Of a stretch of DNA of 64,000 nt, positions 1 through 64,000 are shown piece by piece. Source of the stretch: Prochlorococcus sp. AG-388-D03 (lineage in GTDB: Bacteria; Cyanobacteriota; Cyanobacteriia; PCC-6307; Cyanobiaceae). The stretch is taken from contig QCGN01000004.1 of the NCBI GenBank assembly GCA_003279875.1, positions 1 through 64,000 of the forward strand. The letters run 5' to 3'. The position numbers were made by a program, and so were the translations under genes. The stretch's first letter is position 1, and the number at the start of each line of letters is the position of its first letter. The notes under the pieces were generated by a model. That model was not told where the DNA came from. It did not search any database and saw only the letters and a program-made list of their open reading frames with translations.

Positions 1-86
1 TGAACCTACATAACTTAAGTTAATCTTATTTTTATTTGGGCTACGCAATTCATATTGAGTAGATTTTTTCTACAAAAGGATTTGAA

Positions 87-1571
<1,485 letters not shown>

Positions 1572-1696
1572 ACAGGGAGACAACAAAATGTAAATATTAA
1601 TTTTGTCACCTTAGGTCGATCGGTATCTCAGATTTTTAATTTTTTAAGAATTTCAGTTTCTAAGTTTTTTCTAGGTCACACCCATCACTTTTTCCT
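1572..1696 (+). other. 16S-tRNA-Ile internal transcribed spacer
   Basis: Transcribed spacer between 16S and tRNA-Ile. It holds no ORF of note. It contains two copies of TAGGTC, near 1614 and 1671, flanking a T-rich stretch. In cyanobacteria this segment forms processing helices (the D1 region) and is used for ecotype typing. No further element can be assigned by eye. Confidence 0.8.
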
Positions 1697-1770
<74 letters not shown>

Positions 1771-1782
1771 TATCTCTATGTT

Positions 1783-1855
1783 GGGGGTATAGCTCAGTTG
1801 GTAGAGCGCCTGCTTTGCAAGCAGGATGTCAGCGGTTCGAGTCCGCTTACCTCCA
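1783..1855 (+). tRNA. trnA: tRNA-Ala (TGC)
   Basis: 73-nt cloverleaf. The acceptor GGGGGTA pairs with TACCTCC (one G-U) and the discriminator is A. The anticodon loop is TTTGCAA with anticodon TGC, and the T-arm is TTCGAGT. It lies 12 nt after tRNA-Ile in the rRNA spacer. CCA is not encoded. Confidence 0.97.
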
Positions 1856-2116
1856 CTGAATACCACCTCTTCCATATTGTTAAAGAGGAAAAATGTTATG
1901 TGTTGTGCCCCTTGCTCTGAACGAATTTAGCTTCCTATTTTTACTAAATAAGATGCTGGACTCATTGAATTAATATTCATTGTTTTCAGAGAACCTTGAC
2001 AACTGCATAGATTATTTTTGAAGACAATAAGCATCTTTATGATGCAGATTTATTATTTGTGCGAATGCATTAAATAACAATTCTATTAAGCTGATGCTTC
2101 AATTATTGAAGTTATT
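1856..2116 (+). other. tRNA-Ala-23S internal transcribed spacer
   Basis: Spacer of about 260 nt with no credible coding frame. It should contain antitermination and processing signals of the rRNA operon. No box was assigned with confidence by eye. Confidence 0.7.
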
Positions 2117-4991
<2,875 letters not shown>

Positions 4992-5055
4992 AATAAACTT
5001 AATTTACTGTCTTCAATTTATATAATTTTCTATGCAGTTCTCAAGGTTCAATCTA

Positions 5056-5173
5056 TCCTGGTGTTCATGGCGATGTGGAACCACTCCGATCCATCTCGAA
5101 CTCGGTTGTGAAACGCATCAGCGGCGAAAATATTTAGGGGGTAGCCCCTTGAGAAAATAGCTCAATGCCAGGT
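5056..5173 (+). rRNA. rrf: 5S ribosomal RNA
   Basis: About 118 nt. The terminal helix TCCTGG pairs with CCAGG at the 3' end. The internal segment CATCTCGAACTCGG and a typical loop B/C layout are visible. It is the last gene of the rRNA operon and is followed by a hairpin terminator. Confidence 0.95.
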
Positions 5174-5182
5174 AAAATTTTT

Positions 5183-5219
5183 AAAGGGTTTACTTTTTTA
5201 AAGTAAGCCCTTTTTTATT
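5183..5219. terminator. rRNA operon / mutM shared terminator
   Basis: About 13-bp stem (AAGGGTTTACTTT against AAAGTAAGCCCTT, one G-U) with a short T-rich loop and a following T-run on the plus strand. The mutM stop codon lies inside the T-run, so the hairpin probably serves both converging transcripts. Confidence 0.8.
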
Positions 5220-6093
5220 TCTGACATTTACGACACCAATGTGTACTCCTTCCTGAGATCTTTTCTCTCTCAATTAAATTTTTGCATTTACGACATTTTT
5301 TACCAGTTCTTCTATAAACATTAGTAAGCAATCCAAAATTACCATTTTCTCCTTCTAAGTCTCTAAAGTCACTAAAGGTAGTCCCACCTTCCCCAATACT
5401 TTTTTGTAAAACATTGACGATTGCTATTTTTAATTTTTTTAATTCATATTTTTTTATTGTTCTAGCTTCCCTAAAAGGAGATATACCAGCCGAGTAAAGA
5501 CTCTCATCTGCATATATATTCCCTATTCCAGCAATGATTGTTTGATCTAATAAGATAGATTTTATAGGTCTTGTTTTTTTTGCAATTACTTTTTTCAGAT
5601 AATTTATATTAAAATTTTCAGAAAATGGCTCAGGTCCTAATGTACCTAATCCTTTAATAATATTGTTAGGAGATAATCCTTCTTTAACCCACCACATTTG
5701 ACCAAAACTCCTTACATCAATATATCTAAGTTCATTATTATGATTATCAAACAGCCTTATTCTGGTATGTTTACAAGGATTAGTAAGAGTATTATTAAAA
5801 GTGAAATAACCAGTCATCCTTAAATGAACGACGAGAACACCATTTTCTTCAAGTGATAATTCATTTGCATCAATATTATTACTAACATTTTTCTTTAATT
5901 CCGCAATCAAATATTTTCCTCTTCTATTCCATTTATACAACAGTGAATTTTGAAGTCCCTCAATAAAGTCTTTTTTATCAATGGGATACGCAACAGTTGA
6001 CTCTCTACAGATTTCAACTCTTTTGATAATAAAGTTCTTGAGTTTTTGTTCTAAACCTCTTCTAACAGTTTCAACTTCAGGTAACTCAGGCAA
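5215..6093 (-). CDS. mutM: Formamidopyrimidine-DNA glycosylase (Fpg/MutM)
   Basis: Base-excision repair enzyme that removes 8-oxoguanine and formamidopyrimidines and then cleaves the abasic site. At 292 aa it is a normal size. Pro2 and Glu3 follow the initiator as the catalytic pair ([10 protein letters not shown]). Lys60 in RRGKYL matches the family's beta-elimination lysine. A C-terminal zinc finger has Cys267/Cys270 and Cys287/Cys290 with an Arg between them. It follows psaE by 4 bp on the same strand, so the two are probably cotranscribed, and it converges on the rRNA operon. The start is fixed by the catalytic N-terminal proline. Confidence 0.97.
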
Positions 6094-6097
6094 ATTT

Positions 6098-6307
6098 TTA
6101 AGCTTTCTCTAATTCACTTTCTGCAAAATTATTAGTATTTGCTCCTCCCTCAGTTCCACTGATTCCGGCATAATTCACCTTTTCAAATCTGACTACACAG
6201 TTATACTTTATTCCGGTTGTATCGACTGAAGCAACTTTGCCAATTTCGTTGTACCAGTATGACTCTGGTCTTTTAACTCTTACAAGATCTCCTCTAGAAA
6301 TTGCCAT
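6098..6307 (-). CDS. psaE: Photosystem I reaction centre subunit IV (PsaE)
   Basis: 69-aa stromal/cytoplasmic PSI subunit that helps dock ferredoxin and flavodoxin. The SH3-like fold signature is clear: the N-terminus [20 protein letters not shown], then GKVASVD and [12 protein letters not shown]. Length is typical. It lies 4 bp upstream of mutM. The proximity suggests cotranscription of a photosynthesis gene with an oxidative DNA repair gene; this is an inference from spacing. Confidence 0.97.
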
Positions 6308-6387
6308 TAATTTAAATTTAACTAATAAAACAATACCTCAGAAGGGATATCTAAAGAAAAATTATTCACAGATATTAATCAAAGCAA

Positions 6388-7149
6388 TTAACAGAAATCA
6401 TTTATTAGATCTTTTTCAAATTTTTCTTTAGCCGGAATCCACCCTCTCCATTTTCTTCCGGGAATTCTTACATCTAAATCTTTTGTTGCACACCTTATAG
6501 AGATAATAACTTTTTTATTATTTTGATTAAGAGCGTTCAGAAATTTTCTGCCACTTCCTTCTTCTAATTCGGTTTGTTGAGTTGTTAAAGGGCCATATTT
6601 TTTACTCTCTTTACTTATAAATTGATTAATCTTTTCTTCTTTAATGGAAGTATTAACTTCTTGATTATTGATATTCTTTTCACTTAAAAATAATTTCGAA
6701 CCAACTTCTAATGAATCTGGATTCTTGAGATTATTAATTTCAATAAGTTCTTTAAAGTTTAAACCATATTTAATAGAGATTTCTGTAAGACTCTCTCCTT
6801 TTTGGACGAGATGATAGTTATTATTTATATCCTTATTAGGTTTACTTTCTTTACTAGAATCATAAATTTTTAGATTCTGTCCTACATATATATAATTTTC
6901 ATCTTTTAAATTATTTAATTTAATAATGAAATCTTTTTTTATTGAATAAAGATTTGAGATACTTGTTATGGTATCGCCAACTTGAACGATATGAGTTTTT
7001 TTAATGTCTGATATTTCATTATTAGTTGATTCTACCTTCGTAGTATTTTCAATTTGATTATTTGATGAATCAATAATTTCTTCAGCCTTTATAAAATTAG
7101 GATTGAAAAAATTAATAACAAAGGCAAATAAAATAAACGTTAATTTCAT
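6388..7149 (-). CDS. Secreted/periplasmic protein with two LysM domains
   Basis: 253 aa. Residues 1-22 form a signal peptide ending ...IKAEE. Two LysM peptidoglycan-binding repeats follow at about 53-97 (HIVQVGDTITSISNLYSI) and 112-158 (YHLVQKGESLTEISIKYGL), joined by low-complexity Asn/Glu/Lys linkers. The last 60 residues are cyanobacterium-specific and have no catalytic motif that I recognise. Probably a cell-wall-bound protein. No NlpC/P60 or M23 peptidase motif is visible, so an enzymatic role is unproven. Confidence 0.85.
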   Translation of the reverse strand: MKLTFILFAFVINFFNPNFIKAEEIIDSSNNQIENTTKVESTNNEISDIKKTHIVQVGDTITSISNLYSIKKDFIIKLNNLKDENYIYVGQNLKIYDSSKESKPNKDINNNYHLVQKGESLTEISIKYGLNFKELIEINNLKNPDSLEVGSKLFLSEKNINNQEVNTSIKEEKINQFISKESKKYGPLTTQQTELEEGSGRKFLNALNQNNKKVIISIRCATKDLDVRIPGRKWRGWIPAKEKFEKDLINDFC

Positions 7150-7229
7150 TAATTTATCTATTTTCCTAAAGATAATCTCTGTATTTAAAATCGCTATACT
7201 TTTGAAACCAAATTAATTAATTAATTAAT

Positions 7230-8621
7230 TTAAATCTTAAAAATAAATTTTATAATTTTCATTACTTTCTCATAAGGAGGGTATCTAAAATCTAAATCAA
7301 ATAAAAAGCCTTTATAAGTTATGGATTTTTGATTTGAAAAATTCTTAAATCCTTCCTCTCCATGAAATTTACCCATTCCACTTTCTCCAACCCCTCCAAA
7401 TGGCAAATTTGGAATAAGCACAGGCAACATAACATCGTTAATACAAACGGTGCCAGAGCTTGTAACTTTTGAAATATGATCATGGATTTTTTTATTTCCT
7501 CCAAAAATATATATTGCTAGGGGTTTTGAAGCTTGATTAATTTTTTTTAATGCGGATTCTTTATTGTCAATCCCAATAATGGGAAGAAGGGAGCTAAATA
7601 ATTCTTTTTGAATAATATGTTTATCTTGTAATTTTACTTTTAGAATTGTAGGTGATATTTTCATTCTTTTTTTACTACAAGTTCCTCCAAATAAAATACG
7701 TTTCTCTTTTTTATATCTTTTGAGAAGTTCTGAAGTTATGGAAAATTGGTTTTTTTGCAGTTTAGATAAGTTTTTTGACATTATTGGATCTTCGCCATAA
7801 AAAATAGTGATAAATTTCTTTAACTCCTCAACTAATTGATTTTCAATTTCTTTTTCTACAAATATATGATTAGGTGCCACACATGATTGGCCTGAATTGA
7901 AAAATTTACCCCATACAATTCTTTTTGCTGCAATTTCTAAATTTGCATTTTTGAAAATAATTGCTGGATTTGTTCCACTAAGTTCCAGAGTTAATGGAGT
8001 TAAGTTTGTTGAAGCTGATTTCATAATAGATTTCCCCGTTTCAGTACTTCCTGTAAAAAAAATATGATCGAAATTTTGTTCTACCAGTTTTATTGACTCT
8101 TTATAATCTCCCTCAATCGTTAACAAAATATCTTTTTGGAAATATTTATCAGTTAATTTTTTGATTAGTTTAGATGTAGAAGAACATTTTTCTGACGGTT
8201 TTATTACAGCAGTATTTCCCGAAGAAAAAATATTTACGAGGGGCTTTAATAGATACAATAAAGGATAATTATATGGACCTAAAATAAGGACACAACCTAG
8301 AGGTTCGTAGATTACTTTTGAGAATGATGGGAAAAGATATATTGGCGTTTTAACCTTTTTTGGTCGCATCCATAATCTAAGATTCTTCTTTATTAGGGAA
8401 ATTTCTTCTTTAATTAAGAGTATTTCTGAAAGAGCTTCAAGTTCTGATTTACCTAGATCAAGGAAAAGAGCTTTGATTATTTCTTTTTTATTCTCATCTA
8501 AAAGTTGAGAAACCTTCCTAATCTGCTGGATCCTCCAACTTATACTCTCTGTTTGACCGGTGATTACTTTATTTTTTAATTCCTTAATATTTGATTTATA
8601 CGATTTATCTAAAATATTCAT
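7230..8621 (-). CDS. Aldehyde dehydrogenase (ALDH3-like)
   Basis: NAD(P)+-dependent oxidation of aldehydes to acids; the short form (463 aa) matches the ALDH3/fatty-aldehyde group. Motifs seen are LGPYNYPLLYLLKPL (about 115-129), FTGSTETGK at the cofactor fold (about 189-197), general base Glu213 in LELSG, and nucleophile Cys247 in FNSGQSC. The C-terminal PFGGVGESGMGKFHGEEGF is typical. In cyanobacteria such enzymes can act on fatty aldehydes, but substrate cannot be read from sequence. It stands alone on the minus strand and is divergent from the rhomboid gene. Confidence 0.93.
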   Translation of the reverse strand: MNILDKSYKSNIKELKNKVITGQTESISWRIQQIRKVSQLLDENKKEIIKALFLDLGKSELEALSEILLIKEEISLIKKNLRLWMRPKKVKTPIYLFPSFSKVIYEPLGCVLILGPYNYPLLYLLKPLVNIFSSGNTAVIKPSEKCSSTSKLIKKLTDKYFQKDILLTIEGDYKESIKLVEQNFDHIFFTGSTETGKSIMKSASTNLTPLTLELSGTNPAIIFKNANLEIAAKRIVWGKFFNSGQSCVAPNHIFVEKEIENQLVEELKKFITIFYGEDPIMSKNLSKLQKNQFSITSELLKRYKKEKRILFGGTCSKKRMKISPTILKVKLQDKHIIQKELFSSLLPIIGIDNKESALKKINQASKPLAIYIFGGNKKIHDHISKVTSSGTVCINDVMLPVLIPNLPFGGVGESGMGKFHGEEGFKNFSNQKSITYKGFLFDLDFRYPPYEKVMKIIKFIFKI

Positions 8622-8741
8622 TTAGAAATTTTTTTATATGATAGTTAATATATCAGACTAATAATATTAAATATCGATAAATTATTTAAACAAATAAGGC
8701 TTTATTATTTTTTATAAATAATATTAATATTAAATCTTATT

Positions 8742-9323
8742 TTGAAAATTATAAAAAAAGAAGCACAATTTATTATTCCTTCTTTTTTATGTTTTTTATT
8801 ATTTGTAATTATCAATTTAAAGCGCTTTTTCTTGGTTCCAGACCTTTCCTATTGGTCGAGTTATCTTATTACTCAACCTTATCGGATATTAAGCTATAGT
8901 TTCGTTCATAAAGATTTTAATCATTTATTATCTAATTTATTTGGAATAATTGTAGTTAGATATTGTTTTATAAATTTGAATTTGAAGAATATATTTCTTT
9001 TCCTTTATCTAATTTTTTTATTAATACCAATTCAGACTTTTTTTTTATTTATAGTAGATAATTTTATATTTTATAATCCTAATCATTTGTTGGTTGGTTT
9101 TAGTGGAATTATATTTGGTACATTTTCCTTTATATTGCTTTCCTCTCTTTATGGGAAAGAATATATTTTGAATATTTTTATTGGCTTGAAAAAGAATAAT
9201 GAAATTTATAGATTAATGACTATTTTTTTGTCTTTAGGGATTTTTTATTCTTTTTTGCCAAGCATTAGCTTATCTGGACATGTCGCAGGAATACTGAGTG
9301 GATTTATTATTTTTTTTCTTTGA
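8742..9323 (+). CDS. Rhomboid-family intramembrane serine protease
   Basis: 193 aa, strongly hydrophobic, about six membrane segments. The GxSG nucleophile motif is in VGFSGIIFG and the catalytic His in GHVAGILSGF. YSFVHKDFNHLLSNLFG is the conserved H-x-x-x-N-H-L-x-x-N helix. All rhomboid active-site elements are therefore present. The start is TTG at 8742. A few upstream in-frame codons exist but no better start. Substrates are unknown. Confidence 0.88.
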   Translation: MKIIKKEAQFIIPSFLCFLLFVIINLKRFFLVPDLSYWSSYLITQPYRILSYSFVHKDFNHLLSNLFGIIVVRYCFINLNLKNIFLFLYLIFLLIPIQTFFLFIVDNFIFYNPNHLLVGFSGIIFGTFSFILLSSLYGKEYILNIFIGLKKNNEIYRLMTIFLSLGIFYSFLPSISLSGHVAGILSGFIIFFL

Positions 9324-9409
9324 ATTGATATTCTATCATTTCTTAGAATTGATTGAATTAACTGCCTCAAAATCTTAAAAGTCTTATTTTATTGAGCTAA
9401 AATATTTTA

Positions 9410-10300
9410 ATGAAGAAAAATTTTTCAATCAGATTAATAGCCAATGATGAGATTCAGAAAGTTACTGATTGGGCTAGGTTAGAGGGATTTGCTCCTGGCT
9501 TTGATGACGTATTAATTTATAAAAATACTGATAAAAAAGGAATATGGGTTGGATGCCTTGATAACGATCCTATAGGTTCTATCGCTTGTGTTAAATATAA
9601 TTCTTCGTATGGATTTATAGGATTATTCATCGTAAAAAAAGAATTCCGAAATATGGGGTATGGAGTGAAATTATGGAAACATGCACTAGATTATTTGAAA
9701 AATATTGATTGTATTGGTTTGGAAGCGGCTCCAAACAGATTAGATGATTACCAAAAGTGGGGTTTTAAAAAATCCTCGATAACAAATAGATGGAAATCAG
9801 AGGGTACTCAATATTTACCACATGGCAATTTTTACAAAGATGAGAATAATGCTTTTAGGGTTGTTCCAGGTAATCAGATTTCCCCTGAAGCTGTTTTGAT
9901 ATATGATTCTCAGCGAGAACCTAGTCCTAGGCCACATTTCTTGAACGATTGGTTGAAGAATTCTTTTGGAAATGTTAGTGCGCTTGTTGATAAAAATGGC
10001 ATGTGCCATGGCTTCGGGAGGATAAGACCTTGTATGCTTCAAGATAATAATCAAGGGTGGAGGATTGGCCCTCTTCTGGCGGATACTCCTCCTTTGGCAG
10101 AATTACTTATTAGAAAATTAGTTAGGAATCTAGAATCTCAAATTTTATTAGACTGTTCGAATCTTAATCCTTATGCAAATTACCTTTTATCTAGTATGGG
10201 TTTCAAAGTGATTTCACAAACTTATAGGATGTATAAAGGTATTCAACCTTCATGCCCAATGAATCAGGTATATGGGCTTGCCTGCTTAGAATTGGGCTAG
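9410..10300 (+). CDS. GNAT-family N-acetyltransferase with C-terminal second domain
   Basis: 296 aa. The N-terminal half (about 1-135) is a GNAT fold with the acetyl-CoA segment VKKEFRNMGYGVKLW (Q/R-x-x-G-x-G/A type) and LEAAPNRLDDYQKWGF near its end. The C-terminal half (about 140-296) resembles the second domain of YitH/HolE-type double-domain acetyltransferases. Acceptor is unknown. The ATG start is preceded by AT-rich sequence with no clear SD. Single gene between the rhomboid and DUF3104 genes. Confidence 0.85.
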   Translation: MKKNFSIRLIANDEIQKVTDWARLEGFAPGFDDVLIYKNTDKKGIWVGCLDNDPIGSIACVKYNSSYGFIGLFIVKKEFRNMGYGVKLWKHALDYLKNIDCIGLEAAPNRLDDYQKWGFKKSSITNRWKSEGTQYLPHGNFYKDENNAFRVVPGNQISPEAVLIYDSQREPSPRPHFLNDWLKNSFGNVSALVDKNGMCHGFGRIRPCMLQDNNQGWRIGPLLADTPPLAELLIRKLVRNLESQILLDCSNLNPYANYLLSSMGFKVISQTYRMYKGIQPSCPMNQVYGLACLELG

Positions 10301-10393
10301 TCATTTCTCTAATACGTAATCTTTTTCCTGTTTCATTTATAATTTCATAACTAGAAAATTTATAGAGTTATTGCTTTATTAGGTTGGAGAAGG

Positions 10394-10648
10394 TTAATTA
10401 TCAGCTTTTTTTAATATCTTTTCTACAGTGTCTGCGTTGATTATTACGATCTCTCCATTATCAATGTCTGCGACTTGAAATAAGGTCCATGAATTTGGAT
10501 TTCTTGCTCCTCCTATACAGTCAATCACTTGACCTATCCAATAATCATTCCGATCGTTTTGAGTATTCTCTAGAGGTTTTTCATCTCTAATTACCACATG
10601 ATCCCCAGGCTTAACAAAAAGAAATTCGTAAGTTTCCGGTGAGGTCAC
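10394..10648 (-). CDS. DUF3104 family small protein
   Basis: 84 aa. Matches the picocyanobacterial DUF3104 pattern: FLFVKPGDHVVI..., WIGQVIDCIGGARNPN, SWTLFQVADIDNGEI and a final ...INADTVEKIL. The family is short, beta-rich, of unknown function, and occurs in several copies in Prochlorococcus and Synechococcus. It converges with the GNAT gene. Confidence 0.8.
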   Translation of the reverse strand: MTSPETYEFLFVKPGDHVVIRDEKPLENTQNDRNDYWIGQVIDCIGGARNPNSWTLFQVADIDNGEIVIINADTVEKILKKADN

Positions 10649-10862
10649 GATATAACATCTTTAATAGTATAAGTGTACTATTAAATCTGTTTTCTGGTAT
10701 TGGCTTGTAGGCAGTATTTATTCTCTTAAACATTTAGAAATACACTTTGTAAGTAAGAAATACCAATCTATTTAATTTAGAAATAATTACGTAGCTATGA
10801 AATTTTTGTATTTATAAATAATTAAAAGAAATAGGTGTGAAAAACATATAGTAAATGATCTT

Positions 10863-10997
10863 TTAAATAAAAATAGATTTCAATTGATCAAGTATGTCTG
10901 TATGACTAGAGACTAATTTTGTAAATAATAAATATACTAAGCCCCCCATAGCGATTCTTCCATTTATTTTCTCTAACTGTTTTAGTTTATTAAACAA
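10863..10997 (-). CDS. High-light-inducible (HLIP/SCP)-like mini-protein
   Basis: 44 aa from a TTG start, preceded by an in-frame stop two codons upstream. Residues 9-19 (EKINGRIAMGG) match the chlorophyll-binding helix of the HLIP/CAB family, E-x-x-N-G-R-x-A-M-x-G, followed by a hydrophobic helix (LVYLLFTKLV). HLIPs bind pigments and protect photosystems under stress. This copy is shorter than many, and the TTG start makes its expression less certain. It could be a degenerate copy. Confidence 0.6.
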   Translation of the reverse strand: MFNKLKQLEKINGRIAMGGLVYLLFTKLVSSHTDILDQLKSIFI

Positions 10998-11144
10998 TTT
11001 TTTTTAAATTCTTTTTAAAACTTAGCTACTAATATTAAAAAAAAAGTATCGGTTGTTTCTAAAAATTTAATTTGTTTGAACGAAGAATATATATATATTA
11101 ATTTTGCGTAAAACAAAATAGCAGTGAATAAATATTGGTTAATA

Positions 11145-11282
11145 CTAAAGCCAGCCTTCTTTCATTTTTAAATAAAGTTGTTCTGTTTCCGCAGAATAAA
11201 TATTATTGTCTTGATATGATTGCTGCTGTTGCTGTTGTTGTTGCTGAGTGGAATCACCTTCTTGAGTTTGAATTTCGCTCAT
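11145..11282 (-). CDS. Small Gln-rich hypothetical protein
   Basis: 45 aa if started at the internal ATG at 11282 (MSEIQTQEGDST). An upstream ATG would add 15 residues but these look non-coding. The centre is a run of nine glutamines encoded by mixed CAA/CAG codons, followed by an acidic/aromatic tail ending KMKEGWL. Family not recognised. Confidence 0.5.
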   Translation of the reverse strand: MSEIQTQEGDSTQQQQQQQQQSYQDNNIYSAETEQLYLKMKEGWL

Positions 11283-11405
11283 TTGCCCATAAAAAAAAGT
11301 TTGTGTGTTAATTCTCTCATATTTCAATCTTTTTTTGCTTGTTTGAATTCTTAAATTTTATTTAAATTTCATTGAATCTGACGTTTTGTCCATATTTCAG
11401 AGAAA

Positions 11406-11507
11406 TTACTTAGCAGTAGTAGTTTTGGAGTATAGAAATTGAACCTCCCAATATACTATTCCAAGAAAAATTGCACTTGCGAGAAGAATTTCAGAAATTG
11501 TAAGCAT
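11406..11507 (-). CDS. Single-helix membrane mini-protein
   Basis: 33 aa from ATG to TAA. Residues 2-26 form one hydrophobic helix (ISEILLASAIFLGIVYWEVQF), with a short polar tail STTTAK-like. It resembles small photosystem or cytochrome b6f subunits in size, but I could not match PetG/L/M/N, PsbJ/L/M/X or Psb30. Probably a real thylakoid or plasma-membrane peptide. Confidence 0.5.
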   Translation of the reverse strand: MLTISEILLASAIFLGIVYWEVQFLYSKTTTAK

Positions 11508-11652
11508 GGCTTTGTCGTTAGTATTTTAATTTTCGTATCAACTGACACAGAAATCAATAGGTACTATATACATTAAAATTTTTATATAAATCTTAAGTGG
11601 TTAAATTAGGTCTTTGAATATTATAAAATTAAAATAAATTTAAAATTCTTTC

Positions 11653-12087
11653 GTGGAAAATTCCATAAACATTTCTATCTTGATCCCCTTGATACCAATG
11701 GGTATGGCTTTACTTATATTAAGTCTGCTAGTAAGTTTCAATAGAACAATCAATAGACTTACTAAGCCAGTTAGCGCTCTTGCAGTCTTTTCTTTATTGA
11801 GTTCTGCTCTGATAAGTGCATTCTTATATTTAAAAAAAATTGAAGGCGAAGTATTTTTATCTGATTATCTAAAACTCTTTGGAAGTACAAATTTAATACT
11901 CCACCTAAATTCTTTAACTGAAAAAATCGTAATATTTTTTGCCGTAATAATCGCAATTGTAATTGGAGTGCTCTTTTATAAATTGCCTAGGCGAAAAGGC
12001 TATGTCTCATTGATTATCGGAATTAGCTTGATTTCTTCCTCGATAATGTTTGCAGTATTTTTTCTTGATTTTTCAGTCTTAATTTAG
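11653..12087 (+). CDS. Truncated NdhF/NuoL-like membrane protein
   Basis: 144 aa from a GTG start, four predicted membrane helices. The N-terminus (ILIPLIPMGMALLIL...NRTINRLTKPVSAL) and LHLNSLTEKIVIFFAVII resemble the start of antenna subunits of complex I (NdhF/NdhD/NuoL, where 'DSLT' follows helix 2). Only the first quarter of such a protein is present, with no proton-channel helices. It may be a free-standing accessory subunit or a remnant. Its last 4 nt overlap the convergent terminal oxidase. Confidence 0.5.
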   Translation: MENSINISILIPLIPMGMALLILSLLVSFNRTINRLTKPVSALAVFSLLSSALISAFLYLKKIEGEVFLSDYLKLFGSTNLILHLNSLTEKIVIFFAVIIAIVIGVLFYKLPRRKGYVSLIIGISLISSSIMFAVFFLDFSVLI

Positions 12088-12593
12088 GATTGAGTTATCA
12101 TCGCTAAGGCTTCATTAAGTTCTTCAACGTGATTAAGTTCGTCTTGCGCAATTTCTTTTATCTTTTGATCTTCAGGGTGATCTTTTAGGTACTTTGTATA
12201 GGTATTAAATGCATGCTCTTCAATTTTGATATTTACGTCATAAGCATTTCTTGGAGAACAGAAATAATAAAAAACCATGATCCAGTAATAGACAAGTACA
12301 AGGTGCCTTGCTAAAAACCTGTCAATCCAAAACTTATCTCCTCCTCTTTTCTCCATTTCTTTTAGATGCTCCGTCTCATTAATGGCTTGGTAAAAATGTT
12401 CTTTCATCAAAAACATTGTGATGTCATTTTTTAATCCAAGTGATTCTTTGAAATGAAGAACAGAAAGAAAAGCAAAATAAGGAGACCTTGCAATAACTTC
12501 TAATACCCAAAATCTCTGCAAATGCCTATCTGAATAAACAAAATCAAGGATCTTAACCGTATTGTTTAGAATAAATGAATTCAAATTTTTCAT
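12084..12593 (-). CDS. ptox: Plastoquinol terminal oxidase (PTOX, alternative oxidase family)
   Basis: Di-iron oxidase that transfers electrons from plastoquinol to oxygen, acting as a safety valve in the thylakoid. All iron ligands are present. Counting from the upstream TTG start at 12614 they are Glu39 (VLEVIARSPYFAF), Glu80/His83 (NETEH), Glu132 (IEEHA) and Glu159/His162 (DELNH). ATGs at 12602 and 12593 are more likely starts. About 170 aa is shorter than plant PTOX, as usual for picocyanobacteria. Cyanophages also carry this gene. Convergent with the NdhF-like gene. Confidence 0.92.
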   Translation of the reverse strand: MKNLNSFILNNTVKILDFVYSDRHLQRFWVLEVIARSPYFAFLSVLHFKESLGLKNDITMFLMKEHFYQAINETEHLKEMEKRGGDKFWIDRFLARHLVLVYYWIMVFYYFCSPRNAYDVNIKIEEHAFNTYTKYLKDHPEDQKIKEIAQDELNHVEELNEALAMITQS

Positions 12594-12748
12594 AATAACC
12601 ATTGCTTCTATCAATAAGTATAATTACTTAAATACTAGGCGTTTAAACTTTTAACTAATAATTAATATTTTTAAAGTTTAAGCAAATCAAAATTAAGGAT
12701 TGAAAAAAAATTTTTTTAATGCATATTTTAAATAGCTAAATTTTTTAA

Positions 12749-12889
12749 ATGACTTCAACTGAAAGGATTGCCAATGCTAAAAAAAGAATTAATGAGTTAG
12801 AAAGACTAATTAAATATTGGGATAATTCAAATAAACAAAATATCAAGAAAATTGATTTTGAAGTTAATAATGAAAAGATAGCTGCTTAA
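12749..12889 (+). CDS. Small coiled-coil hypothetical protein
   Basis: 46 aa starting MTSTERIANAKKRINELERL. Amphipathic, with heptad-like Leu/Ile spacing in residues 5-24 and a charged C-terminus. ATG to TAA with codon use like its neighbours. Family not recognised. Confidence 0.45.
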   Translation: MTSTERIANAKKRINELERLIKYWDNSNKQNIKKIDFEVNNEKIAA

Positions 12890-13047
12890 TTTATGTGCTT
12901 GAAATAAACTACGCTTGTTTTCCTATATATTTAGTACATTATTTAATTGTTTAATATTCATATCATTCATTTTGATTGATTAGAGCAATTAAACCTATTT
13001 TCAAAATTCAAAATTACAAATAATCTAGTTAGATATTAGATTATTTT

Positions 13048-13161
13048 ATGAATACATTTACTAACAAATACTTGTTTCCTATAAAGTTACTCCCTTGGAT
13101 TTTCTGGGGGATCATACTAGTTGTTAGTGTTTATTTATTCTCTAATGCATGGATAAGTTAG
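13048..13161 (+). CDS. Single-helix membrane mini-protein
   Basis: 37 aa. A polar N-terminus (MNTFTNKYLFPIKL) leads into a helix rich in W/I/V (PWIFWGIILVVSVYLFS). The layout suits a small thylakoid-membrane peptide. Not matched to a named photosystem subunit. Confidence 0.45.
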   Translation: MNTFTNKYLFPIKLLPWIFWGIILVVSVYLFSNAWIS

Positions 13162-13175
13162 AGATTTATGATTTT

Positions 13176-13484
13176 CTAGCTCCTTTTAATCCAGTCAGGC
13201 GAACCTCCAAACCAGTCAGAAATATCATCTTTATTTGGATTGAAATGATTCTCTCTTTCTAATCCATCAATTCCTAGCGATTGAATTAGCCCATTAATAC
13301 TATTTTCGCTTTGTCTTCCATGTCTTCTGATGCTATTTCCTTTTTTTAACCAAAGAGATATTGTCGAGCAGTGTTTGGCATATTTTTCAACGTATATTCT
13401 TTCTTTTAACGAAACTTCTTTATCTAAGGATATTCTTCTAATTATTTCCTGAATTTTTAATCTTTTTTGAGTACTTAAAAGCAT
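13176..13484 (-). CDS. Conserved hypothetical protein
   Basis: 102 aa, basic and soluble. The N-terminal half is helical (LKIQEIIRRISLDKEVSLKE). The C-terminus holds an aromatic motif (DISDWFGGSPDWIKRS). I do not recognise a family. Codon use and length support a real gene; it converges with the membrane mini-gene upstream. Confidence 0.6.
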   Translation of the reverse strand: MLLSTQKRLKIQEIIRRISLDKEVSLKERIYVEKYAKHCSTISLWLKKGNSIRRHGRQSENSINGLIQSLGIDGLERENHFNPNKDDISDWFGGSPDWIKRS

Positions 13485-13776
13485 TAGACAATAAATAACT
13501 TAATTTTTTTATAGGAGCTTTATGGCAAAATAACTTGTCAATATTAATTTCAAGAAATTTCTCTATTTAAAAGGGTTTTTAAGGGTATTGGTTATGAATT
13601 GCTTAAATTAAGGATTAATTTGTCTTTTATGATACCAAGAAATATATGAAAATCTTATGAGAGAATTAAGAAAGATAAATAATTTTAATTTTATTTATCA
13701 AAATAAAGACTTACAGAATTAATGAGTTGCGGAATGGTATTTTTGTACTACTATTAGTACAGATGTATTATTAAAA

Positions 13777-13977
13777 ATGAAAATTTTGTCTTCTTCCCCA
13801 TACGCTACGTTTAATCCAAAAGAGTGGAACTCACTTTCAAGAGCTAACTGTAGATTCTCTAGTACTCCAATAAAAATTAAAAAAAAGTTTTTTAGTAACT
13901 TTAAAAATGTAAAATCTACTAAAAATATACAAGAAAATAATAAGCTTCCAAAACAAATACAACTTGCCTTCTCGTAA
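13777..13977 (+). CDS. Hypothetical small basic protein
   Basis: 66 aa starting MKILSSSPYATFNPKEWNSL, Lys/Asn/Ser-rich, no membrane segment. A short intergenic region upstream contains the palindrome-like TACTA...TAGTA (about 13747-13759), which could be an operator. Family not recognised. Confidence 0.45.
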   Translation: MKILSSSPYATFNPKEWNSLSRANCRFSSTPIKIKKKFFSNFKNVKSTKNIQENNKLPKQIQLAFS

Positions 13978-14071
13978 TAAAAAATTTCAACTAATATTCA
14001 GTTTTACGAAAAATATTTTAAGAATCCCTATTCTTTGTTAGATTAATAGAAATACAAAAAAGGTTTTAAAT

Positions 14072-14371
14072 TTGTCTGTAGATCGCGAACTTTTGAAAGA
14101 AGTTACTCAAGAACTTTGGAATACGGTTAAAAAGCTAAGGCCAGAAATAGATAGGGAAACTCGCCTTCAGCTAGTTTTAAAAGCTTTATTAACTATTGGG
14201 GATTTACCAGATCAACTGCAAGCAGCAATGGTAGTAGGGGTTTGTGCCGAAATGGATAAAAGCGATATTGAAAATGCTGACGGTAATTCCAATACTAAAG
14301 AAGAGAGTAATTCCACTTCCGTTGATACTTCTACTGGAAGAAAAGTTTTTAGAAGAAGTTCTGCAAAATAA
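14072..14371 (+). CDS. Conserved cyanobacterial hypothetical protein
   Basis: 99 aa from TTG. The first 65 residues are a compact helical region (ELLKEVTQELWNTVKKLRPE ... LVLKALLTIGDLPDQLQAAM); the last 30 are Ser/Thr/Asn-rich and disordered, ending in basic RRSSAK. Function unknown. No ATG alternative preserves the conserved N-terminus. Confidence 0.6.
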   Translation: MSVDRELLKEVTQELWNTVKKLRPEIDRETRLQLVLKALLTIGDLPDQLQAAMVVGVCAEMDKSDIENADGNSNTKEESNSTSVDTSTGRKVFRRSSAK

Positions 14372-14390
14372 AAGCTTCTTCTAAAAGAAA

Positions 14391-14624
14391 TTAGCCTTTA
14401 ACTTTTTTTGATTCGTTTTTAGAGATTTTTAGAAATAGAAAATATGAAATTACTAGTAAAAGTGGTACAAAGATAGAATGCAAAGTCATCATCAACTCTG
14501 TTTGACTCATTCCTATTAGATTTGAATCGTTTGGTAGCTGCTCTGACCAAGTACCAGCTAAGTGCCAAGCCTGGGGAATAGATAAGAAAAACATATAAAA
14601 ACTATAAGTAAAAGTTATATTCAA
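14391..14624 (-). CDS. Small two-helix membrane protein
   Basis: 77 aa. Helix 1 at about 1-20, a polar segment with AWHLAGTWSEQLPNDSN, helix 2 at about 48-66 (LHSIFVPLLLVISYFLFL), and a Lys-rich C-terminus that should face the cytoplasm. Conserved in style but family not recognised. It lies downstream of the CrtISO-like gene on the opposite side of a short gap. Confidence 0.55.
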   Translation of the reverse strand: MNITFTYSFYMFFLSIPQAWHLAGTWSEQLPNDSNLIGMSQTELMMTLHSIFVPLLLVISYFLFLKISKNESKKVKG

Positions 14625-14708
14625 ATAAAGAATATCATCCTTAAAAAAATTTACTTTTTTTCTTCTTATTTCTTAACTAAAGATATTTTTTCGACTTTGT
14701 CGAATGCT

Positions 14709-16241
14709 TTAAAGATCTATCGTTTTAAGAAGCTTTTTATATTCCTTCTTCCCCATGATTTTTTCAGCCGCATATGCTCCACTTGCTGAGACAGCAGGTA
14801 TACCAATTCCGGGGAAAGTACTTGCTCCACAAGTAAGCAAATTTTTAACAGATGTTTTACATCCAGGGAATAGTCCTTTAGAAGCCGATAATGCTGGGCC
14901 GTAGCTACCACAATAAGTATTGGTATACTTTTTATGCGTTAAAGGAGTGCCAAGCAATTTTATCTCAATTCTATTATCTATATCAGGTATTATTTTTCTC
15001 AAAGATTTGAGAAATATTGAACATCTTTCCTCTTTAAGTTCTTTGTAAGCTAACTCATTAGATTTTAAATTCTTCCAAATTTCCCATGGTTCATTGGCAG
15101 GAGTATACCCATGCAGGACGTGTTTACCTTTTGGTGCCATACTCTTATCTAATACAGAAGGAATTGAGAAAACTGCTACATTTCTTTCTGCAGTAATTCC
15201 TCTCTCCCAGTTATCAACGTGTATTGCATGAATTGGTAAATTTTGTAGACCAGAGGCATCAAAACCTAAATGAATATGAAGAAAAGAACCGCATTTATTA
15301 ATATCTTTAGCCTTTGGGCTCCATTTTTTTTGGAATTCTTGTGGAATTAATTTTCTGGAAGTCCAAGCATCAGTATTCATTACGACAAAGTTAGAAATAA
15401 AATTTGAACCATTTTCTAAAGTTACACCTGAGGCAATATTTTTACTAAAATTTACAGCTTCTACTTTAGATGAAAGAATTAGTTCACCGCCATTTCTTTT
15501 GAAAGCATCAACTAGTGCCTTTACTATACTTTCACTTCCTCCCTTTGGATATTCTAAATACGATTCAGGTTTAAACCATTCATCAAATAATGTAGCCATC
15601 GCAGCAGAATTTGTATCATGCATTGGCATCCCACTTATTAAAAAACTAAGCAAATCAACCCAGTTTCTAAGGAAAGGATCATTTAGGTGACTGTCGACAA
15701 TATCCCCAAAACCGCCATTTAGCTTTGGTAATAATTTTATATTAGGTAAGAATTTAGATGCTAATTTTATAATCTCTAAAAAATTAATTGTTTCAGGTGA
15801 ACTAGAGAGGAGCGGGATTTCACTTACTATTCGACTAAGAGGTCTTATCCCTGATACAAATGAATCCCACTCATTAACTGACTTTTCACCTCTTAATAAT
15901 CTTATTCTTTCTTTAAATGGTTCTTGTCCTACTTCCAAATTGAATTCGCCTTCAGGAACATTGACATGCCATCCTTGATATTTAATAAGTTCAACCTTTT
16001 CGTCAAGTAATTTAAGTATTTGCCCTAAAGGATTGGTCGTAGGCCATTTTCCTATACCACTCCATAATGAAGGACCAGATTCAAACTTATAACCTCTCAT
16101 ATTAAAGCTATGCGCTACACCTCCTGGTTGAGAATGAGCTTCAGCTATTAGGACTTTTTTTCCAGCTAGGGCTAATAAAGAACCGCAACATAAACCCCCA
16201 ATTCCACTACCTATGATTATTACGTCGTATTTATTCATCAA
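14709..16241 (-). CDS. CrtISO/phytoene-desaturase-like FAD oxidoreductase
   Basis: 510 aa. The N-terminal FAD-binding Rossmann motif GSGIGGLCCGSLLALAGKKV is at about 11-30, followed by EAHSQPGGVAHSF. The C-terminal FAD contact is GIPAVSASGAYAAEKI. The fold belongs to the carotenoid isomerase / RetSat / CrtI superfamily. The N-terminus differs from the usual picocyanobacterial CrtH, so this is a second, paralogous enzyme whose substrate (a carotenoid or other polyene) is not known. Monocistronic. Confidence 0.8.
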   Translation of the reverse strand: MMNKYDVIIIGSGIGGLCCGSLLALAGKKVLIAEAHSQPGGVAHSFNMRGYKFESGPSLWSGIGKWPTTNPLGQILKLLDEKVELIKYQGWHVNVPEGEFNLEVGQEPFKERIRLLRGEKSVNEWDSFVSGIRPLSRIVSEIPLLSSSPETINFLEIIKLASKFLPNIKLLPKLNGGFGDIVDSHLNDPFLRNWVDLLSFLISGMPMHDTNSAAMATLFDEWFKPESYLEYPKGGSESIVKALVDAFKRNGGELILSSKVEAVNFSKNIASGVTLENGSNFISNFVVMNTDAWTSRKLIPQEFQKKWSPKAKDINKCGSFLHIHLGFDASGLQNLPIHAIHVDNWERGITAERNVAVFSIPSVLDKSMAPKGKHVLHGYTPANEPWEIWKNLKSNELAYKELKEERCSIFLKSLRKIIPDIDNRIEIKLLGTPLTHKKYTNTYCGSYGPALSASKGLFPGCKTSVKNLLTCGASTFPGIGIPAVSASGAYAAEKIMGKKEYKKLLKTIDL

Positions 16242-16271
16242 AAATTAAACCCTAAGAATAAATCTTAAAGC

Positions 16272-16382
16272 TTAAACAAAAGTATTTGTTGTTGTTGTGA
16301 TACTAAGAACAACTGCAAGGAAAAATATGTAAGGGACAGCCTTAAGTGGAATATGACCTTGTCTTTTAGAAATGAAATCCAT
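16272..16382 (-). CDS. Single-helix membrane mini-protein (MDFI type)
   Basis: 36 aa. Polar start MDFISKRQGHIPLKA, then a helix VPYIFFLAVVLSI and a Thr-rich tail. It shares the N-terminal MDFI-x-K pattern and one-helix layout with the mini-gene at 25731-25826. It lies just upstream of the CrtISO-like gene on the same strand and may share its transcript. Confidence 0.45.
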   Translation of the reverse strand: MDFISKRQGHIPLKAVPYIFFLAVVLSITTTTNTFV

Positions 16383-16536
16383 TTTTTAAAATTAACTTAT
16401 GTAAAGATGATAGTTGAAATTTGTTACGAATGTGTGTCTGTGCTCTACTTTTTTAGAAATATTTTGAAATAAAGAAGAAATTTTATTTTATTTTTTTTTA
16501 AAACCTTTTTATGATGAATAAAAAATAATATTTAAA

Positions 16537-17037
16537 ATGATTCTTGAGGCAAAAAAATTACCACAATACACAGAAATAAAAAATTTAGAGAGTATTTCTA
16601 AAAAAGATGGAAGTGGTATTGAATATGAAGATTTAATAGGAACTTGGAAATTTAATTCCGTATGGAAGAAAGGCTCAAAAGAAATAGATAATATATCTAG
16701 TTCCATTCTTCAAGTATTATCAGCAAAATTACAATTAAAGAAAACCAATTCTCAAATTAATATAGTTGATTACGAGATAAACAATTCAGTTAGTTTTGGG
16801 ATATTAACGATTATTTTCTGTGGGCAAGCATCATTAAAAGGTCCGAGGCCTCTATTGCCCTTTTTCTTCGAGAACTTAGTAATAAATATTGGAAATTTTA
16901 CGTTAATTAATAAACCTTTAAAAAAACCAGAAGAAAAGCAAATGCCTTTTTTCTCTCTAATAGCTATCAGTAAAGAAAAAAATTGGATGTGTGCTAGAGG
17001 AAGAGGAGGAGGACTCGCAATTTGGATTAAGTCTTGA
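16537..17037 (+). CDS. PAP/fibrillin-like conserved cyanobacterial protein
   Basis: 166 aa. The pattern DLIGTWKFNSVWKKG near the start, GQASLKGPRPLLPFFFENL in the middle and ARGRGGGLAIW at the end is conserved among cyanobacteria and plastids, and resembles small lipocalin-like plastid-lipid-associated proteins. Such proteins bind lipids or carotenoids. The assignment is by eye and moderate; function is not established. Confidence 0.55.
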   Translation: MILEAKKLPQYTEIKNLESISKKDGSGIEYEDLIGTWKFNSVWKKGSKEIDNISSSILQVLSAKLQLKKTNSQINIVDYEINNSVSFGILTIIFCGQASLKGPRPLLPFFFENLVINIGNFTLINKPLKKPEEKQMPFFSLIAISKEKNWMCARGRGGGLAIWIKS

Positions 17038-17041
17038 TCTT

Positions 17042-17257
17042 TTAGTGATATTCACCAGGGTGATCAACTTTTCTGACGGTAACTTTATCCACTTTTTGGC
17101 CATTAAATCTTAAAAGATCATCACCAGAGAAACTATATCCAAGTCTTTGAGCAATAAGTGCTACATCATCTGCAGTTGCAGAAGAAGTAACCTCTTTTCT
17201 TAAATTATCTTCTGACTGCATTTGTTTTAAAAATTTTCTAATTTCAGAGAAACTCAT
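17042..17257 (-). CDS. Nif11-like domain protein
   Basis: 71 aa. The whole protein is the Nif11 helical domain: MSFSEIRKFLKQMQSEDNLR, ATADDVALIAQRLGYSFSGDDL. In other bacteria this domain is the leader of ribosomally made peptides and ends in a Gly-Gly cleavage site. Here the tail is VRKVDHPGEYH with no GG and no core peptide, so it is probably a stand-alone member. Its end lies 4 nt from the convergent gene. Confidence 0.75.
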   Translation of the reverse strand: MSFSEIRKFLKQMQSEDNLRKEVTSSATADDVALIAQRLGYSFSGDDLLRFNGQKVDKVTVRKVDHPGEYH

Positions 17258-17355
17258 TTTAACTTTTATGCATAATTTTATATTAAAGCCTTATAAAAAA
17301 ATTAAATTGTTTTTTGCAAAGACCAATAAAACTAAATAAACACTATATTAAAAGT

Positions 17356-17676
17356 ATGACTTACTTATTTTTATATGTAGTTGGGATAGTCTTGATATGG
17401 TGGATATATCGTGTCGGTTGGGTTGAGGCTTTGAAAACAGTAATTAAAGTTTTAGTTCCTTCAATTCTTATAATTTTATTTAATATCAAAGCAGGAAGAT
17501 TACTTTTCAAAAATCCTTTAGTTGGATTATTGAGTGCTTTACCAACTTCAATTTTTATTTATAGGGGTTCCCTTCCAGTCGTGGCATCTATTAATAACTG
17601 GATTGATACTAAAAGAAGCAAATATGAAGAATCCAAAGACGTAATTGATACCGATTCAATTCCTCTAGATGATTAA
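17356..17676 (+). CDS. Conserved membrane protein
   Basis: 106 aa from ATG 17356 (MTYLFLYVVGIVLIWWIYRV); a TTG 42 nt upstream would extend it. About three helices (1-20, 30-46, 52-75) and an acidic C-terminal tail ending DSIPLDD. Typical of small thylakoid/plasma membrane proteins of unknown role. Confidence 0.6.
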   Translation: MTYLFLYVVGIVLIWWIYRVGWVEALKTVIKVLVPSILIILFNIKAGRLLFKNPLVGLLSALPTSIFIYRGSLPVVASINNWIDTKRSKYEESKDVIDTDSIPLDD

Positions 17677-17685
17677 TATTTTAAG

Positions 17686-18093
17686 CTAGTCAAATCCCAG
17701 AAATAATTCTTTGTGTACTACAAGAACATCAAATAAAGATGTTCCATGGGAAGGACTTATTGGAATATTATCTACATTTAATGCCTCTGCACAAATTAGA
17801 TGACCATCCCATCTTGTATTATGTTCACTCATTTGGATTGACCAATCAATTACTTTTTTAAAGTGCTCAGGCATCTCAGATCCAATTTTCCTGCATATTT
17901 GGCAAAGATTTGTAAGAAGGGGCGGTTTGGATGGCCTTTTTAAATCTTTAACAAGACTTGGTTGTGTAAATACACTGGTGTATCTGATGTAGTCAATTAA
18001 TTCATAATCTTCATCTGTAAGTGCTGCTTTATTCAATGCTATTTCAAATTCTTCTACAGGGGTAATTGGCCTTTTAATTATCTCATTTTTCAT
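17686..18093 (-). CDS. Conserved picocyanobacterial hypothetical protein
   Basis: 135 aa from the ATG at 18093 (MKNEIIKRPITPVEEFEIAL). The frame stays open further upstream, but that part overlaps tatA and looks spurious. Soluble, helical, with a conserved-looking core CQICRKIGSEMPEHFKKVID and ICAEALNVDNIPISPSHGTS. It overlaps the 3' end of tatA by 11 nt, so it is translationally coupled and probably cotranscribed. Confidence 0.6.
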   Translation of the reverse strand: MKNEIIKRPITPVEEFEIALNKAALTDEDYELIDYIRYTSVFTQPSLVKDLKRPSKPPLLTNLCQICRKIGSEMPEHFKKVIDWSIQMSEHNTRWDGHLICAEALNVDNIPISPSHGTSLFDVLVVHKELFLGFD

Positions 18094-18373
18094 TATTATC
18101 TGATTCTGATAAATCCTTTTCCTCTGGTTCTTTAGTAACTTGATCGATATTATTGGTAAATTTTTTCTGAGGAGATTTTGGTAAATTTTCGCTCTCTGGC
18201 TCATTAATTACTTGATCTATCTCGTTTTGAAATTCATTCGATGCTTTTTTTAAGCTTTTTAATGTTTTGCCAAGTTGTTTTCCTAATTCTGGTAATTTCT
18301 TGGGACCAAAAATTAATAGAGCTAGAATTAAAATTACTGTTACTTCTGGTAAACCTACCCCAAAGATATTCAT
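18083..18373 (-). CDS. tatA: Twin-arginine translocase subunit TatA/TatB
   Basis: 96 aa. N-terminal helix (PEVTVILILALLIFG, about 9-23), hinge FGPKKLPELGKQLGK, amphipathic helix and an acidic Pro/Glu/Lys tail. This is the TatA/E fold that forms the pore for folded Tat substrates in plasma and thylakoid membranes. A TatB role cannot be excluded by sequence. It overlaps the downstream hypothetical gene. Confidence 0.92.
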   Translation of the reverse strand: MNIFGVGLPEVTVILILALLIFGPKKLPELGKQLGKTLKSLKKASNEFQNEIDQVINEPESENLPKSPQKKFTNNIDQVTKEPEEKDLSESDNNEK

Positions 18374-18465
18374 GATAGAAGTCTATTTAATTCATTATAA
18401 AAATCTATTATTAATATAATCTAATGATTTGAAAATATCATTTTATAAACTCGCTTTGTTACTCT

Positions 18466-18612
18466 TCAAAGAAGTTTATAAAAAATAATTGTAATTATTA
18501 CTCCCTTAAAAAAAACTAACCAAAGTAGTTGGTAATCACTTAATTTTAATTTTTCTTGGTACCACTTAATAAGTATTTTGTGTCTTTTAATTATTCTTTT
18601 TATTAATTTCAA
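18466..18612 (-). CDS. Small membrane-anchored hypothetical protein
   Basis: 48 aa from TTG (MKLIKRIIKRHKILIKWYQE), with an in-frame stop just upstream of the start. A strongly basic N-terminus is followed by SDYQLLWLVFFKGVIITIIF, a single helix. The alternating aromatic/basic pattern looks selected, not random. Family not recognised. It lies upstream of tatA on the same strand. Confidence 0.55.
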   Translation of the reverse strand: MKLIKRIIKRHKILIKWYQEKLKLSDYQLLWLVFFKGVIITIIFYKLL

Positions 18613-18824
18613 AATCTATTTTTTTAGATAAGACTAACTTTATATCAAAACTGTATAGGATGGAAATGATAAATAAATAAATTTTGGTTATCAGTAAGTA
18701 CAAATTTTTTAAATAAGTAATCACATTTAACCCAAATTATTTTTGGCTTTCTTATTCTTTTAAAAATTAGCTTTGCATAAATCAAACTAAATTACAAAAA
18801 TGTAATTAACTTTTTTTAAATATA

Positions 18825-19064
18825 ATGAAAATCTTATTATCAGCTTTTTTCTTATTTGCCTTTATACCTCCATCAAAGGCAGTTACTACAAAAATGTTTA
18901 AAGTATTGGATACTTGTGCTAGATATCGTCTTGGAGATATTGATGCTAAACAAGCTATAGAAAAACTAAAATTAAAATCTAAGAATTCTTCCGAAATTGA
19001 CTTAAAAAATATTGTAAGTAATTACTGTTCTGTATTCACCCCAAATGAAAATATAAAATTCTAA
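18825..19064 (+). CDS. Small secreted hypothetical protein
   Basis: 79 aa with a signal peptide (MKILLSAFFLFAFIPPSKAV, cleavage after SKA). The mature part contains two cysteines (DTCARYRLGDIDAKQAIEKL ... NYCSVF) that could form a disulfide. Probably periplasmic. About 210 bp upstream is free of other genes. Confidence 0.55.
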   Translation: MKILLSAFFLFAFIPPSKAVTTKMFKVLDTCARYRLGDIDAKQAIEKLKLKSKNSSEIDLKNIVSNYCSVFTPNENIKF

Positions 19065-19082
19065 AAATTATTTTTAGAGATC

Positions 19083-19220
19083 TTAATTTTTTTTATTCCA
19101 ATTATAATTTTTTAATTTTTCTTTTATTTCCTTTACTCTCTTATTGTTAGTAATTTTTAAATTAAAAAGTATTCCCAAAAAAAGAATGAGAAATAAAAAA
19201 CTATATATGGCAAATTCCAT
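19083..19220 (-). CDS. Single-helix membrane mini-protein
   Basis: 45 aa. One helix at 3-24 (FAIYSFLFLILFLGILFNL) followed by a basic Lys/Asn-rich tail. ATG start and TAA stop. It converges with the secreted protein gene and is divergent from prxQ. Family not recognised. Confidence 0.5.
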   Translation of the reverse strand: MEFAIYSFLFLILFLGILFNLKITNNKRVKEIKEKLKNYNWNKKN

Positions 19221-19370
19221 AAGAATAGATATATTCAACAACATTAGTAAATTAGAGGAATCTTTTAGTATCTTTTAGAACAATGTTTGAAAAATTTATC
19301 CAAAACTTTCTTGTTTTTGGTCACAGAAAAATAATTATTGCTTCTAAGATGGAGTTTTATATAAACTATT

Positions 19371-19820
19371 TTGCAGATTGGAGATAAAGTACCACAATTT
19401 TCTTTACTAGATCAGAATGGCACTAAAAGGTCAAATACTGGATTAAAAACTCCCTTAGTTTTGTTTTTCTATCCAAAGGACGACACCCCGGGATGCACTA
19501 TAGAGGTTTGCGGATTTAGAGACAAGTATGACCTTTTTAAAGTCCTTGGTGCTCAAGTTTGGGGGGTAAGTAATGGTAGTTCTTCAAGCCACTTGGCATT
19601 TGCCAACAAAAATAAATTACAATATCCTTTGTTATGTGATAAAAATGATTCACTAAGAAAAGCTTTCAAGGTTCCCAAAGTACTTGGTTTATTAGATGGA
19701 AGAGTTACCTATGTTATTGATAGAAATGGGTTTGTTAAACATATCTTTCGAGATTTGTTGAATGGCCCAGAACATATAAAAGAGGCAATAAGAGTCTTAA
19801 AGGAAATTCAAAATCAGTAA
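19371..19820 (+). CDS. bcp: Peroxiredoxin Q / Bcp
   Basis: 149-aa thiol peroxidase that reduces hydrogen and organic peroxides using thioredoxin. Peroxidatic Cys42 and resolving Cys47 are in PKDDTPGCTIEVCGFRD, the PrxQ spacing. The TTG start at 19371 gives the usual MQIGDKVPQFSLLDQNG. Length is normal. Monocistronic. Confidence 0.95.
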   Translation: MQIGDKVPQFSLLDQNGTKRSNTGLKTPLVLFFYPKDDTPGCTIEVCGFRDKYDLFKVLGAQVWGVSNGSSSSHLAFANKNKLQYPLLCDKNDSLRKAFKVPKVLGLLDGRVTYVIDRNGFVKHIFRDLLNGPEHIKEAIRVLKEIQNQ

Positions 19821-19864
19821 ATTAATTATTCAAACCCTTAGAAATTAATATCTTTTCTTATAGG

Positions 19865-20167
19865 ATGTTTTCTATTAATAAATCAAACTTTATGAAAAAA
19901 ATAGGGATGCAAGCAGTTGATGAAGCAATTGAAAATGGGATTGACCTAGATGGGACTCCAATCCCCTCAAAAATGCTTGAGCTTTACAACAGGATTATGA
20001 ATGAAGAAAACAAAAGAGAAAGAAGCGGAGTCAAAAAGTCAATGAGAAACAGATGTGTTAAAACAGGTTCTAAGCATTTTGATAAAGAAACTTTAGATCA
20101 ATTATTAATTGATTCTGGTTGGGAAGGCCTTAAAGAAAAAGAAATTTTATTTTTCTACAGTAATTAA
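19865..20167 (+). CDS. Conserved hypothetical protein
   Basis: 100 aa. An internal ATG at 19892 (MKKIGMQAVDEAIENGIDLD) may be the true start. Charged, helical, with the conserved-looking segment DGTPIPSKMLELYNRIM and RNRCVKTGSKHFD. Follows bcp by 44 bp on the same strand. Family not recognised. Confidence 0.55.
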   Translation: MFSINKSNFMKKIGMQAVDEAIENGIDLDGTPIPSKMLELYNRIMNEENKRERSGVKKSMRNRCVKTGSKHFDKETLDQLLIDSGWEGLKEKEILFFYSN

Positions 20168-20170
20168 AGT

Positions 20171-20515
20171 TTATTTAAACCATCCTTTTTTAATCGGAGT
20201 TTTTTCTTCTTCTTTTTTAATAGAAGTTATTTTTAAAGCTTTCTTAAAAGCTAAGTTAGCTTCTACTACTGTGATTATTGATATAAGAAATAAACCTGAT
20301 ATACCTATTAATTGTTCTGTTTGACTTGGTTCTTTATCACCTTGCAAAATTATTCCTATAACAAACCATGCAGTTACTACTCCAGTAGTAATGAAATATG
20401 GTAACCATCTTCTCTGATATAAATAACCAGTCCCAACCCCTGGTAAGAAATTAAGTAGCGATGCGACCCATCCGCTTGAAGAAGCTAATACTTGTTCTTT
20501 TGATAATTTATCCAT
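20171..20515 (-). CDS. Conserved cyanobacterial membrane protein
   Basis: 114 aa. Starts MDKLSKEQVLASSSGWVASL, then LLNFLPGVGTGYLYQRRW, which resembles the TM2-type turn of small membrane proteins, and three to four helices to about residue 95. The tail is Lys/Glu-rich. It follows the 34-aa mini-gene by 4 nt and is probably cotranscribed with it. Confidence 0.65.
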   Translation of the reverse strand: MDKLSKEQVLASSSGWVASLLNFLPGVGTGYLYQRRWLPYFITTGVVTAWFVIGIILQGDKEPSQTEQLIGISGLFLISIITVVEANLAFKKALKITSIKKEEEKTPIKKGWFK

Positions 20516-20519
20516 TTAA

Positions 20520-20624
20520 TTAAGTGTTAATTAAATGAGAATTTATGTAAGCAAAAGATATGACTGCGCAAACTACCCAACTAAAAGGCAGAAACATTCT
20601 GATTTTTTCTTGCTTATTTTTCAT
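20520..20624 (-). CDS. Single-helix membrane mini-protein
   Basis: 34 aa (MKNKQEKIRMFLPFSWVVCA...). A basic start, one helix and a short polar end. Its stop lies 4 nt before the start of the next gene on the same strand, so translational coupling is likely. Too short for family assignment. Confidence 0.5.
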   Translation of the reverse strand: MKNKQEKIRMFLPFSWVVCAVISFAYINSHLINT

Positions 20625-20680
20625 ATCTTTATTATGGAAAAGATTTTATGAATTCGTGGTTAAAAAAATTTATAAATTAA

Positions 20681-20733
20681 TTACTTAAAAGACGGTTAAA
20701 AGTAACCGTCTTTTAAGTAATAATTTTTTTTTT
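20681..20733. terminator. Strong hairpin with perfect 18-bp stem
   Basis: Perfect inverted repeat of 18 bp (TTACTTAAAAGACGGTTA and its complement) around a 4-nt AAAG loop, followed on the plus strand by a T-run at 20723-20732. It lies 5 nt past the stop of the minus-strand gene at 20738, so it probably ends that transcript; the T-run also suits plus-strand termination. Confidence 0.8.
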
Positions 20734-20737
20734 AAAA

Positions 20738-20977
20738 CTATGCTTTTCCTTTAGTTCCGGAAAGTAATTTAAGCTCATTCTTGACTTCTTTTTCCCGTTC
20801 TTCAAGATGTTTTAATTGAGATTTAAAAGCATCTTCAAGTCTTTTTCTTTGGGTTGTGATTTCATCAAGTTCCTCTTGATGATGGTTTTTCTTGAGTTCT
20901 TTCATCTCGGTATCAGAAATAACATATACTGGACGATATGAAGGAGTTTCAAAAAGAAGATCAAACATTGAATACAT
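20738..20977 (-). CDS. Small coiled-coil conserved protein
   Basis: 79 aa. Residues 1-25 are a non-helical segment (FDLLFETPSYRPVYVISD); the rest is a charged coiled coil (ELKKNHHQEELDEITTQRKR ... LEEREKEVKNELKLL). Conserved style among picocyanobacteria, function unknown. Confidence 0.6.
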   Translation of the reverse strand: MYSMFDLLFETPSYRPVYVISDTEMKELKKNHHQEELDEITTQRKRLEDAFKSQLKHLEEREKEVKNELKLLSGTKGKA

Positions 20978-21181
20978 AGTGACCTTTGAATTAAGTACAA
21001 ATCAAATATCGTACAAATATTTGAATCTTGTAAGGATACAAACCGAAGAAAATCATACGGCAAATACACCGAATTTCGGTTTACCTAACTAAACCGGCCA
21101 GTATTTACCGATCTATTTTTAATTGGTAATGTAATGTACAAGTATATTCGGAAATGAGCTGAGGATATTTTAGAAATACAA

Positions 21182-21598
21182 ATGGATTTAATTATTACTT
21201 CCAGATTAGTAATTCCTTCAAGAGAATTAAAATGGCGTTTTTCTAGATCATCTGGCCCAGGAGGTCAAAAAGTAAATAAAACTAATACCAGAGTAGAAAT
21301 TATTTTTAATATCGAAGAATCAAAAGTTTTAAATGATTATCAAAAGAAAGTTTTAACGAAAAAATTGAAAACCAAATTAGTCAATAATAGTATATGTCTA
21401 ACCGTTCAAGAAGAAAGGAATCAATTACTTAATAGACAAATAGCTATAAAAAGAATTAGCTCAGTAATTAGAAATTCATTAAAAAATTCATCTAAAATTA
21501 GAAAAGCTACAAAACCATCTAAAGCTTCTCAAAATAGAAGGCTTGACTCCAAAAAAAAACGTGGAGAATTAAAGAAGAATCGACAGATAAAATATTAA
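21182..21598 (+). CDS. arfB: ArfB/YaeJ-like peptidyl-tRNA hydrolase (release-factor family)
   Basis: 138 aa. Contains the catalytic GGQ loop of class I release factors in SSGPGGQKVNKTNTRVE (about 23-39) without codon-recognition domains, and a highly basic C-terminal tail (KATKPSKASQNRRLDSKKKR) that in ArfB inserts in the empty mRNA channel. It rescues ribosomes stalled without a stop codon. ATG start at 21182. Confidence 0.9.
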   Translation: MDLIITSRLVIPSRELKWRFSRSSGPGGQKVNKTNTRVEIIFNIEESKVLNDYQKKVLTKKLKTKLVNNSICLTVQEERNQLLNRQIAIKRISSVIRNSLKNSSKIRKATKPSKASQNRRLDSKKKRGELKKNRQIKY

Positions 21599-21707
21599 AT
21601 TATTTAAATTAATTTTGATGAAAAATATTTTCTAACTTTCAATGTCTAAATTGGATTATTTTATGGATATCTTTGATTTGATTTCGTTTCATTAAACTTC
21701 CAAATAA

Positions 21708-21956
21708 ATGAAAAAAGAATATGATTTTTGGTTAATTGATTCTAACTCAGTTGGAGTAATTCGTTTTTATAAAAAAAACGAAAATAAAGAGGATCCTATC
21801 GTGTACATATTTATTGAAGAGGGAATTGTCATGGGTAGTCATGGAGAAAATCCACCCTTTATGAAAACCAGAAGAGAAATGAAGATAGAGGATGCAAGAT
21901 TGTTTTGGAAAAAATTAATAAATGAAGGATGGCAAAAAACTAATCGCAAATGGTAA
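21708..21956 (+). CDS. DUF1651 family protein
   Basis: 82 aa. DUF1651 layout: an N-terminal strand with W, a central PPFMKTRREMKIEDARLFW and a terminal LINEGWQKTNRKW. This short family is nearly restricted to marine picocyanobacteria, often in several copies near islands. Function unknown. Confidence 0.75.
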   Translation: MKKEYDFWLIDSNSVGVIRFYKKNENKEDPIVYIFIEEGIVMGSHGENPPFMKTRREMKIEDARLFWKKLINEGWQKTNRKW

Positions 21957-22068
21957 AAACATTTTTTTATTCTATAAAAAGTAATTTATTAATTTTTTAA
22001 AAAGATATTTCAATATTAGGTGAAATAAAGATTTAAAAAATAATTATGAATGCATTTTTTTTATTAAT

Positions 22069-22236
22069 TCATACACTTATAAAAGTTCCCTTAGGATATA
22101 AACTTGAAATTCTATTCTTTTGTATAAGTTGTCTTTTCTTGAGATGATTTTCATATCTTTTTAACATCATCAAATAATTAGAGAATCCAAACAAGACCAA
22201 AAAAGTAATAAATTGGAATCCTGCTTCTAAGTTCAT
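22069..22236 (-). CDS. Small membrane-anchored hypothetical protein
   Basis: 55 aa starting MNLEAGFQFITFLVLFGFSN, one helix, then a basic amphipathic stretch (MLKRYENHLKKRQLIQKNRI). A 33-codon frame on the other strand (22046-22147) overlaps it; the minus frame is longer and has the better topology. Confidence 0.5.
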   Translation of the reverse strand: MNLEAGFQFITFLVLFGFSNYLMMLKRYENHLKKRQLIQKNRISSLYPKGTFISV

Positions 22237-22610
22237 AATTTAATATTTAAACTTTCTTTAAATCTGACCATTTTTTAAACAAAGGACATCAGTATTTATA
22301 TCTATTTAAATAAAAACTTAAAATCTCTATAAAAATTTGTTGATTCATTTATACAAATGAATTATATAAATAATTATCTTTTCATAGCAATTTTTGAATA
22401 ATGTTTATTCAAAAATAAGTATTGAAAAATATATTGCTTTAACTAATGAGGAATATTCTTATGTATTTTAACTGCAGGCCGATTGCTTGCATGACCCTCA
22501 GAGAATGATAATTCAAGCTCAGAAAAGGTTAGATATTCTTATAGTGTTACTTACTCATTCAAAATTGATAGAAATCAAATTTTGCATTTAATTAAAGTAT
22601 TTAGGTTTAT
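22237..22610. other. Intergenic region without clear gene
   Basis: About 370 bp, mostly very AT-rich, with one more GC-rich segment at about 22475-22540. A possible 34-codon TTG frame on the plus strand starts there (22490; MHDPQRMIIQAQKRLDILIV). It is too short and poorly supported to call. No hairpin terminator stands out. Confidence 0.4.
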
Positions 22611-23477
22611 TTATCTTGAAAAAATCTTTTTTTTGTACTTAAAATAATAATAAAATAAAATAATCATTAATAAAGTAATACCATAAAATCCACCTAGAGG
22701 ATTTGTATTTATATTTCCTGGCCCCACTAACCATATAGGAGCATCTTCTGAGATTTTTATTAAACCATTATTCAAGAGAAACCATATACCTACAAGGCCC
22801 CCATGAAGGCCAGCACAACCCCATAAGGAATTATCATCTTTTCCTTTAATCATTGATAAAATAATACCAAGTAAGAATAGGCCAAAAAGAATACTTATCA
22901 TTTCCCAAAAAGGCATATCAAATCCAACGTGCACAATACTAAATATTAATGCTTGAAAAATTAAGGCTTTTTTTAATCCATATTGATTTTTTAATTCCTC
23001 TAAAAGCCAACCTCTAAAGATTAGCTCTTCCGCAAATCCAATCCCAATTATTAGAAGTAACGTATTCAATAATATTTCAGGGGATAATCTAATAAACCAA
23101 TCTCCCCATTCATTTCTAATGATTGGGATTAATATTAGTGATAATAAAATAATTGATTCCAAAAGACCTTTGAGAAAAAAAATATATATCTCCCTTTTTT
23201 TTTGAATTTTGTTTATACCCAGCAGTATCCAAGTATTATTTATTCCCCAACGCACCTTAAACCATTTGTTCATTGACAAAACGAATAATAAGAAGGTAAA
23301 AATTGTGCCTATTAACGATATCTTCTCCTTCTCTACACCAATTAATAAAAAGGGGTATGCTAATAGCCAACCTAATAAATAAAGGATAGGCAGGAATAGA
23401 ATTATTGATAGTATTTGAGGTCTTATAACTAAGAATTTCTCATATATTATTTTTATTGCGTTCAAAATATAAGACAT
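22611..23477 (-). CDS. CPBP-family intramembrane metalloprotease
   Basis: 288 aa, seven to eight helices. The diagnostic motif EELIFRG (GFAEELIFRGWLLEEL) with downstream FSIVHVGF and WGCAGLHGGLVGIWF gives the Glu-Glu, His and second His of CPBP (CAAX/bacteriocin-processing) proteases. In plastids relatives act in membrane-protein maturation. It lies beside the two sugar-transferase genes but no functional link is shown. Confidence 0.87.
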   Translation of the reverse strand: MSYILNAIKIIYEKFLVIRPQILSIILFLPILYLLGWLLAYPFLLIGVEKEKISLIGTIFTFLLFVLSMNKWFKVRWGINNTWILLGINKIQKKREIYIFFLKGLLESIILLSLILIPIIRNEWGDWFIRLSPEILLNTLLLIIGIGFAEELIFRGWLLEELKNQYGLKKALIFQALIFSIVHVGFDMPFWEMISILFGLFLLGIILSMIKGKDDNSLWGCAGLHGGLVGIWFLLNNGLIKISEDAPIWLVGPGNINTNPLGGFYGITLLMIILFYYYFKYKKKIFSR

Positions 23478-23598
23478 ATTTAGAATTTATCCCCTTTTAT
23501 AGTTATAAAAATAAAATATAAATCAAAAATATAATGTAATTAATAAAATTTTTTAATTTAAATATTATGTATTTAAATATTATTAATTTATAAGTACC

Positions 23599-24432
23599 TT
23601 ATTTCACTATAGTTTCATTTGGAAGGATTACTCGTTTTTCTTTTAATGAGAAGTTCTCTGGGACTATAAATTCTTTTTTCGAAATTGACAGAAAAGATGC
23701 CCACCATGAGAAAGTACTGTTACTTAAGATTGCAAATCTTGAAGATCTCATGAGATTAAAATCATTTTTAATTGAATTTGAATTTAACATTGATATTTTT
23801 AAATCAATAAAGCATTGCTTTATTTCTTTTAAAAATTCTTTTCCATATGTTTGATCTTCAGAAATTAATTTGAATGAACTATATCCCTTTGAGATTGCAT
23901 ACCTAATTGAATTTTTATAGTATTCTAATTTACAAATATTTAAGTCTGAAATGTTAAGAAAATCACTACCCCTTAAATGAATTACTACATCATTATTGCA
24001 AATTTGAATATATTCTTTATTTAATTCAATAGGTTTTAACTTTAACTCGCTAAAAGCATTTTTTAGACTGGAATAAGTCCATTTTTGATTGAAATATCCA
24101 TCTAAAAACAATATTTTTTTTTCAGAATAAAGATAGTCCCTTGAATTGAAATTCCTGTCATTAATACTGATAAATGGTAAATAACTACCAAATCTTAAAT
24201 ATGCTGATGTTTTAGCGACAAATTTTTTTACTATATTCAAATCTTTAGAATCATTATAATAAAGCCAATGAGGCCTTTCAAAAATATAATTTAAACAATT
24301 AATTCTTTTAGGAATATGTATATCCCCTAAAAAAGAAATAATAACTTTTTCGCTTTGTTTCCTATATTTTAAACATGCAGCGGTTTGGAATAGTTGATTG
24401 CCTAGTCCACCCACCATTCTTGAAAAAATCAT
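23599..24432 (-). CDS. Alpha-1,2-fucosyltransferase-like glycosyltransferase (GT11)
   Basis: 277 aa. N-terminal GGLGNQLFQTAACLKY is the GT11 donor-site signature. VVIHLRGSDFLN gives the HxRRxD-like motif (here HLRGSD), and the C-terminal SNSTFSWWASFL is the third conserved motif. It transfers fucose or a related GDP-sugar to a glycan, probably surface polysaccharide. An accessory gene, divergent from the GT2 gene across 106 bp. Confidence 0.85.
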   Translation of the reverse strand: MIFSRMVGGLGNQLFQTAACLKYRKQSEKVIISFLGDIHIPKRINCLNYIFERPHWLYYNDSKDLNIVKKFVAKTSAYLRFGSYLPFISINDRNFNSRDYLYSEKKILFLDGYFNQKWTYSSLKNAFSELKLKPIELNKEYIQICNNDVVIHLRGSDFLNISDLNICKLEYYKNSIRYAISKGYSSFKLISEDQTYGKEFLKEIKQCFIDLKISMLNSNSIKNDFNLMRSSRFAILSNSTFSWWASFLSISKKEFIVPENFSLKEKRVILPNETIVK

Positions 24433-24538
24433 TTAAAAAAAAACTATAATGGATTTAATTTCATAATGTAAAAAACTTAATTTTTGGCTTTTTCATATTC
24501 AAATTACTATAAAGTAATTATATATAATTTTAAATAAA

Positions 24539-25306
24539 TTGAAAAAAGATTTAGAGCCTATTGTAGATAATAAACTTTTATTTAATATTGTAGTGCCAGT
24601 ATTTAATGCAGAAAAATATATAGAAAAATGTCTTAACTCTATAATTAATCAATCATATAAAAGATTTCAAGTACAAGTTGTGGACGACTGTTCTGGAGAT
24701 TCTTCTTATGAAATTGCTTCCTCAATATGTAAAGATATCAAAAATTTTAAAATTTCAAGGAATCCTAGAAGAATTGGAGCCTTAAATAATATATGCAATT
24801 TACTTAATAGGCAGATAAAAGAGCCAACAAAAACAGTAGATTTGATAATTGATGGCGATGACTATTTATATAGTGGTGATGTCTTTAATATTTTGAAAGA
24901 AAAGTATATTCAAACAAATTGCTTAATTACTTATGGTAGTCATATTTCTTCCAGAGGTGTTCAAGGAAAAAAATATCCTCGATTAATTAGAGAGTTTAAT
25001 TTATTCAGAAAATATTTTTGGTACGCCTCGCATTTAAAAACATTTAGACATGATTTATGGTTAGCTCTTAATCCTAAAGACTTAATCAATAAGAATCGGG
25101 AATATTTTTCTGTAGCCTCTGATTTGGCAATAATGTTCCCAATGCTAGAGATGGCTGGAAATAGACAAGAGTTTATAAGTGATATTTTATATGTTTATAA
25201 CGATAATAATCCGATAAGTGATCATACAATTAGAAGAAAAGAACAAATTTTGGCAGCAAGAGAGATAAGGCAGAAAAAAATATATAATAAGAGAACTTTT
25301 TATTAG
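24539..25306 (+). CDS. Glycosyltransferase family 2
   Basis: 255 aa from TTG. The GT-A fold start is FNIVVPVFNAEKYIEKCLNS, followed by VVDDCSGDSSYEIA and the metal-binding DxD in LIIDGDDYLYS. The C-terminal part is short with no membrane helices. Donor and acceptor unknown, probably surface polysaccharide together with the divergent GT11 gene. Confidence 0.85.
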   Translation: MKKDLEPIVDNKLLFNIVVPVFNAEKYIEKCLNSIINQSYKRFQVQVVDDCSGDSSYEIASSICKDIKNFKISRNPRRIGALNNICNLLNRQIKEPTKTVDLIIDGDDYLYSGDVFNILKEKYIQTNCLITYGSHISSRGVQGKKYPRLIREFNLFRKYFWYASHLKTFRHDLWLALNPKDLINKNREYFSVASDLAIMFPMLEMAGNRQEFISDILYVYNDNNPISDHTIRRKEQILAAREIRQKKIYNKRTFY

Positions 25307-25405
25307 ATATTTAAGATGTCTTTACTTGAACTATAAGAATAAATCGATTTATAAAGTTTAATTTTTTGTAAATTCTCTTACCTTCGATATTTTTTGCTAA
25401 ATGAG

Positions 25406-25513
25406 TTAATTAACTATAAAAAATCCTGCTAAATTTATAATATTTGCCGCTAGGACAAAACAAATTAGATAATTATTAATATTCTTAGTTATTGTGTGTG
25501 TTTTATAATTCAT
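25406..25513 (-). CDS. Single-helix membrane mini-protein
   Basis: 35 aa (MNYKTHTITKNINNYLICFV...). Polar start and one helix of about 19 residues reaching the C-terminus. ATG start, TAA stop. Weakly supported because of length. Confidence 0.35.
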   Translation of the reverse strand: MNYKTHTITKNINNYLICFVLAANIINLAGFFIVN

Positions 25514-25600
25514 TTTTTCATATCTAAAAAAAGTAAAATCTACTTACTTGCTATTAATTGAAAGTATTGTTTACTTAGTTTGTATATTTATTTAAATGAA

Positions 25601-25690
25601 ATGGAACTAAATTTCAAGACTTTAATGTTTACGGCATTATCTCCAATATTTATTGTGGCGGCTATTATCGTCGTTTATTTATTCCATTAA
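25601..25690 (+). CDS. Single-helix membrane mini-protein
   Basis: 29 aa (MELNFKTLMFTALSPIFIVA...). One strong helix ending IIVVYLFH. The size and shape are those of small photosystem subunits such as Psb30, but the sequence does not match one I know. Confidence 0.4.
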   Translation: MELNFKTLMFTALSPIFIVAAIIVVYLFH

Positions 25691-25730
25691 TTTGAATATT
25701 GTCACCTATAATTTTTAGTTGAAATAATTG

Positions 25731-25826
25731 TTAAGGGTGGATAATCCCTTTTTTTTCTAAAACAAAGGATAAAATTGCTATAAATGCCATTACCGTAAGG
25801 ATTTTGTTTTTCTTGATGAAATCCAT
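25731..25826 (-). CDS. Single-helix membrane mini-protein (MDFI type)
   Basis: 31 aa (MDFIKKNKILTVMAFIAILS...), tail EKKGIIHP. The start MDFI-x-K and one-helix design recall the mini-gene at 16272-16382, which suggests a small paralogous family. Confidence 0.45.
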   Translation of the reverse strand: MDFIKKNKILTVMAFIAILSFVLEKKGIIHP

Positions 25827-25999
25827 ATTAGTTATAGATAATTAATAACTTGTGCTCTTTTTGAAAGTTAATCCTATTTGGTTTTATATTCAATATTTGT
25901 TTTCATTTAAATCAGTTTATATTAATAAAATATTTTATTAAGGATAGATCATAATCTGTAAATTATATTTAAATTAAGTGTAAAGATTATTTTTATTTT

Positions 26000-26341
26000 A
26001 TGGATAAGAAAGGAGCAAAAGGTTACTGGATATCAACTGCAAGAATAATTAATCAAGAATTATTTGATGAATATGTAAATAAAGTTGGTCCATGGTTAAA
26101 AGATGTTGGAGGGGAAGTCTTTGCAAAAGATACAGAACCATTAGGTAAGGAACAGACTGAAGATTCTAATTTAGCCGTTATTTGTGAATTCACTTCCATG
26201 AGAGCAGCAGTTGAAGCTTTTGAGTCTGAAGAATATAAAGAGCTTTCAAAGTTAAGACAAAAAGCAACTATAAATTCTACATTTACAATAATGGAAGGTT
26301 TAGATGAAGCTGCAAAACTTAGAAAAGCTATGGGAAAATAA
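26000..26341 (+). CDS. DUF1330-family protein
   Basis: 113 aa. GYWISTARIINQELFDEYVNKVGPWLK and a central GGEVFAKD, then EFTSMRAAVEAFESEEYKEL, match the ferredoxin-like dimeric alpha/beta barrel DUF1330 family. Biochemical role unknown. ATG start. Confidence 0.8.
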   Translation: MDKKGAKGYWISTARIINQELFDEYVNKVGPWLKDVGGEVFAKDTEPLGKEQTEDSNLAVICEFTSMRAAVEAFESEEYKELSKLRQKATINSTFTIMEGLDEAAKLRKAMGK

Positions 26342-26404
26342 TTTAAAAGTTAATTATTTTTTTTTTTTTATCTATAAAATAACTAATAAATAATAAAAAT
26401 ATTA

Positions 26405-26545
26405 ATGGAACCTATTTACGTTGGAGATTTAATACCTTCTATATCTTCCTATCAGAAAGTTATTGATAAATATGAAAAAGCAATAAAACAAGGGGAATTT
26501 TATGAGGAGCCAATTGGAGAAGATTCAATTTATCCAGATTGGTAA
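26405..26545 (+). CDS. Small conserved hypothetical protein
   Basis: 46 aa (MEPIYVGDLIPSISSYQKVI...), acidic, ending EDSIYPDW. It lies 3 nt before the next gene on the same strand, so it is probably coupled to it, and 63 bp after the DUF1330 gene. Confidence 0.5.
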   Translation: MEPIYVGDLIPSISSYQKVIDKYEKAIKQGEFYEEPIGEDSIYPDW

Positions 26546-26548
26546 AAA

Positions 26549-26737
26549 ATGCTCACTACAAAAATTACTTATGCCTTAGCAGATTGGATAAGAGAATGGC
26601 GAAAATGTAGAAATGAAGATCCCTCTCTTGATGATTGTATAAAGTTTGCGGAATGGAAAATAGAAGATTATAAATTAACAGAAAGTGATCGAATGATAAT
26701 TGAGAGTATTCTTCTTTATGAAACTGAAAAAAGTTAA
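26549..26737 (+). CDS. Small conserved hypothetical protein
   Basis: 62 aa (MLTTKITYALADWIREWRKC...). Soluble, acidic and tryptophan-rich in its first third, helical throughout. Probably cotranscribed with the 46-aa gene just upstream. Function unknown. Confidence 0.6.
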   Translation: MLTTKITYALADWIREWRKCRNEDPSLDDCIKFAEWKIEDYKLTESDRMIIESILLYETEKS

Positions 26738-26759
26738 AACTTTTTCAATCTAATTTTTT

Positions 26760-27182
26760 CATAAAAATTTAATAGTTTATAAAACAATAAAGCATCAAAA
26801 TCCTCTTATAAATCGCTAAAAAAGTAAATCAGCATAATTACGGATTTACATGAAATAGAGATAGGAGTAATTTAAAGATGTTGAGTTAGGAGGCAATCTA
26901 AATGATTGATATTCCGCCTGAAATTTAGCAAATTTACAAATATAGGAAGCGTATTCCTGACAATGGGATTACTCGAAAAGTAAAGTTCAATCAATTAGTC
27001 TGATAAGACTTCGCTCTATAATTACCAGCGACAAAAAGGGACTAAAATTATCGAGAATTATCCCCTAACCCACTTATTTAAAGCTCATGAGTAAATGAAC
27101 TTTATTTAATGTATTATTTAAATCCTGAAAGTAGAAAATAACAAATTAAAAAGAGGACTGTAATTACAGACCTCTTTTTTTT
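26760..27182 (+). ncRNA. Candidate noncoding RNA locus
   Basis: A 518-bp gap between genes that ends in a strong rho-independent terminator (27148-27182). The middle is less AT-rich than other spacers and holds inverted segments, for example AGGAGGCAATC near 26888 against GATT...CCGCCT near 26905-26919. No long reading frame is present. I could not match 6S RNA, tmRNA, RNase P RNA, SRP RNA or Yfr1 by their conserved motifs. Transcript start and strand (plus, from the terminator) are inferred. Confidence 0.45.
27148..27182 (+). terminator. Rho-independent terminator
   Basis: Stem AAGAGG-A-CTGT / ACAG-A-CCTCTT with an AATT loop and one A-A mismatch, followed by eight T residues. It lies 74 nt before the pip start and more than 400 nt after the last gene, so it must end an unannotated plus-strand transcript or a very long 3' UTR. 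Confidence 0.85.
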
Positions 27183-27255
27183 ATGGTTTTATAGTAACCA
27201 ATGTTTATTATTAGATAATATAAATTTTCTAATTAAAGTAAATAAATTTTATAAA

Positions 27256-28206
27256 ATGGAAGAAACAAAATTATTTCCCTCAATAGAGCCAAGAGAAAAA
27301 GGTTTTTTACAAGTAAGTAAAATCCATTCTATCTATTGGGAAAGATCTGGTAATCCAAATGGAAAAAAGATATTAGTAATCCATGGGGGGCCTGGAGGAG
27401 GAAGTCAACCAAGATATAGAAGATATTTTAATCCAAAAAAATTTGATATTGTTCAATTTGATCAAAGAGGCTGCGGTAATTCAAGACCTTTTTCAGAATT
27501 AAAAGAAAATACAACAGGAGATTTAGTAAGTGATATTGAGAAATTAAGAATAAATTTGAATATAGATTCTTGGCATTTGTTTGGGGGTTCATGGGGTTCT
27601 ACTTTAGCTTTGATTTATGCAATAAAAAATCCATCAAAAGTTAAAAGTATGACCTTAAGAGGAATATTTTTGTGTAGAAAATTCGAACTATTATGGTTTT
27701 ATCAATATGGTGCAAGTGAGATATTTCCCGATGAGTTTGAAAAATATATCTCTGTAATACCTCAGGATGAAAGGGAGAATTTAATAGCTTCTTTTTATAA
27801 ATATCTAACATCTAAAGATATTGAACTTAGATCAAAAGCTGCCGCTGCCTGGACAAATTGGGAGCTTTCTACAAGTCATCTTATTAAAAGAGATTTTAAT
27901 GTTGGTAAAAGTAAAACTAATTCCTTTTCAGATGCTTTTGCAAGAATAGAGTGTCATTATTTTATCAATAACATCTTCTTAGAAGATGATTTCATTTTGA
28001 AAAATATAAAGATTATAGAATCTATACCAACTAGGATAATCCAAGGAAGATACGATGTAGTTTGTCCTGTTAGGAGTGCTTGGGATCTTAGTAAAAAATT
28101 ACTAAATTCAGAGTTGATTATCGTAGATGATGCTGGACATTCTATGAGTGAAAAAGGAATCACAATTAAATTACTAAATTCAGTTGAAAGATTAGAAAGT
28201 TTTTAG
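27256..28206 (+). CDS. pip: Proline iminopeptidase
   Basis: 316-aa alpha/beta-hydrolase of family S33 that releases N-terminal proline from peptides. Oxyanion loop HGGPGGG at 43-49, FDQRGCGNSRP, nucleophile Ser112 in GGSWGS, Asp in GRYDVVCP and His in DDAGHSM are all present. Length is typical. Cytoplasmic. It follows the terminator of the noncoding locus. Confidence 0.93.
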   Translation: MEETKLFPSIEPREKGFLQVSKIHSIYWERSGNPNGKKILVIHGGPGGGSQPRYRRYFNPKKFDIVQFDQRGCGNSRPFSELKENTTGDLVSDIEKLRINLNIDSWHLFGGSWGSTLALIYAIKNPSKVKSMTLRGIFLCRKFELLWFYQYGASEIFPDEFEKYISVIPQDERENLIASFYKYLTSKDIELRSKAAAAWTNWELSTSHLIKRDFNVGKSKTNSFSDAFARIECHYFINNIFLEDDFILKNIKIIESIPTRIIQGRYDVVCPVRSAWDLSKKLLNSELIIVDDAGHSMSEKGITIKLLNSVERLESF

Positions 28207-28236
28207 GTAAATTCAAAAAAATAAATTTACAAAGAT

Positions 28237-28410
28237 TTATAATCCATTTTCTTCAATATTATTAGCAATACTCCTTAGTAATTCAACAATATCAGAGTCG
28301 TCACATTCTGTATCCTCTTTAAGCAAAATACATTCATCTCTAATACTTACATTAGTACTCCACCAAATCCCTGAACTGTTGGTATCATCCCATTCGAATC
28401 TATCTGACAT
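28237..28410 (-). CDS. Small acidic hypothetical protein
   Basis: 57 aa (MSDRFEWDDTNSSGIWWSTN...), strongly acidic, ending SIANNIEENGL. It lies 5 nt downstream of the 81-aa gene and is probably coupled to it. Family not recognised. Confidence 0.55.
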   Translation of the reverse strand: MSDRFEWDDTNSSGIWWSTNVSIRDECILLKEDTECDDSDIVELLRSIANNIEENGL

Positions 28411-28415
28411 TATTA

Positions 28416-28661
28416 CTAAGAATTAACTGTAATTTCTTCTTGAATATCTTCTTTTATTTCTTCCTTTACTTCTTCTGGCCATGCAATATCAAACCTTGCA
28501 TACTCTTCGGTAGCAAATCCTTCAGGATGGCGCTTACAAATTTTTCTTCTTCTAACAAAAACGTGATCAACTCTTTTCTCTTTGTCGGGAGTAAATGTCC
28601 TTTCAAGTTCTATAATTTCAGTAAATTCTGTCGATTTAAGTTCAATTGTTGGTTTCTTCAT
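28416..28661 (-). CDS. Conserved hypothetical protein
   Basis: 81 aa. Basic centre with RRRKICKRHPEGFATEEYARFD and an acidic C-terminal tail (EEVKEEIKEDIQEEI). First gene of a two-gene unit with the 57-aa gene. Function unknown. Confidence 0.6.
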   Translation of the reverse strand: MKKPTIELKSTEFTEIIELERTFTPDKEKRVDHVFVRRRKICKRHPEGFATEEYARFDIAWPEEVKEEIKEDIQEEITVNS

Positions 28662-28822
28662 ATTTATAATAATTAATTTTTATACATTAAAGCCTGGTAC
28701 TTAGGATCGTGGATTGCCCTTTGTAAATTATTTAACTTGAAGATTTAAAAATAGAGCATTTGTTTTTTTAAATAAGTTCTGGACAGTTTTCTAAGTTTAA
28801 TTTGTTTCTTAATAAATTAAAT

Positions 28823-30328
28823 TTATAATTCAATATTTAATTCATATTGATGCTCTTTTTTAAGCTTAAAATCTCTTTTTTTAGGAAAGTTTTTTCTTTT
28901 AATTAATGGTTTTCTCCTAGATCCATGTTTTAAATAAACTTCTTTTGAAATGTCCCAATAACCTTCTTTTTGAGTTATTTCTTGAATCTTTTTTCTTGCA
29001 ATTTTAGTAGTTTGTAAGAGGTCGATTATTGGTTTTGTATATTTAGAACTTGAATACGCCCTTGAATTGAATTTTTCCATCAACCATGGTTCATGTATGA
29101 AATTCTCTGGATAAAGTTTTATCTCTGGAACCCATTTCCTAATAAAAGTACCTTTAGGATCATGATCTTTCCCTTGCTTAATCGGATTATAAATTCTATT
29201 TATATTAATAGAGGTTGTACCTGATTGCATTTGGCATTGATTCCAGTGAATTCCAGGCTCATAGTCAATAAATTTGCTCGCCAATACTGAACCTGATTCT
29301 TGCCATGGTATCCATAAGTTATAGCTTGCAAAAGACATCAACATTGCACGCATTCTAAAATTAAGCCATCCATTAAAATTTAAAGATCTCATACAAGCAT
29401 CTACGAAGGGAAAACCCGTTCTACCCTCACTCCATAATTGAAGTAAAATATTATCTTTTTTTCTAATTTTGTGGAAATAGGGATGAAATTCTTTAAATTC
29501 TAATTCAGGTTCACTCTCAAGTTTTTGGATAAAATGACAATGCCAAGTTAATCTACTTTTTAACATTTTAGAACTATTATTCTGATTTGAATTTGCTTTA
29601 TGGAAAATCTCTTTTAAGGAAATGCATCCCCAACTTATAAAGGGTGATAGTCTTGAACAACTATCGAATGATTTCTCTGGGCTTGAAATATCTTTTGAAT
29701 AAGAATTTAATTTGTTCCTGAAAAAATATTCCATTCTTTGAATCCCATTTTCTCTCCCACCTTTTAATCTACCTTTACAAAAATCATCCTTAAATCCAAA
29801 GTAATCATCTTCGGGTATTTCACCTGTTGCAAATGCTATAGGATTAATTTTTTTTGGTTTAATAAATAATTGTCTCTCTGTATTTTTCTTCCATTTCTTT
29901 GACCAATTATTTCTATCTAGATTTCCTCTAAATACAGAAAATTGTAAATACTCTTTCCAAATTATTTTTTTCTTTAAAGCCCATTTTCTAACTTTTTGAT
30001 CTCTTTTGTAAGTAAAATAGTCACCAGTTTCTTGATGACTATAAATTCCCCTTATATCAAAGTTATGAGATATTTCTTCAAAAATTTCAATAACTTTTCC
30101 TGTCCTAACTATTAAGGGTTGTCCAATTGCTTTAAGTGAATTTCTTAAATCAATAAGACATTCTTTACAAAATTGCCATTGCCTATATGAATGAGTTTTT
30201 TGCATCCATAGTTCTTTCTCAATTATATAAATAGGGATTATATCTCTATCTTTTAAAGATTCTATAAGAGCTTCATTATCGTCTACTCTTAAATCTTTTT
30301 TAAACCATAAAATATTTATTTCTTGCAT
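28823..30328 (-). CDS. Cryptochrome/DNA photolyase family protein
   Basis: 501 aa. N-terminal antenna domain starts INILWFKKDLRVDDNEAL. The C-terminal FAD-binding domain has the family core WFRMR-like WLNFRMRAMLMSFASYNLWI, then EPGIHWNQCQMQSGTTSIN and RIYNP. This is the long photolyase-like group of cyanobacteria, either a light-driven pyrimidine-dimer repair enzyme or a cryptochrome; sequence alone does not decide. Divergent from tenA across 117 bp. Confidence 0.88.
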   Translation of the reverse strand: MQEINILWFKKDLRVDDNEALIESLKDRDIIPIYIIEKELWMQKTHSYRQWQFCKECLIDLRNSLKAIGQPLIVRTGKVIEIFEEISHNFDIRGIYSHQETGDYFTYKRDQKVRKWALKKKIIWKEYLQFSVFRGNLDRNNWSKKWKKNTERQLFIKPKKINPIAFATGEIPEDDYFGFKDDFCKGRLKGGRENGIQRMEYFFRNKLNSYSKDISSPEKSFDSCSRLSPFISWGCISLKEIFHKANSNQNNSSKMLKSRLTWHCHFIQKLESEPELEFKEFHPYFHKIRKKDNILLQLWSEGRTGFPFVDACMRSLNFNGWLNFRMRAMLMSFASYNLWIPWQESGSVLASKFIDYEPGIHWNQCQMQSGTTSININRIYNPIKQGKDHDPKGTFIRKWVPEIKLYPENFIHEPWLMEKFNSRAYSSSKYTKPIIDLLQTTKIARKKIQEITQKEGYWDISKEVYLKHGSRRKPLIKRKNFPKKRDFKLKKEHQYELNIEL

Positions 30329-30445
30329 CTAACTAATTTTTTTTTAATTATAAAAAAACTTTTTATTACCTATGACTTTTGATTTAATCTTTCTCAATTA
30401 ATATAATAATCAAATAAATTATTTATATATTTAATAATAAAATTA

Positions 30446-31069
30446 ATGCCTATATCTAATACTTTATGGGAAAGTAATTATGAACTTGCCTTATTAAGCT
30501 TAAAATCAAAATTTGTTCAAGGTCTCAAAAATGGAAATTTGCCAAAAATAATATTTCAAGAATATGTAGCCCAAGATTACTTCTTTTTAGAAAGTTTTTC
30601 TAGAGCATATGATTTGGCAGTTTTTAAATCTAAAGATAAAAATTCAAAAAAGGTTTTAAGTCAACTTTTAGAAGGTGTATCAGAGGAACTAATACTTCAT
30701 GAGACTTATGCAAAAGAATGGGATATTGATCTAACAAATAATTACATAAAACCAGCAACTCAAAATTATACTAGCTTCTTGGGCGAAGTTTCTAAAAAAC
30801 AAAGTGCTATTGAGATAATGTTTGCGATGACTCCGTGTATGCGTTTATATTCTTGGATAGGTAAGGCATTATCAAACTATACTTTGAATAATCCATACAA
30901 AGAATGGATAATTACTTATTCTGATGAGAGCTTTGATAATTTAGTGAAATCTCTTGAAAGTCTTATTAATTCATCTAAAGAGGGATATGATACCAATAAA
31001 GCAAATTTTTTATATAAGAGAGCAATGGAATTGGAATTAGAGTTTTTTAATGCTTATTCAAATTTCTGA
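30446..31069 (+). CDS. tenA: TenA-family thiaminase II / aminopyrimidine salvage protein
   Basis: 207 aa, all helical. The TenA family hydrolyses thiamine breakdown products to recover the HMP pyrimidine. Seen: FQEYVAQDYFFLESFSRAYD, SEELILHETYAKEWDI with Glu, the active-site Cys in FAMTPCMRLYSWIG and the terminal catalytic-glutamate helix AMELELEFFNAY. It is immediately followed by thiD, which supports the salvage role. No TPP riboswitch pattern was seen upstream. Confidence 0.9.
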   Translation: MPISNTLWESNYELALLSLKSKFVQGLKNGNLPKIIFQEYVAQDYFFLESFSRAYDLAVFKSKDKNSKKVLSQLLEGVSEELILHETYAKEWDIDLTNNYIKPATQNYTSFLGEVSKKQSAIEIMFAMTPCMRLYSWIGKALSNYTLNNPYKEWIITYSDESFDNLVKSLESLINSSKEGYDTNKANFLYKRAMELELEFFNAYSNF

Positions 31070-31104
31070 AAATAAAATTAAGTTTCTAAATTTTTAAAAC
31101 AATT

Positions 31105-31893
31105 ATGTATTCAAAAATCGCCCTTACTATTGGTGGTAGTGACTCTGGAGGAGGAGCTGGGATTCAAGCGGATTTAAGAACTTTTATGGCACTAAATGTA
31201 CATGGATGCTCTGCAATTACATGTATAACTGCTCAAAACAGTTTAGAGGTAAACGACGTTGAAGCTGTGAAGAAGGATACTTTAGTAAGCCAGATTGATA
31301 CTTTATTCTCAGATTTCAATATTAATGCCTTGAAAACTGGAATGCTGCTAAACGAGAAAATTATCAATGAGACGGCCTCAAAATTGAAACATTTTTCTAT
31401 TCCTAAAGTTATTGATCCAGTAATGGTAACTAGAACTGGGTCTAAATTACTTGAGGATTCTGCAATTTCTGCATATAAAAAATTACTTTTACCGATTGCT
31501 GATATAGTTACTCCAAATATTTTTGAAGCAAATCTTTTATCAAGCTTGGATATCAAAAATAAGAAAGATATAGAGCTCTCTGCACATAATATTATTGAAC
31601 TTGGAGCTAAAGCCGTTTTAATAAAAGGTGGAGGATTAAAAGATATGCAAGGTAAAGATTTTTATTTTGATGAAACGGGAAAAAGAAAATGGTTTACTAA
31701 TAAATTTGTAAATACTAAAAATACGCATGGAAGTGGTTGTACTTTAAGTGCTGGAATTTGTGGTTATCAAGCATTAGGATTTGATTTGATAGAGTCAATT
31801 AAAATGGCAAAAATATTTATTGAAAGATCTCTAAAGAAATCATATAAAATTGGATCTGGTCCTGGACCTCTTGGACATTACCAATCACCTTAA
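31105..31893 (+). CDS. thiD: Hydroxymethylpyrimidine/phosphomethylpyrimidine kinase
   Basis: 262-aa ribokinase-fold enzyme that phosphorylates HMP and HMP-P in thiamine synthesis. GGSDSGGGAGIQADL at about 9-23, DPVMVTRTGSKLL, TPNIFEANLL and the anion-hole motif NTHGSGCTLSAGI are present. Typical length. Downstream of tenA by 35 bp, consistent with one operon. Confidence 0.95.
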   Translation: MYSKIALTIGGSDSGGGAGIQADLRTFMALNVHGCSAITCITAQNSLEVNDVEAVKKDTLVSQIDTLFSDFNINALKTGMLLNEKIINETASKLKHFSIPKVIDPVMVTRTGSKLLEDSAISAYKKLLLPIADIVTPNIFEANLLSSLDIKNKKDIELSAHNIIELGAKAVLIKGGGLKDMQGKDFYFDETGKRKWFTNKFVNTKNTHGSGCTLSAGICGYQALGFDLIESIKMAKIFIERSLKKSYKIGSGPGPLGHYQSP

Positions 31894-31963
31894 GAAAATT
31901 TTGAGATAAAAATTTCAAAAAGAAGAAAAATATTCTCATTAAAGTTTTTATTTCAAAATGTTA

Positions 31964-32149
31964 TTAAAACCACCATTTTTTATTGGGCTTTTTTAAAAAT
32001 AAGATTTCTTCTGTCTCCCACCCACCTTCAAGCCACTCAAGATGTTCAAGTAATAAAGACTCGCTTTCTCGTTTTGTTAAATGACCTAGTCTATGTGCAA
32101 TGCCATCGAACCTTACTTTCATTAACTCTTCTATTTTGATCTTATTCAT
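31964..32149 (-). CDS. Small conserved hypothetical protein
   Basis: 61 aa (MNKIKIEELMKVRFDGIAHR...), with LTKRESESLLLEHLEWLEGGW and a tryptophan-rich basic C-terminus (PNKKWWF). Conserved style in picocyanobacteria. Family not recognised. It converges with thiD. Confidence 0.55.
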   Translation of the reverse strand: MNKIKIEELMKVRFDGIAHRLGHLTKRESESLLLEHLEWLEGGWETEEILFLKKPNKKWWF

Positions 32150-32337
32150 AAGTCAAGCAAATAATTTTTATCTAGAAAAACTTGTATGATTGTCAATGTC
32201 AATGAAATTGTTCAGTTTTTATATTTAAAAAAATCTAATTGGTATTAAATATCACTTTTAAGAGTGGATAGTAATTAAGACTTATTCTCATAAAATATAT
32301 TTCGCGTTAACTTAAAAATTAATACTTCTGATTTTCT

Positions 32338-32481
32338 ATGATAAACGAAGAAAAAAAGTCAACAAAGACAATTGTTAATGTTGGATATTGTGAGAGTACT
32401 TCAGAGTGGCTTAGCAGAATAATGTCGGAATTGGCTGATGAAAGTAAAAACTTCGTTGATTTATCAGTTTTTTGTTCCTAA
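32338..32481 (+). CDS. Small hypothetical protein
   Basis: 47 aa (MINEEKKSTKTIVNVGYCES...), ending DLSVFCS. Soluble, Ser/Lys/Glu-rich, two cysteines. First mini-gene of the accessory stretch. Weak support beyond an intact frame. Confidence 0.4.
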   Translation: MINEEKKSTKTIVNVGYCESTSEWLSRIMSELADESKNFVDLSVFCS

Positions 32482-32650
32482 TTAAATTATTTAAAGTTGA
32501 TTTTTCAAAGCATCAATAGGAATTTTTTTTTGTATTAGAAAAACTTATAAATGTTATTTGATTTAACTATTTTTTTTAAGTATTTAAACGTATAGATGAT
32601 GACAAAAATTATGAATAAAAATTATTAATTTAATAAAAATAACTTTAATT

Positions 32651-32707
32651 ATGAAACCAATTTCAGAAGAACTTTACAAGAAATTAGTTAGAGCTTCCAA
32701 AAAATGA
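32651..32707 (+). CDS. Putative 18-aa upstream ORF
   Basis: 18 codons (MKPISEELYKKLVRASKK) whose stop overlaps the next start as ATGA. It could be a leader peptide or the first half of a frameshifted gene. Low certainty. Confidence 0.3.
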   Translation: MKPISEELYKKLVRASKK

Positions 32708-32808
32708 AAAATGTATTCTTATGTGTTTTAGCTCTTGATCTTGGAATTTTATTAGAAAAATCTAATTCTGTTCAAAACTTTATAAATTATTTGGGTCTTT
32801 TAAAATAA
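32704..32808 (+). CDS. Single-helix mini-protein
   Basis: 34 aa (MKNVFLCVLALDLGILLEKS...). Overlaps the 18-codon ORF by 4 nt (ATGA), which suggests translational coupling. Hydrophobic first half, polar second half. Confidence 0.35.
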   Translation: MKNVFLCVLALDLGILLEKSNSVQNFINYLGLLK

Positions 32809-32877
32809 GATTATTTTTAAGAGTTTAAGTTCATAATTTTAAAAAAATTTAGATGTTAAAATTAGTTCCAAAAGAAA

Positions 32878-33345
32878 TTGAATTTAGATAAAAAGAGTTT
32901 AGAAATTATCAATCAATTTAAATTATCTAATCATCCTGAAGGTGGATGGTTTAGAGAAATTTTGCGAAGTAAATATTATGTGAAAAGAAAAGATGGTCAA
33001 AAAAGGAATAATATATCCGGGATTTATTATTTACTTTGTAAGGGTGAAAAAAGTGCCTGGCATCGTGTTAATTCTGCTGATGAGATATGGATTTATCTTC
33101 AAGGCGCACCACTGAATTTATGGTATTTAGATGAGGAGAATAAAAAAATAAGAAATCTAAAGTTATATTCAAATAATCCAATTGAAATGATTCCAGCGGG
33201 ATGTTGGCAGGCTGCTAGTACTAGTGGGGAATTTACTCTAACCAGTTGTTGCGTTGGGCCAGGATTTGATTTCTTGGATTTTGAAATGCTAAGAAATATA
33301 GATCCCTCTTTGAGACCGGGTAAAGCTATGAAGGAATTTATTTAA
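32878..33345 (+). CDS. Cupin family protein (cupin_5/DUF985)
   Basis: 155 aa from TTG. LSNHPEGGWFREILRS, SGIYYLLCKGEKSAWHRVNSADEIW and IPAGCWQAA match the cupin_5 family. The His/Glu positions of the metal site (WHR...DE, H/Q in the last strand) are partly kept. Role unknown; relatives may bind sugars or small acids. No ATG preserves the conserved N-terminus. Confidence 0.8.
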   Translation: MNLDKKSLEIINQFKLSNHPEGGWFREILRSKYYVKRKDGQKRNNISGIYYLLCKGEKSAWHRVNSADEIWIYLQGAPLNLWYLDEENKKIRNLKLYSNNPIEMIPAGCWQAASTSGEFTLTSCCVGPGFDFLDFEMLRNIDPSLRPGKAMKEFI

Positions 33346-33480
33346 TACCTAATTCTTTATTAATGATTTTCTTTTAATGCATAAGGATTCTATTAAAACT
33401 ATTGGCAGAAGTCAGATTTCAAGAGAAAACCCTCTTTTTTATAGTAAGCGAGGTTTAAGAATCACCTTATACTTTTGATA

Positions 33481-33576
33481 ATGATTTTTCTTGATGGTCT
33501 GATTTTGATAATTGAAAAAATATTGGAGTACAAAAATGGATCTTTGCTAGAGCTATGGATGTTTATTGAGGAATGA
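33481..33576 (+). CDS. Putative 31-aa ORF
   Basis: 31 codons (MIFLDGLILIIEKILEYKNG...) whose stop overlaps the next start as ATGA. Amphipathic, partly hydrophobic. Supported only by the overlap and intact frame. Confidence 0.3.
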   Translation: MIFLDGLILIIEKILEYKNGSLLELWMFIEE

Positions 33577-33713
33577 AAATAGATATTAAATGTGACTGTT
33601 GCAAATGTATTCATATGAATCAAAGTTATTTAAAGATTAGTGCGAATCAAATAAGCTTTGGTCAAAAAAATATATGTAAAATCGAAAAAGGTTTTAGATT
33701 TAAACCATATTAG
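33573..33713 (+). CDS. Small Cys-rich hypothetical protein
   Basis: 46 aa. The N-terminus MKIDIKCDCCKCIHMN clusters four cysteines in six residues, which could bind a metal; a fifth Cys lies at NICKIEKG. Translationally coupled (ATGA) to the preceding 31-codon ORF. Family not recognised. Confidence 0.45.
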   Translation: MKIDIKCDCCKCIHMNQSYLKISANQISFGQKNICKIEKGFRFKPY

Positions 33714-33835
33714 CTAAATTCAGAAGAGAGAATGATGGTACCTAATTATGATGAAAAATAAATTATTGCAGTAAGTTTCTTTTAGAAATTCCTGAAATAT
33801 CAAATTTTACAAAATCTTTGATTTATCATTAATTT

Positions 33836-34636
33836 TTATTTTCGAATCCCTCTGATCAAATCAATAATAGATTTTGGCAGAATTCTTTTTATAAGTCCAG
33901 CTATTGTTGATTTCCTTAATTTAAGAATTGATTGAGTTAATCGCTTACAATCTTCTACTCTTAGTTGATATAAATCTGGATGTATGCAATTCATAAGAGA
34001 GATTTCACTTATAGACTGTATACCTTTTTCTTTAAATACTTTTGCTAATGTTGAATTGCTTTTAAGATACAAAAAAGTATTTTGACGATACCAAACTTCT
34101 ATCTCTTGATTATCCCAAACCTTTGATCGAAATAGATCATAGGGCAAATAACCTTTTTTAATAAAAATTTTAGCCCAATATGAGTGCGGTCTCTCATTAA
34201 AATGATCAGTGCCACCTTGTCCACTGAAAGCAGCGCTAAATAAAATAGTGTCTGAGAAGCTTGTTAAGTAATTGATGAAGGTATCTGCTTGTTCTGGTTT
34301 TAAATGTTCTGCCACTTCAAGTGACATAGCAAGATCAAATTTTTTATTAATAGGATTTTTAATTACATTAGAACTAAAGTCTATTGAATGAAATTTAATC
34401 TTTTTATCAAGCATATCTTCTTGACGGACCCAATCTCCATCTATTCCAACCAGTTCTTTTGAGCCTGAATCAGAAAAGGCCTTTAACCATGGTCCTCGGC
34501 CACATCCAATATCAACAACCTTCTTGGGGTTTATAGGTATGGAATTTAAAATGGATACATAATGCTTAGCACTAGAATAAGAACCATCGGTGAGTGATTT
34601 ATAAAATTGATCATTATAGTTACTTCCTACGTCCAT
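33836..34636 (-). CDS. Class I SAM-dependent methyltransferase
   Basis: 266 aa from the ATG at 34636 (MDVGSNYNDQFYKSLTDGSY); a 12-codon upstream extension exists. SAM motif I is VVDIGCGRGPWL and the acidic motif II LVGIDGD. Motif IV-like region is FDLAMSLEVAEHL. The short C-terminus is basic. Similar enzymes lie among surface-polysaccharide genes. Substrate unknown. Accessory gene in the island-like stretch. Confidence 0.82.
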   Translation of the reverse strand: MDVGSNYNDQFYKSLTDGSYSSAKHYVSILNSIPINPKKVVDIGCGRGPWLKAFSDSGSKELVGIDGDWVRQEDMLDKKIKFHSIDFSSNVIKNPINKKFDLAMSLEVAEHLKPEQADTFINYLTSFSDTILFSAAFSGQGGTDHFNERPHSYWAKIFIKKGYLPYDLFRSKVWDNQEIEVWYRQNTFLYLKSNSTLAKVFKEKGIQSISEISLMNCIHPDLYQLRVEDCKRLTQSILKLRKSTIAGLIKRILPKSIIDLIRGIRK

Positions 34637-34735
34637 AAAAAAATTTTTTGTTGCGAAAATCAATAACGACAATAATATAGCTTATTACAAAAAATTTTAT
34701 TCAGACAAATACAGAATAAAGGTAAATCAATATCT

Positions 34736-34819
34736 ATGTTTGAGGATCCATCAGTGAAACCATTAATTGAGAGTGCAGGTCATATTTATGATTCAACCAA
34801 TATATCCAGTTACTTTTAA
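34736..34819 (+). CDS. Putative 27-aa ORF
   Basis: 27 codons (MFEDPSVKPLIESAGHIYDS...). Its TAA is followed directly by the GTG start of the next mini-ORF. Possibly a broken gene. Low certainty. Confidence 0.25.
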   Translation: MFEDPSVKPLIESAGHIYDSTNISSYF

Positions 34820-34969
34820 GTGAAAGGCTTACTACTTATACCTGTTTTCAAATCTTTTAAGAAGAGTTCTTTTTTTCTATCACTTAATAAGAATGCTTGT
34901 CCTGTTTATGATGCTGAAGAAATAAAAAAACGAGAACAAACAGAAGCTATTAAGAAGTTATATCCATAA
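34820..34969 (+). CDS. Small hypothetical protein
   Basis: 49 aa from GTG (MKGLLLIPVFKSFKKSSFFL...). Basic N-terminus and a charged C-terminal helix (YDAEEIKKREQTEAIKKLYP). It immediately follows the 27-codon ORF; the T-run hairpin region after its stop may terminate it. Confidence 0.4.
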   Translation: MKGLLLIPVFKSFKKSSFFLSLNKNACPVYDAEEIKKREQTEAIKKLYP

Positions 34970-35031
34970 AAAAAGGCGTTAGCTACGCCCAGTTTAAAAG
35001 CTAGATAATCCCCATCACCCAGCCTTTTTTT
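34966..35031 (+). terminator. Probable structured terminator
   Basis: A-run plus GGC at about 34967-34976 can pair with GCC plus T-run at 35022-35031, enclosing a small GGCGT/ACGCC hairpin. It overlaps the stop of the 49-aa ORF and the first copy of the 16-nt repeat. Confidence 0.5.
35007..35022 (+). repeat. 16-nt direct repeat, copy 1
   Basis: AATCCCCATCACCCAG, preceded by GAT. An identical copy occurs 111 nt downstream. Both are followed by short T-runs. The element is GC-rich compared with its surroundings. Confidence 0.8.
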
Positions 35032-35117
35032 AATAATAGCACTACATATGGTGTTTGACTGTAATATTTCTTACTTTAGGTAGGGTTTATATGTTTCTTT
35101 TTTATTGGCCAAGATAG

Positions 35118-35133
35118 AATCCCCATCACCCAG
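35118..35133 (+). repeat. 16-nt direct repeat, copy 2
   Basis: Second exact copy of AATCCCCATCACCCAG, located 20 nt upstream of the ATG of the monooxygenase pseudogene and followed by GCTCGCAAGGGT and a T-run. ACCC in the repeat can pair with GGGT downstream, giving a short hairpin before the T-run. Confidence 0.8.
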
Positions 35134-35152
35134 GCTCGCAAGGGTCTTTTTT

Positions 35153-35546
35153 ATGTCTAGTTTTGGATCGGATACTCCATTTATGTTTCTTGCAAGATTA
35201 AAGGTTAAGGCAGATGAAGTTGATGAATATTTAGAAATTGCATATAAAACAGATAAATCTGTTGAAGCGTCAGAGCTGGGAATGCTCCATCATACATTTG
35301 ACCAAGAACCTTAACACCCACTTAGTTTTGTGTTAAGAAGTTTTGAAAAATGATGATGCCTTTCTTGCCCATTTAGTTAATCCACCTTTAGTTAGGTGCT
35401 TATCTTGATGCGCATTCTAGAAATTGTGACGGAGATTTATCTATTGAATTTTATGGAACTGTTGGAGATAAAGTAATTAAAGCAATGAAATAAAGTGGTT
35501 TTTTTTTGAAATCTTCAAAACTTAACTCGGTTATAGCAGAGTTTAA
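35153..35546 (+). pseudogene. Decayed antibiotic-biosynthesis-monooxygenase (ABM) family gene
   Basis: The first 53 codons read a clean ABM N-terminus (MFLARLKVKADEVDEYLEIA ... LGMLHHTFDQEP), then a stop. In shifted frames the rest of the family follows: NDDAFLAHLVNPP near 35353-35391, AYLDAHS and IEFYGTVGDKVIKAMK to 35491, and a C-terminal KIFKT-like, LGYSRV segment ending at 35546. At least two frameshifts and several stops break it. ABM proteins are small dimeric ferredoxin-like oxygenases. Confidence 0.8.
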
Positions 35547-35569
35547 GGAAAGAGTATTAATTATTCGAT

Positions 35570-35656
35570 GTGACTAGAGATTTTACAAAATTAATAAGAA
35601 CCTTAGTGCTAGCGGCAACCACAAACATAGAAGAAGCATTAGTAATAATGAAATAG
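35570..35656 (+). CDS. Putative 28-aa ORF
   Basis: GTG start, 28 codons, ending TTNIEEALVIMK. No SD that stands out. Listed because the frame is intact in an otherwise gene-poor stretch; could be chance. Confidence 0.2.
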   Translation: MTRDFTKLIRTLVLAATTNIEEALVIMK

Positions 35657-35705
35657 CATGGACATTTGGAATGTACTGCTCTTTAAAAATTTGTGTCTTC
35701 ATAAT

Positions 35706-35795
35706 CTATCTGGCTTTCCTAAGTTTGATTTCTCTTCTGACAAGTAAACCTAAAACTACAACACACATATTCATTAGAAAAACATCTAATGGCAT
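35706..35795 (-). CDS. Single-helix membrane mini-protein
   Basis: 29 aa (MPLDVFLMNMCVVVLGLLVR...). One helix followed by a strongly basic tail REIKLRKAR, as in other small picocyanobacterial membrane peptides. First member of a minus-strand run of mini-genes. Confidence 0.35.
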   Translation of the reverse strand: MPLDVFLMNMCVVVLGLLVRREIKLRKAR

Positions 35796-35877
35796 TAAAT
35801 AAAAAAGTATCTACTTAATTAATAGCAAGAATATTGTTATATGAATCAATAAAGAATCACTAAAATACTTATACTGC

Positions 35878-36015
35878 TTATTCAGATTCTTTTTGAGGTC
35901 TCTGATAGACTCCAACTCTTTTCCAATAATCTTCATATATAAGGTTTCTTTTCTGATAATCTAATGTGTTCATATTCTGGTCGAGTATGGCAAAAGGAGA
36001 ATTAGTAAATTTCAT
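35878..36015 (-). CDS. Small hypothetical protein, SPF-family copy 1
   Basis: 45 aa (MKFTNSPFAILDQNMNTLDY...), Tyr-rich, ending RPQKESE. Its first 20 residues resemble those of the gene at 36541-36726 (M-x-x-x-x-SPF-x-IL, later DY-x-K), so the two are probably paralogues. Function unknown. Confidence 0.5.
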   Translation of the reverse strand: MKFTNSPFAILDQNMNTLDYQKRNLIYEDYWKRVGVYQRPQKESE

Positions 36016-36066
36016 AGTAAATCTTAAAATAATTGTTTATTAAAAATCTATTAGATATGAGATCTT

Positions 36067-36168
36067 TTATCTCAAATAACTGGATCCTCTATAAGTAAGC
36101 TTTATTGTCTTCTCTTCTTGGCTCTTGCAATATACAAATGACTTGCCATTAAAATACATGTTTACCAT
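36067..36168 (-). CDS. DUF4278-like mini-protein
   Basis: 33 aa from ATG 36168 (MVNMYFNGKSFVYCKSQEEK). The C-terminal segment IKLTYRGSSYLR matches the DUF4278 signature 'LTYRGxxY'. In other cyanobacteria DUF4278 small proteins include PirA, which binds PII and tunes arginine synthesis. A good ribosome site (AGGAG, 7 nt before ATG) precedes it, unusual for this genome. It is the ORF directly downstream of the structured leader and strong promoter described here. Confidence 0.65.
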   Translation of the reverse strand: MVNMYFNGKSFVYCKSQEEKTIKLTYRGSSYLR

Positions 36169-36175
36169 GATGCAG

Positions 36176-36266
36176 CTCCTGAACTTGCTCAAGTCCCCGT
36201 CCTTTGACTTGAGTCGTACTGCGGTCTATCAAGTGGTAGATCGGACGATTTGGTAGCTTTAGCTAC
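36176..36266 (-). promoter_or_regulatory. Pseudoknotted leader RNA, glutamine-II (downstream-peptide) riboswitch candidate
   Basis: On the minus strand three hairpins follow the predicted start: GTAGC/GCTAC (36253-36266), GATCTACC/GATAGACC around ACTT (36223-36242) and a perfect 8-bp CTCAAGTC/GACTTGAG (36188-36213). GGACG in the loop of the last (36198-36202) is complementary to CGTCC (36243-36247), giving a pseudoknot. It is far more GC-rich than its surroundings and leads into a strong SD and a tiny DUF4278 ORF. This arrangement matches the downstream-peptide motif known from Prochlorococcus/Synechococcus. Class assignment is by architecture, not by covariance search. Confidence 0.6.
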
Positions 36267-36272
36267 ACTTTA

Positions 36273-36301
36273 TTTATAGAGTATTTGTACTCAGTTGTCA
36301 A
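36273..36301 (-). promoter_or_regulatory. Near-consensus sigma-70 promoter
   Basis: Minus-strand -35 box TTGACA (36301-36296), 17-nt spacer, -10 box TATAAA (36278-36273). Spacing is ideal. A start near 36266 would put the structured leader at the very 5' end of the transcript. Consensus -35 boxes are uncommon in this AT-rich genome. Confidence 0.75.
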
Positions 36302-36330
36302 TATATAAAGGTAAATTCAATATTCGAAGA

Positions 36331-36474
36331 TTAAGCAGATTCGGTTATTTTATTTTTCATATCTTCAATTTTATTAATTAATTCATCTAACCATTGTGTA
36401 TTATTTTCTGATATATCCTTTAAATATGAAATTTTTGGTTGATTCATTTCATGTGTCTCGAAATCTCCGCTCAT
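36331..36474 (-). CDS. Small hypothetical protein
   Basis: 47 aa (MSGDFETHEMNQPKISYLKD...). Acidic start, then an amphipathic helix with NNTQWLDELINKIEDMKNKI. Its end lies about 30 nt from the promoter of the leader RNA. Family not recognised. Confidence 0.5.
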   Translation of the reverse strand: MSGDFETHEMNQPKISYLKDISENNTQWLDELINKIEDMKNKITESA

Positions 36475-36540
36475 AAAATTTTTCCTTTTCTAAATTTTTT
36501 TATGTGATTAGTGAATTAATCAGCATCAATAAATAAATAA

Positions 36541-36726
36541 TTAGATAGAAATCCTGTCGATCATCAATACATCTTGGGTTTGGATTGTATCTCTCTTACT
36601 TTCATCCTCAGAATCTTTATAAGAATCGATTTCAGCTTGAACTCTTCTCTTATAAACTCCTTTGATGTAATCAATTTCTCTTCTTTCTTTATTTAGAATT
36701 GAGAATGGTGAGGTTTTTAAGTTCAT
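36541..36726 (-). CDS. Small hypothetical protein, SPF-family copy 2
   Basis: 61 aa from ATG 36726 (MNLKTSPFSILNKERREIDY); an upstream extension of 11 codons is less likely. Highly charged, ending QDVLMIDRISI. Shares its N-terminal pattern with the gene at 35878-36015. Confidence 0.55.
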   Translation of the reverse strand: MNLKTSPFSILNKERREIDYIKGVYKRRVQAEIDSYKDSEDESKRDTIQTQDVLMIDRISI

Positions 36727-36752
36727 TAAAGCTCCTTTAAAATAATTTTTAA

Positions 36753-36890
36753 TCAACACCAGTTTTTATCAGATTCAATGAAAACATCTATAGTTTGCTG
36801 ATTTCTGATTTCTTCCTCTAAAAGTTCTTCTTCTGATCTTTTTTTAATATCAGAATTATAAACTTTTTTTTCTGTTGGTTTGGTAGACAT
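36753..36890 (-). CDS. Small charged hypothetical protein
   Basis: 45 aa (MSTKPTEKKVYNSDIKKRSE...), Glu-rich centre (EEELLEEEIRNQQ), ending DKNWC. It lies 26 nt upstream of SPF-family copy 2 on the same strand, so these two may form a unit. Confidence 0.5.
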   Translation of the reverse strand: MSTKPTEKKVYNSDIKKRSEEELLEEEIRNQQTIDVFIESDKNWC

Positions 36891-37133
36891 TTTCTTATGA
36901 CAACTACATTTATGTTCTAACTAAATAGACGAGTCATGCGATTAATAAAGATGTTCGGTTTGAGGTACTACAATATACGGATAGAGGATCAACAATTAAA
37001 TTTCAAAATGGTTAAAATAAGAAAATCATAAATAGATAAGATAAAAATATTTACTATTTAAGAAGTAATCTGATAAATATTAATTAGTGGGTTTAATCAT
37101 CATTAAGATTTGAACTTTATTTATATTTTTTCA
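36891..37133. other. Intergenic region without clear gene
   Basis: About 240 bp, AT-rich, with no frame above 25 codons that I trust and no hairpin that stands out. It should hold the promoter of the minus-strand mini-gene unit. Confidence 0.4.
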
Positions 37134-37232
37134 TTAGTAACCAATATTGTTTTTAGGGTTGGTTATGTAAATTATCAAATTTAAAACTAAGTTTGGAGGG
37201 AAATCTAAAGGCTTTAAAAGTAGTAAAACCAT
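37134..37232 (-). CDS. Putative 32-aa ORF
   Basis: 32 codons (MVLLLLKPLDFPPNLVLNLI...). Hydrophobic and proline-containing. Could be chance in AT-rich DNA; kept because the frame has a good start and no rival. Confidence 0.25.
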   Translation of the reverse strand: MVLLLLKPLDFPPNLVLNLIIYITNPKNNIGY

Positions 37233-37265
37233 TCCTTGAGTTACATTAAAACCTTTATTTTTCAA

Positions 37266-37406
37266 TTAGTTAGGAAGTTGATGTGTAGGTGGTGCATGAA
37301 ATTTTCTCTTTTTTATTTTTGACCTCTTGTAAATAACAAAAAGACCTAATCCTAATAAAGGAACTAATAAACCCTCTACAAATAAGAGAAAGTTAATCAT
37401 AATCAT
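37266..37406 (-). CDS. Single-helix membrane mini-protein
   Basis: 46 aa. Hydrophobic helix at 3-27 (NFLLFVEGLLVPLLGLGLFV) followed by a basic segment YKRSKIKKRKFHAPP. Positive-inside rule places the C-terminus in the cytoplasm. Family not recognised. Confidence 0.5.
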   Translation of the reverse strand: MIMINFLLFVEGLLVPLLGLGLFVIYKRSKIKKRKFHAPPTHQLPN

Positions 37407-37497
37407 TACCCCCTATGTAACTTTGTTATTGAGATATTTAGCCTAAAGTAACACTTCAATTATTATCGGTCGACAATCTAGATATTATAAACCTATT

Positions 37498-37590
37498 TTA
37501 AGAGAGCTTATTCCCTTTAAGAATCATCAATAATGGCAAACCTAAAATCATCAGACCCCCATCAATCAATAAAAAAGTATTCAAACTCAT
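37498..37590 (-). CDS. Single-helix membrane mini-protein
   Basis: 30 aa (MSLNTFLLIDGGLMILGLPL...). Its start codon directly follows the TAA of the 57-aa gene upstream, so the two are almost certainly cotranscribed and coupled. Confidence 0.45.
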   Translation of the reverse strand: MSLNTFLLIDGGLMILGLPLLMILKGNKLS

Positions 37591-37764
37591 TTATTTATTA
37601 CACATAAGTGGTATTCCTTTTTTAACGTTGGCTTTTTTCATATCATCCATCTCTTCTTTGATTTTGTTGTAATATGCTAATTCTTCAGGATCATTAGAAC
37701 CGAGTCCATATTTCATTGTTGCTGCAAGATATATTCTGTGTATTCGATATGAAGATAATGCCAT
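37591..37764 (-). CDS. Small conserved hypothetical protein
   Basis: 57 aa (MALSSYRIHRIYLAATMKYG...), with SNDPEELAYYNKIKEEMDDM and a basic end. Helical and soluble. First gene of a coupled pair. Family not recognised. Confidence 0.5.
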   Translation of the reverse strand: MALSSYRIHRIYLAATMKYGLGSNDPEELAYYNKIKEEMDDMKKANVKKGIPLMCNK

Positions 37765-37960
37765 CGACAACCTAATTTACTTAATCATATCTAACTTATT
37801 TGTACTTTGATTGTATCTCCCTTACCAATAGAAGAAAATTATTTTAATAATAAAAAATTATGCTCTAATTTCTGCTCTAATTGTTTTATATTTAGCGATC
37901 TTAAAATTATTTAATTCTTCCTAAATTCTTGAAAGCTAGTTATAGAAGGGTCTCGAGGGA

Positions 37961-38032
<72 letters not shown>

Positions 38033-38041
38033 TTAAAAAAG

Positions 38042-38123
38042 TGGGCCGGGTTGGATTTGAACCAACGTAGGCAGAGCCAGCGGATTTACAGTCCGCCCCC
38101 TTTAACCACTCGGGCACCGACCC
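38042..38123 (-). tRNA. trnY: tRNA-Tyr (GTA)
   Basis: 82-nt class II tRNA with a long variable arm. The acceptor GGGTCGG pairs with CCGGCCC and the discriminator is A. The anticodon loop is CTGTAAA (anticodon GTA). Upstream of tRNA-Thr in a two-tRNA transcript. Confidence 0.96.
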
Positions 38124-38224
38124 CCACTATTTGAACTTATCAGTTAATGGTCACTTTGTGTGAAAATGTTTTGGTTTTTTTGTTTCTTTCTAGATAGCAT
38201 TTAAAAGAAAAGACTTAATTGCTG

Positions 38225-38665
38225 ATGAATATTTTATTGATAAATGGGCCAAACCTTAATCTACTGGGGACTAGAGAACCTGAAATATATGGAAATAAAA
38301 CCTTGAACGATATTGAAAATGATTTAACCAAAGTTGCCAAAGAAAGAAGTATTAATCTTGAATGCTTTCAAAGTAACCATGAAGGTGAAATAGTTGATAA
38401 AATCCAAAACTCGGTTAAAAGGATCCAAGGAATACTTATAAATGCTGGAGCTTTCACTCATACTTCAATTTCTATAAGAGATGCTTTAATTGGATCAAAA
38501 ATTCCATTTGTAGAACTGCATATCTCAAATATATTTAGCAGGGAAGAATTTCGAAAAGAATCTTTTCTTACAGACAAAGCCATAGGAATAATAAGTGGAT
38601 TTGGTATTACAAGTTATTTTCTTGCTCTTGAGGGAATTATTGAATTTTTAAATAGTAATAAGTAA
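38225..38665 (+). CDS. aroQ: 3-dehydroquinate dehydratase, type II
   Basis: 146 aa from ATG 38225. Shikimate pathway step 3. [17 protein letters not shown] (with the catalytic Tyr), [27 protein letters not shown] and ELHISNI are all present, matching the dodecameric type II enzyme. miaE starts directly after its stop, so the operon aroQ-miaE-cobI is likely. Confidence 0.96.
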
Positions 38666-39274
38666 ATGCTAGAAGATTTAAAAAGGCCCTCTTCAAATAT
38701 TAAATATTTATCCTCATTATCCTCAGAAAATTGGCTAAAGCTAGCTTTGTCGAATCCAATAGAGATACTTATTGATCATGCTCATTGTGAAAGAAAAGCT
38801 GCTGGAGTTGCAATTCAATTAATGTTTAGATATCCTTCTGAACCAGATCTGGCAGAAGTTTTGAGTCCTATAGCAAGGGAAGAATTAGAGCACTTTGAAA
38901 AAATATTATTTTTATTAAAGGACCTTGGTCATTCGCTTAAAACTTTAAAGCCTCCCCCTTATGGAGCCGAATTGGCTAAATGTGTCAGAAAGGAGGAACC
39001 TTATAGGATGTTAGACAGTTTCTTAATAGCAGGACTTATTGAAGCAAGAAGTCATGAAAGATTAAGTTTACTAGCATTGAATTCTGAAAACAAATCTTTC
39101 AAGTTACTTTATGAGTCTTTGCTTGAAAGTGAAGCAAGACATTTTGGAATTTATTGGAAACTAGCACAGACTAAATTCTCTAACGATGAAACTAACAAAA
39201 GATTAGAGAAATTATCTAATATTGAATCGGAGATCTTATCCCAAACTTTTACTTTGCCAAGAATTCATAGTTAA
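38666..39274 (+). CDS. miaE: tRNA-(ms2io6A)-hydroxylase-like protein (MiaE)
   Basis: 202-aa ferritin-like di-iron protein. Ligand helices: HAHCERKAAG, the EELEHFEKI pair, EARSHERLS and SEARHFGIYW. MiaE hydroxylates the isopentenyl group of modified A37 in tRNA. The ATG follows the aroQ TAA without a gap. All carboxylate/His positions of the family are visible. Confidence 0.9.
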   Translation: MLEDLKRPSSNIKYLSSLSSENWLKLALSNPIEILIDHAHCERKAAGVAIQLMFRYPSEPDLAEVLSPIAREELEHFEKILFLLKDLGHSLKTLKPPPYGAELAKCVRKEEPYRMLDSFLIAGLIEARSHERLSLLALNSENKSFKLLYESLLESEARHFGIYWKLAQTKFSNDETNKRLEKLSNIESEILSQTFTLPRIHS

Positions 39275-39294
39275 GTAAATTATGTTATTAATTT

Positions 39295-40050
39295 ATGGGA
39301 ATTAAAAAAAATCTAAAAAATTTGCTTGGTTTTAAAAGTGATCTTGCATCATTAACAGTAGTTGGTGTTGGTCCTGGAGATAGTTCTTTACTTACTATTG
39401 CTGCAGTCCAAGCCATTAAAAAAGCGAAACTTATAGTTTTCCCAATTTCAAGTGATGATAAGAAGAGTTCATCTGCCGAAATAGTCAAAAAATATATCAA
39501 ATTTAAGAGAAAAATACCCATTATATTTCCAATGGCAAGGCAAGAATTTGATCCAGATCAAATCTGGTCTAATGCTGTGGATATAATTGTTAAATCTATT
39601 AGGAAGCACGAATCTGTTGCTTTACTTTGCCTTGGAGATCCTTCACTATATGCAAGTTCCTCCAATATTATGAGAATAATAAATAATAATTATCCTGAAA
39701 TAATAACAAGGATAGTACCAGGTATATCATCTGTCTCAGCAGCTGCAGCCTTAAGTAATTTTGATTTAGTAAAGAAAGGCGAGACTTTAGTAATAAAAGA
39801 ATGTCCTTCTTCTAAATCAGAATTAACTGCTCTAATAACTCAGACTAAAATAAATAAAACAGTATTAGCAGTAATGAAAGTTGGGAAAAGATGGAGTTCA
39901 GTTAAAGAAATTTTAGAAAAAGAGAAAATCATCAACAAAGCTCTAATCGCTTTAAATGTCGGGATGCCAGATCAAATTATTCAATATGCTTCAAAATATA
40001 ATGTGGAAACCATGCCTTATTTTTCTTTGATTTTGATAAGACCTAATTAA
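39295..40050 (+). CDS. cobI: Precorrin-2 C20-methyltransferase
   Basis: 251 aa. Methylates C20 of (cobalt-)precorrin-2 in corrin synthesis. SAM-binding signature VVGVGPGDSSLLTIAAVQAI at about 22-41, LCLGDPSLYASS and PGISSVSAAAA are typical. The stop overlaps the next ATG by one base (TAATG). Prochlorococcus makes pseudocobalamin, which fits. Confidence 0.93.
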   Translation: MGIKKNLKNLLGFKSDLASLTVVGVGPGDSSLLTIAAVQAIKKAKLIVFPISSDDKKSSSAEIVKKYIKFKRKIPIIFPMARQEFDPDQIWSNAVDIIVKSIRKHESVALLCLGDPSLYASSSNIMRIINNNYPEIITRIVPGISSVSAAAALSNFDLVKKGETLVIKECPSSKSELTALITQTKINKTVLAVMKVGKRWSSVKEILEKEKIINKALIALNVGMPDQIIQYASKYNVETMPYFSLILIRPN

Positions 40051-40532
40051 TGAATAAGAATAACTTTCTTAAAAATGAATTTAAATGGCCGATTAGTAGG
40101 CAAATATTGTCTTTAATACTTGAAGATAAAGTAAGTGATATTTTTGTATGTGAATTGGTATGGGAAAGACTTTTTTATATCAATCAATCTTCTATGGATG
40201 GATGGATATCAAGTTCCTTAACTCCCCCATATTGGTCAGAAAAATTTATAAAAGCTCCTCAAATTATTTCAGAACGTTCAGCTTCAGTTCACTTGACACG
40301 ATCTATCCCCAAAGATCACAAACAAAATTTAAAAAAAATTCTTAATTTTAAAGGGTATGAAATTAAAGAACTTTATCCTAGAAGAACAAGGAGAGCAACT
40401 GCTGTGAATTGGTTGATCTATTGGGTTATTGACTCGAGTTCTTCTTTAGATGATATTTGTAAGTTACCTAAATTATCCCCCCCACCTCCTAATCCAGCAA
40501 AAGGTCATTATGGAGATCCTGAAATCAAATAA
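40050..40532 (+). CDS. DUF1823 family protein
   Basis: 160 aa. Conserved across cyanobacteria and plants: FKWPISRQILSLILEDKVSD, CELVWERLFY, LTPPYWSEKF and PRRTRRATAVNWLIYW. Function unknown. Overlaps cobI by one base and is probably in the same operon. Confidence 0.8.
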   Translation: MNKNNFLKNEFKWPISRQILSLILEDKVSDIFVCELVWERLFYINQSSMDGWISSSLTPPYWSEKFIKAPQIISERSASVHLTRSIPKDHKQNLKKILNFKGYEIKELYPRRTRRATAVNWLIYWVIDSSSSLDDICKLPKLSPPPPNPAKGHYGDPEIK

Positions 40533-40603
40533 ATATTCTTGTTTAGAGTAAAAGATCGTATTGAGGGTATAGTTGTAATAGATCTAATTTTCTTGGGGAA
40601 TAA

Positions 40604-41980
40604 TTGACTCTTCCATCTATAGCAATAATAGGAAGACCTAATGTTGGGAAGTCTACTTTGGTTAATAGGTTATGCCAAAGTAATGATGCAATTGTGTTCG
40701 ATAAACCTGGAGTTACCAGAGATAGAACTTATCAAAATGCTTGTTGGGGGGGGAGGGAGTTTCAAGTTGTTGATACGGGAGGTCTAGTTTTTGAAGATGA
40801 TAGCGAATTTCTTCCTGAGATTCGTACTCAAGTATTTTTAGCATTAGAAGAGGCTTGTCTTGCTTTATTTGTAGTAGATGGAAATCAAGGAGTCACTGAC
40901 GGAGATTTATTAATAGCTAAATGGTTGAGGAATTCAGCTTGTAAAACAATTGTTGCAGTAAATAAATGCGAATCTATCTCTTTAGGGATTTCTTTGGCCT
41001 CTGAATTTTGGAAATTAGGTTTAGGGGAACCGTATCCTGTATCTGCTATTCATGGTTCAGGAACGGGAGATCTTTTAGACCTTGTTATCGATGGATTACC
41101 TGACGATTTTAATGATGAGGATAAAGAAGATAAAATAATGATGTCTATTATTGGTAGACCAAATGTTGGTAAATCTAGTTTGCTAAATGCTATCTGCGGA
41201 GAAAAAAGAGCAATAGTTAGTGACATAAGTGGAACAACAACTGATTCAATAGATACTCTTATCAAGAAGGATTCCCATCTTTGGAAAATAGTTGATACTG
41301 CGGGAATAAGAAGAAAAAAAAATGTAAAATATGGAACTGAATTTTTTGGAATTAATAGAGCTTTTAAATCTATTGATAGAAGTGATGTTTGCGTCTTAGT
41401 CATAGATGCTATAGATGGTGTGACTGATCAAGATCAGAAATTGGCAGGGCGAATAGAAGAGCAAGGTAGAGCATGCGTAATTGTAGTTAACAAATGGGAC
41501 CTTGTAGAGAAGAATAATTCCACAATCTATGAAGTAGAGAAAGAACTAAGATCTAAATTATATTTTTTACATTGGTCAAAAATGATTTTCATATCAGCTT
41601 TAACTGGTCAAAGAGTTGAAAATATTTTTGAGCATGCTCTAAGTGCTGTAACCCAACATAGAATGAGAGTTACAACTTCAGTGGTTAATGAAGTTCTCAA
41701 AGAGGCTCTTGGATGGAAAAGTCCTCCTACGAAGAGAAGTGGCAAACAGGGAAGAATTTACTATGGTACTCAAGTAAAAAATAAGCCTCCAACCTTTACT
41801 CTTTTTGTAAATGACCCCAAATTATTTGGAATAACTTATAGAAGATATATTGAGAAACAAATTAGATTAAATCTTGGGTTTGAGGGCTCTCCAATAATTC
41901 TACTTTGGAGAGGTAAACAGCAAAGAGACCTAGAAAAGGAGACATCAAAAAAGAATATTAATATTATTCAAAAAAATTAA
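40604..41980 (+). CDS. der: Ribosome biogenesis GTPase Der (EngA)
   Basis: 458 aa from TTG. Two tandem G domains: GRPNVGKS at about 9-16 with DKPGVTRDR and NKCES, and GRPNVGKS at about 184-191 with [17 protein letters not shown] and NKWDL. A C-terminal KH-like domain follows. Essential 50S assembly factor. The length is normal. The ATG of ecfT overlaps its stop. Confidence 0.97.
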
Positions 41981-42894
41981 TGAATATTCTTACTAAATTT
42001 TCTATTGGACAATATGTTGATGGGAATAAGAGTTGGTTAAGAATTGTCGATAGTAGATTAAAAATAATTGCAGTATTGATGTTTCTAATTACTCCAATCT
42101 GGGCAGGTCTATTGTGGCGATTAAGTTTAGTTATTTGTTTAATACTTATTACCTTTGTAAGTTGGTTACCCTCAAGAGTTTGGTGGCGATCACTATTATT
42201 TCTTTTAGGATTATCATTATTAATTGGATTCCTATCATTAATAGCCTCTTTTGATATCCAATCTCTTGATGGCCCTATAAGAGATCCGAATGAATTGAAT
42301 CTAATTTTAGAAAGTCAAGAAAAATGGAATATTTTAGAAATTCCATCTAAGAAAATAGGATTTATAACTCTTGGTCCCTACAACTTATCAAGAAAAGCTT
42401 TTGAATTAGGAATAAAAACTTCAACTTTAATCTTTACTGTGATTCATAGTGTGAATTTGATGCTCCTAACAACGTTACAAGAGGATATAGTCTGGGCATT
42501 AAGTTGGTTTATGAATCCTTTGAGAAAAGTTGGATTACCTATTGATAAATGGCTTTTTCAATTACTATTGGCTTTGCGCTTTATTCCTTTAGTCCAGGAA
42601 GAATTCCAAAATATACTCAAATCAGTATCAGTAAGATCAATAAATCTTAGAAGTTTAGGATTTAAGAAATCTATTAATGTTTTATTAACAATGATTGAAA
42701 GACTATTTTTAAATATATTCTTAAGAATCGAACAAGGAGCTGATTCATTACTTTCTAAAAAATTTATCCTTATAAAAACAAATAGATTAAAAACTTTTGA
42801 TAAAAAAAATTACTCAACTTTTATTTTTAATTCATTATCGATTTGTTTTATTTGCATAGCAATTTTCCTTAGAAAACAGTATGGTGCATTATAA
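41980..42894 (+). CDS. ecfT: ECF transporter transmembrane protein (EcfT/CbiQ)
   Basis: 304 aa. Energy-coupling-factor T component with about five helices. The coupling motifs near the C-terminal half are LALRFIPLVQEEFQNILKSV and SVRSINLRSLGF, the A-R-S type sequences that contact the ATPases. The ATPase and S components are not in this window, so the substrate (vitamin or metal) is unknown. Overlaps der. Confidence 0.88.
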   Translation: MNILTKFSIGQYVDGNKSWLRIVDSRLKIIAVLMFLITPIWAGLLWRLSLVICLILITFVSWLPSRVWWRSLLFLLGLSLLIGFLSLIASFDIQSLDGPIRDPNELNLILESQEKWNILEIPSKKIGFITLGPYNLSRKAFELGIKTSTLIFTVIHSVNLMLLTTLQEDIVWALSWFMNPLRKVGLPIDKWLFQLLLALRFIPLVQEEFQNILKSVSVRSINLRSLGFKKSINVLLTMIERLFLNIFLRIEQGADSLLSKKFILIKTNRLKTFDKKNYSTFIFNSLSICFICIAIFLRKQYGAL

Positions 42895-42912
42895 ACATTA
42901 AAAAAATTAAGT

Positions 42913-43179
42913 TTGAGTTCAGAGCGTTATTTAAATCATCCAACATTTGGAATGTTATATCAAGTCTCTCCAGGAAATGAGGGGAAAGATATTTATGCGA
43001 CTTTATACGCACAAAAAATGTTTTTTTTAGTCGAAATTAAACAAAGAGAAGTTTTTTTTGAAGTTATACCCTATCTAGATGCTCGAAATCAGTCTGAATT
43101 AAACTTGCAAAGAGCTAGAAGACAAAGAGCAGAAGATTTTCCAAAATGGGAAAATTTATTTAGACAAACTTTTTTATAA
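42913..43179 (+). CDS. pipX: PII-interacting co-activator PipX
   Basis: 88 aa from TTG. ERYLNHPTFGMLYQV, LYAQKMFFLVE and QRARRQRAEDFPKWE match PipX. It binds NtcA when 2-oxoglutarate is high (activating nitrogen genes) and is sequestered by PII otherwise. It lies 2 nt before pipY, the universal cyanobacterial pipXY pair. Confidence 0.93.
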   Translation: MSSERYLNHPTFGMLYQVSPGNEGKDIYATLYAQKMFFLVEIKQREVFFEVIPYLDARNQSELNLQRARRQRAEDFPKWENLFRQTFL

Positions 43180-43181
43180 AT

Positions 43182-43820
43182 TTGGAAATTTCAAATTACT
43201 TGCAAATAAAAAAGAAATTACCACAAAATGTGAATTTACTTGCAGTGAGTAAGGGTTTTAGCAGTCAAGAAATCAAAATTATTAATAATCAAGGACAAAA
43301 CGATTTTGGTGAAAGTAGATTTCAAGAAGCTATTAATAAGCAACAGTTATTAAAAGATTTTAAAAATATGAAATGGCACTTCATTGGAAGAGTTCAGAGT
43401 AATAAGATACGAAAAATAGTCCAAAATTTTGAATATATACATTCTGTAGACTCATATGAAAAGTTATCAAAGATTTCTAATGTTTCATTAGAAGAACAAA
43501 AAAAACCATTAATAATGTTGCAAGTCAAATTAAGTGATGATCCAAGTAAAGGAGGTTTTAATTCACAAGTATTGTTAGAAAAATGGGACCAGATTAAAGA
43601 ATTTAAAAGTATCGAAATCAAAGGACTTATGACTATAAACCCAAAAGGCTTAAGTTCAAAAGAAAATATAAAACTATTTAAAAAATGCCGTATTCTTGCA
43701 GATTCACTAAAACTTCATGATTGTTCAATGGGAATGTCAGGGGACTGGGAGGAAGCCGTTGAGGCTGGTTCTACTTGGTTAAGATTAGGATCCATAATCT
43801 TTGGAAATAGATCATATTAA
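43182..43820 (+). CDS. pipY: Pyridoxal-phosphate homeostasis protein (YggS/PipY)
   Basis: 212 aa from TTG. PLP-binding TIM-barrel protein: NVNLLAVSKGFSSQEI (Lys38-type PLP lysine), NDFGESRFQEA, WHFIGRVQSNK and MGMSGDWEEAVEAGSTWLRLG. Controls vitamin B6 and amino acid balance; cotranscribed with pipX. Confidence 0.95.
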   Translation: MEISNYLQIKKKLPQNVNLLAVSKGFSSQEIKIINNQGQNDFGESRFQEAINKQQLLKDFKNMKWHFIGRVQSNKIRKIVQNFEYIHSVDSYEKLSKISNVSLEEQKKPLIMLQVKLSDDPSKGGFNSQVLLEKWDQIKEFKSIEIKGLMTINPKGLSSKENIKLFKKCRILADSLKLHDCSMGMSGDWEEAVEAGSTWLRLGSIIFGNRSY

Positions 43821-43976
43821 TGAGTATTTAATTATATTTTATAAAAATCTTGTTTTTAAACTTGCGATAAACAATAACTAACGTTATTTAAGTATAGGTA
43901 GTTTATTCATTAATAAAAGATGGATGTATTACTTAAGGTTTTTGCCTTAGTTATCAATTTCAAGAGGATTTAAAAG

Positions 43977-44549
43977 GTGTCACTTATTTCTCGATTAAAG
44001 GCAGTTGTTGCAGGGGATGATTATTTAGATGATGACTTCGATGAGTTGGATTATGCATCAGAGGATGAATTGAACGGTGTAAATGATTTCAAAGAAAATC
44101 GAAAAAATTTAAGTGCCCTTTCAAATTCAAATCCTTTTGAGTTTATGAATAATAGATCATCAAATGTGGTAGGAATGCCAGGTATCTCTAATTCATCTTC
44201 TGAGGTCAGTTTGATGGAACCAAGAAGTTTTGATGAAATGCCTCAAGCCATTCAGGCATTAAGAGAAAGAAAGACTGTAATTCTAAATTTGACTATGATG
44301 GACCCTGATCAAGCACAAAGAGCTGTTGATTTTGTTGCAGGAGGTACATATGCAATAGATGGTCACCAAGAAAGAGTTGGTGAAAGCATTTTCCTTTTTG
44401 CACCTAGTTGTGTTAACGTAACCAGCTCTTTCCCAGAAGAAGCTTCTCCTTCTAACGTTTCATCCAAAAAGACGTCACCATACAATCTAGAAAATAATAC
44501 AACTCCAGAACCAGCTTGGGGAGAATCTAAATTATCTGCATTTTCTTAA
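43977..44549 (+). CDS. sepF: Cell division protein SepF
   Basis: 190 aa from GTG. N-terminal amphipathic membrane anchor ([12 protein letters not shown]), an acidic linker, then the SepF beta domain ([20 protein letters not shown] ... [20 protein letters not shown]). Anchors FtsZ filaments to the membrane. proC starts 8 nt after its stop. Confidence 0.94.
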
Positions 44550-44556
44550 TTAATCT

Positions 44557-45363
44557 GTGACTAGTAAAATTGCAGTTATTGGTTTTGGAAATATTGCAAA
44601 AGCTATTATCACTCCACTTTTTGATAAAAAATTACTAAATCCAGAAGATGTTTACTGCTTAGTAAATACAAAAAAAAGTTTAGAAAATATTAGAAAAAAC
44701 TACAACTATGATATTAATATTTTTCAAGCAAATTCTAAAGATTCTGAGATTATCTGGGATTGCCAAGTTAAACTTCTCTCTGTAAAGCCTCAACAACTTA
44801 AAAATATAATTGAATTAAATAAAAATAAACAAGATTTATTAGTTTCAATTTTAGCTGGTGTTTCTTTAGAAAATCTAAATAAAAGATTTCCAAACCATAA
44901 ATGTGTTAGGGCTGTTACTAATATCCCTATAACGATTGGTAAAGGTTTAACTGGAATTACCTGGGGAGAAGAAATTACAGAAGATCAGAAGAAATTTATA
45001 CAAAAATTATTTGAAAACTCTAGTAAAATTTATGAATTGCCTGAATATTTACTAGATATTTTTTTAGCATTAACATCTTCTGGACCTGCAATAATTGCAT
45101 TAATCATTGAAGCATTAAGTGATGGCGGTTTAAGTGGTGGATTGCAAAAACAACTTTCTGAAGAACTTGTAATAGAGATGATTTTAGGCACTGTTAGTTT
45201 AATAAAAGATACTAAATTAACAACTGCTGAGCTTAAGAATATGGTAACTTCTCCTGGCGGTACGACAATTTCAGCACTAAGGGTTTTAGAAAATAAGAGT
45301 TTAAGATCTGCTTTAATTGAGGCAGTAGTTTCTGCCAGTAATCGTAGTAAGGAATTTAGTTAA
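44557..45363 (+). CDS. proC: Pyrroline-5-carboxylate reductase
   Basis: 268 aa from GTG. Final step of proline synthesis. Rossmann motif IAVIGFGNIAKAI, VKPQQL, LAGVSLENL and the C-terminal dimer motif LTTAELKNMVTSPGGTTISA. Length typical. Same strand as sepF, probably cotranscribed. Confidence 0.95.
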   Translation: MTSKIAVIGFGNIAKAIITPLFDKKLLNPEDVYCLVNTKKSLENIRKNYNYDINIFQANSKDSEIIWDCQVKLLSVKPQQLKNIIELNKNKQDLLVSILAGVSLENLNKRFPNHKCVRAVTNIPITIGKGLTGITWGEEITEDQKKFIQKLFENSSKIYELPEYLLDIFLALTSSGPAIIALIIEALSDGGLSGGLQKQLSEELVIEMILGTVSLIKDTKLTTAELKNMVTSPGGTTISALRVLENKSLRSALIEAVVSASNRSKEFS

Positions 45364-45368
45364 CTATT

Positions 45369-46526
45369 TTAAATTTTTATAGAATCTAAATAGAGTTTTT
45401 CAAGAGCCTCTATATTTTTTTTGATTGTATATCTTTCAATTACTCTTGCGCGTCCTTTTTTTCCGAGAGCTTTTGTAAATGAAGGATGATCTACCAAAAT
45501 TGGAATTATAGTTTTTAATTGTGTTACGACATTTTCAGTAGATATTACAATGCCTGCCCCATTATCTAAAACTTCACCATCAGCCCCCGCATCCGTTGCA
45601 ACACATGCAGTACCAGTGGCCATTGCTTCTAAAAGTGATAAAGATTGACCCTCAACTAAACTAGGTAAGAAAAATACCTCTGCGATTTGCATAATTGCTA
45701 CTCTTGTTTCTAAATCCATTTCTGACCCCCACCAAATTAATTTATCTTTTCCTAAGTTAGAAAAACTATTTTCCAGAATTGGTTTCATTGGACCGTCTCC
45801 AACAATTACTAGTTTGCAATTATTAGTTTTTGTTTGACGCCAAGATTTTAAAAGTGCTTCAATATTCTTTTCATTGGCAATCCTTCCCATATATATAAAG
45901 ATTCTTCCCTCTCCTAATTTACTTTTAACTAAATCATATTTTTTACTATTTGCTGATATGGGTTGCCAAATATTTTCATCAACTCCATTGGGAATAATGA
46001 TTTGTTTATCTTTACTAACTCCTAGTTTTTCTAAAAGTGTTTTTTGAGGTTCTGAAAAAACAATTATTTTATGAAACTTAGCGAGAGAGGGTGCATAAAG
46101 TTGATAAGTCAGTTGTTGAGTGCTTGCCGTTAAGTTTCTATTATTTTTATCAAATGCGGGATGAAAGGTTCCTATCAGAGGGAGATCGATTTCTTTACAA
46201 AGTTCAGGTAATCTAAAATCTAAAGGAGATAAAGTTAAACTTGCATGAACTATGTTTGGCTTTAATCTCTCTAATGAAAGTCTTAATTCTTTTTCGGCTC
46301 TTGGAGATGGGATAGTATAAACTTGAGATTTAATTAAGTAAGGAAGACTCACTTCGGGATCGTTTGCTAAAAATAAGGGTTTAGATTCGTTTACATTAGA
46401 TGGATTATCAAAATGTATAAAACTTACTTTATGGCCTCTAACTTTTAATTGTTCGGTAATTAAATTTCCATAACTTACATTTCCACAAAAGGGAGATTTC
46501 TTACCTAACCAAGCAACATGAACCAC
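45369..46526 (-). CDS. Glycosyltransferase family 4
   Basis: 385 aa from GTG. GT-B fold: N-terminal acceptor half (LGKKSPFCGNVSYGNLI), C-terminal donor half with GRIANEKNIEALLKSW, VGDGP and the EX7E-type PSLVEGQSLSLLEAMATG. Related to glycolipid or polysaccharide glycosyltransferases. Conserved in picocyanobacteria. Donor sugar not predictable. Converges with proC. Confidence 0.88.
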   Translation of the reverse strand: MVHVAWLGKKSPFCGNVSYGNLITEQLKVRGHKVSFIHFDNPSNVNESKPLFLANDPEVSLPYLIKSQVYTIPSPRAEKELRLSLERLKPNIVHASLTLSPLDFRLPELCKEIDLPLIGTFHPAFDKNNRNLTASTQQLTYQLYAPSLAKFHKIIVFSEPQKTLLEKLGVSKDKQIIIPNGVDENIWQPISANSKKYDLVKSKLGEGRIFIYMGRIANEKNIEALLKSWRQTKTNNCKLVIVGDGPMKPILENSFSNLGKDKLIWWGSEMDLETRVAIMQIAEVFFLPSLVEGQSLSLLEAMATGTACVATDAGADGEVLDNGAGIVISTENVVTQLKTIIPILVDHPSFTKALGKKGRARVIERYTIKKNIEALEKLYLDSIKI

Positions 46527-46610
46527 AACAATTACTTAACTATCTATAAAGTTAACAGTCAAAGTTACAATCCTCGAGATCTTTTAATTAAGTAACAGTT
46601 TAAACCTTAA

Positions 46611-47390
46611 TTATATGTAAAAGTCTCTTAACATTTTTAGTGATGATAATTCTTTTTCTAATTGAGCTGCGATCCAACTTTCAACAATTGATAATATTTT
46701 AAGCCAAACTTTTTTAGGTCCTAATAATTCCCCATTTGATTTGATTGGTAATTCTGCGAAAATAAGTCTTTGTAAAAGAGCAATTTCAGAAGCATTCACT
46801 TTTAAAAAACTCTCTATTTCTTTTATCGTAGAAAATCCCTCATTTGGTAAATAGGAACATTTCCAATCCCAGTTACCTAAGGGCGGAATGATAGGCTCAC
46901 CAGTTTTGCAGCAAAAATTTACAGGGATATTTATCCCTCCAATTGCTAATAAATGAATTAAGGATTGAATACTCATAGAAAGCATTTTGAAGTCCTCTTT
47001 ACTTTCAAGGTTATATTCATAAATTCGATCTAAATGAACAAGCACGCTAGATAAGTAATCTTTTTGCTTATCATTGTTTCCTACTAGTAAAAAAGTTAAT
47101 TCAGTTATTGCTTGCGCTGCTGCAAGACATTCAATATTTTTCCCCAAGCCATTGTAGCTTTTGAGTATTTTAATCTGCCGAACAGATTTAAGACTTCTTT
47201 TCCCAAAAATCTGAAAACTTAAATATGTTAAAGGAGTAGCAGCTGCAAGACTACTTTTTGGACGTCTAGCTCCTGGAGCTGCAAGTCTAATAATACCTTG
47301 TTCATCTGTTAAAACAGTTATTAATCTTCCACTTTCCCCAAGTGGAGTAGCTTTAATACATAGACCTTTTATTCTGCTTTCGCCTGACAT
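46611..47390 (-). CDS. recO: DNA repair protein RecO
   Basis: 259 aa. OB-fold N-terminus (GLCIKATPLGESGRLITVLT, then GIIRLAAPGARRPKS) and helical C-terminal part with GEPIIPPLGNWDWKCSYL in the place of the zinc-binding region (few Cys). Loads RecA on SSB-coated DNA. Its ATG abuts the deoC stop, so hpf-deoC-recO is one transcript. Confidence 0.9.
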   Translation of the reverse strand: MSGESRIKGLCIKATPLGESGRLITVLTDEQGIIRLAAPGARRPKSSLAAATPLTYLSFQIFGKRSLKSVRQIKILKSYNGLGKNIECLAAAQAITELTFLLVGNNDKQKDYLSSVLVHLDRIYEYNLESKEDFKMLSMSIQSLIHLLAIGGINIPVNFCCKTGEPIIPPLGNWDWKCSYLPNEGFSTIKEIESFLKVNASEIALLQRLIFAELPIKSNGELLGPKKVWLKILSIVESWIAAQLEKELSSLKMLRDFYI

Positions 47391-48050
47391 TTATATAAGT
47401 CTAATTTCTTTAAAGATCTCATTAAAATTTGAAGTGCCAATACAATCTATACCTGAATCAAATAAATCAACAACTTGAGAGAGTGTTTTTATACCTCCTA
47501 CTACTTTTATAGAATTCTTGTTACCTACAAATTTTAATATTTCAACTATATCAACTTTAGACATAGAAGGTCCAAAACCATCTCCAAATTGAAAATTTTT
47601 TATTCCTAATTCAAGAGAAATTTCTATAGCTTTTTCAAAAAGTTCTTTATCTAATTTTTTTTTATTTATTATAATAGTTACTGGTAATTCTGAAGAATTA
47701 ATACTCTCAAGTTCACTTGCGAAACTATTTAAATTATTTTTATATAGATTTAGAAAATAAGGGGTGTACTCTATTCCGCTTGCACCAGCATCTTTTGCAT
47801 AACAAACAATTTCATCAATAAAATTTATTGGTAAATCAGCAAACGGATAAGAAATAAGAGTATTTATATTTACTTTATGATTACTTAATGCATTCTTTAT
47901 ATGACTTAAAAAATTTAGAGATGTAGATATATTTCTAATATTAAATTTTTTAATTAAATCGCAGTTCGCATTTAATTCTTCCAAAGATAAATAAGGATTA
48001 ATTAAAGTTGCATGTATTTTTTCATTTAATTCATAATTGATATTAAACAT
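47391..48050 (-). CDS. deoC: Deoxyribose-phosphate aldolase family protein, active site altered
   Basis: 219-aa TIM barrel with DERA layout: INPYLSLEELNANCDLIKKF, GASGIEYTPYF, KVVGGIKTLSQV and GTSNF. The Schiff-base motif KTSTG of DERA is replaced by QFGDG (Gln154 for Lys), and the first conserved Asp is Glu in GIEY. Lys182 of the relay is kept. It may therefore not be an active aldolase. Position between hpf and recO is usual in picocyanobacteria. Confidence 0.75.
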   Translation of the reverse strand: MFNINYELNEKIHATLINPYLSLEELNANCDLIKKFNIRNISTSLNFLSHIKNALSNHKVNINTLISYPFADLPINFIDEIVCYAKDAGASGIEYTPYFLNLYKNNLNSFASELESINSSELPVTIIINKKKLDKELFEKAIEISLELGIKNFQFGDGFGPSMSKVDIVEILKFVGNKNSIKVVGGIKTLSQVVDLFDSGIDCIGTSNFNEIFKEIRLI

Positions 48051-48058
48051 TTTCAGTA

Positions 48059-48643
48059 TTATTTGGACTGGATTAATCCATAACCACCATGATTTCTTTT
48101 ATAGATAACTTGTAGTTCATTATTTTTTTTGTTTCTAAATACATAAAAATCATGATCAATAAAATCCAATTGTTTTCTAGCGTCTTCCAGAGAGATAGGA
48201 ATCATCGCAAAATATTTATTTTTAATAGATGGTTCAGGCAATTTTACCTCTCTTCCCTCATTGAAGATATCTTTATCTATAGCATCTGATTCTGCAGTTG
48301 CATTTGAAAAAGAATTTTTATTCTTTACAGTGTTATTATGTAATTTTTTATGATGCTTCTCTTTATATTTCCGAAGTTTTCTACAAAGTTTATTTGAAAC
48401 CAAATCAATACTAGAATATAAGTTTTCTGTTTTTTCTTCAGCTCTAATAATAGTACCATTAGCAAAAATTGTAACTTCAGCTGTTTGGAATGAAACTCGT
48501 GGATTCTTTTCGATTGAAAGGTGTATATCTACTTCATTAACGATATCCTTATAATGATGTGTTGCTCTTTCTATTTTTGCTTCAGTATATTCCTTCATTG
48601 CTCCTGTAAGTTCAAGATTCTTTCCATGGATTAAAATTTTCAT
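48059..48643 (-). CDS. hpf: Ribosome hibernation promoting factor (long HPF/LrtA)
   Basis: 194 aa. N-terminal HPF/YfiA domain (MKILIHGKNLELTGAMKEYT) binds the 30S subunit; the C-terminal domain (SLEDARKQLDFIDHDFYVFR, ending VIYKRNHGGYGLI) drives 70S dimerisation. The cyanobacterial homologue LrtA is light-repressed. First gene of the hpf-deoC-recO unit, divergent from lipB. Confidence 0.95.
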   Translation of the reverse strand: MKILIHGKNLELTGAMKEYTEAKIERATHHYKDIVNEVDIHLSIEKNPRVSFQTAEVTIFANGTIIRAEEKTENLYSSIDLVSNKLCRKLRKYKEKHHKKLHNNTVKNKNSFSNATAESDAIDKDIFNEGREVKLPEPSIKNKYFAMIPISLEDARKQLDFIDHDFYVFRNKKNNELQVIYKRNHGGYGLIQSK

Positions 48644-48687
48644 AATAAATCTAAAAATATTTTCATACTTCCTAAATCTACATAACT

Positions 48688-49332
48688 ATGATTAATAGAA
48701 CATCAATAATTAAACAACCTGATAAAATTTCATTTTTTTATGATGTATATAAATTACAAAAAAAATATCAAGACGCATTAATTTCAGGTAAATCAAACAT
48801 GGATTTTATTTGGTTAGGCGAGCATCAACTTTGTTATACCCTGGGAAGAGGTTCGAATATTGGCAACTTGCTATTCTCATTAGAAGAAAAAGATGTATTT
48901 AAAATTGATAGAGGTGGTGAGGTTACGTGCCATATGCCAGGACAGTTAGTAACCTATTTGGTTTTAGATCTAAGTAATTTCAAGAAAGATTTAAATTGGT
49001 ATTTAAGAAAAATTGAAAAAATAATCATTAAAACTCTTTTGAGTTTTAATATTGATTGCTCTGTTAAAGATGGACTTACAGGAGTGTGGATAGGAGAAAG
49101 GAAAATTGCTTCGATTGGGATTGGATGCAAAAGGTGGGTAACAATCCATGGCTTCTCAATAAACGTTAACTGTAAACTAGAAAATTTTAATAAGATTGTT
49201 CCTTGCGGTATCGAAGGCTGCCAAATGGCAAATATGTCTGATTACAATGAAAATTTAGATATTAAAGAAGTTAAGAAAATTGTTAAAAAAATTATTCATG
49301 AAGAGTTTAATTTAAATTTTGTATCAGAATAG
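48688..49332 (+). CDS. lipB: Lipoyl(octanoyl) transferase LipB
   Basis: 214 aa. [20 protein letters not shown] is the family signature (usual Tyr is Cys here), [10 protein letters not shown] contains the catalytic Lys and [10 protein letters not shown] the acyl-enzyme Cys. Transfers octanoate from ACP to E2 subunits; pdhC, a substrate, is 2.6 kb downstream. ATG start. Confidence 0.94.
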
Positions 49333-49362
49333 AAACAAAAAAGATTTGGAAAATGCATAAAT

Positions 49363-51288
49363 ATGGAAGAGTTAGCATATTGGCCCGCAACAAAACCTCT
49401 CACTAAATATGAAAAATTTACCAATAAAAGAAAAGATTTAAACCACCTTGCTCATGTTGATCAAATATGGGAATACTTAAAATTTAAATGTGGAAATACT
49501 ATAGCTATTAATGATTTAAGAGGAAAAAATAAAGAAAAAATTTCTTATTCTGAGTTAGCTAATTTAATCACGTTAGTCTCTAAATCGTTTAAAAATTATG
49601 GATTAGTTAAAGGTGATGTTGTTACATTAATATCTGAAAATTCACCAAGATGGTTAATAGCTGATCAAGGGTTGATGCGATTAGGAGCTATTAATGCTGT
49701 AAGAGGAATTAACTCACCTTCAGTTGAATTAGAATATATAATTGAGCATTCTAATTCTGTTGGCCTAATTGTTCAATCTAAGGAAGTTTGGTTGAAATTA
49801 AATAAAAAAAATGAATTTAAAAAAAAATTAAAATTTATAATTAATCTCGAAGATGAACAATTTGAAGGTTTAATAAATTGGCCTGAATTTATTAAAGCAG
49901 GAGAAAAAGATTTTTTAAAAAATAATAGTTTTGAAAAAGATAATCATCAGATTAATGATATCGCGAGCATTCTTTATACATCAGGGACAACAGGGAAACC
50001 AAAAGGTGTTCCCTTATCACATGCAAACTTTTTACATCAAATCATAAATCTGGCCTATATCGCTGATCCAGAACCAGGAACCTCTGTCTTGAGTGTATTA
50101 CCTATATGGCATTCGTATGAAAGAAGTGCAGAATATTTCTTTTTTTCATGCGGGTGTACTCAGTTTTATACAAATCCAAAATTTCTTAAAGATGATATTA
50201 AAAAAGTTAAGCCAGTTGTTATGGCTACCGTTCCTAGGCTATGGGAGGCAATTCATGATGGCTTTTTCTTGGCTTTAAAAAAAATGCCTCCCAAAAAACA
50301 GAAATTTATAAAGATTTTGATAAAGAATAGTTCTATTTTTAAAAGAAATCTTAGAAAGATCAGAAATTTAGAAATTAATCAAGTAAGTTCCTTAGCAAAA
50401 ATATCTTTGACGATATCTGTAATTGGAAGATTCTTTATACATAAGCTATCTTCTACTTTTTTATGGCCAAGTATTTTGAAACAATTATGTGGAGAAAAAC
50501 TTAAATTCCCAATAAATGGTGGGGGGGCTTTACCTGAGCATGTTGATTTATTTTTTGAATCTTTAGGTATAGATGTTCTCGTTGGTTATGGATTAACAGA
50601 AACCAGTCCAGTATTAACTTGTAGAAGAAGAGAACTTAATGTAAGGGGATCTTCCGGACAGCCATTGGCACATACTGAAATTAAAATAATGAATGAAGAA
50701 AAAGATAAGATTTTGAAATATAGAGAGATAGGCAAGATTCTTGTTAAAGGACCTCAAGTTATGAAAGGTTATTTGAATAATATTTCAGCTACTAAAGATG
50801 TTTTATCAAAAGATGGATGGTTTGATACTGGAGATTTAGGTTTTCTTCTTCCAAATGGATCTTTGGTTATAACAGGGAGAGCTAAGGATACGATAGTTCT
50901 TTCTAGTGGAGAAAATATAGAGCCAAATCCCCTAGAAGCAGAAATTCTTAGTTCTGAATTTATTTCTCAAGTTCAATTAGTAGGTCAAGATAAAAAATGT
51001 TTAACAGCACTTGTCGCTCCAAACATAGAATTATTAGAAAATAAATTCTTTGAAAATGATATTACCAAATTAAATTCGAATAAAAAAGTTGGTTTGTTCT
51101 TTAAGTCGCAGATAAATAATTTGTTAAAAAATAGATTAGGAGCAAGATTTGAGGAACAGGTATTAGATTGCTATTTTGTGGATGCTTTTACATTAGAAAA
51201 TGGTTTGTTGACTCAAACTCTCAAGCAAAAAAGAAGAGAAATAGTTGATTTATATTCATCACAAATAGAGGAAATGTATAAAAAATAA
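49363..51288 (+). CDS. aas: Long-chain acyl-ACP/acyl-CoA synthetase
   Basis: 641-aa AMP-forming enzyme. P-loop ILYTSGTTGKPKGVPLSHAN at about 205-224, GYGLTETSPV, GWFDTGDLGFL and the terminal lysine region. In cyanobacteria the single enzyme of this type recycles free fatty acids to acyl-ACP. Follows lipB by 30 bp, so both fatty-acyl genes may be cotranscribed. CoA versus ACP preference cannot be read here. Confidence 0.9.
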   Translation: MEELAYWPATKPLTKYEKFTNKRKDLNHLAHVDQIWEYLKFKCGNTIAINDLRGKNKEKISYSELANLITLVSKSFKNYGLVKGDVVTLISENSPRWLIADQGLMRLGAINAVRGINSPSVELEYIIEHSNSVGLIVQSKEVWLKLNKKNEFKKKLKFIINLEDEQFEGLINWPEFIKAGEKDFLKNNSFEKDNHQINDIASILYTSGTTGKPKGVPLSHANFLHQIINLAYIADPEPGTSVLSVLPIWHSYERSAEYFFFSCGCTQFYTNPKFLKDDIKKVKPVVMATVPRLWEAIHDGFFLALKKMPPKKQKFIKILIKNSSIFKRNLRKIRNLEINQVSSLAKISLTISVIGRFFIHKLSSTFLWPSILKQLCGEKLKFPINGGGALPEHVDLFFESLGIDVLVGYGLTETSPVLTCRRRELNVRGSSGQPLAHTEIKIMNEEKDKILKYREIGKILVKGPQVMKGYLNNISATKDVLSKDGWFDTGDLGFLLPNGSLVITGRAKDTIVLSSGENIEPNPLEAEILSSEFISQVQLVGQDKKCLTALVAPNIELLENKFFENDITKLNSNKKVGLFFKSQINNLLKNRLGARFEEQVLDCYFVDAFTLENGLLTQTLKQKRREIVDLYSSQIEEMYKK

Positions 51289-51345
51289 TTTAAAAAAGAA
51301 AATTCTCTTCAAGATCTCTATATTGAAAGGGTAATTTAATTTTTT

Positions 51346-51792
51346 ATGGAAACTAAAAACTCTATATCTATCAAACGCTCAATAGCAATTAAAGCTATTG
51401 TTACCCCTACTTGGAAAGAAGATGCTGAGAAGGAATTAAGTAATGCAATTTCCGCAGTTGACCAACAGTTGTCACAACTTGAACAAGAAGGTCAACAAAT
51501 AGTAAGTAATATAAGATCCCAGTCAGTAAACCCATTAGATCCTAGAGTACAAGAGCAAGTTGGCCAAGTTCAGCAGCAAGTTGGTGCAAAAAGGAACGAA
51601 CTAGAAGAGCAAAAAAGAAATCTATTGCAACAACAAAGTCAAGTTCGTGATTTAAAAATGGATGAAATTGTTGATCAAGGACAGGTTGATAGCTTTTGTG
51701 ATGTTTCTGTTGGAGATAATCTTATTAAGAAGATGCAAGTTTCAATAACAGTGAAAGATGGGATAATTCAATCGATCGATGATAACGAATAA
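51346..51792 (+). CDS. YlqD-like conserved protein
   Basis: 148 aa. N-terminal strand region (SIKRSIAIKAIVTPTWKED), long Gln/Glu coiled coil (EQVGQVQQQVGAKRNELEEQ), and a C-terminal beta segment (SVGDNLIKKMQVSITVKDGI). This matches the YlqD family of cyanobacteria and Firmicutes, function unknown. Confidence 0.75.
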   Translation: METKNSISIKRSIAIKAIVTPTWKEDAEKELSNAISAVDQQLSQLEQEGQQIVSNIRSQSVNPLDPRVQEQVGQVQQQVGAKRNELEEQKRNLLQQQSQVRDLKMDEIVDQGQVDSFCDVSVGDNLIKKMQVSITVKDGIIQSIDDNE

Positions 51793-51927
51793 ATTTAAAG
51801 GTTTAAATTCCTTTTTGAATGTAAATCATAGTTTCTTTGGGGCTATTTTTTTGTAAAATATAAACATAACAATCTTTAAGAGTTTTGAAATTTCTTAAAG
51901 CTAGTAAAACTTTAAAAAATCTATCTG

Positions 51928-53295
51928 ATGTCTCACGAAATATTTATGCCAGCTCTTAGTTCTACTATGACTGAAGGCAAAATTGTTGAATGGTTAAAGA
52001 ATCCTGGAGATAAAGTTGAAAGAGGAGAATCTGTTTTAGTTGTTGAATCAGATAAAGCTGATATGGATGTTGAATCTTTTCAAGATGGATATCTTGCGGC
52101 AGTACTAATGCCAGCTGGGAGCACTGCTCCAGTAGGTGAAACCATAGGACTTATTGTAGAGAATCAGGATGAGATAGCTTCTATACAAGAACAAAATAAA
52201 GGTAAACAGATTGAAGTATCCAGTGATTCCCAACTTGAATTGCCAAATAAAAAATCTGAAATAAAAGAAGAGGATCAAAAAGAGGCGGCTCAAATCAATG
52301 AGCAGGAAGTCGAGATTAAAAGGGAAAAAGTGATTACTACCGCTAGTGAGATAGAATTTAATGCCTCTACTAGTAATAATTCTTCAAGAGTAATAGCATC
52401 TCCAAGGGCAAAAAAACTTGCTTCTACAATGGGAGTTGAATTAGCAAAAGTGCATGGATCAGGACCTCATGGAAGGATTCAGGCTGATGATGTATTGAAG
52501 GCAAATGGCCAACCTGTTTCTATTCCATGGATAGGAGAGGGGAGCTCTCCAGCTGGTATTGGTAGTCCCCATGTTCAAGCTGAAAGTAAGTCAGAGACAT
52601 TAGGGAATAGTTTTGGTAAACCTGGAGAAACTGTTCAATTTAATACTCTTCAAAAAGCTGTCAATAAGAATATGGAATCCAGTTTAAATGTTCCATGTTT
52701 TAGAGTTGGTTATTCAATTAATACTGATAAATTGGATAATTTTTATAAGAAAGTAAAGCAAAATGGAGTTACTATGACTGCGTTATTAGTCAAGGCAGTT
52801 GCAAAGACACTTAAAAAACATCCCCAAGTTAATTCAAGCTTTTCAGAAAACGGAATTTCTTATCCAGAAAATATAAATATTGCTATTGCTGTTGCAATGG
52901 AAGATGGCGGATTGATAACACCAGTATTAAAAGAACCCTGTAACACTGATTTATTTGAATTATCTAGAGAGTGGAAAGATCTAGTGAAAAGATCTAGAGC
53001 AAAACAATTAGAACCTGATGAATACTCAACAGGAACATTTACTTTGTCTAATTTAGGAATGTTTGGTGTTGATAGATTTGATGCAATACTTCCACCAGGT
53101 ACGGGTGCTATTTTAGCCATAGCATCATCGAAGCCAACAGTTGTTGCTAATAATGATGGTTCAATAGGTGTCAAAAAAATAATGCAAGTAAATTTAACCG
53201 CTGATCATAGAGTAATTTATGGTGCTGATGGTGCTTCATTCTTAAAAGACTTGTCTTCTCTCATTGAAAACGAGCCAGAGACACTTGTATCCTAA
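51928..53295 (+). CDS. pdhC: Pyruvate dehydrogenase E2 (dihydrolipoyl acetyltransferase)
   Basis: 455 aa. One lipoyl domain (2-78) with the lipoylated Lys in VVESDKADMDVE, a linker, the peripheral-subunit-binding domain (SPRAKKLASTMGVELAKVHG) and the catalytic domain with DHRVIYGADGA near the end. Forms the core of pyruvate dehydrogenase feeding acetyl-CoA to lipid synthesis. queA follows by 6 nt. Confidence 0.96.
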   Translation: MSHEIFMPALSSTMTEGKIVEWLKNPGDKVERGESVLVVESDKADMDVESFQDGYLAAVLMPAGSTAPVGETIGLIVENQDEIASIQEQNKGKQIEVSSDSQLELPNKKSEIKEEDQKEAAQINEQEVEIKREKVITTASEIEFNASTSNNSSRVIASPRAKKLASTMGVELAKVHGSGPHGRIQADDVLKANGQPVSIPWIGEGSSPAGIGSPHVQAESKSETLGNSFGKPGETVQFNTLQKAVNKNMESSLNVPCFRVGYSINTDKLDNFYKKVKQNGVTMTALLVKAVAKTLKKHPQVNSSFSENGISYPENINIAIAVAMEDGGLITPVLKEPCNTDLFELSREWKDLVKRSRAKQLEPDEYSTGTFTLSNLGMFGVDRFDAILPPGTGAILAIASSKPTVVANNDGSIGVKKIMQVNLTADHRVIYGADGASFLKDLSSLIENEPETLVS

Positions 53296-53301
53296 TTTTA
53301 A

Positions 53302-54423
53302 TTGAATTTTGAAATTCATAATGAAGAAATAGATCATAAGCTTGAAGCTTATGATTATTGTCTTGATGAATCATTAATAGCAAATAAACCTTCTAAAGTA
53401 AGGCATGAATCTAAATTAATGATAGTTAGAGATAGTGCATTAAAAGAAGATTATTCAATAAATAAATATACCAAGGATCTCTTGGCTGAACTTAGAGAGG
53501 GGGATCTGGTAGTCATAAATGATACAAAGGTGATGAAAGCAAGGTTAAAGGTTGAATTAGAAAATGGGAGATTAGTCGAATTATTAGTGTTGGAGAAATC
53601 AGATGAATCTACTTGGCTATGTTTAGCAAAGCCTGCGAAAAAGTTAAAAATAAATAAACAATTAAATTTAAAGTCACCCTTTGCAAAGAATATAAAGTTG
53701 AAAATTTCTGGGATTGATGAAGAAACTGGAGGAAGATTTATCAAGTTTCCAGAAAATATAAATGATCTAATTTCAATGAATAAACTCCTTGATATATATG
53801 GAGAAATCCCACTCCCTCCATATATAAAAAGTGCCGAAGAAGAATCTTTTCATGAAAATAGTTATCAAACTGAGTATGCATGTAATCCTGGAGCAGTTGC
53901 AGCTCCCACGGCAGGATTGCATTTAAGTAAAAGTCTTATCTCAAATTTAAAAAAAAAAGGAATATTGGTCATGGCTATTACTTTGCATGTAGGTTATGGA
54001 ACCTTTAAGCCAATTGATCAAGAAGATTTATCTAATTTAAAACTTCATAAAGAGTGGGTCAGTGTTAGTAAGAAAGTAGTAGAAGAAATTAAAAGAATAA
54101 AAAAGACAGACAGAAGAGTAATAGCTATTGGAACTACTAGCGTAAGAGCTCTTGAAAGTTCCTATTCATTTGAAATGGAAGACTTTATTCCTATAGCTAA
54201 GTATGTTGATTTAGTAATTAAGCCAGGCTATAAATTTAAGGCAGTTGATGGATTGTTAACCAATTTTCATCTCCCCAAAAGCTCATTATTACTCCTGGTG
54301 AGCGCAATGATTGGTAGAGAAAGGTTACTAGATCTATATAAAAAAGCCATAAAAGAAAAATTTAGATTTTTCTCTTATGGCGATGCTATGTTTATTTCCC
54401 CAGATTCATTTCTGGAGAAATAA
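53302..54423 (+). CDS. queA: tRNA preQ1(34) S-adenosylmethionine ribosyltransferase-isomerase
   Basis: 373 aa from TTG. Transfers the ribosyl part of SAM to preQ1 to give epoxyqueuosine in tRNA. PTAGLHLSKSLISNLKKKGI, TLHVGYGTFKP, HKEWVSVS and LTNFHLPKSSLLLLVSA are family motifs. Length normal. 6 nt after pdhC; converges with cysK. Confidence 0.95.
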   Translation: MNFEIHNEEIDHKLEAYDYCLDESLIANKPSKVRHESKLMIVRDSALKEDYSINKYTKDLLAELREGDLVVINDTKVMKARLKVELENGRLVELLVLEKSDESTWLCLAKPAKKLKINKQLNLKSPFAKNIKLKISGIDEETGGRFIKFPENINDLISMNKLLDIYGEIPLPPYIKSAEEESFHENSYQTEYACNPGAVAAPTAGLHLSKSLISNLKKKGILVMAITLHVGYGTFKPIDQEDLSNLKLHKEWVSVSKKVVEEIKRIKKTDRRVIAIGTTSVRALESSYSFEMEDFIPIAKYVDLVIKPGYKFKAVDGLLTNFHLPKSSLLLLVSAMIGRERLLDLYKKAIKEKFRFFSYGDAMFISPDSFLEK

Positions 54424-54427
54424 TTTT

Positions 54428-55414
54428 TTAAGCTTTAACTGGTTCCTCAATTATGCCACTTGGGACTTCAGTAAACATTATTGATGATAAATATCTCTCA
54501 GCTAAATCAGGAAGAACTACAACAATAGTCTTGCCTGCATATTCATCTTGTTCAGCTAATTTAACAGCAGCAGCAGCAGCAGCTCCACAAGATATACCAA
54601 CTAGCAAACCTTCCTCTTTAGCCAATCTTAAAGCCATCTCTATAGATTCATCGTTTGTAACCTGTTCGACTTTGTCGACAATTGATAAATCAAGATTTTT
54701 CGGGATAAAACCTGCCCCAATTCCTTGAATTTTATGAGGTCCTGATTTCACTTCCTCTCCATTAAGTGTCTGAGTAATAACAGGACTATGAGATGGTTCA
54801 ACTGCTACAGAAGTAATATTTTTACCCTTTTCTTGTTTAATGTATCTTGAGACTCCTGTAATTGTTCCACCTGTTCCAACTCCTGCAACTAAAACATCAA
54901 TTGCACCATCGCAATCATCCCAAATTTCAGGCCCAGTGGTTTTGAAATGAATTTCTGGGTTTGCCGGATTATCAAACTGACCTGGCATAAAATATTGAGA
55001 GGGATTGCTTTCTGCAATCTCTTTAGCTTTAGCAATTGCTCCTGGCATACCTTTTGAAGCCTCTGTTAAAACAATTTCGGCCCCTAATACTGCCATCACT
55101 CTTCTTCTTTCTATTGACATAGATTCTGGCATCGTAAGGATTAATTTATAACCTCTTGCTGAAGCAGTAAAAGCTAGGGCAATGCCAGTATTTCCAGATG
55201 TAGGCTCAACGATTGTTTTGTCTTTTGTAAGTTTTCCGCTTTTCTCAGCGTCCCATATCATGTTTGCACCAATTCTGCATTTGACACTATACGCAGGATT
55301 CCTTCCTTCAATTTTTGCTAATACAGTAGCTTTAGCATTTTTAGTAACTGACTTTAATTTTACTAATGGAGTGTTTCCAATAGCAAAACTGTTGTCTTCA
55401 TAAATTTTTGCCAT
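54428..55414 (-). CDS. cysK: Cysteine synthase A
   Basis: 328-aa PLP enzyme making cysteine from O-acetylserine and sulfide. IGNTPLVKL near the start, PLP Lys in [13 protein letters not shown], the TSGNTGI loop and [15 protein letters not shown]. Same strand as and downstream of the two trans-sulfuration-type genes, forming a sulfur amino acid block. Confidence 0.96.
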
Positions 55415-55497
55415 TTATATATTGAGAAAATATATTTTAATACTAACTATTTTTCAGAAAAAGAGTATATAAGTTTCTATACGGTAAATACTAGGGA

Positions 55498-56967
55498 TTA
55501 AAAATTATTTAATGCATCAGAAAAAGTACTCCATAAGTGATCTTTGTCTTCTAGTCCTACCGATACTCTTAAAAGGTGCGAAGGTATACCAAAACTTTCA
55601 GCCCACTCCAATTCGTCATAATGAGCTAATAAAACATAAGGACATACAAGTGTAAATTTCGTACCTAAACTAGGTCCTTTAGATATTTGAAGAAAATCAT
55701 AAAACTTTTTAGCTTTCTCTAGGCCTCCTTTTAATTCAAATGATAATAAGCAACCATATCCCCCATTAGAAGTAAGTATGGAATTGAAATTAGGACAATT
55801 TTCTGGATGGAAAATATTTTTTATTTCTTTATGGTTCTCTAATCTTTTTTTTAATTCCAAACATGCTTTATTTTGCTTAAAAACTCTTTGTTTTACATCT
55901 CTACTAACTTTTTCTAGAGAAACTATATCTCCCTCTGAAAGGATTGGAAGGTTTATTTCCTTTAATGCATTTCTAAATTTATTAATCCATCTGCTTTTTG
56001 GATTCAGTATTAATGAGCCAGCAAGAATATCTCCGCTACCTGAAAAGATTTTTGTAAGTGAAGTGAAAACGATATCTGCATGCTCAAGGGAATTGATATT
56101 CAGATTAGAACCGATTGTATCGTCAATTATCACAGGTATATTTAATTTATTTGCAATTTTTGCAATTTTTTTTATGTTTACACATTTGAGCATTGGATTA
56201 CTTGGTAATTCAATAATCAAAGCTGCTGGATTTATTCTTTGAATTTCTAATTCAATATTCTTGCAATTTTCTTCTGTTATTAGCTTGGCTCCATGAAAGA
56301 TATTCATTGGTAATTTGAGTACATCAACATATGGAAAACCAATTTGAAGTGTAGGTTTTTCGGGAAATAATTTATATATAATTTCTAATGATGTGTATAA
56401 AGCAGACATGCCAGATGAAGTTAGGTGGATATCATTGGAGTTCGTTTTTGTAAATTGAGAAATTCTATTTTTTATTCTTTGATAACTTTCATTGACTAAA
56501 GATTTTGAAGGGCAATCCTCAAGGCCCAATTCAATTGCTGCCGCTCTTGAAGATAGACCAAGCCCCGTATGTTGCCAAAAAGATCTTGCATATATACTTG
56601 CTGATTCTTTAGTAATTAATAAAGTAAAATTATGCCTTCTTTCTATATAAGAATATTCTTGAAAAGTATTTTTATCACAGTATTTTTTTGCTTTTAAAGC
56701 TATTCTTTCATCTGGATATGGCCAGATACTTTGATTATGGATTTGACTTTCTTTCTTTGTCTTTTCACATAATCTTTTTACTAGAGGATTGAGTCCAAAA
56801 CGAGGATAGATTGATCTTAATGATTCTAAGCATTTTGGATTTTTTTCCTCATAGTTAATTACATCATTCCAAGTTGGTAATGCTACAGAAACAGCGTGAT
56901 TACTATCGGGGATCGAAAATCCCAACTCTAAATTTCTCCATATCGGTTTTTTAAGTAAATCTCTCAA
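55498..56967 (-). CDS. Cystathionine gamma-synthase, long (fungal-like) type
   Basis: 489 aa from TTG. An extended N-terminal region of about 170 residues precedes a Cys/Met-metabolism PLP fold. PLP Lys lies in TSLTKIFSGSGDILAG; LTSSGMSALYTSLEI and DDTIGSNLN bind the cofactor. The long architecture recalls fungal cystathionine gamma-synthases. It starts 3 nt after the MetB-type gene. Which of the two makes cystathionine and which degrades it is not decided by sequence. Confidence 0.8.
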   Translation of the reverse strand: MRDLLKKPIWRNLELGFSIPDSNHAVSVALPTWNDVINYEEKNPKCLESLRSIYPRFGLNPLVKRLCEKTKKESQIHNQSIWPYPDERIALKAKKYCDKNTFQEYSYIERRHNFTLLITKESASIYARSFWQHTGLGLSSRAAAIELGLEDCPSKSLVNESYQRIKNRISQFTKTNSNDIHLTSSGMSALYTSLEIIYKLFPEKPTLQIGFPYVDVLKLPMNIFHGAKLITEENCKNIELEIQRINPAALIIELPSNPMLKCVNIKKIAKIANKLNIPVIIDDTIGSNLNINSLEHADIVFTSLTKIFSGSGDILAGSLILNPKSRWINKFRNALKEINLPILSEGDIVSLEKVSRDVKQRVFKQNKACLELKKRLENHKEIKNIFHPENCPNFNSILTSNGGYGCLLSFELKGGLEKAKKFYDFLQISKGPSLGTKFTLVCPYVLLAHYDELEWAESFGIPSHLLRVSVGLEDKDHLWSTFSDALNNF

Positions 56968-56970
56968 TTT

Positions 56971-58134
56971 TCAGAATTTATTTAAGGCAAATAAGATATC
57001 TGACATTAAATCATTTGTATCTTCACAACCAACTGACAAACGTATAAGAGAATCATCAATACCTAGGAGATTTTTTGTTTTATCATCAACAGATGCATGA
57101 GTCATTGTTGCGGGGTGGCAAATTAAACTTTCAACTCCACCAAGACTCTCTGCTAATGAGAAATATTTGAGAGATTTACAAAATTTAAAAGTGTCTGCTT
57201 TGTTTAAGTTCAATTTAAGTGTGATCATGGAACCGCCAGATTTCATTTGTGATTTAGCTAAATTAAATTGTGGATGTTTTTGATTAAAAGGATAAAGAAC
57301 CTTAAAAATGTTCCTATGATTTTCAAATTCCTTAGAAATTATCTCTGCACTTTTTGTTTGTTGTTCGATTCTTAGAGGGAGAGTTTTTACTCCTCTTGTA
57401 ATAAGCCATGAATCAAAGGGCGAGGGTTGAAGTCCTAAAGCTTTTTGAGAGAAAAGCATCTTATTATTCCATTCCTCATCATTAGTGAGTACTGCTCCAC
57501 CAAGTGCATCACTATGTCCATTGATAAATTTTGTTGTACTTATTAGAGAAAGCGTTGCTCCAAGTTCCAAAGGTTTTTGAATGAGGGCTGTAGAAAAGGT
57601 ATTATCTAGAACTACAGGTATTTTGTGCTTATTCGCTTCTTCACAGATCAATTTAATATCAAGTATTTTTAATAGAGGATTTGTTGGACTTTCGAGCCAT
57701 ATTAAAGTTGGCTGGAAGTCTTTAATTTTTTTGATATTTTTTTTATCTGTAAAATCTGTGTAAAGAGCTTCTATCCCAAATTTTTTGAAAACTTTATCAA
57801 ACATTCTTACCGTGCAACCATAGAGATTTGACTCACAGAGTATCTTGTCGCCTGATCTTAATGTTGATGTTATTGCAGTTACTGCACTTATGCCAGATCC
57901 AAAAACTGTACAGAATTTAGAATCTTCTATTGATCTCAGTATATTTTCAAGAATTTTAAAGTTTGGATTGCCTGACCTGGTGTAATCAAAATTTTGTTTA
58001 TTCCCATGTTTGAAAGTAGATGTTGAGAAAATTGGAGGCATAACACAACCGGTTTCTTCGGAAAATGTTTCTCCATGGTGTATGGATAAGGTTTTAACGC
58101 CTGGCTTTTTGAGATTATTTTCCTTATTTCCCAT
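56971..58134 (-). CDS. metB: Cystathionine gamma-synthase/lyase (MetB/MccB type)
   Basis: 387 aa from ATG 58134 (MGNKENNLKKPGVKTLSIHH); a TTG three codons upstream exists. Standard trans-sulfuration enzyme: YTRSGNPNFKILENILRSIE, FGSGISAVTAITSTL and PLP Lys in STTKFINGHSDALGG. Tandem with the longer paralogue 3 nt downstream, with cysK next, so the unit covers sulfur transfer between cysteine and homocysteine. Confidence 0.9.
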   Translation of the reverse strand: MGNKENNLKKPGVKTLSIHHGETFSEETGCVMPPIFSTSTFKHGNKQNFDYTRSGNPNFKILENILRSIEDSKFCTVFGSGISAVTAITSTLRSGDKILCESNLYGCTVRMFDKVFKKFGIEALYTDFTDKKNIKKIKDFQPTLIWLESPTNPLLKILDIKLICEEANKHKIPVVLDNTFSTALIQKPLELGATLSLISTTKFINGHSDALGGAVLTNDEEWNNKMLFSQKALGLQPSPFDSWLITRGVKTLPLRIEQQTKSAEIISKEFENHRNIFKVLYPFNQKHPQFNLAKSQMKSGGSMITLKLNLNKADTFKFCKSLKYFSLAESLGGVESLICHPATMTHASVDDKTKNLLGIDDSLIRLSVGCEDTNDLMSDILFALNKF

Positions 58135-58158
58135 TGTTTTCAAAATAAGAATTAAATA

Positions 58159-58189
58159 AAATCTCTCTTCTTATCGAGGAGAGAGATTT
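58159..58189 (-). terminator. rpsD terminator
   Basis: 10-bp stem AAATCTCTCT/AGAGAGATTT around an 11-nt loop, followed in the minus direction by TTTTATTT. It lies 23 nt after the rpsD stop codon and just before the metB start. Confidence 0.7.
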
Positions 58190-58211
58190 AATAATACAAA
58201 GAAAAGTTTTT

Positions 58212-58820
58212 TTAAACTTTTCTTGAATAATATTCAACGACTAGTAGCTCGTTAATTTCAAGAGCAACCCATTCTCTATCACACTTACCGTTTATTTTCC
58301 CTGTTAATTTAGGTTTATCTAACTCTATATGAGGAGGCACATTTGCTAAACCAGGGAATTCAATATTTCCTTCAACAAGTTTTTTACTTGCCTTGTTTTC
58401 CTTAATGCTAATAACATCTCCTGATTTACATTGGTAACCTGCAATATCAAGAACTTTTCCATTAACAGTCACATGTCCATGATTTACTAATTGTCTTGAG
58501 CCTGGAATTGTCCCACCAAAACCTAATCTAAAACAAACATTATCTAATCTGTTTTCTAAAAGTTTAAGGAGGTTGGTTCCTGTAGAGCCTTCTTGAGCTC
58601 TAGCTTTTTTGACGTAACGGACTAGTTGTCTTTCAGAGACTCCATAGTTGAATCTAAGTTTCTGTTTTTCTTCTAGACGAATTGCGTATTCTGATCGCTT
58701 GCGACGGGCTTGGCCGTGCTGACCTGGAGGATTAGACTTCTTTGAAGCTTTCCTAGTGAGACCTGGTAGTTCTCCCAAGCGACGCGTAACCCTTAATCTT
58801 GGGCCGCGGTATCTTGACAT
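58212..58820 (-). CDS. rpsD: 30S ribosomal protein S4
   Basis: 202 aa. [40 protein letters not shown] and the S4 RNA-binding domain ([34 protein letters not shown]). A primary 16S-binding assembly protein and autogenous regulator in many bacteria. Monocistronic here. Confidence 0.98.
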
Positions 58821-58915
58821 AGGTTTAAATTAAAATTGAAATTTGCAATAAATTGGATAATTGATTAAATTCAACTAAACTAATTACTACTAAACTGTTA
58901 TTTTACATCATTAAA

Positions 58916-59152
58916 GTGATTAAAAGCATCAACAAACTACTTACATCTATACTTCTTTTGATGATTTCCTTCTATCAAAAGTGGTTTTCCCCTTTTTTCG
59001 GACCAAGATGTAGATTCATTCCAAGTTGTAGCTCTTATGGATACGAGGCAATTACTAGACATGGTCCTTGGAAGGGAGGGTGGTTAACTATAAGAAGATT
59101 AAGCAGATGTCATCCTTTAACTCCCTGCGGATGTGACCCTGTGCCTGATTAA
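58916..59152 (+). CDS. yidD: Membrane protein insertion efficiency factor YidD
   Basis: 78 aa from GTG. N-terminal amphipathic helix, then YQKWFSPFFGPRCRFIPSCS, SYGYEAITRHGPWKGGW and CHPLTPCGCDPVP, the haemolysin-family signature. Assists YidC-dependent insertion. The next gene starts 4 nt after its stop. Confidence 0.95.
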   Translation: MIKSINKLLTSILLLMISFYQKWFSPFFGPRCRFIPSCSSYGYEAITRHGPWKGGWLTIRRLSRCHPLTPCGCDPVPD

Positions 59153-59156
59153 ATTA

Positions 59157-59459
59157 ATGAAAATATTTATTTTTGTTAGGCAGGGATGTTGTCTTTGTGA
59201 TTCACTAAAAAACAAACTAGCAAAAATAAATCTTAATGAGTTATTCCCTAATTTAGAGGAGTTTAAAGAAATTGATATTGATAGGGTTGATTTATATCAA
59301 GATAAATATAAAAAATATGATTATGAAGTACCTGTTATTGCTGTTGAAGGAATTAAGTCCAAGGAGATTATAGAATTGCCTCGCATTTCTCCAAGATTAA
59401 AAGATGATCAATTAAAGAATTGGTTTCAAAAAAATATTAGTACCATTCTGGAGAAATAA
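59157..59459 (+). CDS. Glutaredoxin-like protein (DUF836)
   Basis: 100 aa from ATG 59157 (MKIFIFVRQGCCLCDSLKNK); an 8-codon upstream extension overlaps yidD and is unlikely. Redox-type CxxC in GCCLCD, thioredoxin fold with cis-Pro in VPVIAVEG. Follows yidD and precedes murE by 9 nt. Confidence 0.85.
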   Translation: MKIFIFVRQGCCLCDSLKNKLAKINLNELFPNLEEFKEIDIDRVDLYQDKYKKYDYEVPVIAVEGIKSKEIIELPRISPRLKDDQLKNWFQKNISTILEK

Positions 59460-59468
59460 TTTTTTTAT

Positions 59469-61004
59469 ATGAGATCTATAAAATTACATAAACTTTTAGA
59501 TTTGGTAGGAATTATTCCCTCATTAGATTTAATCGATCATGAAATCAATAATATTTCTTTTAACTCTAAAGAAGTACAAAAAGGATCTTTATTTTTAGGT
59601 ATGCCTGGTTTAAATGTTGATGGAGGAAAATTTTGTATTGAGGCAATTGAAAATGGCGCGGAGGCTGCCATTATTGGGTCTGCTGCAAAAGAGAAAATTG
59701 GATCTATTGATCGAGAAAGGATTTTGGTTATAGAGGACAATTTAGATTATATTTTTGGTCAAATAATCGCTGAGTTTTGGAATAGGCCGTCAAGAAAACT
59801 TAAACTTATTGGTGTTACGGGTACAAATGGAAAAACGACAATTACTTTTTTATTGGAATATCTTTTAAAAAAATTAGGAAAAAAGACTGCATTATTTGGG
59901 ACCTTGCTCAATAGATGGCCTGGCTTTTCAGAAGTGGCTTCTCATACAACTGATTTCGCCGATAAACTTCAAAAGAAATTAAATGCTGCTGTTGAGGCAG
60001 AATCTGAATTCGCGATATTAGAGGTAAGTTCTCATTCTATTGCTCAAAACAGGATATCAGGATGCGAATTTGAGGCGGCTATTTTTACTAATTTAACTCA
60101 AGATCATCTTGATTATCACTCTGATATGGAATCATATTTTCAAACAAAAAGAAAACTATTTTTACCACCTTACTTAAAAGAAAAAGATGGAATTTGTGTA
60201 TTAAATCATGATGACCATTGGATATCAGAATTATCATCTGAACTTGAAAAACAATCTTCATTAGTCTCTACAAAGATTACTGAAAGTGAATTTGAAAATG
60301 ATGATTTTTTTTTCGTAACAGATAAAAAATTTACTGAAAGTGGTTCCACCTGTATTTTTCATACACCTAGGGAAAAAATTCAACTTTTTGTTCCACTGGT
60401 TGGTGAATTTAATTTAATGAATGCTATTCAAGCAATAACAATTTTGTATAAACTTAATTTTTCTTTAAAAGATCTATCAAAGTTAATACAATCTTTCCCT
60501 GGTGCTCCTGGGAGAATGGAGAAAATACAAATTGATAATGATGTCGTTTTAAGATCACTTCCAACAGTAATTGTTGATTATGCCCACACTCCTGATGGAT
60601 TAAAAAAAGTTTTGCAATCAATTAAAAAACTTTGTGAAGGGAAACTAATAACTGTTTTTGGCTGTGGTGGAGATCGAGACCGTACTAAAAGGCCTTTAAT
60701 GGGATCAATAGCTGAAGAGTTTTCTGATCAACTTTTTATAACTTCAGATAATCCAAGATCAGAAGAGCCCCAAAAGATAGTAAATGATATTTTGATGGGT
60801 ATAAAAAAAATAGAAAAAATAACAATTGAGATTGATAGATTTAAAGCAATAAATGAATCTATTAAATTTGCCAAAAAAGAAGATATTGTTTTAATTGCAG
60901 GAAAAGGACATGAAGACTACCAAATTCTCAATGATAAAGTTATTAATTTTGATGATAGGAAAATAGCTTATAAATTATTAAAAGAAAAAAGTAAATCTCA
61001 ATAA
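59469..61004 (+). CDS. murE: UDP-MurNAc-tripeptide synthetase MurE
   Basis: 511 aa. Adds meso-diaminopimelate to UDP-MurNAc-L-Ala-D-Glu. ATP site GVTGTNGKTTI at about 117-127, the substrate loop HTTDF, carbamoylated-Lys region, and DNPRSEEP, the motif selecting meso-DAP. C-terminal domain VDYAHTPDGLKKVL. Length normal. Last gene of yidD-DUF836-murE. Confidence 0.97.
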   Translation: MRSIKLHKLLDLVGIIPSLDLIDHEINNISFNSKEVQKGSLFLGMPGLNVDGGKFCIEAIENGAEAAIIGSAAKEKIGSIDRERILVIEDNLDYIFGQIIAEFWNRPSRKLKLIGVTGTNGKTTITFLLEYLLKKLGKKTALFGTLLNRWPGFSEVASHTTDFADKLQKKLNAAVEAESEFAILEVSSHSIAQNRISGCEFEAAIFTNLTQDHLDYHSDMESYFQTKRKLFLPPYLKEKDGICVLNHDDHWISELSSELEKQSSLVSTKITESEFENDDFFFVTDKKFTESGSTCIFHTPREKIQLFVPLVGEFNLMNAIQAITILYKLNFSLKDLSKLIQSFPGAPGRMEKIQIDNDVVLRSLPTVIVDYAHTPDGLKKVLQSIKKLCEGKLITVFGCGGDRDRTKRPLMGSIAEEFSDQLFITSDNPRSEEPQKIVNDILMGIKKIEKITIEIDRFKAINESIKFAKKEDIVLIAGKGHEDYQILNDKVINFDDRKIAYKLLKEKSKSQ

Positions 61005-61085
61005 AATTTCCTAATCAAATAAAAAAGATCTTTACGCAAATCACAAGAAAAGTTTCTTAGAATCAATGGAGTTATTTTTAATAAA

Positions 61086-61790
61086 ATGAAAGGCTTAGCC
61101 TTAGTTGTAGGCGCAGGTGGAATTGGAACACAACTAGCTAAAGATCTGAATGAAAGCGAGAAAGATTTAGATGTTGTTTTGTGTGGAAGAAAAAGTGAAT
61201 TTAATTCTTTTTGGGAATTAGATATAGAGGATTCTCAATCCCTTTTGCAGTTGAAAAATAAAATATCTAATCATTCTTCAAAATTAAGGTTAGTCGTTAA
61301 TGCTACAGGGAGACTTCATAGTGATTCTCTTAAACCAGAAAAAAGATTACAACATCTTGATAAAAAAAATATGATGGAAAGTTTTTCAATAAATGCCTTT
61401 TCTCCTATTTTTTTAGCTAAAGCAATTGAAGAATTTATACCAAAAGATTTTGATTTTAATTTTGCAAGTATAAGTGCAAGGGTGGGAAGTATTGGAGATA
61501 ATCATACTGGAGGTTGGTATTCATATAGAGCTGCAAAATCTGCCCAAAATCAGTTTTTTAAATCTTTAAGTATTGAGTGGGCTAGACGTTTCCCTAAGGC
61601 TACTATTACATTGCTTCATCCAGGAACAGTAGATACTGATTTATCTAGACCTTTTCATAAATTTGTTCCAGAACATAAATTATTTAGTAAAGAAAAATCA
61701 TCCCAATTTTTGATTAATATTATTAAAAATCAATCACCATCATCTACTGGAAAATTTATTGCATGGGACAGTTCGGAAATACCCTGGTAA
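61086..61790 (+). CDS. Short-chain dehydrogenase/reductase (SDR)
   Basis: 234 aa. NAD(P)-binding VVGAGGIGTQLAKDL at about 7-21, NATGRLHSD, catalytic Ser in FASISARVGSIGD and YxxxK in YSYRAAKSAQNQ. LLHPGTVDTDLSRPF follows. Resembles the CsgA-like SDRs of cyanobacteria; substrate unknown. Confidence 0.88.
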   Translation: MKGLALVVGAGGIGTQLAKDLNESEKDLDVVLCGRKSEFNSFWELDIEDSQSLLQLKNKISNHSSKLRLVVNATGRLHSDSLKPEKRLQHLDKKNMMESFSINAFSPIFLAKAIEEFIPKDFDFNFASISARVGSIGDNHTGGWYSYRAAKSAQNQFFKSLSIEWARRFPKATITLLHPGTVDTDLSRPFHKFVPEHKLFSKEKSSQFLINIIKNQSPSSTGKFIAWDSSEIPW

Positions 61791-61848
61791 ATCAAATTTT
61801 ATCCTTATGAATTGGAATAATATTCTTAAATAAATTATTAATAAAGTT

Positions 61849-61874
61849 AAAAAAGGAGGGTTTAATAACCCTCC
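61849..61874 (-). terminator. Rho-independent terminator
   Basis: Perfect 8-bp stem GGAGGGTT/AACCCTCC with ATTA loop and, in the minus direction, a run of six T. It ends the minus-strand gene at 61903 and may also stop the convergent SDR transcript. Confidence 0.85.
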
Positions 61875-61902
61875 TCCTGTTTATTCAAGACCTTATTATT
61901 TA

Positions 61903-62208
61903 CTAATTACCTAAACCTAAAGGAGCCCAAAGAGTTGCTTCAGACCCTACAACAGGGACAACTCCGTTAGTTTTAGTATTAGAAACTTTATTTTTAAGAA
62001 TAGGAGAATCTTGTTCTCCTAAAGCTGCCCATAAAGTTGATTGATGAGCGATAACTGGTTGAACTTTTAATGGTTGAGATTGTAAAGAAGGCTTTTGAGT
62101 TCTTACAAGTTGGACTCCAAGAGAACCAACAATAAATGCTCCAAGAAAACCTGCAAATATAGAAGTAGTATTGTTACTACTTACTGAGGTAGATACGTTA
62201 TTAGACAT
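61903..62208 (-). CDS. Small membrane-anchored protein with TLWA repeat
   Basis: 101 aa from ATG 62208 (MSNNVSTSVSSNNTTSIFAG); an upstream extension of 16 codons looks non-coding. One helix at about 16-36 (FAGFLGAFIVGSLGVQLV), then a Gln/Pro linker with two similar motifs, STLWAALG and ATLWAPLG, 40 residues apart. Conserved style in picocyanobacteria; role unknown. Confidence 0.6.
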   Translation of the reverse strand: MSNNVSTSVSSNNTTSIFAGFLGAFIVGSLGVQLVRTQKPSLQSQPLKVQPVIAHQSTLWAALGEQDSPILKNKVSNTKTNGVVPVVGSEATLWAPLGLGN

Positions 62209-62437
62209 AATGATTATGTGACTAAATTCCATTTGTATTGAAAGTCTTATTTTCATATAAATTTAAAGAACTTCCCCGTTTGAAGATATCTTTTTTCTAG
62301 AAAGTTCTTTTTATAAAAATAATTTTTTATATATTCGACAAGCATTTTATCCACTAAAATAAATCTCACATGCTACTTTTTAATTTTTTTGCATTGCTCA
62401 TCTGAATATAAAAGTTTAAGAATTAAGAATTTTAGAT

Positions 62438-63613
62438 TTAAAAAAGTATTTTTTTTATTTCTTTGGAAAGTAAATCAATCTCAGCTTCTGTAGTCATTTG
62501 ATGTACACATGCTCTAAACCATTTTGGATCTTCTAAAACTCTAATCCAAATTTTCTTTTCTCCAAGTTTCTTCACAAATTTATCCTTATCTTTAATATTT
62601 TCGATGTTAAAACTAACTATCCCATTTAAGTATTTTTTTTCTAAAACTAATTCAACTCCGTTTAAATGATTTAATTTATTCCAAAGTTCCCCACTTAATT
62701 TTTTGATATTTTTGGTTTTTTCTTCTTCAGGGCAGTCTTTATCCAAAAGATCTAAAGAATTCCGGAGCCCAGCAAGTAAAGGAATACAAGATGTAGCCAC
62801 TTCAAACTTTCTTGCATCATCATGAAAAAGATTATCTGAAGGCTCATAGATGCCTTGTTCTTTTTTTAATGATTTCCAACCAATTATTGTTGGATCTGTT
62901 TCATGAATAAATCTATCTGAGACATAAATGGCTCCAAGTCCTTCTGGACCACATGCCCATTTATGAGAAGTTATTGAATATAAATCAGAATAAAAAACTT
63001 CTTCTTCTATTTTTATGTGTCCAAAGGTTTGAGCACCATCAACAAGTAGATAAGAATTTTCTCTATTATTCTTTAATTCGATAGAAATTTGTTTTAAAGG
63101 AATTTTATATCCAAAGTTCCATAAAATATGAGAAATAATTAGGATCTTAGTCTTACTATTTAGATTTTTTAAAATCTCTGCAATTATATTTTCGTCATTT
63201 AGATTTTTAATTTTTTGTATTGGCAAAATTTTGAAAATTAATTTATTTCTTCTACAAAATTCCCGACTTGCAGCTACTACTCCAGGATGTTCACAGTCAC
63301 TTATTAATAACTCTTCTCCCTCTTCTACTTTCATTCCCCAAAAAGGTAAAATAATACCAGAAGTGATATTTTCGGTTAAAGCTACATTCTTTGAATTTAT
63401 ACCTAATTTTTGTGCAATAACTCTTTTTGTGGTCAATATTTCTTTGAAAATAAAAGGCCAGATATCATTGGTAAATGGTCCTAAATCTTGGATAATTTCC
63501 CAAGTTTTAACAATAGCTTCTAGAGAAGATTTTGGTAATGGTCCTTGACCACCATAGTTAAAATAATACTTATTTTTTAATGCTGGTATTTGATCTCTTA
63601 GATTATTTCTCAT
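62438..63613 (-). CDS. Class V aminotransferase (cysteine-desulfurase/epimerase-like)
   Basis: 391-aa PLP enzyme. N-terminus YYFNYGGQGPLPKSSLEAIV, PLP Lys in SITSHKWACGPEGLGA, DGAQTFGH as the cofactor Asp. It lacks the conserved catalytic Cys loop of true NifS/SufS in the usual place, so a desulfurase role is not certain. Next to the arsM-like gene with a 38-bp gap. Confidence 0.85.
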   Translation of the reverse strand: MRNNLRDQIPALKNKYYFNYGGQGPLPKSSLEAIVKTWEIIQDLGPFTNDIWPFIFKEILTTKRVIAQKLGINSKNVALTENITSGIILPFWGMKVEEGEELLISDCEHPGVVAASREFCRRNKLIFKILPIQKIKNLNDENIIAEILKNLNSKTKILIISHILWNFGYKIPLKQISIELKNNRENSYLLVDGAQTFGHIKIEEEVFYSDLYSITSHKWACGPEGLGAIYVSDRFIHETDPTIIGWKSLKKEQGIYEPSDNLFHDDARKFEVATSCIPLLAGLRNSLDLLDKDCPEEEKTKNIKKLSGELWNKLNHLNGVELVLEKKYLNGIVSFNIENIKDKDKFVKKLGEKKIWIRVLEDPKWFRACVHQMTTEAEIDLLSKEIKKILF

Positions 63614-63651
63614 GGAAAATTTAAATTAGATTATTAAATTCTTGAATTTTT

Positions 63652-64000
63652 TTAAATATTGCCTACTAAAGTTACTGTTCTAAATTCAATATCTTCTATA
63701 ACTTTCCAAGCTTTAGCACTCCTTTCTGCAAATTCTAAATTTTTAAAACCTAGTTCTTTAAAATCACTTATAAAGTCTGGCTCATACCATGCTCCACTAA
63801 TGCATCCTGTCCATAAATCATGATCATTTTGTAATCTTAAAGGAACTTTTTTATTAGAGACAATATCGCTAATTGCAATTCTTCCATTATCTTTTAAAAC
63901 TCTTTTTATATTTCTTAGAAGGTTATTTCTAGATTCTGGACTTACCAAGTTTAAAACGCAATTACTTAAAATAATATCAACTGATTTGTCGGCGATTAAT
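63652..64000 (-). CDS. arsM: Arsenite S-adenosylmethionine methyltransferase-like, partial
   Basis: The frame is open to the window edge, so the 5' part is missing. Visible: DKSVDIILSNCVLNLVSPES, with the Cys after SN typical of ArsM, then RVLKDNGRIAISDIV and CISGAWYEPDF with a second ArsM-type cysteine. ArsM methylates arsenite for detoxification. The assignment rests on the C-terminal half only. Confidence 0.78.
   Translation of the reverse strand, partial: LIADKSVDIILSNCVLNLVSPESRNNLLRNIKRVLKDNGRIAISDIVSNKKVPLRLQNDHDLWTGCISGAWYEPDFISDFKELGFKNLEFAERSAKAWKVIEDIEFRTVTLVGNI

What the first reader, a model, noticed from the sequence alone, without database searches (positions are those of the whole stretch)
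26760..27182. Orphan transcript with strong terminator, probably an unassigned noncoding RNA
A 518-bp gap ends in a textbook terminator, contains less AT-rich and self-complementary segments, and matches no standard RNA by its core motifs. Picocyanobacteria have many Yfr RNAs of unknown role.
Basis: partly seen in the sequence, partly recalled or inferred. Interest (0 to 1): 0.55.

Follow-up and report, generated by a model that had tools for sequence, protein, structure and literature searches.

The report
Yfr8/Yfr9 RNA pair with hidden micro-gene
The spacer holds a known pair of overlapping Prochlorococcus small RNAs, but the one that ends at the terminator also seems to carry a tiny gene for an eight-amino-acid peptide, whose start and whose promoter box recur in several other small RNAs that were described as non-coding.

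Summary
The transcript and its terminator are real, but not unassigned. This is Yfr8 (+ strand, about 26880-27183) with its antisense partner Yfr9 (- strand, about 27106-26815). Rfam RF02360 scores 246.8 bits, and both RNAs were mapped in Prochlorococcus MED4 in 2008 (PMC2518516).

The new part is on the Yfr8 strand. Nine bases after the mapped start lies a Shine-Dalgarno site, then an 8-codon ORF, MIDIPPEI. The start MI[DE]xPPE recurs in the Yfr11/Yfr16 family, in a second high-light transcript, and in a low-light-clade RNA that is probably Yfr103. In 15 distinct versions found without an ORF pattern, changes fall on third codon positions and codon 4, plus three singletons. All 104 distinct high-light promoters carry a 24-bp dyad ending 39-41 nt before the Shine-Dalgarno site, against 2 of 520 shuffles with as good a match at any position. 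The dyad also precedes Yfr19.

Covariation supports a fold that keeps the Shine-Dalgarno site paired. A consistent peptide ORF in Yfr9, the 2008 toxin candidate, was not found.

Best reading: a micro-mRNA under a shared operator, overlapped by an antisense RNA. Translation, function and regulator are untested.

The parts
26825..26848 (.). 24-bp dyad box TAAATCnGnATnnnnACnGATTTA, at -55..-32 of the Yfr8 start; with the adjacent A-run (T-run on the minus strand) also the likely Yfr9 terminator
   Evidence: 0 mismatches here; spacing; T-run on minus in 115 of 120 HLI/II-type, 0 of 9 HNLC-type and 0 of 6 group-2 homologs by a threshold of 6 A in 9, 4 of the 9 HNLC-type having 5 A
26868..26873 (+). 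TAATTT, probable -10 element of Yfr8
   Evidence: TANNNT at -14..-5 in 129 of 135 homologs
26880..27183 (+).
   Evidence: homology to MED4 339952..340241
26889..26893 (+). Shine-Dalgarno site GGAGG, predicted paired with CCGCC (probability unpaired 0.01 for the four G)
26902..26928 (+). micro-ORF ATG ATT GAT ATT CCG CCT GAA ATT TAG, MIDIPPEI
26959..27068 (+). covarying structured core (long-range GGGAU/AUCCC, three-way junction, AGUCU-GAUA-AGACU hairpin)
   Evidence: model R1 hit
27148..27183 (+). Yfr8 terminator
26815..27106 (-). Yfr9 antisense transcript; RF02360 match covers 26880-27106
   Evidence: homology to MED4 complement(339887..340176); the 3' end is transferred from MED4
27256..28206 (+). 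pip, prolyl aminopeptidase, conserved neighbour, not part of the unit
   Evidence: TIGR01249, 393.2 bits; downstream of Yfr8 in 100 of 102 main loci, the other two not assessable

Best explanation
The spacer encodes Yfr8 (+) and its antisense partner Yfr9 (-). Yfr8 is best seen as a micro-mRNA, or dual-function RNA, rather than a pure non-coding RNA. Shown by comparison: a fixed dyad box in its promoter, a Shine-Dalgarno site and a micro-ORF beginning MI[DE]xPPE, a covarying fold that pairs the Shine-Dalgarno site, and a terminator. Inferred: a regulator, possibly redox-linked, binds the box and drives or represses a group of such transcripts (Yfr8, Yfr11, Yfr16, others). Inferred: initiation is limited because GGAGG is paired with the Pro-Pro codons (CCNCC), so translation depends on the 5' hairpin opening; ribosomes reaching Pro-Pro-Glu would pause and thereby set the fold or lifetime of the RNA, or the peptide itself acts. 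Inferred: Yfr9, made from the opposite strand and raised early in phage infection in MED4, pairs with the 5' domain of Yfr8 and shuts off or destabilises it.
For: Identity: RF02360 246.8 bits; found in 210 of 266 genomes of the genus, 78 of 87 good ones. ORF: in 110 loci fetched with the RNA model and not with an ORF pattern, 108 read MI[DE]xPPEI, one has GTG for ATG (VIEIPPEI) and one MIDSSPEI. Mini-ORFs found only through the box (5 loci) or through published Yfr11/Yfr16 coordinates (2 loci) all begin MI[DE]SPP[EQ]. In these 15 distinct 7-codon strings third positions vary at codons 2, 3, 5, 6 and 7, codon 4 varies freely, and three first-position singletons occur. Box: 104 of 104 distinct high-light promoters, at most 3 mismatches, 39-41 nt before GGAGG; 2 of 520 shuffles reach 3 mismatches. 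Same position before the mapped starts of MED4 Yfr8, Yfr11 and Yfr19, and of Yfr16 with 3 mismatches. Fold. Light and DCMU response of Yfr11, Yfr19 and Yfr16 (PMC2518516, passages). Yfr8 decays more slowly than Yfr9, 19.7 against 6.9 min (PMC2897979, passages).
Against: No ribosome or peptide data. GGAGG pairs with CCNCC, so the Pro-Pro codons may partly reflect RNA pairing. The 5' module may be shared by descent, so the transcript classes are not fully independent. The low-light loci were found with a pattern that fixes ATGAT, GA and CC-CC, so their conservation at those sites is not evidence. Strand test of shared pairs inconclusive: 16 G-U against 10 A-C cells. Yfr8 itself is not named among the DCMU-responsive RNAs in the passages seen. 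The 104 promoters include 72 near-identical MIDSPPEI ones.
Confidence: 0.7

Rival explanations
1. Yfr8 is a structured non-coding RNA; the ORF is only a by-product of a conserved 5' hairpin in which GGAGG pairs with CCNCC.
For: The 5' hairpin is predicted strongly, GGAGG/CCNCC pairs never vary in 30 sequences and the helix next to it covaries.
Against: ATG (once GTG) is kept at the loop edge although the spacer to GGAGG varies from 6 to 11 nt in the high-light promoters. Codons 2, 3 and 7 lie outside the CCNCC pairing yet vary at third positions. The same start occurs in transcripts that Rfam files elsewhere (Yfr11) or not at all.
Confidence: 0.17
2. Type I toxin-antitoxin pair with reversed roles: Yfr8 is the stable, translation-locked message and Yfr9 the labile antisense RNA.
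For: Decay times 19.7 (Yfr8) and 6.9 min (Yfr9) in MED4; Shine-Dalgarno site paired; 5' end can also pair with a downstream segment (72.5% of cells paired, four of eight pairs with double changes); shorter 180- and 220-nt forms reported.
Against: Peptides are 8-30 residues and not obviously membrane-spanning; no toxicity known; Yfr9's terminator T-run is missing in 5 of 9 HNLC-type and all 6 group-2 homologs.
Confidence: 0.1
3. The 2008 proposal: a peptide encoded in Yfr9 is the toxin and Yfr8 its antitoxin.
For: Authors' suggestion (PMC2518516, section 11).
Against: In 129 distinct homologs the longest ORF of the Yfr9 strand ranges from 21 to 58 codons and starts with TTG in 127; no ORF of one length or frame is kept, and I could not find a 44-codon ORF within the MED4 Yfr9 coordinates.
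Confidence: 0.03
4. Yfr8 is a transcription attenuator with a Pro-Pro leader peptide for the downstream prolyl aminopeptidase gene.
For: pip follows on the same strand, 356-391 nt after GGAGG, in 100 of 102 main loci, two not assessable.
Against: 0 of 9 HNLC-type loci have pip within the flank; in the loci whose ORFs I listed a convergent gene follows instead.
Confidence: 0.04

Closest known systems
Yfr8/Yfr9, Rfam RF02360 (Prochlorococcus MED4, PMC2518516)
   Same: Sequence, structure, neighbours, overlap on both strands
   Different: Rfam's model lies on the Yfr9 strand; the Yfr8 micro-ORF and promoter box were not mentioned in the passages and sections I saw
Yfr11/Yfr16, RF02363
   Same: Box, Shine-Dalgarno site and MIDSPPE start
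   Different: Shorter RNA (138-149 nt); different 3' part; ORF of 13 codons
Yfr103 (PMC5069720, passages)
   Same: Low-light loci L388-L404 fit its reported size (277-333 nt here for 16 of 17, start assumed, against 290-328), clades and an imperfect palindrome at -29..-58 (box core here about -50 to -35)
   Different: Identity not tested by sequence; none found in 400 kb each of three other genomes
Yfr19, RF02366
   Same: Same box 31 nt before its mapped start
   Different: No mini-ORF of this type seen
Dual-function RNAs such as SgrS/SgrT and RNAIII
   Same: Short transcript with an ORF near the 5' end
   Different: ORF far shorter; no target or peptide function known

Membership tests
Rfam RF02360 Yfr8 | Score above the curated cut-off | tested here: met
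   246.8 bits, cut-off 40, full model 1-226
Rfam RF02360 Yfr8 | Both transcripts present | not testable with these tools
   Shown for MED4 by Northern and 5'RACE, inferred here by homology
Dual-function RNA | ORF under coding constraint | tested here: met
   caveat of GGAGG/CCNCC pairing
Dual-function RNA | ORF translated | not testable with these tools
   No ribosome profiling or proteomics on hand
Dual-function RNA | Separate base-pairing target | not tested
   No target prediction was run
Type I toxin-antitoxin | Overlapping antisense RNA | tested here: met
   By homology to MED4; Yfr9 3' end features not kept in 5 of 9 HNLC-type and 6 of 6 group-2 homologs
Type I toxin-antitoxin | Small hydrophobic toxin peptide | tested here: not met
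   Judged from the sequences only: Yfr8 ORF 8 residues; group-2 ORFs 23-30 residues, rich in K/R; no kept ORF in Yfr9
Type I toxin-antitoxin | Toxicity and neutralisation | not testable with these tools
   Needs an experiment
Leader-peptide attenuator of pip | Regulated gene downstream in all family members | tested here: not met
   0 of 9 HNLC-type loci
Yfr103 (low-light loci L388-L404) | Sequence match to published Yfr103 | not testable with these tools
   No Yfr103 sequence seen; size and palindrome position agree

The most novel reading that the evidence does not exclude
Yfr8, the Yfr11/Yfr16 family, a further high-light transcript and Yfr103 are one family of micro-mRNAs of marine picocyanobacteria, built from a shared 5' module (dyad operator, Shine-Dalgarno site, micro-ORF MI[DE]xPPE) joined to different structured 3' parts. 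[quoted passage not shown]
Probability: 0.5. Interest if true: 0.85.

Novelty: new variant of a known kind. Interest (0 to 1): 0.66.

Why it matters
The function of Yfr8/Yfr9 and of Yfr103 is unknown in the papers seen. A shared operator and a shared micro-ORF would join several separately named 'non-coding' RNAs of the commonest phototrophs into one regulon, give the regulator a defined binding site to fish with, and turn the question of what these RNAs do into a direct test: remove one start codon. It also moves attention from the Yfr9 strand, on which both the Rfam model and the 2008 toxin idea rest, to the Yfr8 strand.

Tried and rejected
Cis-attenuator of pip: attractive because the leader has Pro-Pro codons and pip is a prolyl aminopeptidase, rejected because pip is absent beside 9 of 9 HNLC-type loci. 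Readthrough of the UAG into the following in-frame codons: rejected because the motif CCGAGAATGGGA is kept in a different reading frame in the group-2 paralogs, so it is an RNA motif (read by eye). Strand assignment by G-U against A-C pairs: inconclusive, 16 against 10 cells in shared pairs; consensus folding slightly favours + (-52.4 against -47.5). Phage origin: blastn against phages gave no match. Two viral-contig scans gave 26 and 96 stretches. I looked at all 26 and judged them chance matches in coding DNA. Of the 96, the list and the files showed 80, all of which I looked at and judged unrelated phage ORFs; the other 16 were not seen. Low-light profile in 400 kb each of three genomes: no significant hit, which neither confirms nor excludes Yfr103. 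Genomes without Yfr8: of nine examined, pip was found in two (G105, which has a group-2 copy, and G174), so most lack the region rather than the RNA alone. The codon table (21 strings) used a pattern that fixes several codon positions; I replaced it by the pattern-free set, which also brought back one locus with MIDSSPEI that one search had dropped.

Full report
What is there. The gap between the 62-codon ORF (26549-26737) and pip (27256-28206) is 518 bp. cmscan places Rfam RF02360, Yfr8/9, on the minus strand at 26880-27106 with 246.8 bits against a cut-off of 40, model 1-226. The 2008 paper gives Yfr8 as 339952..340241 and Yfr9 as complement(339887..340176), both by Northern and 5'RACE (PMC2518516, sections 7 and 11 and passages read). 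The + terminator at 27148-27183 ends Yfr8. In MED4 Yfr9 rises 1-3 h after phage infection while Yfr8 stays constant; decay times are 19.7 min for Yfr8 and 6.9 min for Yfr9 (PMC2897979, passages).

Distribution. RF02360 is found in 210 of 266 genomes of the genus, 78 of 87 of the good ones, and in 62 of 400 genomes drawn from the family, all in this genus out of 59 genera. A covariance model of the core built here (R1) gives 211 of 265 and 63 of 400, again one genus. HNLC-type genomes carry diverged copies, and weak hits there proved to be a second group of paralogs, L082-L085, L126 and L251, with the same parts but longer ORFs such as MVFNPPENPRKDYLLKEKPRMGLR.

Structure. On 30 homologs including six group-2 paralogs, a + strand fold of 44 pairs has 90.4% of cells paired, 19 pairs with changes on both sides (shuffles 11.2) and 64 such cells (16.5), none of 500 shuffles as high; sliding the partners lowers pairing to 28.9-54.6%. 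The helices join the 5' end with the stop-codon region, GGAGG with CCRCC, a hairpin around the start codon, and the core. The 5' end can also pair with CCUAACUCA downstream; this alternative has 72.5% of cells paired, four of eight pairs with double changes, and would compete with the local hairpin. The window RNA folds at -66.2 kcal/mol, with the four G of GGAGG unpaired with probability 0.01. Whether selection acts on the + or the - strand fold could not be decided from G-U against A-C pairs, 16 against 10.

The micro-ORF. Yfr8 loci were fetched with the RNA model, not with an ORF pattern. Of 111 such loci in the main and HNLC sets, 110 have the anchor GGAGGCAATC; L072, cut by a contig end, does not. 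In 108 of the 110 the next codons read MI[DE]xPPEI and stop; one has GTG for ATG and one reads MIDSSPEI. The dyad box search, which knows nothing of ORFs, led to five further short transcripts, each with GGAGG and an ORF: MIDSPPEEFNYKI, MIDSPPEELDYKIYI, MIESPPQNLN, MIESPPEKSIRLV and MIDSPPEKSIRLV. The published coordinates of MED4 Yfr11 and Yfr16 hold MIDSPPENLMRLV and MIDSPPEKFIRLV. Three of the five box-found loci are hits to the Yfr11 family, RF02363; two are in no Rfam family. The 15 distinct 7-codon strings of this pattern-free set vary at the third positions of codons 2, 3, 5, 6 and 7 (synonymous, except Asp/Glu at codon 3), freely at codon 4, and in three first-position singletons: GTG start, Ser for Pro at codon 5, Gln for Glu at codon 7. 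I take this as coding constraint; the pairing of GGAGG with CCNCC could explain codons 5 and 6 but not 2, 3 and 7.

Wider family. The pattern GGAGG-N4..16-ATGATHGA-N4-CCNCC matches 44 of 320 Cyanobiaceae genomes, 27 of 28 in this genus and 17 of 292 in 14 other genera; the backwards pattern matches in none of the 320 rows. The pattern itself fixes much of the motif, so in those 17 loci only what lies outside it counts: Glu after Pro-Pro, a following stop within 9-14 codons, a conserved 3' part and a terminator. Their length, with the start assumed nine bases before GGAGG, is 277-333 nt in the 16 of 17 where the terminator pattern was found, and a box-like core lies about -50 to -35. Yfr103 is reported as 290-328 nt, seven paralogs in Synechococcus CC9605 making 55.2% of its mdRNA-Seq reads, with homologs in low-light Prochlorococcus and a palindrome at -29 to -58, function enigmatic (PMC5069720, passages). 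I infer that these loci are Yfr103; I saw no Yfr103 sequence, and 400 kb each of three other genomes gave no significant hit.

The box. TAAATCnGnATnnnnACnGATTTA stands at 26825-26848. All 104 distinct high-light promoters of such ORFs have it with at most 3 mismatches, ending 39-41 nt before GGAGG; shuffled upstream stretches reach 3 mismatches in 2 of 520. These rows are not independent: 72 are MIDSPPEI promoters. In the 17 low-light loci the best match has 4-7 mismatches but lies at 40-42 nt in all 17, against 35 of 680 shuffles at that place. In MED4 the box ends 31-32 nt before the mapped starts of Yfr8, Yfr11 and Yfr19. Yfr11 and Yfr19 fall more than twofold on light and rise with DCMU, and Yfr16 follows the same trend (PMC2518516, passage), which hints at a redox-linked regulator. 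Yfr9's T-run beside the box is present in 115 of 120 HLI/II-type, 0 of 9 HNLC-type (4 of them have five A) and 0 of 6 group-2 homologs, so the box is kept where it no longer looks like a Yfr9 terminator.

Mechanism. Shown: transcription units by homology, box, Shine-Dalgarno site, ORF constraint, fold, terminator. Inferred: a regulator at the box; translation limited by the 5' hairpin and possibly by a Pro-Pro-Glu pause; control of Yfr8 by Yfr9 through pairing. The toxin idea of 2008 rested on an ORF in Yfr9; in 129 distinct homologs the longest Yfr9-strand ORF ranges from 21 to 58 codons, begins with TTG in 127, and none of 44 codons was found in the MED4 coordinates. A leader for pip is disfavoured, since pip follows in 100 of 102 main loci (two not assessable) but in 0 of 9 HNLC-type ones.

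Literature limits. 'Yfr8'/'Yfr9' occur in four papers of the library, two of them relevant. MIDSPPE and MIDTPPE occur in none. A search for Prochlorococcus, Yfr, dual-function and peptide gave one paper, whose passages do not treat these RNAs. Subscription papers and supplements were not seen, so the micro-ORF may be noted there.

Noticed in passing
G000 contig C3:35438-35461 (L357); L356, L367, L370, L372 in relatives: The same dyad box precedes a 50-codon ORF, MRSTMNWLSKMLESMANAFIHPIKNDLPPSIGAHAYSSIPLKRKIRRRFS, with no Pfam match: a further candidate member of the regulon.
   Followed up: partly
G000 contigs C3:568, C3:11228 and C27:11389: Three more SD plus MI[DE]SPP mini-ORFs in the own genome, each with the box about 40 nt upstream; the two on C3 hit Rfam Yfr11.
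   Followed up: partly
window 36188-36250 (-): Glutamine-II riboswitch, RF01704, 54.2 bits.
   Followed up: no
window 26405-26545 and 26549-26737 (+): Two small ORFs of 46 and 62 codons upstream, without a Pfam or NCBIfam match but matched in many relatives.
   Followed up: no
L388-L404, just downstream of the box-like core: A second palindrome, such as TTTTGTAGCAACTGCTACAAAA, in the low-light promoters; a similar one precedes a protein gene in L573.
   Followed up: no
Rfam RF02360: The family named Yfr8 is modelled on the Yfr9 strand, by comparison with the 2008 coordinates.
   Followed up: yes
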